From Balneolales bacterium (lineage in GTDB: Bacteria > Bacteroidota > Rhodothermia > Balneolales > Cyclonatronaceae), in contig JAIULZ010000033.1 of the NCBI GenBank assembly GCA_022565805.1, positions 1 through 33,126 of the forward strand: 33,126 bases of DNA, read 5' to 3'. How positions within the stretch are numbered: the stretch's first letter is position 1; each line of letters opens with the position of its first letter. Below, piece after piece: positions 1 to 33,126 of this stretch. Below the pieces are notes generated by a model. It did not search any database. It was not told where the DNA came from and worked only from the letters and a program-made list of their open reading frames with translations. A program made the position numbers and the translations under genes.

Positions 1-34
1 TACCATAGATAAGATCATCAACAAAAACTGGCTT

Positions 35-270
35 GATGAGCTCAGGCTCCGAAATAGTTAGATGCCGGGCAGGGTTAACCGCAAAGGAAACGAAGGGTTT
101 CGCGAAGGACGCGAAGCGGATCAACTCACCCAAATCTTCGTAATCTTAGCCACCGCACTTTGCGAACTTCGTGGTTAATCTTAGAAGTCACTAAGGAGGA
201 TGAATTACTAAGATGAAATCAATCAATCCTTATTCGGAGCGCGATTTGAATCCGTGCTAATTCGCTGGAA
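35..270 (-). repeat. Dispersed palindromic repeat, copy 1 (inverted)
   Basis: The core at 75-178 starts TTAACCGCAAAGG and ends ACTTCGTGGTTAA, so its two arms are imperfect inverted repeats that could fold into a hairpin of about 100 nt. Read on the minus strand it aligns with copies at 5485-5589, 5729-5833, 7211-7313 and 7472-7575. The similarity runs past the core: the reverse complement of 179-270 shares CAGCGAATTAGC, GATTTCATCTTAG and a GTGACTT-like block with the left flank of the copy at 7472, and that of 35-74 shares TTTCGGAG and GAGCTCATC with its right flank. It lies just downstream of the cobT stop and could act as a 3' structure. No coding sequence is seen in 1-295. The outer edges are estimates. 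Confidence 0.75.
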
Positions 271-295
271 ATAAATATTTCTGCCCGAACGAGTC

Positions 296-1342
296 TCAAG
301 TCTCCTTGTTCGAGACTCCGGCTTCCTCGAAACTTGCCATTTCCCGCAAAAAACGCGCAGCGCTTTCAATTAATGGATACGCGAGCGCGCAGCCGGTACC
401 CTCGCCCAGCCTGAGGTCGAGCTGCAGCAGAGGGGTTGCATCCAAATACTTCAGCATGATGCCGTGCGCCTTTTCGGCCGAAAGATGCGTAAAAACGCAG
501 AATTCTCTCAAACCGGGATGCATTTTATCTGCAACGAGACAGGCTGCTCCGGCTATAAATCCATCCACCAAAATCAGCATTCCACGCTTTGCGGCTTCCA
601 TCATTCCGGATGCTATCATCACAAGTTCAAAGCCTCCGAATGTTTGTAATACCTGCCCGGGATTTCTGTTCATCGCCACATCACTATGCTTTTTCATAGC
701 AGATTTCAGCAAATCGATTTTTCTGGCAAGACCCGCATCGTCAAGGCCGGTTCCGCGACCGACGCACTCATCTACCGCAATATCGCAGAGCGCGCTCATC
801 ACGGCAGAAGCCGAGCTTGTATTTCCGATTCCCATCTCGCCAAATCCTACGCAATTGCTCCCGGCTTCATGCACTTCCTTCACCAATAAACGTCCCTGTT
901 CAGCGCAAAAACCGTAGGTTTCTTCGCTCATGGCGGGTTCTTCGGTGAAATCGCGGGTTCCGTTTCCGGCGCGTAAATCCCGAATTTTACCTGTCTCAAA
1001 GCCGTAATAAGAATCCGGAAGTCGCTCCAAAACTCCGGCATCGGCGCAAATCAGCCGGAGTCCGTTTTGACGACAAAATACGTTTATTGCGGCTCCACCG
1101 GTGGCAAAATTACGCAGCATTTGCCCCGTAACCTCTGCCGGATATGCGCTTACACCCCGTTGCGCAATCCCGTGATCGGCGCCAAATACCAGCATCACAG
1201 GATTGCGAAGCACCGGACGCGTGCTGCCCAAAACCATACCCAGCTTAAACGCGAGCGTTTCCAGCTGACCAAGTGCACCAAGCGGTTTAGTCTTGGAATC
1301 GATGGCCATTTTCAGCTCTTTTTCTAAACGGGTTTTATTCAT
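296..1342 (-). CDS. cobT: Nicotinate-nucleotide--dimethylbenzimidazole phosphoribosyltransferase (CobT)
   Basis: This cytoplasmic enzyme transfers phosphoribose from nicotinate mononucleotide to dimethylbenzimidazole or a similar base, making the alpha-ribotide of the cobamide lower ligand. From the chosen start (MNKTRLEKEL) it has 348 residues, the usual family length. Visible family blocks are TKPLGALGQLE (18-28), FGADHGIAQRGVSAYP (53-68), GGAAINVF (82-89), FGEMGIGNTSSAS (167-179) and RLGEGTGCAL (311-320), whose Glu314 matches the catalytic glutamate of the family. The frame is open to an ATG at 1390, but those 16 extra residues resemble no family sequence. It is the last gene after the BtuB-like and BtuG-like genes, 99 nt behind the latter, and probably belongs to the same riboswitch-controlled transcript. 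No other cobalamin synthesis gene is in the window, which suggests salvage or remodelling. Confidence 0.95.
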   Translation of the reverse strand: MNKTRLEKELKMAIDSKTKPLGALGQLETLAFKLGMVLGSTRPVLRNPVMLVFGADHGIAQRGVSAYPAEVTGQMLRNFATGGAAINVFCRQNGLRLICADAGVLERLPDSYYGFETGKIRDLRAGNGTRDFTEEPAMSEETYGFCAEQGRLLVKEVHEAGSNCVGFGEMGIGNTSSASAVMSALCDIAVDECVGRGTGLDDAGLARKIDLLKSAMKKHSDVAMNRNPGQVLQTFGGFELVMIASGMMEAAKRGMLILVDGFIAGAACLVADKMHPGLREFCVFTHLSAEKAHGIMLKYLDATPLLQLDLRLGEGTGCALAYPLIESAARFLREMASFEEAGVSNKET

Positions 1343-1441
1343 GTTTTTATCTGGTGATGGTTTCCGGACACAACATGCATTAAGTGTCATAGATATGGCA
1401 CTTTTGGCTATGAAGCATCAATATCCATTTTTTTTGATGAT

Positions 1442-2767
1442 CTATTTTACCAGCATCATACTGCGGGTAATGGTTTCTGAACCCGCCGTTAAACGATACA
1501 GGTACATCCCGCTACTTAGTCCGGCAGCGTCGAATCCAACCGAATGCGCGCCGGCTGTATGCGAACCATTTGCGAGTACAGCCACACGCTGACCCAAAAC
1601 GGAAAATACTTCGAGACGAACATCCATGCTTTCGGCAAGCTCAAAACGGATGCGGGTTGTTGGGTTAAACGGGTTCGGATAATTTTGCATCAGCTGCATA
1701 CGGGAAGGATTTTCACCCGGCTGAACCGAAACCGGCGGCTCAGAATCTCCGGTAAACTGCACATACCCTGGGCCGATGCCAGTGGAGAAGGTGCCCGTAA
1801 TTTCGCCATCAGCTGTGCGAATATCTACGCGTCCGGCCGAGCTAAAATCTGGCGCGAAAGTCGCATAATAGGTTGTTTCGGCTGTGCCCCAAACGCCGAG
1901 AGCGAAATAAGCTGTTTCGAACAACAGATTTTCCTGAAGCTCAAAAGTGTCCATATCAACCAGCTGAACACCTTCGTTTACCACATAAGCACGTCGCGTA
2001 TTGTTGTTCAGGCGAAGGTTCTGCGGCTTCCCGCCCACTTCAATTCGCTCAACCACTTCATCGGTAGCCGGATCGATAACAACAATTTCGCCAAAGCTTT
2101 CGTCAGCATCACCAAAACCAAAATTACCGGTGCACATCACCCAAACAAAACCATCATTATCGGTTAGCAGAAAACGTGGGTTATCGTGCGCTGTAATCGT
2201 TTTAAGCAGCTCATCAGTAGCGATATCTACAACGGCAATCTGGTTTCCTTCACCAAATTCAGTAATCGCGATGTAGGCTTTTCCTTCGGAAACGGTAATA
2301 CCTTCCGGATTTGCGCCAACCGTAATCGAGCCCGTAATTTCAAGCGTTTCCAGATCTAAAATCGATATCGTATCGAGCAACAAATTGCTGATATACGCCT
2401 TTGTTTCCGAAACCTGCTCGATCCACTGCGGACTCGAACCGCCGAAATCATCCACGAAAATAGTTTCTACAGACTCGAAGCTGAGCGGATCTACGATTTC
2501 GATTTTATCAGAATTTCCAACAACAATAAAAAGCAGATCATTGATAAGCGCGCTATGCAAAGCCACATCACCAAGCGGGCGCCCGTTTACAGCTTCAAAA
2601 ATATTTTGCTGCACATCCCCGGTTTCGGGATTATAGGATGTGATGGAAGCATTACCCTGCAGAAAAGCACCTTGATTTACGATATATACCCGTTCCGGCT
2701 GCTCCTGCGCGGTGAGTGGTGCATATACAAAAAGTACTGCGATGATAAGTAGTAATAGTTGTTTCAT
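1442..2767 (-). CDS. BtuG-like surface beta-propeller with T9SS sorting domain
   Basis: The protein has 441 residues: a signal peptide (about 1-20, MKQLLLLIIAVLFVYAPLTA), a YncE/DUF5074-type propeller (about 25-345) with repeats such as ISILDLETLEITGSITVG and IVVIDPATDEVVERIEVGG, and a type A T9SS sorting domain (about 358-441; [26 protein letters not shown]). Known for the family: in Bacteroides, BtuG is a propeller lipoprotein that binds cobalamin on the cell surface and hands it to BtuB. Inference from context: 36 nt downstream of a BtuB-like receptor, behind a cobalamin riboswitch and ahead of cobT, this is very likely the cobalamin-capture partner. The oddity is that there is no lipobox cysteine after the signal peptide, and surface placement seems to rely on the C-terminal sorting domain. 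Alternatives are another YncE-like propeller or a secreted binding protein. Confidence 0.8.
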   Translation of the reverse strand: MKQLLLLIIAVLFVYAPLTAQEQPERVYIVNQGAFLQGNASITSYNPETGDVQQNIFEAVNGRPLGDVALHSALINDLLFIVVGNSDKIEIVDPLSFESVETIFVDDFGGSSPQWIEQVSETKAYISNLLLDTISILDLETLEITGSITVGANPEGITVSEGKAYIAITEFGEGNQIAVVDIATDELLKTITAHDNPRFLLTDNDGFVWVMCTGNFGFGDADESFGEIVVIDPATDEVVERIEVGGKPQNLRLNNNTRRAYVVNEGVQLVDMDTFELQENLLFETAYFALGVWGTAETTYYATFAPDFSSAGRVDIRTADGEITGTFSTGIGPGYVQFTGDSEPPVSVQPGENPSRMQLMQNYPNPFNPTTRIRFELAESMDVRLEVFSVLGQRVAVLANGSHTAGAHSVGFDAAGLSSGMYLYRLTAGSETITRSMMLVK

Positions 2768-2803
2768 GTTTTTATTAAGGTTGAGGTTGAGATTGAAGTT
2801 GAT

Positions 2804-5029
2804 TTAGCGGCTTGATCCGGTTAAGAAATAAAGCCGGATGCCGATTTCATGATGTCGTGGCGGCATCGGATATTGTGTTATAAACTGATAGGTCTGATTA
2901 GTGACATTTTTTGTCGCATAGCTTAGCTGCACTCGTACGCCGGTAATGGGCTTTAAGTCGAGTCCGGCCCTGAGATCGGCGGTGTAAAATGATGAAAGCG
3001 GATCGGCCGGACTGCTGTGATCGGCGGTCGTAAAACGATCACCGAAATAAGCCACTGATGCTCTTATGCTAAACGGCGCGCGGGCGAGTTCGAACGATGC
3101 TTTGTGCTGCCATTCGGGCACATAAACAAGCTGTTTCCAGACCGGCGCCTCCGATTCATTTACAATTTGAGGCGCTTCTGCTCTCGTTCGGATTACGGAG
3201 GCGCCGCCACGCAGTGTCCAATCGCCGAAGCTGACAACTGCGGAGAAGTCCAGCTCAAGGCCCCGGCTGCGTATTTCCGCGATATTTACCGGACTCCAAA
3301 TTCCACCTCTGCCCGGCACCCAGCGAATGCCGTCCTGGAAATCTGAGGCGTAAAAAGTAATGCCGCTTTCGACCCGAATACCTCGCCTCGGGCTTGCGGC
3401 GTAGCTCAAACCAACTTCCCGACTGAAGCTACTTTCGGGCCTGAGATCCGGATTTCCGCCCGAACTCCAGTATAAATCGTTGAGCGTGGGCGAACTCGCG
3501 TTTCGGCTTAGCTGTGCCCTCACCGCAAAACCATCCACCGGAAGCAAATAGCTGATTCCCGCAGATAGCATCCACTCATTTTCGATATCAGACAAAATGG
3601 CTCCACGAGCTGAGGGAATAATGGTGAGGCCCGGCAGCGGTGTCCACTCGGCATGCGTAAATGCGGCCTGACGCGAGCGGCTCACATCTTCCCGAAAATT
3701 ATTGGTGATGGCCTTTGTATTCGCATAATCGAGGCCCGTTACCAGCAAAAATGCCTCGGCCGGATTCCACTGCACCGACAGCCTTGATTCGCGTCGTCGC
3801 ACTTCGCTTTCACTCTCGATTCTACTTGCGGTATCGGTGTAATCCAGTCGGTAGTTTTCAATAAAAAATGCCGCTTCAAGCAAAATGTGGGAGCGAATAT
3901 AGCGCAGTCGATGCGAGTTTCTGAACCAGGCATCTTCCTGAACCGCACGTGGATTCCGAACTGTAATTGAAGCGGGTAAATGCTGCGAATGATCGGATAT
4001 CCAGAAGGATGTTTCATAATCGAGGGATGCGGGCGCATAGCTGTAGCCAGCGGTAATCATTCCGCTTTTCCTCTCGAATTGGCTGTTACGCCGAAGCTCT
4101 TCCCGACCTCGAAACGGATCAAAATACGGGTAATTTAGCTGTGCGCGGGAAGCATCTGCAAGAATCCCCAGCCGGAAAGAACCCGAATGCACACCGGCCT
4201 CAAAACCAAGCGACTGCTGCCCCCAGCTCCCATTTTGATGAGAAAAACCGATTCCGTTTTCGGGAACACGGCTCGAGAACAAAATATTTCCTCCGGCACC
4301 GCCATAGCCATAGGCCGCGGCAGCATTTCCCGTCGCAACCTGTACGTTAGAAGCGTATGCGGCGGGGATAAGGCTCAGGTCGGCATCACCCAGCATCGAG
4401 TGATTCAGCGCAAATCCGTTCCAGAGCAGTGGGGTTTGCCGGCTTCCAAAGCCTCTTGCCGAAACCGTTTGGAGTCCGCCCGGACCGTAATTCCGAATCA
4501 TGGCCGGGCTGCCGAAACTGAGCACATCACCCAGGCTACCGCCGTTTTGCGCCAGCGCTGCCGAATCTATTCGGGAAACATGAACGGGCTGTCGCAGCAG
4601 AGCAGCGCCAAAGCGACCGGCCGTAATGGTGATGACATCCAAATCGGCCCGAACAATCGTGGTATCGTTTGCCGCATTTCCTTGCGCTGTGGCGCTGAGT
4701 TCTGTAGTATAAAAACCTGGCAGGAAGCCAATGAACGTGAAAATCAAAAGCACAAACAGCAACAACCGGTCGCACGAAAATGCAGCTTTATAAAAGAACT
4801 TTCTTTCTCTCGCAGGGTGATGAATTCTGTGCCAAAATCCTGCTTCATAAGTATTAGACTGCTGTACTGACGCAGAAGTGTCACCCAAAAAATGAGCACA
4901 AAAATCCCATAAGAACCTTTGGAGGAATCGGCAAACAGCTGTGCAGAACAAAGCTATTAAGTATATAACAGAAGATAAAACACGGCCAATCAGCCGGATT
5001 TTACCCGTGCGGACATAGGGAGAATTCAT
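2804..5029 (-). CDS. btuB: BtuB-like TonB-dependent vitamin B12 receptor
   Basis: This is an outer-membrane receptor that would import cobalamin or other corrinoids using TonB energy. It has 741 residues. A TonB-box-like stretch DVITITAGRF (about 131-140) precedes the plug, which shows LGDVLSFGSPAMIRNYGPGG and SARGFGSRQTPLLWNG. The barrel follows and ends GIRLYF near the C-terminus; YQFITQYPMPPRHHEIG is the characteristic end of B12-type receptors. The substrate call rests mainly on the cobalamin riboswitch directly upstream and on the BtuG-like and CobT genes downstream. The N-terminus is unusual: about 112 residues precede the plug, with two hydrophobic stretches (about 14-36 and 88-105), and no internal Met near the second one, which looks like the real signal peptide (DRLLLFVLLIFTFIGFLPG). 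A non-ATG internal start is possible. Confidence 0.88.
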   Translation of the reverse strand: MNSPYVRTGKIRLIGRVLSSVIYLIALFCTAVCRFLQRFLWDFCAHFLGDTSASVQQSNTYEAGFWHRIHHPARERKFFYKAAFSCDRLLLFVLLIFTFIGFLPGFYTTELSATAQGNAANDTTIVRADLDVITITAGRFGAALLRQPVHVSRIDSAALAQNGGSLGDVLSFGSPAMIRNYGPGGLQTVSARGFGSRQTPLLWNGFALNHSMLGDADLSLIPAAYASNVQVATGNAAAAYGYGGAGGNILFSSRVPENGIGFSHQNGSWGQQSLGFEAGVHSGSFRLGILADASRAQLNYPYFDPFRGREELRRNSQFERKSGMITAGYSYAPASLDYETSFWISDHSQHLPASITVRNPRAVQEDAWFRNSHRLRYIRSHILLEAAFFIENYRLDYTDTASRIESESEVRRRESRLSVQWNPAEAFLLVTGLDYANTKAITNNFREDVSRSRQAAFTHAEWTPLPGLTIIPSARGAILSDIENEWMLSAGISYLLPVDGFAVRAQLSRNASSPTLNDLYWSSGGNPDLRPESSFSREVGLSYAASPRRGIRVESGITFYASDFQDGIRWVPGRGGIWSPVNIAEIRSRGLELDFSAVVSFGDWTLRGGASVIRTRAEAPQIVNESEAPVWKQLVYVPEWQHKASFELARAPFSIRASVAYFGDRFTTADHSSPADPLSSFYTADLRAGLDLKPITGVRVQLSYATKNVTNQTYQFITQYPMPPRHHEIGIRLYFLTGSSR

Positions 5030-5077
5030 AAAAATGACTTACTGAAACTTTTACCCGAAGTTTCCAGCGTCGGAACG

Positions 5078-5365
5078 TAAAGGCAGGTCTCCTGACTCTC
5101 CCGATAAGCGGCTGATGCGGCCTTCCCGTTTCGTTTTGGGCCTGAAACAGTGGCATTAGGCATCGGCCGTGAACCAGCATGATGAAGCAGGCGTTCAGCT
5201 TTTAAATATTGAACTGCGACCTAAGCCATTGGCTCGTAGTAGCAGAAAAGCTTTAGCTCAGCTTCGAATGCAGATCCCCGGAATTACAGTTGCGGGTACA
5301 GCTCCCGAATTTCACGGGATTCCCTTTTAATCGCTTGCGAAAGCGAACCAGCACATTCGTATTCT
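5078..5365 (-). promoter_or_regulatory. Cobalamin riboswitch (AdoCbl type)
   Basis: On the minus strand this leader shows, in order, the hallmarks of the cobalamin riboswitch: AAGGGAATCCCGTG, then AGCTGTACCCGCAACTGTAA (near 5288-5305), then the B12-box part TGCCACTGTTTCAGG (near 5142-5156), then GGGAAGGCCGC (5117-5127) and GAGTCAGGAGACCTGCCT (5081-5098). Its 3' end is about 50 nt before the BtuB-like start, which fits control by premature termination or by occlusion of the ribosome site when cobalamin is bound. Known for the class: ligand binding lowers expression of uptake and synthesis genes. The likely regulated unit is the receptor, the BtuG-like protein and cobT. The outer limits are estimates. 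Confidence 0.95.
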
Positions 5366-5449
5366 GATTGACGGATGATAGAGTTTTTTTCTATTAGTAC
5401 AAAAAGGATTTTTCGCAGACACAAAATGGATGAAAGTTTTTACAGTGCC

Positions 5450-5620
5450 AACAAAGTACTTCTCCGCCTTGGCGACTTTTTTGTTTAACCGCTAAGGTTC
5501 GCAAAATACGGTCGCTAAGGATGCGAAGATTTTAGTACTGTGATCTGCTTCGTGCCCTTCGCGAAATCCTTTGTGTACTTCGTGGTGAAGCTTTCCGGGT
5601 TACTGATTATTTCGGCAGAG
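5450..5620 (+). repeat. Dispersed palindromic repeat, copy 2
   Basis: The core at 5485-5589 begins TTAACCGCTAAGGTTCGC and ends TACTTCGTGGTGAA; the two arms are imperfect inverted repeats around a loop near 5530-5550. The left flank CCTTGGCGACTTTTT and the right flank TTTCCGGGTTACTG match flanks of the other copies. It lies upstream of the cobalamin riboswitch leader, so it may sit next to that promoter. Copy 3 follows after about 140 nt in the same orientation. Confidence 0.75.
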
Positions 5621-5689
5621 AACCTGTTGTGTCGATTCGTTGTATAATTTCAGAATACAATTCTATGACATAGTTTCAACATATAAGGT

Positions 5690-5850
5690 TTCATCTTAGT
5701 ACCTGATATTCCTTGGAGACTTATATTATTTACCGCGAAGGTTCGCGAAGTACGGTCGCTAAGGGCACGAAGTTTGAAGTGACTTGATCCGCTTTGTGCC
5801 CTTCGCGAAATCCTTCGTGAACTTCGCGGTAAAATCTTCCGGGTTACTTT
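5690..5850 (+). repeat. Dispersed palindromic repeat, copy 3
   Basis: This is the most symmetrical copy. The core at 5729-5833 begins TTTACCGCGAAGGTTCGCG and ends GAACTTCGCGGTAAA, with the internal arms GGGCACGAAG and TTTGTGCCC flanking the loop. The left flank TTTCATCTTAG and CCTTGGAGACTT and the right flank CTTCCGGGTTACT are shared with other copies. The rest of the gene-free stretch 5366-5999 outside copies 2 and 3 is AT-rich and presumably holds the promoters for the B12 unit (minus strand) and for the lipoprotein gene at 6000. I could not define either one. Confidence 0.8.
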
Positions 5851-5999
5851 TTTCACCGATCAAAATGCAGGAAAACATTATTTTGTGCCGAAGTTAGCAA
5901 GCTTACCGCTTATACACTATTAAGAAATAACTTCATCAGTCTTCATATAATGATTTTGGACTGCCTCATTTATCCCCAGCCCCATCACTAATCCGTTCT

Positions 6000-7199
6000 A
6001 TGAAAAACTACTTTATATTTATCCTCGCAGCGTTTTTATTGTGTATAGCGGTGATGGGGTGCAGTAGTGATGACAAGTTGCCCGATGTTCCGGAACATAT
6101 CATGGAATTGGAAAATCTTACAGTCTATTCCCGAGACGCGGAACTTGCTGCAACATTTACTTTTCAGAAAGATGCCAGCTATGGAGATACGGAGGAGGTC
6201 ATTATTGGCAGGATTCAAGATGTTGCCGTAGATGGTTCCGGCCGGGTTTTTGTCGCCGATACTGGTCGAATGGTTATACATGTTTTTGAACCGGAGGGTC
6301 AATACAATAATCAGCTGGGAAGGGATGGCCGCGGACCTCGTGAATTTAGCTTTATCAAAAGCATACAGATAATTGGGGATCAAATGTTTGCCTTCGACTC
6401 CTCTGCTGGTAGGGTAAATATTTTTTCGCTTGAAAACCTGTCGGAAGGGGAAACGGTATCATTGGGCCAAAATCGCAGTAATTTTTCGGGTTTATCCAGA
6501 GCATATCCTGCTATAAATCATTTATATGCAAGAACTGATGGTACTTATTTAGTCAGATTTATTTCAACTGAAGAGAATACTGCTTCACTTCAACATTGGC
6601 AGAATTTTGAGATGAAGGGCTTGTATTACCTTTTGGGAAGTGCCGGAAATATCCAAGAACATCAGTTTGATTATTTCTATGAAAAACGGGTGATGTTCCC
6701 CAGTGGCAATGCGGCATTAGGCATACACCTGATTGATTTTTTGGGGACTACGCAGTCCGCTATTTCAAATAAAGATCAACTTTATTTAGCAAAGCCAGAC
6801 AACTTTTTGGTAAAATCCTACGGTCCGGACGGAGTTTATAGAAGAGCTTTTTATTTTCCTATCAAGAAAGTCCCTTTAACACTGGAGTCTGCAATTGAAG
6901 CCGGAGTTTTGGATATGTTTACCAGTAATATGTCCAACATGGACCTACCCGAATTCTGGCCAGTTGTAACCGATCTGAGAATTGATAATCAGAATCGCCT
7001 TTGGGTTGCCACCACTGTAGATGATATGAGTATTTATGAATGGTGGGTGCTGGAAAATACCGGAGAGCTCATCACCCGGTTCGACTGGCCGCGAAATAAA
7101 CCGATTAAATTTATTAATGACACCCATATTTACACCATTGAAACCGATGATGAAACTGATCTCCAAAAAGTGGTTCGGTATCGGATTGAAGTGATGTAA
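6000..7199 (+). CDS. 6-bladed beta-propeller (NHL-like) lipoprotein, function unknown
   Basis: The product has 399 residues with a lipoprotein signal (MKNYFIFILAAFLLCIAVMG, then Cys21), so it should be anchored in the outer membrane or periplasm. It has the look of the Bacteroidota 6-bladed beta-propeller family: IQDVAVDGSGRVFVADTGR (about 71-89), FEPEGQYNNQLGRDGRGPREF (about 92-113, the diagnostic GRGPxEF block) and later RIDNQNRLWVATT. No catalytic residues are apparent. Substrate and partners are unknown; the family is thought to bind ligands or proteins. The gene stands alone between two pairs of palindromic repeats and appears more AT-rich than the B12 genes or the receptor operon. A transcript of its own is likely. 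Confidence 0.85.
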   Translation: MKNYFIFILAAFLLCIAVMGCSSDDKLPDVPEHIMELENLTVYSRDAELAATFTFQKDASYGDTEEVIIGRIQDVAVDGSGRVFVADTGRMVIHVFEPEGQYNNQLGRDGRGPREFSFIKSIQIIGDQMFAFDSSAGRVNIFSLENLSEGETVSLGQNRSNFSGLSRAYPAINHLYARTDGTYLVRFISTEENTASLQHWQNFEMKGLYYLLGSAGNIQEHQFDYFYEKRVMFPSGNAALGIHLIDFLGTTQSAISNKDQLYLAKPDNFLVKSYGPDGVYRRAFYFPIKKVPLTLESAIEAGVLDMFTSNMSNMDLPEFWPVVTDLRIDNQNRLWVATTVDDMSIYEWWVLENTGELITRFDWPRNKPIKFINDTHIYTIETDDETDLQKVVRYRIEVM

Positions 7200-7204
7200 A
7201 TATT

Positions 7205-7347
7205 ATGATAAAACACTAAGGATCGCGAAGTACGGTCGCTAAGATCACGAAGGTCTATCTGCTTTGATCCGCTTCGTGCCCTTCGCGAAATCATTCGTGT
7301 TCTTCGCGGTGAAGCCATCCGGATTGCTGTCTATTTCGGAGCTCATC
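7205..7347 (+). repeat. Dispersed palindromic repeat, copy 4
   Basis: The core at about 7211-7313 contains GATCGCGAAGTACGGTCGCT and ends TTCTTCGCGGTGAA, and it starts only about 11 nt after the stop of the preceding lipoprotein gene. The right flank CATCCGGATTGCTGTCTATTTCGG-type block and GAGCTCATC match copy 5 closely, so copies 4 and 5 are the most recent pair or have been homogenised. The left outer flank found in copies 1 and 5 is missing, so this copy is truncated on that side. Confidence 0.75.
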
Positions 7348-7373
7348 TTCGGTCCTCCGGTCTTAGGTTTTTT

Positions 7374-7612
7374 TGACCAGCGAATTAGCTCGAATTAACG
7401 TGGATTTAAATCGCTCTCCAATAAGAATTGATTTCATCTTAGCAATTAATCTTCCTTCGCGACTTTTATTATTAACCACCAAGTTCGCGAAGTACGGTCG
7501 CCAAGGGCACGAAGTTTGAAGTGGCTTGATCCGCTTCGTGCCCTTCGCGAAATCATTCGTGTTCTTCGCGGTAAAGCCATCCGAGTTACTGTCTATCTCG
7601 GAGCTCATCCTC
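7374..7612 (+). repeat. Dispersed palindromic repeat, copy 5 (longest)
   Basis: This is the most complete copy. The left flank has CCAGCGAATTAGCTCG, a GGATTTAAATCGC block and GATTTCATCTTAG, then CTTCCTTCGCGACTT. The core at 7472-7575 begins TTAACCACCAAGTTCGCG and ends TTCTTCGCGGTAAA. The right flank ends with GGAGCTCATCC. It aligns over nearly its full length with the inverted copy 1 at 35-270, which suggests a complete element of about 230-240 bp. No open frame long enough for a transposase is inside, so if mobile it would depend on an enzyme encoded elsewhere, in the manner of a miniature element. Confidence 0.78.
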
Positions 7613-7677
7613 CGTCTTCCGTCTTCGGTCCTCGGTCATTTTTGACCTCGAGGAATTAATAAGCTACCGCCCCATCA

Positions 7678-7709
7678 CCCACTCTCCCACTCTCCCACTC
7701 TCCCACTCA
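7678..7709. repeat. Short tandem repeat (CCCACTCT)x4
   Basis: Three exact 8-bp units CCCACTCT and a fourth near-exact unit (CCCACTCA) follow a pyrimidine-rich run (7609-7637) made of CTTCGGTC-like words. The stretch lies downstream of the protease terminator and does not overlap a gene. It is probably a slippage-prone spacer sequence. Confidence 0.8.
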
Positions 7710-7753
7710 CACTTCCTCCAGAGTCCTTCTTGCTGAATCAATTCATCCCAAAT

Positions 7754-7790
7754 AAAAAAGGAGCCCGAATTTATCCGGACTCCTTTTTTT
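7754..7790 (-). terminator. Rho-independent terminator of the subtilisin-like gene
   Basis: AAAAAAGGAG (7754-7763) pairs with CTCCTTTTTT (7780-7789). A one-base mismatch is followed by CCG pairing with CGG and an 8-nt loop. Read on the minus strand, the stem ends in a run of T residues about 45 nt after the protease stop codon. The A/T tracts on both sides mean it could also stop transcription arriving on the plus strand. Confidence 0.85.
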
Positions 7791-7834
7791 ATACTTGACT
7801 CAATTGCTAAAGCAACCTAATACATACTCAGAAA

Positions 7835-10800
7835 TTATTTAATGAGCATCATCTTGCGGGTTTCGCTAAAGCTGCCGGCCTGTATGCGGTATAAATACAT
7901 TCCGCTCGACAGACGCTGCGCATCGAACTGCACGTTGTGGCGGCCGGCTTGCTGCTGCTCGTTCACCAATAGCGCCACGCGCTGCCCCATAAGATTATAC
8001 ACCTCTATGCGAACAGCTACATCTTCGGGAAGCGCATAGCTGATAACAGTGGTGGGGTTAAACGGGTTAGGATAGTTTTGCTGAAGCTCAAATGCTATCG
8101 GAAGATCATCAACAGGTGTAGAAGTTGAAGTGAATACGGTGAAGGCAAATACTTCTGACCAATCTCCTGTTTTTTCTTCGTTGTTACCGCGAACTCTCCA
8201 GTAAAATGTGGAGCCATCCTGCGGGAACTCCTGTTCTGCAAGCAGTTCTGTGCCTTCCAGTCCTTCAGCAGAAAAGAAAACGGTGCCATCAGCAAAGCTT
8301 TCGTCAGTAGCAACTTCAATATCATAATTGTCTGAGAAATCTGCTGCTGACCAAACAAACTCAATAAAGGCATCAAGGTCTTCTTCACCATCGCCGGGGC
8401 TAACTAGTGCTACCTGCTCGGGAGAGTTTAATTCGGTACGGAAAGTCCATACATCCGACCATTCGCCGGGTCCTGCCGGATTTACGCCGCGCACTCTCCA
8501 GTAATAGACTGTAGATTTCAGCAGGCCACTAAACTCCTGCTCCGTGTCTGAAAGGGAAGCTGAAAGTACCGAACCGGCAAAATCTTCGCGATCAGAAAGC
8601 TGTACCTGATAGCTAACCGAGCGACTGTCTGCTTCCCAGCTAAGCATGGTTTCAACCGGAATTGCCGTAGCGCCATTCTCAGGAGAACTCAGGCTTATGG
8701 TAAGCGGGAAACCTTCCAGCAGATTCAGGTTTACTTCTACTGCCAATACCGGGCTGTCAGGATCATTACTTTCAACATGTATTATTGCCGAGTAAGTACC
8801 GGGCTCAAGAGCGGAAGTGTTAATTCCAAACTCAATTTCCTGCTCATCGGTATAACCTAAAGATCCGCCTGTAACCATCAGGTCTAGCCATGTTGCTGCA
8901 TCTTCATTTCCTGAAGCCACTTCAACAGAAAATTCGAGCATTTCCAGTCCTACATTTTGTAGCATAAACGAAGAGGTCATATCCTGTTCGAGAACCGTAA
9001 TGAGGCTGATGCTCTCCTTATTTACTACCGCCTTTGGAGTTTCGGGAGCACCCGATAAGGTATACACTACAGGAATTTCTATAAGCGAGTTGGCAGGATC
9101 GTTGGAAGTAAGGAACAGCGTTGCGCTGTAGGTTCCGGGCGCGGTTGAGGTGTCGAAGTTCAGGAAAGTACTCAGGCTTCCTTCTCCTTCAATTGAACCG
9201 GCTGCCGGACTAACCATCAGCCATCCGTTGTCGCCTCTGAGGCTCACGTTGTCGAAATATGCGGCTTCTTCATCATTGTTGTTATCCGACAGAAATACGA
9301 TCTGCTCAACGTTTGGAGCCGCAATAATGGGTCCGGTATGAACAAGGTCTCCATCAACAAAGTAGCGGATGCTTCCATTCTCGGCGTCGAATTCTTTGGA
9401 GAAATTAAACCATGTTCCGGTCTCGTACGTACCCACAACCTGAAAACCAAGTCCGGTACCTGAAGGACCAAGTACAGACATATTGCCATCAGCTCCGAAT
9501 CGGAAGCGAGTTGAAAGTTGTCCGAATCCCGGAGATTGCAGAATTACATCGTAGTTTGCGCCACCCGTATCTTCTACATAAATATCTGTTTCCATAGTAT
9601 AGAACATAAATCCGGAATCGATAACCGGCGAGCGAACACCAATATTGTTCCCGCCCGGCGTACCTGCCTGCCGGGCAAGCATTAACGACTGCGAACCATC
9701 GTTTGCGAACTCATCAGTAATTACCGGCTGCGTAGTACTCGCCTGCAGGGCTGTCCAGCCATTTTGTCCGCCGGCAAAACCAGTTTCAAAACCTTCTTCT
9801 GCCTCAAATGAGGTTTCGATGCTTTCAGAAAAAGATGCGATTCCAACAGGATCTTCCAGTCTCGGTCCAATAGCGGCGGTAGATCCTTCTACCCAAACTC
9901 CGTTTTGCTCCCAGCCGTAGCTTTTTATTTCGCGGGATTCTTCGTTGTCGTAGTTCACCGAAATACTATAGCTGAGAATACCGGGCTTGGAGTTAAACAG
10001 CTGCAGCTCTTTAGATAAATTCTGACCAACAAATCCCTCTACTTCAAATGAAGTTTCGGATAGGCTAAGCTCGGGTGGCCCGAGAGTTGCAAGTAGCAGA
10101 GACTGATACAGGTTAAGGCGACCTCCGGTAATTGTAGTTGTAGCAAAAGCCGGAACTTCGTCTACGCTGTTTAAAATCCACTCGCGAATTTCAGCGTATG
10201 TAGCATCGGGTACTTGTGCCTTAAGAATTGCAGCAGCACCGGCTACGTGTGGACTTGCCATTGAGGTGCCCGATAAAACTGTATATCCGGCTGCATTGAT
10301 ATACGTACTGCGAATCTGATCGCCGGGAGCTCCGAGGTGTACGGTATTTGCACCAAAATTAGAGAAACCGCTGCGTCCGTCGGTACGGGTAGAGCTTGCA
10401 ACAGAAATTACGTTAGGCAAATTATATCCGGCTGGATAGAAATTCTGATTGTCGTTATTATTAGAGCTATTGCCCGCTGCGGCTATTACAAGGTGACCGG
10501 CCTGCAGCGCGGCCTGTATTGCGTTAAATCCAGCCTGTGAAAATCCGGGACCTCCCCAGCTGTGGTTCGAAATCTGTGCGCCGTTGTTTATGGCAAACTG
10601 TAAACCCTGTACCATTGCGGCACCATTACAGCTTGGGGAACCATTAGCACCACAAATTTTAATATTCATTAAGGTAACATCCCAGTTTACCCCAACCACG
10701 CCAACTCCGTTGTTACCCACCGCACCAATAGTCCCGGCCACGTGTGTACCGTGTCCGTTCAAATCTTCGGTTGTGTTGTCTACAAAACTACGGCCATTAT

Positions 10801-11395
10801 TACCATTTTCATCGAACCAGACATTATCTACAAGGTCGGGATGATCACTTTTTATACCAGAATCGAATACGGCTACGATTACATCGTGCGAGCCGGTTTG
10901 CATAGACCATGCATCTACAGCGCTGATGTCGGCACCAACAACTCCGCCAGACTGACCCGTATTTCGCAGACCCCAAAGCTGTGCAAACTGTGGATCATTT
11001 GGAATTACATTTTGTAAGGCTTCATCCAAAAGGTCATTCTCATCGATAATTACATCCGGAAGGTAGTACACGAAATTAGGCTCTGCAAAAACAACATCAT
11101 CGCGGCTGTTAAGCATCGCTATAGCTTCCTGCACGGTTCCGTTTTTAAAATCCCAAAGCTCGGCATTAATAAGCTCAAGCGGTGTAACCTGCTGTACTTC
11201 AAATGTTTGTTTTAGTTGTGCATAATCTGCAGAGCTTAAAGAGGGCGCGAATTCAACTACAATCTGACCTTCGAGAAACTCAATCATTCCTATTCCTGGC
11301 ACTTCTTCATGCAGAATTTGCTGGGCTTTCGCAGTTGAAAAACCGCTAAAGATCAGCAAGAAACCGCAAAGAAGCAGCTGTATCATTTTTTTCAT
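7835..11395 (-). CDS. Subtilisin-like (S8) serine protease with T9SS sorting domain
   Basis: This is an exported endopeptidase of 1186 residues. The order is: signal peptide (1-24), an inhibitor_I9-like propeptide region (about 40-112), the S8 catalytic domain (about 145-435) with Asp178 in VAVFDSG, His215 in GHGTHVAG, oxyanion Asn309 in AAAGNS and Ser378 in [11 protein letters not shown], a beta-sandwich region, a concanavalin-like segment (about 535-735) with [12 protein letters not shown], further Ig-like repeats with TSNDP or ESNDP, two fibronectin-III-like repeats containing YYWRVRG or FYWRVRG, and a type A T9SS sorting domain (about 1105-1186; [18 protein letters not shown]). The full catalytic triad predicts activity on proteins outside the cell. 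It is a single-gene unit with its own terminator, preceded by about 650 nt without genes. Confidence 0.95.
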
Positions 11396-12052
11396 TCAGT
11401 TATGGATTTTTTAGTTATGTATTTATCGGCAGGCATTAATCAGCCGGCAGCTTTTTTGGATTTTTAAATGGATAGAAAAAGACTTTGTAAAACCGTTTTT
11501 CAAAGCTTTCAAAAGAACCGTAACCGGAACTAAGTAAGGATGAGACATCTTTCTTCCTAAACACGCTTCACGCTTGCAATACACAGCTGAGCCTTAAATC
11601 TCTTACTTTTGCATATTTACCGGTGGGCTGGTTGACCTCAACATGCCATGATGTTTACAAAGATCCCATTTCTGTAATTAAATACCCGAACTGACGCTTT
11701 TTAAGGCATGAGACCTCATTGGGGGCTTTAATCGAAGCCGATTCAGCAATCTGAACTTGTTTAAAGCATGAAAAGATTTTGCATTGTTATGATGATGACT
11801 TTCTCATCAAGAAGGCTTTGCAAAAGCTTCCTTTTCAAGATTTTAGGAAAAGTAAAATAAACGTACTTTTCTCGCTTCAATGTTTAAACGATGTCCGAAA
11901 ACATTATAATTAATATATGTGATTGCAGAAAACAGCTTACAATTTTTGACAATTGAGCAAACGACTTTCTTGTTCATAGATTTAGCTGTCATTTTTCTGT
12001 CAATCATACAGTAAATGATGCAATTAAACTGAATATAAAAAGGCTTTGGGGC
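11396..12052. other. Gene-free stretch between protease and phosphodiesterase genes
   Basis: I find no convincing reading frame on either strand here. The sequence is AT-rich and should hold the protease promoter and the end of the six-gene transcript that stops at 12053. A weak GC-poor hairpin around GAAGGCTTTGCAAAAGCTTCC (near 11812-11832) is the only structure I noticed. No copy of the palindromic repeat is present. Confidence 0.5.
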
Positions 12053-13015
12053 TTAACGCAGCACTTCTTCGGCCCGGTTCGGATAGTCGGTAATAATGCC
12101 ATGCACTCCCGTGTCGATTATAGCGCGCATGTCATCTTTTTGATTTATAGTCCATGGTACAATTTTCATGCCTTTACCTACTACGCGCTGAACCAATTCT
12201 TCATCCACAAATTTAAAATAGGGGCTATAAATTTCGGGGATGAAGCCGAGTCTTTCCAGATTCCAATCCAGACCTTCTTCGTTTTCTACAAGCAGCACTA
12301 AGGGGATGGTTTCATCAATTTCGCGCATGGCCTGCAGCGTGGCTACATCAAAGCTTTGTATAAAAACGCGGTCTAACATATTGAGTTCTGTAAGTTCGTT
12401 GTACAGCAAGCGGGCGAAAACGTCTGGTTGAGGCACAAATTCATCGTACCATTCCGGTCTGCTTTTTGTTTCTATATTGTAAAATACAGGCTGACGATTG
12501 TTGGCTTCTACCCATTCTTCAACCGCAAGAATGGCTTCGGTCATAAGTGGTTTTACCGCCGGCATAGCCTGTTGCTCAGGAAAATTTACATGTCCGCGCT
12601 TGCCCACATCGTAGGCCACAATCTCGGAATATGTCATTCTGAACATATTGTGAGTATGGGCATCGGCGGGCCCAATTTGTCTGCCATTCGGTGTGGTGCT
12701 TATATGATGATGAAACCACGGCTCATGAGAAAGCACAATCAGGCTGTCGGCAGAAACAACAACGTCGAATTCGAGCGTGGTGATGGGATACTCCAGCGCA
12801 ATAAGCAGACTAGGAATCGTATTTTCCGGCAATAAACCACGGGCTCCTCTGTGCCCCTGTAAATCAAAAACGGGAAAGTTTGCCATAGCGCGATGTAAGG
12901 TTATATCATTTGGTGATTCGGCTTCCTGCTGCTCCTGCGGAGTACAGGCCACAGTAAATAGAAAAAACAGTGCTGCCATACTTAAAATGGCGCAAAATCC
13001 GGATTGCTTCATCAT
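12053..13015 (-). CDS. Glycerophosphodiester phosphodiesterase, lipoprotein (GDPD family)
   Basis: It would hydrolyse glycerophosphodiesters to glycerol 3-phosphate and an alcohol, at the cell envelope. It has 320 residues with a lipoprotein signal ending TVAC (Cys24). The GDPD signature is complete: QGHRGARG (53-60; His55, Arg56), LPENT (Glu64), TTLEFDV (Glu82, Asp84), SHEPW (His97), NIETKS (Glu182) and the closing block VPWTINQ with GVHGIITDYP (303-312). The start could be the first or second Met. It is the last gene of the run starting at 23138, 94 nt after the PQQ-propeller gene. The link to two acid-phosphatase-like lipoproteins at 26004-28664 suggests organic phosphate use. Confidence 0.93.
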   Translation of the reverse strand: MMKQSGFCAILSMAALFFLFTVACTPQEQQEAESPNDITLHRAMANFPVFDLQGHRGARGLLPENTIPSLLIALEYPITTLEFDVVVSADSLIVLSHEPWFHHHISTTPNGRQIGPADAHTHNMFRMTYSEIVAYDVGKRGHVNFPEQQAMPAVKPLMTEAILAVEEWVEANNRQPVFYNIETKSRPEWYDEFVPQPDVFARLLYNELTELNMLDRVFIQSFDVATLQAMREIDETIPLVLLVENEEGLDWNLERLGFIPEIYSPYFKFVDEELVQRVVGKGMKIVPWTINQKDDMRAIIDTGVHGIITDYPNRAEEVLR

Positions 13016-13109
13016 ACTAAAGTAAACTTATTGATTTAATAACTTTTTAATCTAACACGAATAGGGAATATTACAAATGATGGATCATAACTAAACGCCG
13101 CATTCCGCT

Positions 13110-14228
13110 TTATCTTCTGTTCCCAATGGCGTGTATTATACCGTCGTTTGTTCCCAGATATATTTCATTTTTACCAACCGCCGGGCTCGAAGATATATCG
13201 CCCCGCACCCGGTGTCGCCAAAGCTCGGTGCCATCGGTTATCGAAATAGCGTGGACGAGTCGTCGCCAGCTGCCAAAATAGACTACATCGCCGGCAACCG
13301 ACGGACTCGAAAGTACCGGACCTTCACCCTTAAACCGCCAAACGATTTCGCCATTACTACGATCTATTGCGTAAATATGATGATCGTAATTTGCGGCAAT
13401 TACCAGTTCGGGAGTAATGGCTGGACTAGCGTCGAACCAGGCTTCCCCTTCGGTTTTCCATATTTTCGCGCCATTTCGGGCATCTATAGCATATAAATGA
13501 TGATCCCGGCTACCCACATAAATAACGCCATCAGAAACAGCGGGACTTGAGGCAATTCCATCACCCGTTTCAAAGGCCCAGACTTTTGTGCCGCTTTCCT
13601 TGTCGAATGCGTACAGGTTGCCGTCCCAGCTACCAAAAATAACGAGCTCCTCGAAAATTGCTGGCGCAGCAGATATCACGCGTCCGGTGCGGAATTCCCA
13701 TTTCAAAGCACCACTATTGGCATCAAGAGCATAAAACGTATAGTTCCAGCTGCCAAAGAACAGCATTCCGCTTGATAGCACCGGAGAAGATGAAATCGTG
13801 CCGCTGGTTTGAAATGACCAGACCTGACTTCCGGTTTCACGGTCTATGGCGTGCATTTTGTTATCGGCGCCGCCTACGAAAACCAGCTCGTCGGTAACTA
13901 AGGCCGCCGAAGCTACCGACCTGCCAAGCTGATAGCGCCAAACCTGCGCGCCGTCTTTTTGGTTAATCGCATATAAGTGCCCGTCGTCGCTGCCGGCATA
14001 CACAACATTTTTGAACAGCACAGGACTCACTCTTGCCGGACCATCGGTTTCGAACTGCCAAACCGAAACCGGATCATTTATTTGCAGAGCATGAGAGCGG
14101 TATGATGTATTCTGTGCGTCCCCAGCAAACTGAGCCCAATCATCGACGCCTCTGTTTCCACAGCCGGAAAGTAGAAAAATAGCTACAAGCAGAAGTACAC
14201 CCGGTAATAATCGTATGGGGCTCATCAA
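13110..14228 (-). CDS. PQQ-type 8-repeat beta-propeller lipoprotein (BamB-like fold)
   Basis: The product has 372 residues and a lipoprotein signal ending LLSGC (Cys23). Eight tandem blades follow the pattern SSPAVxxxxxYxGSxDxxLYAIDxxxGxxxW, for example SSPAVSDGVIYVGSRDHHLY and its seven relatives; this is the outer-strand signature of PQQ_2 repeats. No cofactor-binding or dehydrogenase residues are recognised, so a binding or scaffold role is more likely than enzyme activity. BamB, the outer-membrane assembly lipoprotein, has the same fold, but genomic context (three receptors and an RCC1 lipoprotein) argues for a role in this operon. The start codon overlaps the stop of the preceding RCC1 gene (ATGA at 14225-14228), which indicates translational coupling. 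Confidence 0.88.
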   Translation of the reverse strand: MMSPIRLLPGVLLLVAIFLLSGCGNRGVDDWAQFAGDAQNTSYRSHALQINDPVSVWQFETDGPARVSPVLFKNVVYAGSDDGHLYAINQKDGAQVWRYQLGRSVASAALVTDELVFVGGADNKMHAIDRETGSQVWSFQTSGTISSSPVLSSGMLFFGSWNYTFYALDANSGALKWEFRTGRVISAAPAIFEELVIFGSWDGNLYAFDKESGTKVWAFETGDGIASSPAVSDGVIYVGSRDHHLYAIDARNGAKIWKTEGEAWFDASPAITPELVIAANYDHHIYAIDRSNGEIVWRFKGEGPVLSSPSVAGDVVYFGSWRRLVHAISITDGTELWRHRVRGDISSSPAVGKNEIYLGTNDGIIHAIGNRR

Positions 14229-15181
14229 TTTTCGGTTTCCTCTGTTTTAATGGCCAGATTGTGATAGGTTCCGGCCACGATATAGGCAAATACACCATTT
14301 TGAGGCGTATGCTCAACCTGATTGTGATTTCCGCGACTCCAGCCCCAAACCTGAATTTTTCCGTCTGCATCGAGCGCAAGATTATGGGTAAAGCCTGCCG
14401 AAACTGATTGAAATCCGCGTCCTTTGGGCTTTCCGTCAATTTCATTCCGAAGATTCCAGCCCCATCCTGTAAGCGTGCTGTCTGCCGTAAGCGCGAGTCC
14501 GTGCCGACCGCCGGCGGCGATGGAAATAAAATCAGCCTGAGTTGGCGTATCGCTCACAGAGCCCATCATATCGCTTCCCCAGGATAGAATTCTGCCCTCG
14601 CGGGTTAACGCCATGTGCTGTGCCCTATCCACAGAAACGGCCACAATACGATCGTTATCAGGAATCTGAATTTCTTCGAGTGATGTAAGCTCGGTGGCAC
14701 GTCCGTATGGTCCGCCCCAAATTACTCCGGTGCCGTCGCTTCGCAGCGCTATGCTTGTGTTAAAACCTGCGGCAATAGCAATAAAGCTATTTCCTGCGGG
14801 TACATTCGTTACCATATCGCTCATATCGAGCCCCCATGCGCGCAAGGTACCGTCTTTATGCAGCGCCAGATTATGATTATAGCTGGTTGATATGGCCACA
14901 AATCCATCGATAGTGGGAGTATCAGAAACCTGACCTCTGCTGTCGTAGCCCCATGCTGCTATAGTCCCGTTTTTTCGCAGCGCCAGACTGTGCTTTTGTC
15001 CGGCCGCAACGGCAATAAAATCATCCCTGTCGGGCAGCTCGCTAACCTGACCGTAGTCGTCCAAGCCCCAGGCTACAAGTGAACCCGCAACAGGTTCCGG
15101 AGTTTTGGTTGAGCATCCGGAAATGAATCCAATGGCAAGAGTTATGATTATGATGAAAGTGCACGAGCGATTGTTGATCAT
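14225..15181 (-). CDS. RCC1-repeat beta-propeller lipoprotein
   Basis: The product has 318 residues with a lipoprotein signal ending ISGC (Cys23). About seven repeats of roughly 40 residues follow, with the RCC1 pattern AVAAGxxHSLALRxDGTxxAWG; clear examples are FIAVAAGQKHSLALRKNG, FVAISTSYNHNLALHKDG and FQSVSAGFTHNLALDADG. This predicts a seven-bladed propeller tethered to the envelope. In eukaryotes RCC1 is a nucleotide exchange factor, but the bacterial lipoprotein forms have no established role and no such activity is claimed. It lies 23 nt after the third receptor gene and overlaps the PQQ-propeller gene by 4 nt, so it is part of the receptor operon and may serve ligand capture or receptor assembly. 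Confidence 0.88.
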   Translation of the reverse strand: MINNRSCTFIIIITLAIGFISGCSTKTPEPVAGSLVAWGLDDYGQVSELPDRDDFIAVAAGQKHSLALRKNGTIAAWGYDSRGQVSDTPTIDGFVAISTSYNHNLALHKDGTLRAWGLDMSDMVTNVPAGNSFIAIAAGFNTSIALRSDGTGVIWGGPYGRATELTSLEEIQIPDNDRIVAVSVDRAQHMALTREGRILSWGSDMMGSVSDTPTQADFISIAAGGRHGLALTADSTLTGWGWNLRNEIDGKPKGRGFQSVSAGFTHNLALDADGKIQVWGWSRGNHNQVEHTPQNGVFAYIVAGTYHNLAIKTEETEN

Positions 15182-15204
15182 ATAGGTGTTAAGAATAAAA
15201 TTAT

Positions 15205-17676
15205 TTACATCCGGTACCGAATGCCTGTTCTGAAAGAAATTCCGCTGTTGGATCTGGATAATTCCGGGTAGAGTTCCTGCGAGTAGCGGTAAAGCTCAGG
15301 TGTTTGATTCAGCAGATTCCAGGCGTCTGCCCAAAACTCGAAACTGGAGGAAATTCTGAATTGTAGCGCCGCTGATAATACGGATCTGCCGGAGTCTTTT
15401 AAATCCAGAAATACGGGTTCTGCTTCGGTGGGTATTTGCGTGCTTTCCTGCGCATACGCAAGTATTGAACCAGAAGCGTATTGATAGTTGAGCTTCGCAT
15501 TAAATCTGCCCAAATCATAGAAAACTCCGGCGTTTAAAACATGCTCTTTTTGTCCCGGGAAGCGAATATTGCCGCGTTCATTATCCTGAAGTCGCGAATC
15601 GGCCCAGGTGTAATTCGCGCTGACTCCCAATCCGCTCAGTAGCCGGGGCAGATAGGTGAATCTGTGTCTGATTCGGGATTCCACACCGAAAAAATCGGCT
15701 GTTTCGCTACTGTTTTGCCAGCTCAACACGCTCAGATCAGTTTCTCCGCCGGATATGGTTTCGGTTATTGCATTGCTTAACACGGTGTAGAATCCACCGA
15801 GATAAATGGCGGTATGTCCGTCGAACTGCAGGGTGAAGCCGGAGTACAGGTTGTCGCTTAGCTCTGGCTCAAGTTCTGAGTTTCCGCGAAAAAGGAATGC
15901 GGTTGATCCGCTGCCCGAATTGAAGGGCACGAGCTTGAAAAAATCCGGCCGGCGTATGCCTCGGTTATAGGCCGCTTCGAAGCTGATATTCGAACTTACT
16001 TGAACTTCAGTTGCCACGAAAGGAAACAAGTTTCCGTAGCTGTTGGTGTTTTCCGTGCCCGATGAAATCCAGCCCGCTTCTTCATCTTCGAATAGCTCGA
16101 ATCCTTCGTAGGTGCCGCTCAGATATTCGTACCGGAGTCCGGCATAAAGCGTGGCCGGACCAAGCTCTTGCCTCGTTTGCAGGTAGCCCGCGAGTAAGCC
16201 TTCCTGAAGCTCAAAATTACGGTACTCCGAATTCAGGAAAACCTGATCTTCATTTCGGTTAAACCGCGGTCTGCTTCCCTGGAAAAAAGAGCGCGCATAT
16301 TCGGTATCCACCATCCACGGGATGAGATAGCCAGACTGACCCATCACCTGCATATCTCCCTGCGGAATCATAAAAAAACGATACAGGTTTAGCGGCTGGA
16401 AAAACACATATTCGCCCTGCTCAAAATCCCGCTCATACGTGGTAAGACGCCCGGCCACACCGGCTTTCAGATTCAGGTTCGGCAGAGATACATCAAAGCG
16501 CCCGCCCAAAAGCTGATTGGTGTCTTCCTGCTGCTGCTCATCTACGAAGCTTAGTCTCATGTTTCGGTAGTCTACAGTTCCGTTTTCGAGCGTGGGGATG
16601 TTTTCGATTTCCATGAACGGACGACTTCTATCGTCGGTGTTAATCAAAAAGTTGAGGCCGTCTCTACGGAAAGGCATTCTCAGATTATCGGCATTCCGAA
16701 CCGAACGCGACCAGTGTCCGGCATAGCTTAATTCAATACCCGGCAGCACGGTTTCTCCCCTCGCCTGCAGCTCTGTTTGATCTGTGATGATGTTGCCCGT
16801 AAAGGCTTCGTACATGGTAAATCCCATTTCGCCCTGCGCTCCGCTTTCAGTAGGATTTATCCAGTCATCGGCGGTTTCGTCTACTCTCCGATGAACATCA
16901 TTCCCAAAATCTGAGCGAAAATAATTCGCACTCAGCTCAAGAGAAGTCGTTTCGCTCAGATCGTAGCCAAGCCAAAAGCTGCCGCTGATGTTTTCATCAT
17001 TTTGAATTTGAAGCGAAGGCGAAACGCTGCTTAAAAAATCGGTGGGATTCCCCTCGAAATCTGCAACCTGATAGCGGGTTTCAAGCTGTTCGAATGCAGA
17101 AAATGCGGTATTCCAGGATGCGCGCAGGCCGATAGAAACTCCCTCAACCGGGCGATCACTATAACTGAAATATCCTCTTCGGCCAATGGAGCCATACGCG
17201 CCATATTCCGAAAAAGCCGAAACGCCTCCGGCTGCATCAATAGCTCTTTCCTCCGGAAATATTGCCGGAGCAGTTTGCAGGTTCAGGGATACTCCAAGCG
17301 GACTTGCCCAATCTTCTGCACGTGCATTTCGCATGATGTAGGCCTTACCAAACGCATCGGGAGCAAAAGCCCGCGAGAGTGCAACTCTGCCGGTACCGGA
17401 GTTCGAAGCAAGCGGAAGTCCGTTCAGCCGGAAATCCAGACGGCCGGCTCCGATACCGCGATAGTTCAGGTCACCAAAAACATCCAAATAAAAGCCCGGA
17501 GTCTTGCTAAGCATTTGATCCAGCGTCTGATGCACAAACAGCTCCGCCGGCTCAGTCTGACTTTGCTGCCCGTGAGTGGGCGACCAGATCGGCATCATCA
17601 TAAAAAACAGCATAACCAGGCCAAGCCGCGCACCGGCTGATTTCTTATTTGGGAATCTATTTAAAGTATAAAGCAT
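15205..17676 (-). CDS. TonB-dependent receptor C of a tandem trio, simplified N-terminus
   Basis: An outer-membrane barrel of 823 residues with a signal peptide (about 1-36, ending THGQ). A short, diverged plug follows directly: LDQMLSKTPG, LNYRGIGAGRLDFRLNGLPL and LGVSLNLQT align with the plug of the neighbouring receptor B. The barrel carries the trio's shared blocks GIRRPDFFKL, LEPELSDNLYSGF and YLGGFYTVLSNAI, and ends FRTGIRYRM. It lacks the carboxypeptidase-regulatory-like domain and the DDVVLIGYQ segment seen in receptor B. The gene starts 4 nt after the stop of receptor B. Substrate unknown. Confidence 0.9.
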   Translation of the reverse strand: MLYTLNRFPNKKSAGARLGLVMLFFMMMPIWSPTHGQQSQTEPAELFVHQTLDQMLSKTPGFYLDVFGDLNYRGIGAGRLDFRLNGLPLASNSGTGRVALSRAFAPDAFGKAYIMRNARAEDWASPLGVSLNLQTAPAIFPEERAIDAAGGVSAFSEYGAYGSIGRRGYFSYSDRPVEGVSIGLRASWNTAFSAFEQLETRYQVADFEGNPTDFLSSVSPSLQIQNDENISGSFWLGYDLSETTSLELSANYFRSDFGNDVHRRVDETADDWINPTESGAQGEMGFTMYEAFTGNIITDQTELQARGETVLPGIELSYAGHWSRSVRNADNLRMPFRRDGLNFLINTDDRSRPFMEIENIPTLENGTVDYRNMRLSFVDEQQQEDTNQLLGGRFDVSLPNLNLKAGVAGRLTTYERDFEQGEYVFFQPLNLYRFFMIPQGDMQVMGQSGYLIPWMVDTEYARSFFQGSRPRFNRNEDQVFLNSEYRNFELQEGLLAGYLQTRQELGPATLYAGLRYEYLSGTYEGFELFEDEEAGWISSGTENTNSYGNLFPFVATEVQVSSNISFEAAYNRGIRRPDFFKLVPFNSGSGSTAFLFRGNSELEPELSDNLYSGFTLQFDGHTAIYLGGFYTVLSNAITETISGGETDLSVLSWQNSSETADFFGVESRIRHRFTYLPRLLSGLGVSANYTWADSRLQDNERGNIRFPGQKEHVLNAGVFYDLGRFNAKLNYQYASGSILAYAQESTQIPTEAEPVFLDLKDSGRSVLSAALQFRISSSFEFWADAWNLLNQTPELYRYSQELYPELSRSNSGISFRTGIRYRM

Positions 17677-17680
17677 ATTT

Positions 17681-20602
17681 TTAGAAGCTGTAATTTAGCC
17701 CTACCGCGATTTCACGCCCCCGGAGAGACATTTGGGTGGGATAGAACTCCTGATTAAAGCGATAGTTAACGGAGCGGTTATTGAACAGATTCGAACCGTC
17801 GGCCCATATTCTGAAGTTTGGCGAAATTCTGTAGCGAAGGGTGAGGGAGACATCACTTGCTCCGTCGGTGAATAAATCCGGATAAACTCTTTCATTCAGC
17901 TGAATGGTCGGCACCCAGTCCCGCTCGTTGGCATAGGAAGAAACATAGGGGTCGCTCCACTGATAGGTAAGCTGCCCCGAAAAACGCCCCTGCGTGTAGT
18001 CCAAGCCCGCATTAATTACGTGCGGCCGCTGATCCTGAAGCCGTACGAGCACGGTTTCGCCGCTGTCATCAAGCCGGTCTATATCGGCTTCTGAAAAAGT
18101 GTAGGTGTAGTTGAAGTAGACTCCGAGATTCTGGAAATACCAGGGCAAGAATACCAGATTTTGCTGCCAGCTGAGCTCAAGTCCGTACACATCGGCATCA
18201 TCGCCATTTAAAAAAGTGGTGCGATGCCAGCCTACGAAGCGGTCGGGTGTGTCTCCACGCGGCAAATCTTCAAACTCATTGAAACCGCCCTCGCCAATCC
18301 GGCTTCTTCGCGAAAACACAAAGTTATCCAGCTTTTTGTAAAAGACTCCAACGCTGATCTGACCCACGCTGCGGAAGTAATGCTCAATCATGAGATCCAG
18401 ATTATCCGATACCATAGGCTTTAGATCCGGATTTCCGTAGCGGATTTCGCGGGAATTGTAGTTGAACTCCCGGTAGGGCGAAAGCTGATTAAACGTTGGC
18501 CGGCCGATTGAGCGGGAATACGCAAGCCTCAGATTTGTAAAGTCTGTAAAGCGGTAAATGAACTGCAGATTAGGAAAAATGTTGGTGTAAGAGTTGGTAG
18601 CGTTGATGGCTCTTGAGCCTAAAAAACTACCTCCATCAGAAAACAGGGATTCTCTTGCCTCGTAAGATGAAATAGTATGCTCGGCGCGGGCACCGCCCAG
18701 AACAGTAAAGCGACCAAAGTTGAGCTGTGTCATGGCGTAATACGCCAGCACGTTTTCGTTACTGCTGTAAAATGTACTTTCCGACTCACCAAAACGGTTT
18801 ACATTTTTGATGAGCTGCGGAAACCGGTTTTGATAAGAATCTATAAATCGGTCTGAATCGATCAGATAGCGAATTTCGTAGGCAATTCCTTCACGGTCGA
18901 ACACATTCCAGCTTCCGTTGGGCAGCTGCGCAAAACTGCCCGGACCCTCGCGGCTGTCCCAGGCCATATCAAGATATTGCTCGTACCCCTCCTGAAAAGC
19001 AAGCATCGCGCTGCCACCAAACTTGATTTTACCATAGCTAATTGGCATTTCAAGATCTATACTTCCTGTAATTTCGTTATCGATATGGCGCCCGATGGTA
19101 TGGTTCAGGAAAGAGGTTCGGGCAATTTGCTCATTATTAGGATAGGCCGTTCTTGGACTGTGAGAGGCAATTTGCAGCGCGGGTCTCCAGCGATCTTCTA
19201 TATCTACCAGAAAGTCGATGCCGGGTCTGCCGTTTTCCCAGCGCATGGCGTAGGTATCCGAATTACTGCGCCCGTAGCCCCAACCCAGCTTGTATTCCAG
19301 GTCGAAGCCATCCAGAAGATGTCGACCACCGGCCTGTAGCGTGTACTGATTGATGTCGCGATCCCGAAACTGATTTCGATGCCCTATTGATCCTCCTCCC
19401 TCGCTTTGCGTTGGTCCGGTTTGAAACGGCGTGAGGTAATCATCGGAGGCAATATCTATGGCAATGCTGTGCGATTCATCTCTGCGCTGTGTGAGATTGA
19501 ACATTCCCTGCACGTGGTAGGTAGATCGAGGCGTGGGCTGAAACGTGAGCTGACCGCCCATTCCGTAGCGATCTCGCGTGCCGAAACTGTAGGTAGACTG
19601 CAAATCATCCAGCAAATCCACTATCCCAAACTCGGGCCCAAGGTTACGGGTTCGCCATCCAAACGAAACGGACTCTTCCGAAGTAGGCTCCCTCTGATAG
19701 CTGGCGTTTAGCCCGAATGAATACGTATCGGACGGGGAATCTCCGTAGCTCAGTGAAAGCCGGTATCCGGGTCCCGCTTCATCCAGATAGCGCGGGTAAA
19801 ATCCGCTGCCGGTTCGCACATTAAGAGATCTTTCGCCACCGATTGGCCTTCTCGTGCTTATATTTATGACTCCGCTAAGGGCGTCGGCAGACATATCCGG
19901 GGTAATTACTTTTACAACATCCAGCTCCTGCACCATATCTGCCGAAATAGTGCTTAAGTCCACGCTGCGGTCGGCTCCGGTCGAGCCCATTCGCTGCCCG
20001 TCTACGGTTACGCGGCTCATTCCCTGCCCTACGCCACGAATATTAGCTTCGCCGCCGTGTCCCATGCCGGGAATTCGCTGCAACGCGCCGCTAACGGTTT
20101 GATCGGCAAAACGATCTATTTGTTCCGCCGAAATAATGGTGCGAATATTAGCCGATTGTCGCTGTCGTGTAAGCGCGCGCGACTGTCCCCTTTGGTAGCC
20201 AATAAGCACTACATCGTCTGATTCCAGTACAGAAACCGCAAGTGCAATATTTTTTTCGAGATTAGAACCGGCTGTTACGCTTACCTCAATAAGAGTGGTT
20301 TCGTAGCCAATATAGCGCACTTCCAGCGTGTAATCTCCGGCCGGAATTCGGCGAAAAAGAAATCTACCGTCTATATCTGTTGTAATTCCACGGCTCAACT
20401 CTTTTAGAACCAGCGTTGCGCCGGGTAAGGTTTCACCGGTTTGCTCATCGGTAACTTCACCCGAAATAGTACCGGTTTCTGCCATTGCTACCGATGCCGT
20501 TATGGCGCAAAATAGCAGAAGCGCAGAGAAAGCACGCAAAAAATGAGCGGCGTATTTTTGGAGATCGTTTTTAAAATTCATGGTTCTGAGTTGAGTGTTC
20601 AT
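17681..20602 (-). CDS. TonB-dependent receptor B of the trio, full plug and CarboxypepD_reg-like domain
   Basis: It has 973 residues. After the signal peptide (about 20-41, ending SVAMA) comes a carboxypeptidase-regulatory-like domain (about 42-125; GTISGEVTDEQTGETLPGAT, GRFLFRRIPAGDYTLEVRYIGY), then DDVVLIGYQ, then a complete plug (about 155-255; VSGALQRIPGMG, ANIRGVGQGMSRVTVDGQRM, DALSGVINISTRRP), then the barrel ending REIAVGLNYSF. This is the layout of the TIGR01782-type receptors known for varied organic substrates. The first ATG (20602) lies 4 nt after the stop of receptor A; an internal ATG at 20581 would trim seven residues and leave the signal peptide intact. It is the only one of the three with all parts of a working importer. 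Confidence 0.93.
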   Translation of the reverse strand: MNTQLRTMNFKNDLQKYAAHFLRAFSALLLFCAITASVAMAETGTISGEVTDEQTGETLPGATLVLKELSRGITTDIDGRFLFRRIPAGDYTLEVRYIGYETTLIEVSVTAGSNLEKNIALAVSVLESDDVVLIGYQRGQSRALTRQRQSANIRTIISAEQIDRFADQTVSGALQRIPGMGHGGEANIRGVGQGMSRVTVDGQRMGSTGADRSVDLSTISADMVQELDVVKVITPDMSADALSGVINISTRRPIGGERSLNVRTGSGFYPRYLDEAGPGYRLSLSYGDSPSDTYSFGLNASYQREPTSEESVSFGWRTRNLGPEFGIVDLLDDLQSTYSFGTRDRYGMGGQLTFQPTPRSTYHVQGMFNLTQRRDESHSIAIDIASDDYLTPFQTGPTQSEGGGSIGHRNQFRDRDINQYTLQAGGRHLLDGFDLEYKLGWGYGRSNSDTYAMRWENGRPGIDFLVDIEDRWRPALQIASHSPRTAYPNNEQIARTSFLNHTIGRHIDNEITGSIDLEMPISYGKIKFGGSAMLAFQEGYEQYLDMAWDSREGPGSFAQLPNGSWNVFDREGIAYEIRYLIDSDRFIDSYQNRFPQLIKNVNRFGESESTFYSSNENVLAYYAMTQLNFGRFTVLGGARAEHTISSYEARESLFSDGGSFLGSRAINATNSYTNIFPNLQFIYRFTDFTNLRLAYSRSIGRPTFNQLSPYREFNYNSREIRYGNPDLKPMVSDNLDLMIEHYFRSVGQISVGVFYKKLDNFVFSRRSRIGEGGFNEFEDLPRGDTPDRFVGWHRTTFLNGDDADVYGLELSWQQNLVFLPWYFQNLGVYFNYTYTFSEADIDRLDDSGETVLVRLQDQRPHVINAGLDYTQGRFSGQLTYQWSDPYVSSYANERDWVPTIQLNERVYPDLFTDGASDVSLTLRYRISPNFRIWADGSNLFNNRSVNYRFNQEFYPTQMSLRGREIAVGLNYSF

Positions 20603-20606
20603 ACCA

Positions 20607-23138
20607 TCAAAAAGTAAGCTGGAAACCCGCCATCACCACCGTTTGCTGTAGCTGCTGCTGCTGCCAGGCATAATCGCGGGGCGAAACGCTGTATTCGGTG
20701 ATGTCGGCCTGAATCAGGTTGGAAGCGTCTGCCCAAATTCGCAGTGAGGCGCTAATCGTAACAGAAGCCGATAAAGAAAGGCTGGTTTGACCCGTTGATT
20801 TTATCGGAGCCGGTTCGGAAGCTTCCAGCCGGTTGAGGCTGCTTTCGGGACTGAAATAACCAAGCGTATAGGATGATGTATGGCTGAGTCGGGTCGCAAA
20901 CTGAAGCCTTGAACTATTGTAAAAAAGGGCCCCGCTTATTACTTCATCAGGTACGCCGGGAAGATCTCCTTTCGGGCTCCCGAGGGTGTGTCTGTGCCGG
21001 CTGTACATTCGGGTGTAATGGGCAGAAAATCCCGTATGGCTTAAAATTCCGGGCAAAAAATGAAGCTGCTGCTCCCAGCCGCCTTCAAGGCCATAGACCG
21101 ATGAGTCATCCGGATTTGTGCCAACCGTGAAAACTTCAAGAGGCTCGGCATCTGGTACTTGCTGCTCTAAGCGAACGTCTATGGGCAGATTTTGCAGAAG
21201 CGTATAAAATCCACCGAGGTAAATATCTCCGCCCGGTAGTCCGCTCCATCCTAAACGGGCATCGCCTGTGTAGGTTTGAATCGGGCTCAGGCTTGCATCA
21301 CCCTGAAAAATCTGACGACTTTCTTCATTTACCAGTCTGTACGGACTCAAAAGCCGGTAATTTTGCCTGTTTACCGCACTGCTAAGGCTGGCCGAAAATT
21401 GCAACGCATCCAAAATCTGTATGTCTGCATTCACAAAAGGCAAAACATGAATGTGTGATGATGCAGCGGTAGTATCGATAGTTCCGGTATGATTTCCAAT
21501 TTCGTTGAATCCAACCTGATTCCCGGTATAAGAGCCATCGGTGTATTCGAGTCGCACGCCTCCGCGTAAAGTTGCCGGACCAATGTTGCTTTGAGCCAAA
21601 ACATATGAAGCGTAAACCTGCTCCATCAGCTCATAATTTCTGAAATCCGATCTTCTGGTTTGATCCCGCAGCTCCTGCCTGAAAAGCGAGTAGTTATTTC
21701 TGAAAAAGCGCCGGGCATCATCTGGCTCAACCAGAAACGGGAACTGATAGGCTGTGTCCCCGAAGGGCGAAAGTTCTGTACCGTTTACGCGACGAAAATT
21801 TGCGGCCGTAGTTGGCGCGAGAAGGCGCAGACTGGCATCTTTGAAACTTCCTTTTTTACTGATATTAGTGAAAAGAAATCCTGCCCCAAGCCTGCTGTTC
21901 TCATTGATATTGTGATCAAAATCGAGCCCGAAGTTAATCAAGTGCTCATTTTGCACAGTTGTAACTTCCCGCATCTCCTGTATCAGCATATCCTGCATGC
22001 GAAGCGAGCGGTTCGTCACTTCCATATTTACAAAACCGGGTTTGCTCTCATTTATATTAAAATTGAGAGAGCCCGTGCCAAATGGTATGTTCAGGTCACT
22101 TGATGTAAAGCCGCCAAAAGACCATCCTCCGGAAAGTTTTAGCTCGGAAGCGCCAAGAAGGTAGGTTCCGCTGCCCGACAAGGCTGTTTGTGTGATGATA
22201 TTTTCAGCAGAGCCAACGCGATACTGTAGCTGACCCCGATTTCCCATGGCGCCCGTTTCCTGAGGATTTATCCAGTCGGCATTGGTATTATAAAAGTTTG
22301 AGTGGGCCGATATTCCGGTGTTTTGACGGTTCACAAACCCGTTTATAGCGTACGAAATATCTTCTTGTGGCTGTATCCGCACGTTCAGAAATGCGCCACG
22401 ATTCATCTCTTCGTTGAAGTAGGCCGATGGCGTGATGGTATCAATAACGTCTACCGCTCCGTTTCCGAAATCGGTATTTGCAAAAGTAGTTTGAAGCGCA
22501 CTGCCGCCAAATGAAAAGCCCTGCTGATAAATACCGGCCGCAAATCGAACATGATCTCCATATGAATCAGAATAAATAAGGCTGAAGCGGTTATCCGGAG
22601 TATGGAATTCCCGGTTTTGCGTTTGCAATCCGCCACCGGCTGAAAACAGCAGGCTGCGATGCTCGCTTAGGTAGCCGTCGGTGGAAAGCGTTGCCAAAAC
22701 CGGCGAACCGGATGCCGTTTCAGGCTGATTTATATTCGCAAATGAAAATGAGGAAAACAGCATGGTGGGCATTTGACCAAAATTCACCTTTCTGTTTTCG
22801 AATCCGGTGGATGCCAATCGCTGACCATCTACAGAAACGCCCGAAGTGATGCCGTTAAACGCACCCAATCCACGATAAGCAAGCGTTCCGTCTGGAAATG
22901 AATGAACTGAACCAAAAGCAGATAGCTGCTGATTTACAAATCTGGCCGAAGCAGGAACGCCTTCGGCAGACACCGTGTAAGCAGTCTGCGATGCACTAAG
23001 CGAATCTGCGGGTGACGGTATTTCCGTTTCGGTTAATTCAATCCCGGAGCTGTTTATTTGACCCAATGCATCACAACTCCCCGTGAAAGAAAGCAGAAAC
23101 AGACAGCAGATTAGAAATACGTGATGTGCGGTTTTCAT
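20607..23138 (-). CDS. TonB-dependent receptor A of the trio, simplified N-terminus, first gene of operon
   Basis: It has 843 residues with a signal peptide (about 1-26). No carboxypeptidase-regulatory-like domain is present. The plug is reduced: LAYRGLGAFNGITSGVSVDG and QRLASTGFENRKVNFGQM align with receptor B's plug. The barrel shares with receptors B and C the blocks NRQNYRLLSPYRLV, DIYLGGFYTLLQNL, YGLEGGWEQQL and RIWADASNLIQ, and it ends VVMAGFQLTF. It is the first gene of the six-gene run; its promoter must lie between 23138 and the terminator near 23204. Whether it imports anything without a clear TonB-contact segment is uncertain. Confidence 0.9.
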   Translation of the reverse strand: MKTAHHVFLICCLFLLSFTGSCDALGQINSSGIELTETEIPSPADSLSASQTAYTVSAEGVPASARFVNQQLSAFGSVHSFPDGTLAYRGLGAFNGITSGVSVDGQRLASTGFENRKVNFGQMPTMLFSSFSFANINQPETASGSPVLATLSTDGYLSEHRSLLFSAGGGLQTQNREFHTPDNRFSLIYSDSYGDHVRFAAGIYQQGFSFGGSALQTTFANTDFGNGAVDVIDTITPSAYFNEEMNRGAFLNVRIQPQEDISYAINGFVNRQNTGISAHSNFYNTNADWINPQETGAMGNRGQLQYRVGSAENIITQTALSGSGTYLLGASELKLSGGWSFGGFTSSDLNIPFGTGSLNFNINESKPGFVNMEVTNRSLRMQDMLIQEMREVTTVQNEHLINFGLDFDHNINENSRLGAGFLFTNISKKGSFKDASLRLLAPTTAANFRRVNGTELSPFGDTAYQFPFLVEPDDARRFFRNNYSLFRQELRDQTRRSDFRNYELMEQVYASYVLAQSNIGPATLRGGVRLEYTDGSYTGNQVGFNEIGNHTGTIDTTAASSHIHVLPFVNADIQILDALQFSASLSSAVNRQNYRLLSPYRLVNEESRQIFQGDASLSPIQTYTGDARLGWSGLPGGDIYLGGFYTLLQNLPIDVRLEQQVPDAEPLEVFTVGTNPDDSSVYGLEGGWEQQLHFLPGILSHTGFSAHYTRMYSRHRHTLGSPKGDLPGVPDEVISGALFYNSSRLQFATRLSHTSSYTLGYFSPESSLNRLEASEPAPIKSTGQTSLSLSASVTISASLRIWADASNLIQADITEYSVSPRDYAWQQQQLQQTVVMAGFQLTF

Positions 23139-23203
23139 TAAACGCGTTTATTCGTGTTTTCAAAAATTTGTGACCGCTGATTCGATCCCGATTTATCCAA
23201 AAT

Positions 23204-23244
23204 CAAAAAAAAACAACTATCCGCAGGACATCGCCTGCGGATAG
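23204..23244 (-). terminator. Rho-independent terminator of the LRR gene
   Basis: A perfect 11-bp stem, CTATCCGCAGG (23217-23227) with CCTGCGGATAG (23234-23244), closes a 6-nt loop. On the minus strand it is followed by TTG and a run of nine T residues. It lies about 35 nt after the LRR stop codon and separates that gene from the receptor operon. Confidence 0.93.
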
Positions 23245-23278
23245 ATGAGATCTGGAATGTTACTCAGGATGAATAGGC

Positions 23279-25606
23279 CTATTTGATGAGAGTCATACTT
23301 CTGCTCATGGTCCGGTCGCCGGCCTGCAGGCGATAGACATACTGGCCACTTGCAAGTCTGCTTGCGTCGAACTGTACGGTATATTGACCCGCCGACTGAC
23401 GCTCGTTTACAAGAGTTGCCACTCTTTGACCAAGCATATTGTAAACCGTAAGCACCACTTCCATATCATCCGGCACCTGATACTGAATATTGGTGGTCGG
23501 GTTAAATGGATTTGGATAATTGTGGTTCAGACGAAACGCGTACGGATTACCGTCAGTTGGATCGTCGACAATCGAGGTAGTACAAAATTCCATCGTAGAC
23601 GGATCTGTTACGCTCGCGAAAGGCATTTGTCTGTTTGTAAGCGCGCTACGTCCGCCGTTTTCAAGTACCGATTCGAGGAAAGTATCGAAACCGGAAGGCA
23701 TACAAAGATCGGTGCCATCGAAATGAAACACACGCATCCGGTAGAAATTCATCATATTTGGCGGAATCTCGCCCGTTAAACCGGGATTACCCGAAACATC
23801 GAATGCTCCAAGCAGATAGGCTCCTTCGTTCGGTGAACCAATATTTGCAAACATGGCGATATCGCCGGTGAGGTTGTTATTCGCTAAATTCAGAGAGTCG
23901 AGCGTGAGAAAGCTACCCATATTCATTGGAATCGAACCGCTCAGATCATTATCAGCCAGCGATAAATATGGATGCCAGTCTCTTGTACCGTCGGTTCTTT
24001 GAAAAGGCATATCACCCAGCCACGAAGGAATCTCGCCACTTAAACCCAGTCCAGCAAGACCCAGCTTTTGCATTCTTGGATGATTTTGCAGCTCGGAAGG
24101 TATACTTGAACCCACATTCACATTCGTGTAAGAAAGATCAAGCGCCTGCAGATCCAGATTCCAAACCCATGACGGAAGGTCGCCGCCAAGATCCGGATTA
24201 TCCTGAAGCCTGATGTGCGAAAGGCTTTCCAGATTAGAGAGCGACGATGGTATTGAGCCGGTTACACCACTTCCACCCAGATATAGCTTTGAAAGGCCGG
24301 TGAGATTCTGACCAATCCAGTCTGGAATATTTCCGATTTCCATGTTATTGTACTCTAATGCCAGATAATCGAGTCCGGAAATAGATTGTATTTGCGGAGG
24401 AAGCCCGCCCGTAAACTGATTATGACGAAGCTTAAGCAGCGTTAAAGAAGTAAGGTTCTGGAAAATACCGCCCGGCAGATCGCCGCCAATATCGGTATGC
24501 GAAATCCAAAGGCGTTCCAAATCCATATCGCCCAGCCAGAAAGGAAGCTCGCCGGTAAAGTTACCACCCCAAATTCTGAAACGAACCAGAGCAGGCAGAA
24601 AAGACATATTCGGGAAATCCGCCATATCCATACCCATGCCAGTACCGCCAAGCTTGAGTTCTTCAACATTTGTAAGCTCAATTAGCCATGATGGCACTTC
24701 ACCCTGAATATTGGTTTCTTGTAGCGCCAAGCGCTCAATACCGTCTGCACCGCCCATATTTTGCACCCAAGCCGGAAACGGACCCGGATCAAAATTAGAG
24801 AACTGAATTTCAAGCACTTCCAGATTTGGCAACTGCGAAAAATCCGGCATTGGACCGTGAATATTAATCAGACCATCGGCTCCGAAACGATCCAGGTCTT
24901 CCAGTTGCAGGATTTCATTTGGGATAGAACCCGTTAAACGGATGTTTTCATCCAGCGTGATTCTGCCAAGTCTGGTATTGTTGGCAATTGCGGGAGTCAT
25001 AACAGGGCCTTCCAGCTCGTTTTGCTCCAGCTCGAGTCTTTCAAGGCTTGTTGCATTTCCGATAGCATCCCACGGAATTTCGCCGGTAAGAAAGCTTCCT
25101 CTCAAACGCAGACGAATAAGGAATTCAAGGTCAAAAATCTCTGGTGGAATTTCGCCACAAACAAACTGACGACCCATTTCGAGTCTCTCCATATACTCGA
25201 GATCGGAAAGTTCAGGCGGCAGGAAGCCACACTGTGTCATATTGTTGTCATTCGGGAAAATTTCCATCCGAGTAACTCTGAATTCAGTGTCACCATTTGG
25301 CAGCTCGATTTCATCAATACGATCGACACCGTACCAGAATGCAACCTGATCTACCAGCCAGCCGGTATTGATCAGCCAGGTGTCTCCCTTCATAGATTCG
25401 TAAAATGCAACCAGTGCAAGGGAGTCAACTACAGCAACGGTTTGGGCACCGTTTTGGATGGAGGTTATTTCCTCGCCATTTACGTCAAAAACCCGCGCCT
25501 GAGCATGGGATTCTGCGACAAATACACTGCTGCACAGCATAGTAACGAAACAGCAGACCACCAGTCGGGAAAGATATTTCCGGAAAGTGGTATAGTTTGA
25601 GTTCAT
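23279..25606 (-). CDS. Plant-type leucine-rich-repeat surface protein with T9SS sorting domain
   Basis: The 775-residue product begins with a signal peptide (about 1-35, ending ESHAQ). A region matching the LRR N-terminal cap follows ([19 protein letters not shown], about 60-78), as in proteins that ask whether 'GDTW' precedes the repeats. About 18-20 repeats of the plant-specific form LxxLxLxxNxLTGxIPxxL fill 110-650 (for example [15 protein letters not shown] and LTGEIPPNM). A type A T9SS domain closes the protein (about 692-775; [26 protein letters not shown]). Such repeats normally bind proteins or glycans, so adhesion or cell-cell recognition is plausible. It is a one-gene unit with its own terminator and a structured leader at 25622-25690. 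Confidence 0.92.
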
Positions 25607-25621
25607 AATAAAGTAGCTTTT

Positions 25622-25690
25622 GGATTTTTAGTAGTCTTCAGTCTCTGCGGAAATCGCAGAACGATCTTCAGTCGTCTTAAACTAAAATCC
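25622..25690 (-). promoter_or_regulatory. Nested inverted and direct repeats in the LRR leader
   Basis: GGATTTTTAGT (25622-25632) is complementary to ACTAAAATCC (25681-25690) apart from one extra T. Between them lie a small hairpin, CTGCG (25645-25649) with CGCAG (25655-25659), and two direct copies of TCTTCAGTC (25635-25643 and 25665-25673). The block ends 16 nt before the LRR start codon, so it is likely transcribed as a leader, or it contains operator half-sites. The remainder of 25691-26003 is AT-rich and must contain the promoters for both divergent genes; a 74-codon frame there looks spurious. Confidence 0.5.
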
Positions 25691-26003
25691 AAATGTTACC
25701 TGACTGTTAAGTATTTACAGAGATTTAAGAATCGGGTGTGTGCTGTTGACTAAATCAAACCCAGGAATCGCGGTTTTTTCTTTTCTCTCATTTCGCTTAA
25801 ACAATAGGCTAATAAACATACTTATAGGTAAAATTGGCGGCTTTAAATACGGCGTATTATAGCCGTACATCATGCCGCCAAGAGGAATCACAAACTCTTG
25901 AATTAACAATAATTTTACATTGAGGTAACATAAGGCCAACCATCTATCCTTAAAATCCTCCCATCATAAAAATATATCACCGACATCATCACACTTTGAA
26001 CAA

Positions 26004-27341
26004 ATGTCTAATTTTAATTGGGTTGGAATTTTATCAATACTTTTCACTTCATTTCTGATTTTTTCATGCTCACCCGAAAAGTCTGCTTACAAAAACCGGA
26101 TGTACTCACCAGGCGACAGACCAGATCGTATCATGCAAAATGTATCCGGGAGCCCATCTACTGAGCTGGCATTTGCGTGGAGGAGTAAGCCGGCCGCCAC
26201 AACTGCTTTCGCCGAAATTGCTGCGTTTTCAAACAGCTCCGACTTTCACGAAAGCATTCGAACCATACCTGCCCGTAGCTACACTGTTGGTTTCGATGAT
26301 TTCGAAGACCACTACTACAAAGTGAACATAAACAGTCTGGAGCCCGACACCCGCTATTTGGTTCGCGTTGGTAGTGAAGAGCATCGCTCGGAATGGTTCG
26401 AGACCCGGACTGCTCCGGCTCAGTTTGAGCCGTTCACATTTATTTATTTGGGGGATACCCAGAACGACATCATCCCGTATGCTCCGCGCGTCTACCGATC
26501 TGTAGCGCAGCATTTTCCAGAGGCAAGATTTGTGATGCATGCCGGCGACCTGGTGCTCAGCAGCGGTAATGACGATACGTGGGGAGAATTTTATGAGTCC
26601 GGCTCATGGTTGTTCAGGCAAATTCCTCAGTTTCCATCTACGGGTAACAGCGATCACAACCGCTGGAAAACCGAACCGGTAGACACCCGGAAACTCTATG
26701 ATCAGTGGCATGTTACTTTTAATCTGCCTCAAAACAGCCCTCCCGGCCTGGAAAATGTCACCTATTATGTAGACTATCCTGGAATTCGCCTCATTAGTCT
26801 TTACAGTAACTTTGAGTCGATTAGCGACGACCGCGTAATTATGTTAAGCGACGAGGTTGAAGTAACCCCGGAACTGGTTGAACTGCAAACAGAGTGGCTT
26901 CGCGAAACGCTGGCCAGCAATACGCAGCCGTGGACGGCCGTAGTGTATCATCATCCTGTATATACAGCACGCGAAAATCGCGAAAACGAATGGTTGCGCG
27001 ATTCCTGGAAACCTCTTTTTGAAGAGTTCGGCGTTGATCTTGTGCTTCAGGGACACGATCACCTGTATGCCCGTGGTCACGGCCCCGACAGCCTGAGCAC
27101 CGGAAATGCCATTCCTGTATATACGATTTCGGTTGCCGGTCCCAAAATGCGCGACATAGACCAAAATCACACTTGGTTCGATGTTGCCCATCAAAATCTG
27201 CAAATGTATCAGGCGATACACCTAAGCAGCGATACCCTTCACTATCAGGCATTTCATGCCGGACGCGAAATTGCAGACGAGTTCATGATTATTCGCAACG
27301 GCGATGGTCAGAAATCCTTCACAGATCTTTACAATAACTAA
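26004..27341 (+). CDS. Purple-acid-phosphatase-like metallophosphoesterase lipoprotein 1
   Basis: It would remove phosphate from organic esters at the cell envelope. It has 445 residues with a lipoprotein signal ending IFSC (Cys22). A fibronectin-like PAP N-terminal domain (about 40-137; YYKVNINSLEPDTRYLVRVG) precedes the metallophosphoesterase domain, where YLGDTQND (Asp151), HAGDLVL (Asp182), GNSDH (Asn215, His218), VVYHHPVY (His316/317) and LQGHDHLYAR (His351, His353) supply the two-metal site. The GDxxY tyrosine, which gives true purple acid phosphatases their colour and binds iron, is replaced: here the block reads GDLVL. GNHE is replaced by GNSDH. It is the first gene of a plus-strand run, 12 nt ahead of the second phosphoesterase. 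Confidence 0.92.
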   Translation: MSNFNWVGILSILFTSFLIFSCSPEKSAYKNRMYSPGDRPDRIMQNVSGSPSTELAFAWRSKPAATTAFAEIAAFSNSSDFHESIRTIPARSYTVGFDDFEDHYYKVNINSLEPDTRYLVRVGSEEHRSEWFETRTAPAQFEPFTFIYLGDTQNDIIPYAPRVYRSVAQHFPEARFVMHAGDLVLSSGNDDTWGEFYESGSWLFRQIPQFPSTGNSDHNRWKTEPVDTRKLYDQWHVTFNLPQNSPPGLENVTYYVDYPGIRLISLYSNFESISDDRVIMLSDEVEVTPELVELQTEWLRETLASNTQPWTAVVYHHPVYTARENRENEWLRDSWKPLFEEFGVDLVLQGHDHLYARGHGPDSLSTGNAIPVYTISVAGPKMRDIDQNHTWFDVAHQNLQMYQAIHLSSDTLHYQAFHAGREIADEFMIIRNGDGQKSFTDLYNN

Positions 27342-27353
27342 GCCGGCTTACCA

Positions 27354-28664
27354 ATGTCTTTTTTTCGCATTTGTTTTCTTTTGCTTTTTGGAGTTTTCGT
27401 GGGCTGTGCTCAGGCTCAGAATCTGCAGGGTGATGCTCCTTTTTACGACCCTGTTGGCCTTTATTTAACCTGGCAGGAAGATCCGACCAGCAGCATGAGC
27501 ATAGACTGGCACGTTCTGGAAGATGAGCTTAATCGCAATACGCTTCAATACAGAGAACTCGGAGGTAGCTGGAGCAGTGAGATTGAGGCCGATGCAATAG
27601 ACTTTCCCTTTTCCCGGCGAACCATCCATCGGGTAAACCTGACCGGACTGGAGCCCGCCACCATTTATGAGTTTCGTTTTGGCGAAAGTTCAAAGGTCTA
27701 CAATTTCAGAACTATGCCGGCCGATTTATCTACTCCCGTGCGAGTTGCCGTTGGTGGCGACACCATGCACAGGCAGCGATGGATGGAAAAAACGGCACGT
27801 CAGGCCATGAAATACGATCTGGATTTTGTGTTTATTCTGGGTGATTTAGCCTATGCAGACGGTTTGCCGCCCGAAAGACAGCGTCATCGCGATACTCAAA
27901 CGCCGCGGGTCGAAAATCAGTGGTACAGTTTTTTTGAAGCCTATAAAAACACTCTCATCACAGAAGACTACCGCGTAATTCCGATGGTTGTAACCATTGG
28001 AAACCACGAAGTAAGGGGCGGCTACTATTTTCGCGACGACCGCAGACCAGATGATCCACCGTACAGCGACACCGATGAATGGAAACAAATCGTTGCACCC
28101 TATTTTTTCAGCTTGTTCGCTACGCCCGGCCTGCCCGGATACGGACTACTGGATTTCGGAGACTACCTCTCTTTAATTCTGCTAGACACCGATCACGTTA
28201 ACCCCATAGAAAATCAAAACGACTGGCTTCGTCAAGTACTTCTGGAAAGATCGCACATTCCGCACGTATTTCCCGGCTACCACGTGCCAGCCTACCCTTC
28301 CGTTCGGGATTACAACGATGATGTTCAGGCCAGAGTAAGGGCAAACTGGGTGCCCATTTTTGAGGAAATGAATGTCGAGGTTGTGTTTGAGGCGCATGAT
28401 CACGCCTACAAACGCACGCATCCCATTCGGGATGGCCGTGTTGCCGCAAATGGAATTGTTTACATAGGTGATGGCGCCTGGGGAACGGTTGAGCGCGAAA
28501 TAGGATCGCGACAATCGCACGAAGCCTGGTACATCGCAGAAGCCGCCGCCAAAAGACACTTCATTCTGATGACACTTCATGGCACGCACCGGCATTTCAA
28601 GATGATTAGCAGTAAAGGTGAAGTGATAGATGAGTATCCGCAGCTGCAAAGCCCAGGACGCTAA
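27354..28664 (+). CDS. Purple-acid-phosphatase-like metallophosphoesterase lipoprotein 2
   Basis: It has 436 residues with a lipoprotein signal ending FVGC (Cys18). The PAP-type fibronectin-like domain (about 28-122; VNLTGLEPATIYEFRFG) is followed by the catalytic domain: VGGDTMHR (Asp136), LGDLAYADG (Asp164 and Tyr167, the GDxxY motif complete), TIGNHEV (Asn217, His218, Glu219), FPGYHVPAYP (His310) and EAHDHAYKR (His348, His350). The motifs are closer to true purple acid phosphatases than in gene 1, apart from AHDH for GHxH. The start is 12 nt after the stop of gene 1, so the two are co-transcribed. They look like an old duplication with divergent specificity; phosphomonoesters or phosphodiesters are the likely substrates. 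Confidence 0.93.
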   Translation: MSFFRICFLLLFGVFVGCAQAQNLQGDAPFYDPVGLYLTWQEDPTSSMSIDWHVLEDELNRNTLQYRELGGSWSSEIEADAIDFPFSRRTIHRVNLTGLEPATIYEFRFGESSKVYNFRTMPADLSTPVRVAVGGDTMHRQRWMEKTARQAMKYDLDFVFILGDLAYADGLPPERQRHRDTQTPRVENQWYSFFEAYKNTLITEDYRVIPMVVTIGNHEVRGGYYFRDDRRPDDPPYSDTDEWKQIVAPYFFSLFATPGLPGYGLLDFGDYLSLILLDTDHVNPIENQNDWLRQVLLERSHIPHVFPGYHVPAYPSVRDYNDDVQARVRANWVPIFEEMNVEVVFEAHDHAYKRTHPIRDGRVAANGIVYIGDGAWGTVEREIGSRQSHEAWYIAEAAAKRHFILMTLHGTHRHFKMISSKGEVIDEYPQLQSPGR

Positions 28665-28703
28665 ATTCATTAGAAATCAACTCAATAAAACACCTACGTG
28701 ATC

Positions 28704-29114
28704 ATGACTATCAGCCGTAAAGACTTTCTAAAAACCGGATCACTTGCCGCTTTGTTTGGAAGCAGCCTGTTCGCATCAAGAACTTCCCTATCGGGGAGAA
28801 AGCCATCAAAAGCTGCAAAAAACGTAATTTTTCTGGTCGTTGATGGAATGAACATCCCGACTTTAAGCATGGCAGACCTGCTTCACTATAAACAAACCGG
28901 GGGACATACGCACTGGGTAGAACTCATTTCGAATCCGGAAGCAACCGGCGGATGGATGGAAACAAGTCCGCTAAATGCGGTGGTAACAGACTCGGCAGCG
29001 GCGGCTTCGGCTTTTGGATCCGGGCATAAAGTAAACGTACGCTCGCTGAATATTAGCCCGTCTGGTGAGCATCACAAGCCAATTCTAGTAACCGCAAAAG
29101 AAGCCGGAAGATAA
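28704..29114 (+). pseudogene. Alkaline phosphatase, 3'-truncated
   Basis: Only the first 136 residues of a roughly 450-550 residue enzyme remain. The start is the ATG at 28704 (a GTG two codons earlier is less likely). A Tat-type signal, TISRKDFLKTGSLAALFG, precedes NVIFLVVDGMNIPTLSMAD (metal-binding Asp47) and VVTDSAAAASAFGSGHKVN, whose Ser97 matches the catalytic serine. The frame ends at AKEAGR and TAA, exactly where intact members continue with a block like ATGLVTTTRVTHATPA. The remaining metal ligands are therefore missing and the product cannot be active. It lies 39 nt after the second phosphoesterase, so an intact gene would have completed a phosphatase operon. The frame just after the stop (DDAANLTKKSPTLGKKLQ) faintly recalls a sulfatase C-terminus; this is a weak guess. 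Confidence 0.88.
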
Positions 29115-29133
29115 CCGGACGATGCAGCTAATC

Positions 29134-29526
29134 TCACCAAGAAAAGCCCAACACTGGGCAAAAAGCTACAAAGACAGAGCCTGTTTTTTGCGGAGGCAGG
29201 GGCAGGCTTGTGTTGAACACCACGCTCTCCAACGTGCTGTTTTCAAATGCATAAATGAGGTTATCTGTGTAGCTCCACAATGTGTCCCATTCATGAATGA
29301 GCGGATAAACGAGCGATACGTTAGTCACGTCTGCCATGGCGTTTAAAAGGCTCTCCTTATCTGCAAGATTCCCGACAACGGTTTCAATCTGATTCTTCTT
29401 AAACCACGTGGCATCATCGGTTTCTGTGAGTAGCGCCTTCACTTTAATACCATTCTCAGCAAGCAACATCACAACTGATCCGCCCTGTGCACCTGTGGCG
29501 CCGGTAACCAAAGCTTTTCTTTCCAT
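29134..29526 (-). pseudogene. NmrA-type NAD(P)-binding reductase, 3'-truncated
   Basis: The frame has 130 codons, less than half of the usual 280-300 of NmrA-like proteins. The N-terminal Rossmann motif is intact: ALVTGATGAQGGSVVMLLAENG (residues 5-26), and FNTSLPLPPQKTG (about 104-116) matches the family. The last 14 residues after it look unrelated. The gene faces the truncated alkaline phosphatase tail to tail and is divergent from an HxlR-type regulator at 29654, the usual arrangement for such reductases. It lacks the substrate domain and is probably not functional. Confidence 0.8.
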
Positions 29527-29601
29527 TTCTATTCTGTTTTAAATTATAGTTTTTATTTCGTGGAGAAAAGTTAGGTATATCCGCTACACAATATATATCA
29601 C

Positions 29602-29633
29602 TATCCCAAAGTATACCAGTATACTTTGGGATA
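29602..29633. promoter_or_regulatory. Perfect 15-bp inverted repeat, probable HxlR operator
   Basis: TATCCCAAAGTATAC (29602-29616) and its exact reverse complement GTATACTTTGGGATA (29619-29633) are separated by CA. The site lies between two divergent starts: 75 nt from the NmrA-like ATG (29526) and 20 nt before the HxlR-like ATG (29654). HxlR/DUF24 regulators usually bind such palindromes in the shared promoter region. The inner half-sites TATAC and GTATA occur again at 30872-30884 before the second HxlR gene. Confidence 0.8.
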
Positions 29634-29653
29634 GCACTTGTAAAACAACTCTT

Positions 29654-29995
29654 ATGGAATCTTCAAAAGAATGCCGCGATTTTATACGTCCGGTCAGGGA
29701 CGTTCTGGATATTATTAATGGGAAATGGAAATTGCCCATACTGGTAGCGCTATCATTTGGAAATAAGCGCTTTAAAGAGCTGGAAAGGGATGTGGAAGGA
29801 ATTACGCCCAGAATGCTTTCAAAAGAACTCAGAGATCTGGAAATGAACAAGCTGGTAATCCGCACGGTTTAAGATACGGTACCGGTTACGGTAGAGTACA
29901 GCCTGTCAGAATATGGCAAAACCCTGGATGACGTAATTGTGCCGCTTCGCGAATGGGGTAAAAAGCACCGGGATAAAATATTTGATAAAGGGTGA
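29654..29995 (+). pseudogene. HxlR-family regulator with premature stop codon
   Basis: The first 72 codons encode a normal winged-helix HxlR start: DFIRPVRDVLDIINGKWKLP, then ITPRMLSKELRDLEMNKLVIRTV. Codon 73 is TAA (29870-29872). The same frame then continues perfectly as DTVPVTVEYSLSEYGKTL to a TGA at 29993-29995, 113 codons in all, which is the family length. Intact relatives have Tyr at the broken position (RTVYDTVPV), so a single TAT or TAC to TAA change explains it. The cysteine just before P-[VI]-R, used by DUF24 members as a redox sensor, is replaced by Arg; Cys7 lies five residues earlier. The DNA-binding helices remain in the truncated form, so residual binding is possible. Confidence 0.88.
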
Positions 29996-30196
29996 TGTGG
30001 GGATATTTTGAAGACCGGAGACTGAAGGTTGTGGATTTAATTTCTGGGCTCAGAAAAGTCTGTGAAATCAGTTAATCCATGTCATCCGTCATCCAAAATG
30101 GGTTTGGAATTCTTCAGTCCTTGTCCTCGGTCAACCGTCTGCACCCCGCACTGCAAATACAACTGCGAAAGTTGAAAAGTTATAAGAATATGACTG
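29996..30196. other. Gene-free spacer with inverted micro-repeats
   Basis: GAAGACCGGAGACTGAAG (30010-30027) and CTTCAGTCCTTGTCCTCGGTC (30112-30132) are partial inverted repeats about 85 nt apart, built from the CTTCGGTC-like word also seen at 7347-7364, 7609-7637 and 32911-32935. No reading frame is evident. It may act as a terminator between the HxlR remnant and the convergent AhpD-like gene, but no clean T run follows. Confidence 0.5.
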
Positions 30197-30820
30197 TTAC
30201 ATCGGACTTTTCCGCACTTTATTAAATATATTCCGCACAACTTTGAAGCTATTCCATTCCCTCACTTTAAAGGCTGAGTCAAGCTCCGTATGAAAAACGT
30301 GATTGGTGTAGTTGCTGATGGTTTTTATGGATATGGCAAGGATAATATCCAGAATGTGTTTTTCATTATAGCCATTATCAAAAAAGTGCTTCACATCCTC
30401 ATCATCCGGATTACCCCTCTTATTCACCATAATTGACGTGAACGCTGCCAAACTTTTCAGTTTTGGATCGTCAATTTCTGTTCCGTTTCTGATTGCATCA
30501 GTTACACTTGGCGGCACCTTGGAAACCATGTCTGCAACAAGGCTGTGCGCTGCCATACAGTAACTGCAACCGTTTTCAACACTGATGGTCAAAAACACGA
30601 CTTCTTGCTCAGATGGACTAAAATTGCTGTTTTCCCGAAAATCTTTATACCCGGACATATAGCTTTTAAGCAAAATGGGGCTGTTCGCTATGGCTTTGTA
30701 CATGTTGGGAACCATCTTGTTCTCTTTTTTCGCAGTAGTCAATAATTCTTTTTGTAAACCAGTTGCGCTATCCGGCTTAACCAGCGGCATTTGCATTTTA
30801 TAGGTCAATTCATTGCTCAT
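30197..30820 (-). CDS. Carboxymuconolactone decarboxylase-family (AhpD-like) protein
   Basis: The product has 207 residues, all-helical in appearance, no signal peptide, so cytoplasmic. The redox motif ENGCSYCMAAHS (82-93; Glu82, Cys85, Cys88, His92) is the complete ExxCxxCxxxH site of AhpD-type alkylhydroperoxidases, which reduce peroxides or pass electrons to peroxiredoxins. The helix around FLTISVENG and AIRNG is also typical. It is divergent from an HxlR regulator (start 30902) with an 81-nt intergenic region, so it is the likely target of that regulator and would be induced by reactive electrophiles or peroxides. Confidence 0.9.
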   Translation of the reverse strand: MSNELTYKMQMPLVKPDSATGLQKELLTTAKKENKMVPNMYKAIANSPILLKSYMSGYKDFRENSNFSPSEQEVVFLTISVENGCSYCMAAHSLVADMVSKVPPSVTDAIRNGTEIDDPKLKSLAAFTSIMVNKRGNPDDEDVKHFFDNGYNEKHILDIILAISIKTISNYTNHVFHTELDSAFKVREWNSFKVVRNIFNKVRKSPM

Positions 30821-30871
30821 AATATTCTTTTTTTAGAAATTTAGTATCTTATGTGTTGCTAATATAAAATG

Positions 30872-30884
30872 TATACTTGGTATA
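30872..30884. promoter_or_regulatory. Inverted repeat TATAC-TTG-GTATA, candidate HxlR operator
   Basis: TATAC (30872-30876) and GTATA (30880-30884) are inverted half-sites around TTG, 17 nt before the HxlR start at 30902 and 51 nt before the divergent AhpD-like start at 30820. The same half-sites with a 2-nt spacer form the centre of the perfect palindrome at 29602-29633. The position in a divergent promoter supports an operator; the shortness of the site leaves doubt. Confidence 0.55.
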
Positions 30885-30901
30885 AAAAATAACTTACCGC
30901 A

Positions 30902-31357
30902 ATGAAACGAAGTAACCCTAATGATACTGTTGATGAGCCGCAGTCAGTTATGGATAAAAAAAAGATGGAAAAAATTTTCTCGAATATTGATTTGGAGAAT
31001 CCACCTGCCATTTGCCCTATCAGAGACGTGTTGGCCAAAGCTTTAGATAAGTGGTCCATTCTGATTATTGTGATGCTGGGCTATTATGATGTGCTTCGTT
31101 TTGGGGACTTAAAAAAGAAAATCAAGGGAATATCACCAAAGATGCTGTCCATCAGTTTAAAGCATCTGGAGCAGGACGGGTTTTTAATCAGAACGGTTTT
31201 TCCGGAAGTGCCGCTTAGGGTCGAATACCACCTGACCGATCAGGGAAGGAGTTTCTGCAATAAAATATTAGACTTATCCGAATGGATAAATGAATACTTT
31301 CCGGAAATCGTGAAGCGAAGATATAAGGTTGATGAGATTATGAAGGGTGAAGCGTAG
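30902..31357 (+). CDS. HxlR/DUF24-family transcriptional regulator 2
   Basis: The 151-residue winged-helix protein has an unusual N-terminal extension of about 35 residues before the domain. The conserved redox-type cysteine is present: Cys38 in AICPIRDVLAKALDKWSILI. The recognition region is ISPKMLSISLKHLEQDGFL, followed by RVEYHLTDQGRSF, the wing. Members of this family sense quinones, aldehydes or peroxides through that cysteine and control adjacent redox genes. The likely target is the divergent AhpD-like gene. The start ATG follows ACCGCA with little Shine-Dalgarno signal. Confidence 0.92.
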   Translation: MKRSNPNDTVDEPQSVMDKKKMEKIFSNIDLENPPAICPIRDVLAKALDKWSILIIVMLGYYDVLRFGDLKKKIKGISPKMLSISLKHLEQDGFLIRTVFPEVPLRVEYHLTDQGRSFCNKILDLSEWINEYFPEIVKRRYKVDEIMKGEA

Positions 31358-31454
31358 ACTAAAAAAAAACACCGGTAAACACCCAAATTAGTAATTGATG
31401 TGCATCTGTTCATTCAGAACCAATTCAAACCGAACTCTACAAATTCTGTTCTGT

Positions 31455-31685
31455 CTATCTGTAAAGAGTATGTTCGCCGTTGCTTTTGGTAAAATAGGCT
31501 CGCAGCATTCCCTCCTGCACGAAACCCATCACCCTCGAAAATTCGCCGCTTTTGGCAAACTGATAGCCTTTCTCAAATCTTGCTTCTGTAAATATCGAAA
31601 GAAACGCCTCCTGAGTAGCTTTGTCAAAACTTAACTGTTCGGCTAATATCTGTCTAAACATTGTATGGCTGATAAAATGATTCAC
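31455..31685 (-). pseudogene. Crp/Fnr-type regulator, N-terminal fragment
   Basis: The 76 codons match the first part of the cyclic-nucleotide-binding domain of Bacteroidota Crp/Fnr-like regulators: EKGYQFAKSGEFSRVMGFVQ and GMLRAYF, with TLY near the end where intact members read TLYF. The remaining two thirds (phosphate-binding cassette and helix-turn-helix) are missing, and the frame stops directly after HTLYR. The ATG overlaps the stop of the third HxlR gene (ATGA at 31682-31685), so the two would be translationally coupled. This is most likely a decayed gene. Confidence 0.72.
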
Positions 31686-32011
31686 TGTTGTTCATAGAGC
31701 ACGGCGAAATTAACCATCTCTTTAATCACGGGCTTAATATTTTTTCCCTTTTCTGTAATCAAATAGCCAACTCTTGGCGGTATCTCACCATAATTTTTTC
31801 TGATTACGAGTTTGCTCTCAACTAATGTTTTAAGCTCCTGAATAAGCATTTTTTCACTGATATCGGGAATCAGTACTTTCAGCTCACTTAGCCTTAATTC
31901 ATCATTATCAAGAAGCTGCTGCAGGATTATGAGCTTCCACTTCCCGCCAATCATTTCTAATGTTGTTCTGACCGGGCATCTTGCAGTTACGTATATCTTA
32001 CTTTTCTTCAT
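31682..32011 (-). CDS. HxlR/DUF24-family transcriptional regulator 3
   Basis: From the ATG at 32011 (MKKSKIYVTARC) the product has 109 residues, the usual family length. The open frame extends upstream to 32245, but that part is antisense to the reductase gene and lacks family sequence. The redox-type Cys12 lies in ARCPVRTTLEMIGGKWKLII, followed by SEKMLIQELKTLVESKLVIR (recognition and turn) and PPRVGYLITEKGK (wing). It is divergent from the NAD(P)-binding reductase at 32103, 91 nt apart, and likely controls it. The third such pair in 3 kb. Confidence 0.92.
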   Translation of the reverse strand: MKKSKIYVTARCPVRTTLEMIGGKWKLIILQQLLDNDELRLSELKVLIPDISEKMLIQELKTLVESKLVIRKNYGEIPPRVGYLITEKGKNIKPVIKEMVNFAVLYEQQ

Positions 32012-32102
32012 ACACACAAAAAGGTTAGTACTACTCTTATAGTTTGTTATGGGTAATATAGCTAATATTGAACATTCCCTAACTAAACTTAATGGAGATA
32101 CA

Positions 32103-32738
32103 ATGAAAAAAATAGCCCTATTTGGTGCCACTGGGCAAACCGGAAAACTTTTTCTCAAGATTGCTTTGGAGAAAGGTAATGCTGTCAATGCATTGGTGAG
32201 AAATCCGGAAAAAGTTGAGCTTAAGCATCCGAAATTAAACATCATAAAGGGTGATGTCCTAGATTCGGGGGATGTTGATCAAACAACAGAGGGCTGCGAA
32301 ATAGTTGTTAGTCTTTTCGGGCACGTAAAAGGTTCACCGAAATGGCTTCAAACCAACGGAACCAGAAATATCGTCGAGGCGATGAAAAAGTCAAATACGG
32401 ATAAAATCATTTCTTTATCTGGTGGCGGACTTCCTTATCCGGAAAAAGATCAGCCGAAGTTTGCAGATAAAATGATTCGGTTTATCATGAAAGTTGCGGT
32501 GCCAAAAATACTAAATGATGCCATTGAACATCATAAGGTGCTTTCAGAAAGTGGACTCGTGTGGTCGATTGTGCGCGCGCCGAGACTTACCAATGATGCC
32601 CCAAAAGGGAAGTACCGAGTAGGCTGGGTAGGAGTAAATGCCAGTACTAAAATTGCCCGGGCAGATTTAGCAGCCTTTATTTTGAAACAAGTGGAAGACG
32701 AACAATTTCATTTCCAAATGCCCTTTGTAAGCTACTGA
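32103..32738 (+). CDS. NAD(P)-binding reductase, NmrA/BVR-B-like (atypical SDR)
   Basis: The 211-residue product starts with a Rossmann motif, KKIALFGATGQTGKLFLKIAL (residues 2-22, GATGxTG). Further family blocks are ALVRNPEK (about 33-40), IKGDVLD (about 50-56), ISLSGGG and VRAPRL. The ATG at 32103 is preceded by GGAG (32094-32097), which supports it over the upstream ATG at 32049. A cytoplasmic role in reducing quinones or related electrophiles is plausible for the family, but the substrate is unknown. It is divergent from HxlR regulator 3, its likely controller. Confidence 0.92.
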   Translation: MKKIALFGATGQTGKLFLKIALEKGNAVNALVRNPEKVELKHPKLNIIKGDVLDSGDVDQTTEGCEIVVSLFGHVKGSPKWLQTNGTRNIVEAMKKSNTDKIISLSGGGLPYPEKDQPKFADKMIRFIMKVAVPKILNDAIEHHKVLSESGLVWSIVRAPRLTNDAPKGKYRVGWVGVNASTKIARADLAAFILKQVEDEQFHFQMPFVSY

Positions 32739-32782
32739 TACAGGTTCTGGCGAAACACATAGCCGCGTAAAGTAAACACTCC

Positions 32783-32910
32783 TTATTCCATTTTCTTTCG
32801 CCGTAAAATCAGTGCCCCAACAAAAAACACAATCCCCAAAGCGATTCCCGCATAGATAGCTTTTCACCCGGGGCTCGGTTTCGAGGAATTTATCTGTTCC
32901 CAAATAGTAC
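32783..32910 (-). pseudogene. Remnant of a C-terminal membrane anchor with in-frame stop
   Basis: On the minus strand, the 26 residues starting KAIYAGIALGIVFFVGALIL end with RRKKME and a stop at 32783-32785: a transmembrane helix followed by a positively charged tail. The frame is interrupted by TGA at 32864-32866. The preceding codons still read QINSSKPSPG, which could be the linker before the anchor. The rest of the protein is gone. I do not recognise the family. Confidence 0.5.
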
Positions 32911-33010
32911 CTTCGGTCTTCTGTCCTCGGTCTTTAGGTCAATGACAATGGATCGGTAATTCATAATTTGAGACCCTCTCTGGCCTTGCGAGAAAATGGC
33001 GTTAAGAACC

Positions 33011-33115
33011 GAAGCGGAATGGAGCGTTAAAAATAAAAACTCTCCGCTGATAGATTTTTCAAATTGCTGTGAGAGCTGCGGAGCTTTTGTTTTTATTTAG
33101 CGGAATGCAGCGGAG
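33011..33115. repeat. Inverted and direct repeats at the window edge
   Basis: Direct copies AGCGGAATGGAGCG (33013-33026) and AGCGGAATGCAGCGG (33099-33113) flank an inverted pair: AAATAAAAAC and CTCCGC on the left against GCGGAG (33079-33084) and GTTTTTATTT (33089-33098) on the right. CTCCGCTG (33042-33049) also pairs with CAGCGGAG (33108-33115). The whole could fold into one long stem or mark the ends of a small mobile or recombination site; the window stops 11 nt later. Confidence 0.55.
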
Positions 33116-33126
33116 GTTTAGCCATT

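Follow-up and report, generated by a model that had tools for sequence, protein, structure and literature searches.

The window, by which we mean the whole analysed stretch of 33,126 nucleotides from a Balneolales bacterium, most likely carries a vitamin B12-scavenging BtuB-BtuG operon in which BtuG is exposed at the cell surface as a cargo of the type IX secretion system (T9SS) instead of as a lipoprotein. On the minus strand, a cobalamin riboswitch is followed by a BtuB-like TonB-dependent receptor, a BtuG-like seven-bladed propeller and cobT. We call the propeller protein a T9SS-sorted BtuG homologue, and not a BtuG lipoprotein, because it has no lipobox and carries a T9SS tail instead.

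Results

The riboswitch matches RF00174 along model positions 1-189 (5065 to 5367, minus strand; 76.4 bits against a gathering score of 31.5) and is present as a single copy in the whole genome. It lies on the coding strand, 35 bases ahead of the first ATG of the btuB-like open reading frame. About 135 bases inside it are unaligned and make up a long insert in one of the peripheral arms; folding of 5065-5367, with this extended arm, showed no unusual stability (z -0.93). At the far end of the locus, cobT (296 to 1390, minus strand), encoding nicotinate-nucleotide-dimethylbenzimidazole phosphoribosyltransferase, exceeds the TIGR03160 cut-off (402.6 bits against 319.3). Both elements had been named in a sequence-only reading of this DNA, and both identifications hold. 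Since only 51 bases separate it from the btuG-like gene, cobT is probably co-transcribed with that gene; its position is not general, as the first three genomes of the same genus to be compared (G104, G022 and G112) do not have cobT after btuG.

The receptor gene (2804 to 5029, minus strand, 741 aa) encodes Plug and TonB barrel domains, as expected of the BtuB-like protein that the same reading had proposed, and its nearest solved relatives are BtuG-capped BtuBs. Among PDB chains it is closest to BtuB from the B. theta BtuB-BtuG complexes (E 2.4e-40 to 4.7e-38); E. coli BtuB matches only at E 5e-6 or worse. The best-matching model is TIGR01779, an NCBIfam equivalog of enterobacterial type whose cut-off the receptor misses (53.5 bits against 599.7); the protein belongs to the Bacteroidota type. 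Its open reading frame exceeds those of relatives in the genus by ~60-100 aa; the first ~85 codons may be untranslated, and the true start is uncertain.

Domain, sequence and fold searches all identify the next gene (1442 to 2767, minus strand, 441 aa) as btuG-like. The protein matches DUF5074 (E 1.4e-16), and in sequence it is closest to BtuG among PDB chains (E ~1e-27 to 1e-24). In an AlphaFold2 model, the seven-bladed propeller (aa 22-340; 1748 to 2704, minus strand) has a pLDDT of ~95, and a Foldseek search of the PDB placed Bacteroides BtuG1/2/3 structures at all of ranks 1-16, the best being BtuG3-cyanocobalamin (8okv; TM 0.90, 2.2 Å). E. coli YncE reached a TM of only 0.66. The proposed BtuG-like propeller thus withstands the structural comparison. 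The source genome contains no BtuG match besides this tailed gene.

The 'pliers' loop of BtuG2, Asn54-Thr64, grips cobalamin (PMC10404256). Aligned to it is the motif NQGAFLQGNAS (aa 31-41; 2645 to 2677, minus strand), and when homologues were aligned to BtuG2 the loop was among the most conserved motifs: BtuG2 N54, G56, F58 and N62 are retained in 44/45, 45/45, 42/43 and 41/45 tailed proteins, respectively. The five named pocket aromatics of BtuG2 are all substituted in the window's protein, Trp272 by Lys and Trp194, Tyr239, Tyr316 and Tyr335 by Phe, so that four of the five stay aromatic. The Tyr335 position is aromatic in 45/45 tailed proteins, and the same pocket positions vary among lipoprotein BtuGs as well. 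Corrinoid capture is the predicted function of the propeller, as judged from sequence and model.

Export signals lie at both ends of the protein. The N-terminus reads MKQLLLLIIAVLFVYAPLTAQ followed by EQPERV, a signal peptide of the signal peptidase I type (aa 1 to ~21; 2705 to 2767, minus strand) with no cysteine and no lipobox, its end being placed from the sequence and from site-to-NQG distances in tailed homologues. Beyond the propeller, a flexible linker (~aa 344-356; 1700 to 1738, minus strand; pLDDT <50 at aa 344-355) leads to a type A T9SS sorting domain with an NYPNPFNP motif (aa 357-441 plus stop; 1442 to 1699, minus strand), a separately folded all-beta domain in the predicted model. 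Por_Secre_tail and TIGR04183 both score above their curated cut-offs here (aa 363-437; TIGR04183 41.5 bits against 23). The plain signal peptide and C-terminal sorting domain described earlier are therefore as stated. A genome-wide search found ~115 T9SS tails, the btuG-like tail among them, and the genome encodes SprA, PorU (979.7 bits) and, adjoining PorU, PorV (286.5 bits).

Because the known T9SS removes the tail by PorU, we can only infer that mature BtuG is anchored at the surface. In P. gingivalis the glycolipid link depends on VimA (PMC7468200); a search of this genome for a VimA homologue gave no clear match (21.4 bits, the cut-off being 260), and tethering by exactly the P. gingivalis glycolipid chemistry is for this reason uncertain.

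A comparison set of 137 btuG loci revealed a strict rule. The product had only a lipobox in 91 loci, only a tail in 45 and both in none; the remaining locus, L147, could be taken for a 'neither' protein, a view that we rejected since it is a frameshifted tailed copy whose tail is readable in another frame. The curated model TIGR04183 matched 45/45 tailed homologues versus 0/89 lipoprotein homologues, and the lipid cysteine column is invariant in 89/89 lipoprotein forms. The tail thus stands in place of the lipobox in all 46 homologues of the tailed type, the frameshifted copy included. The N-terminal linker is also shorter in tailed forms, where a median of 9 residues separates the N[EQ]G motif from the estimated signal-peptidase site; in lipoprotein forms a median of 20 separates the motif from the lipid Cys. 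Searches that demand a lipobox would miss part of the BtuG family.

The survey also bears out the linkage of homologues to btuB and to cobalamin riboswitches. In the window's own class, btuB lies directly upstream in 111 of 112 loci, the exception being interrupted by a contig end, and most loci have a riboswitch upstream of btuB-btuG. Each tailed genome has a single BtuG match, apart from one that has two tailed copies; we considered whether a lipoprotein paralogue encoded alongside might do the actual work, and rejected this, as none was found in these genomes. No relative was found in viral contigs. Together, the curated tail model, the presence of SprA, PorU and PorV and the lipobox-or-tail rule across the 137 loci argue for the T9SS exposure route put forward in the sequence-only reading.

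The tail is confined to the window's own class, where it occurs in ~4 separate groups. On a tree of 84 rows, 4 changes were needed, with 4-5 over 200 bootstraps; a single origin is not supported, one change being obtained in 0/200 bootstrap trees. A tail from one clade is roughly as similar to the CTDs of unrelated proteins as to the tails of other clades, which agrees with separate acquisitions, short of proof. The switch from lipobox to tail thus appears to have occurred several times in evolution, about four by this count. A general loss of lipoprotein export was rejected as its cause: of 12 tailed genomes searched, 11 yielded SusD-family partners, and among 30 such genes read, 27 had a lipobox and none a tail (the lipobox call is a crude pattern, and in the other three the start or frame seems to have been wrongly called). 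Because SusD-type partners in the same genomes are still lipoproteins, the swap does not extend across the genome.

Discussion

We propose that scarcity of cobalamin permits expression of the operon through the riboswitch, as is inferred for its family, and that BtuB then inserts as a TonB-dependent channel. Following established T9SS biology, for which the parts are present, BtuG would cross the inner membrane by its signal peptide and the SprA pore by its C-terminal tail, which PorU would remove. By homology to the solved BtuB-BtuG complexes, the propeller would capture corrinoids with its conserved gripping loop, cap BtuB as a lid and pass the vitamin on, after which CobT may help to rebuild the lower ligand of salvaged corrinoids. 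Mature BtuG is most likely retained by a surface glycolipid tether, by docking on BtuB, or by both. Three observations count against this scheme: the pocket aromatics of BtuG2 are substituted, although at positions that vary in lipoprotein BtuGs as well; no clear VimA homologue was found; and tailed BtuG is missing the N-terminal linker of the B. theta type, which in B. theta BtuG is joined to the lipid and serves as the lid's hinge (PMC10404256).

BtuG might also be a T9SS-exported, PorU-processed corrinoid carrier with no lipid of its own, whether as a genuinely extracellular carrier of B12 or as a lid held by BtuB alone, its export route having switched about four times; we put this forward only tentatively. 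The lipid-anchored hinge thought important in Bacteroides would then be dispensable. Should the cleaved protein be freed altogether, it could bind corrinoids in the medium and return to BtuB like a haemophore, not a permanently attached lid. PorU does remove CTDs, P. gingivalis cargo lacking a glycolipid acceptor is released (PMC4560394), BtuG2 of B. theta can function in trans from the outside (PMC6143338), and the VimA result points the same way. However, the BtuG-BtuB interface is very large (PMC10404256), so that unattached BtuG might still stay on BtuB, almost every locus has the gene immediately after btuB, and setting the protein free would be wasteful in open water or sediment. We consider such release unlikely.

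The propeller could instead have lost corrinoid binding and have a different job beside btuB, for example as an adhesin, or as an enzyme from among the broader YncE/YVTN propellers. The substitution of every named pocket aromatic, one by lysine, fits a loss of corrinoid binding, and the generic models PQQ_ABC_repeats and YVTN also match the protein; but the BtuG structures outscore every other propeller widely, the gripping loop is among the best kept parts, the riboswitch and btuB linkage is nearly universal, and four of the five pocket changes keep an aromatic residue, at positions that vary in lipoprotein BtuGs too, making this very improbable. We give scarcely any credence to a periplasmic protein whose C-terminal Ig-like domain is an ordinary FlgD-like domain and not a secretion signal: FlgD_ig matches weakly (21 bits, under its cut-off), whereas both curated tail models are exceeded, the NYPNPFN motif is present, and the genome holds the T9SS core genes along with its many other tails. 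Nor would a periplasmic role explain why the tail is found exactly where the lipobox is absent. A BtuG lid delivered by the T9SS is the reading that we prefer.

The BtuG family itself is known, and the published accounts that we found describe a surface lipoprotein only. In the literature searched, none of the papers listed joins BtuG with Balneolota, no report was found that joins T9SS with vitamin B12 or T9SS with lipoprotein swaps, and T9SS-delivered BtuG has no earlier report there. The either/or rule, with several independent switches, would form a clean natural experiment. With it one can ask if the BtuB-BtuG lid needs a lipid hinge, if the partner of a TonB receptor can be delivered by the T9SS and by the surface lipoprotein route interchangeably, and if saline and soda-lake communities share their B12 capture proteins or keep them. 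It also broadens a picture in which BtuG belongs essentially to gut Bacteroidetes.

HBP35 of Porphyromonas gingivalis, a T9SS type A cargo, binds haem; it has no propeller fold, does not form the lid of a TonB receptor and is not controlled by a vitamin riboswitch. The tailed BtuG resembles this CTD protein (PMC4560394) in its Sec signal peptide, its C-terminal sorting domain, the PorU and SprA of its genome and its predicted place as a nutrient-binding protein outside the cell. As a predicted accessory corrinoid-capture protein linked to btuB, it is comparable to BtuH, BtuJ1/J2 (DUF4465) and BtuK1 (PDB 9s6c) of Bacteroidota. BtuK1 is also a propeller, much more distant at Foldseek rank 18 (TM 0.71), and the other accessory proteins belong to different families; DUF4465 proteins are mostly lipoproteins, the rest having periplasmic signals, with a T9SS tail unmentioned (PMC13398666). 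The closest likeness is to Bacteroides BtuG1/2/3 (Wexler 2018, PMC6143338; Abellon-Ruiz 2023, PMC10404256), which share the seven-bladed propeller, the cobalamin riboswitch, the btuB neighbour and the gripping loop. Unlike these, the tailed homologue has no lipobox or lipoprotein export signal, a short N-terminal linker and a C-terminal T9SS sorting domain, and its hosts are Balneolia and related families, not gut Bacteroidales.

A B12 locus with a tailed propeller

The window spans an entire contig of a draft genome of 4.47 Mb. Close relatives that carry names are metagenome-assembled genomes of Balneolia and Balneolales, in line with the Balneolota guessed from the sequence alone. The sequence-only reading had described a B12-capture unit here, and its four elements are indeed present in the claimed order on the minus strand: a cobalamin riboswitch (5367-5065; 76.4 bits, the sole copy in the genome), a BtuB-like TonB receptor (5029-2804), a btuG-like propeller protein (2767-1442) and cobT (1390-296). 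The closest solved relatives of the receptor are BtuBs in complex with BtuG (E 2.4e-40), whereas E. coli BtuB is distant (E 5e-6 or worse). The btuG-cobT adjacency is not kept within the same genus, so having cobT at this place in the operon is a peculiarity of this genome or of a few lineages.

The btuB reading frame has ~60-100 additional codons relative to same-genus relatives (4770-5029), lying after the riboswitch and before the apparent signal peptide; the true start could be at GTG/TTG codons near 4753, leaving a long leader for riboswitch control. About 135 bases of the riboswitch (5065-5367) are unaligned to the Rfam model, and it is shorter overall in same-genus relatives. A partly palindromic intergenic repeat of ~120 bases occurs twice just upstream of the riboswitch (5467-5604 and 5711-5848) and again at 7218-7328, 7468-7590 and 75-179, with 12 matches genome-wide, half of them on this contig. 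Adjoining the operon on the opposite strand is a DUF5128-type 6-bladed propeller (6000-7199, plus strand), a plain lipoprotein with lipobox VMGC.

The propeller protein had also been read as having a type A sorting domain and no lipobox. Both features held up: TIGR04183 matches residues 363-437 at 41.5 bits (cut-off 23), and the signal peptide is cysteine-free. The genome encodes SprA, PorU (979.7 bits) with PorV adjoining it, and ~115 type A tails. An S8 subtilase (7835-11395, minus strand) carries a type A T9SS tail as close to that of the window BtuG as any BtuG tail; a similar protein lies upstream of btuB in a same-genus genome (G104, locus L032).

Lipobox and tail are strict alternatives

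We collected 140 further btuG loci from 296 phylum and 245 class genomes, two overlapping draws of draft genomes in which some starts are miscalled. Tails were assigned by a model built solely from non-BtuG proteins and lipoboxes by a crude pattern, with six manual corrections: four lipoprotein assignments made by eye at cysteine sites that the pattern had overlooked, and two spurious lipobox calls within signal peptides removed by eye. Lipobox and tail proved to be strict alternatives among the sampled BtuGs: 91 of 137 usable proteins had only a lipobox, 45 only a tail, none both, and one neither, this last having a tail readable in another frame. An independent, curated test gave the same split: TIGR04183 was found in 45/45 tailed and 0/89 lipoprotein forms, and the lipid-cysteine alignment column was invariant in all 89 of the latter. 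Among named relatives, seven Balneolia-type genomes have the tailed form, and Saprospiraceae, Hymenobacter, Spirosoma, Bacteroidales and others the lipoprotein form. The median N-terminal linker falls from 20 residues in lipoprotein forms to 9 in tailed ones. Tailed frames at loci L138, L143-L146 and L148 (family f2, genus g153) have ~45-70 additional residues ahead of the propeller, possibly a true extension rather than a start error.

The tail was seen only in the window's own class (0/26 elsewhere in the phylum sample). The more careful of two trees, built on 84 propeller domains, requires four state changes (4-5 over bootstraps, never one), three forced by well-supported branches; a quick tree of all 137 likewise requires four for the tail, two of them forced. 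Tailed groups comprise families f1 with f51 (the window's), part of f2, f8/f12/f13/f16, and a small set in f54/f15, and both states coexist inside individual families, in some cases under one genus code. The change count alone gives no direction, but gains of the tail from the lipoprotein state are the simpler reading because every sampled outgroup has that state. SusD-family genes in tailed genomes are still lipoproteins without tails; lipoprotein genes are therefore still present, and the swap does not extend across the genome.

Attachment, pocket and fold

Cobalamin riboswitches mediate repression in B12. BtuB is a TonB-dependent channel, and BtuG its cap, handing B12 over. T9SS cargo is transported by SprA and trimmed by PorU, and this route would deliver the same BtuG lid here. 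Because a propeller closes on itself and its two ends are usually near each other, a shift of attachment from the N- to the C-terminus need not alter seating on BtuB. P. gingivalis PorU has been proposed to attach T9SS cargo to glycolipid (PMC4560394); mature BtuG may be held by glycolipid, held by BtuB alone, or released. VimA, a linker requirement in P. gingivalis, had no clear match in the window genome with a model that is not pathway-specific.

BtuG2 holds cobalamin by the loop Asn54-Thr64 (NEGNFQYSNAT) and a blade-5 loop (PMC10404256). The former aligns with NQGAFLQGNAS of the window protein and ranks with the most strongly conserved segments of the family. Tailed proteins retain N54 (44/45), G56 (45/45), N62 (41/45) and F58 (42 of the 43 having a residue there), with lipoprotein forms similar, and the Tyr335 position is aromatic in 45/45. 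The window protein has Phe in place of Trp194, Tyr239, Tyr316 and Tyr335, and Lys in place of Trp272, a position that varies freely among all BtuGs. As judged from these alignments, pocket conservation supports corrinoid binding but falls short of proof.

The window propeller, called BtuG-like in the sequence-only reading, is a BtuG homologue. At sequence level, BtuG chains are its best solved relatives (E 1e-27 to 1e-24). In an AlphaFold2 model with a mean pLDDT of 89, the propeller scores ~95, the linker 344-355 stays under 50 and the tail is well folded. The 16 best PDB hits of this model are all BtuG1, BtuG2 or BtuG3, the top one being BtuG3 with cyanocobalamin (8okv; TM 0.90 by target length, 2.2 Å). 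In contrast, the propeller model reached a TM of 0.71 with the B12-binding BtuK1 and only 0.66 with E. coli YncE.
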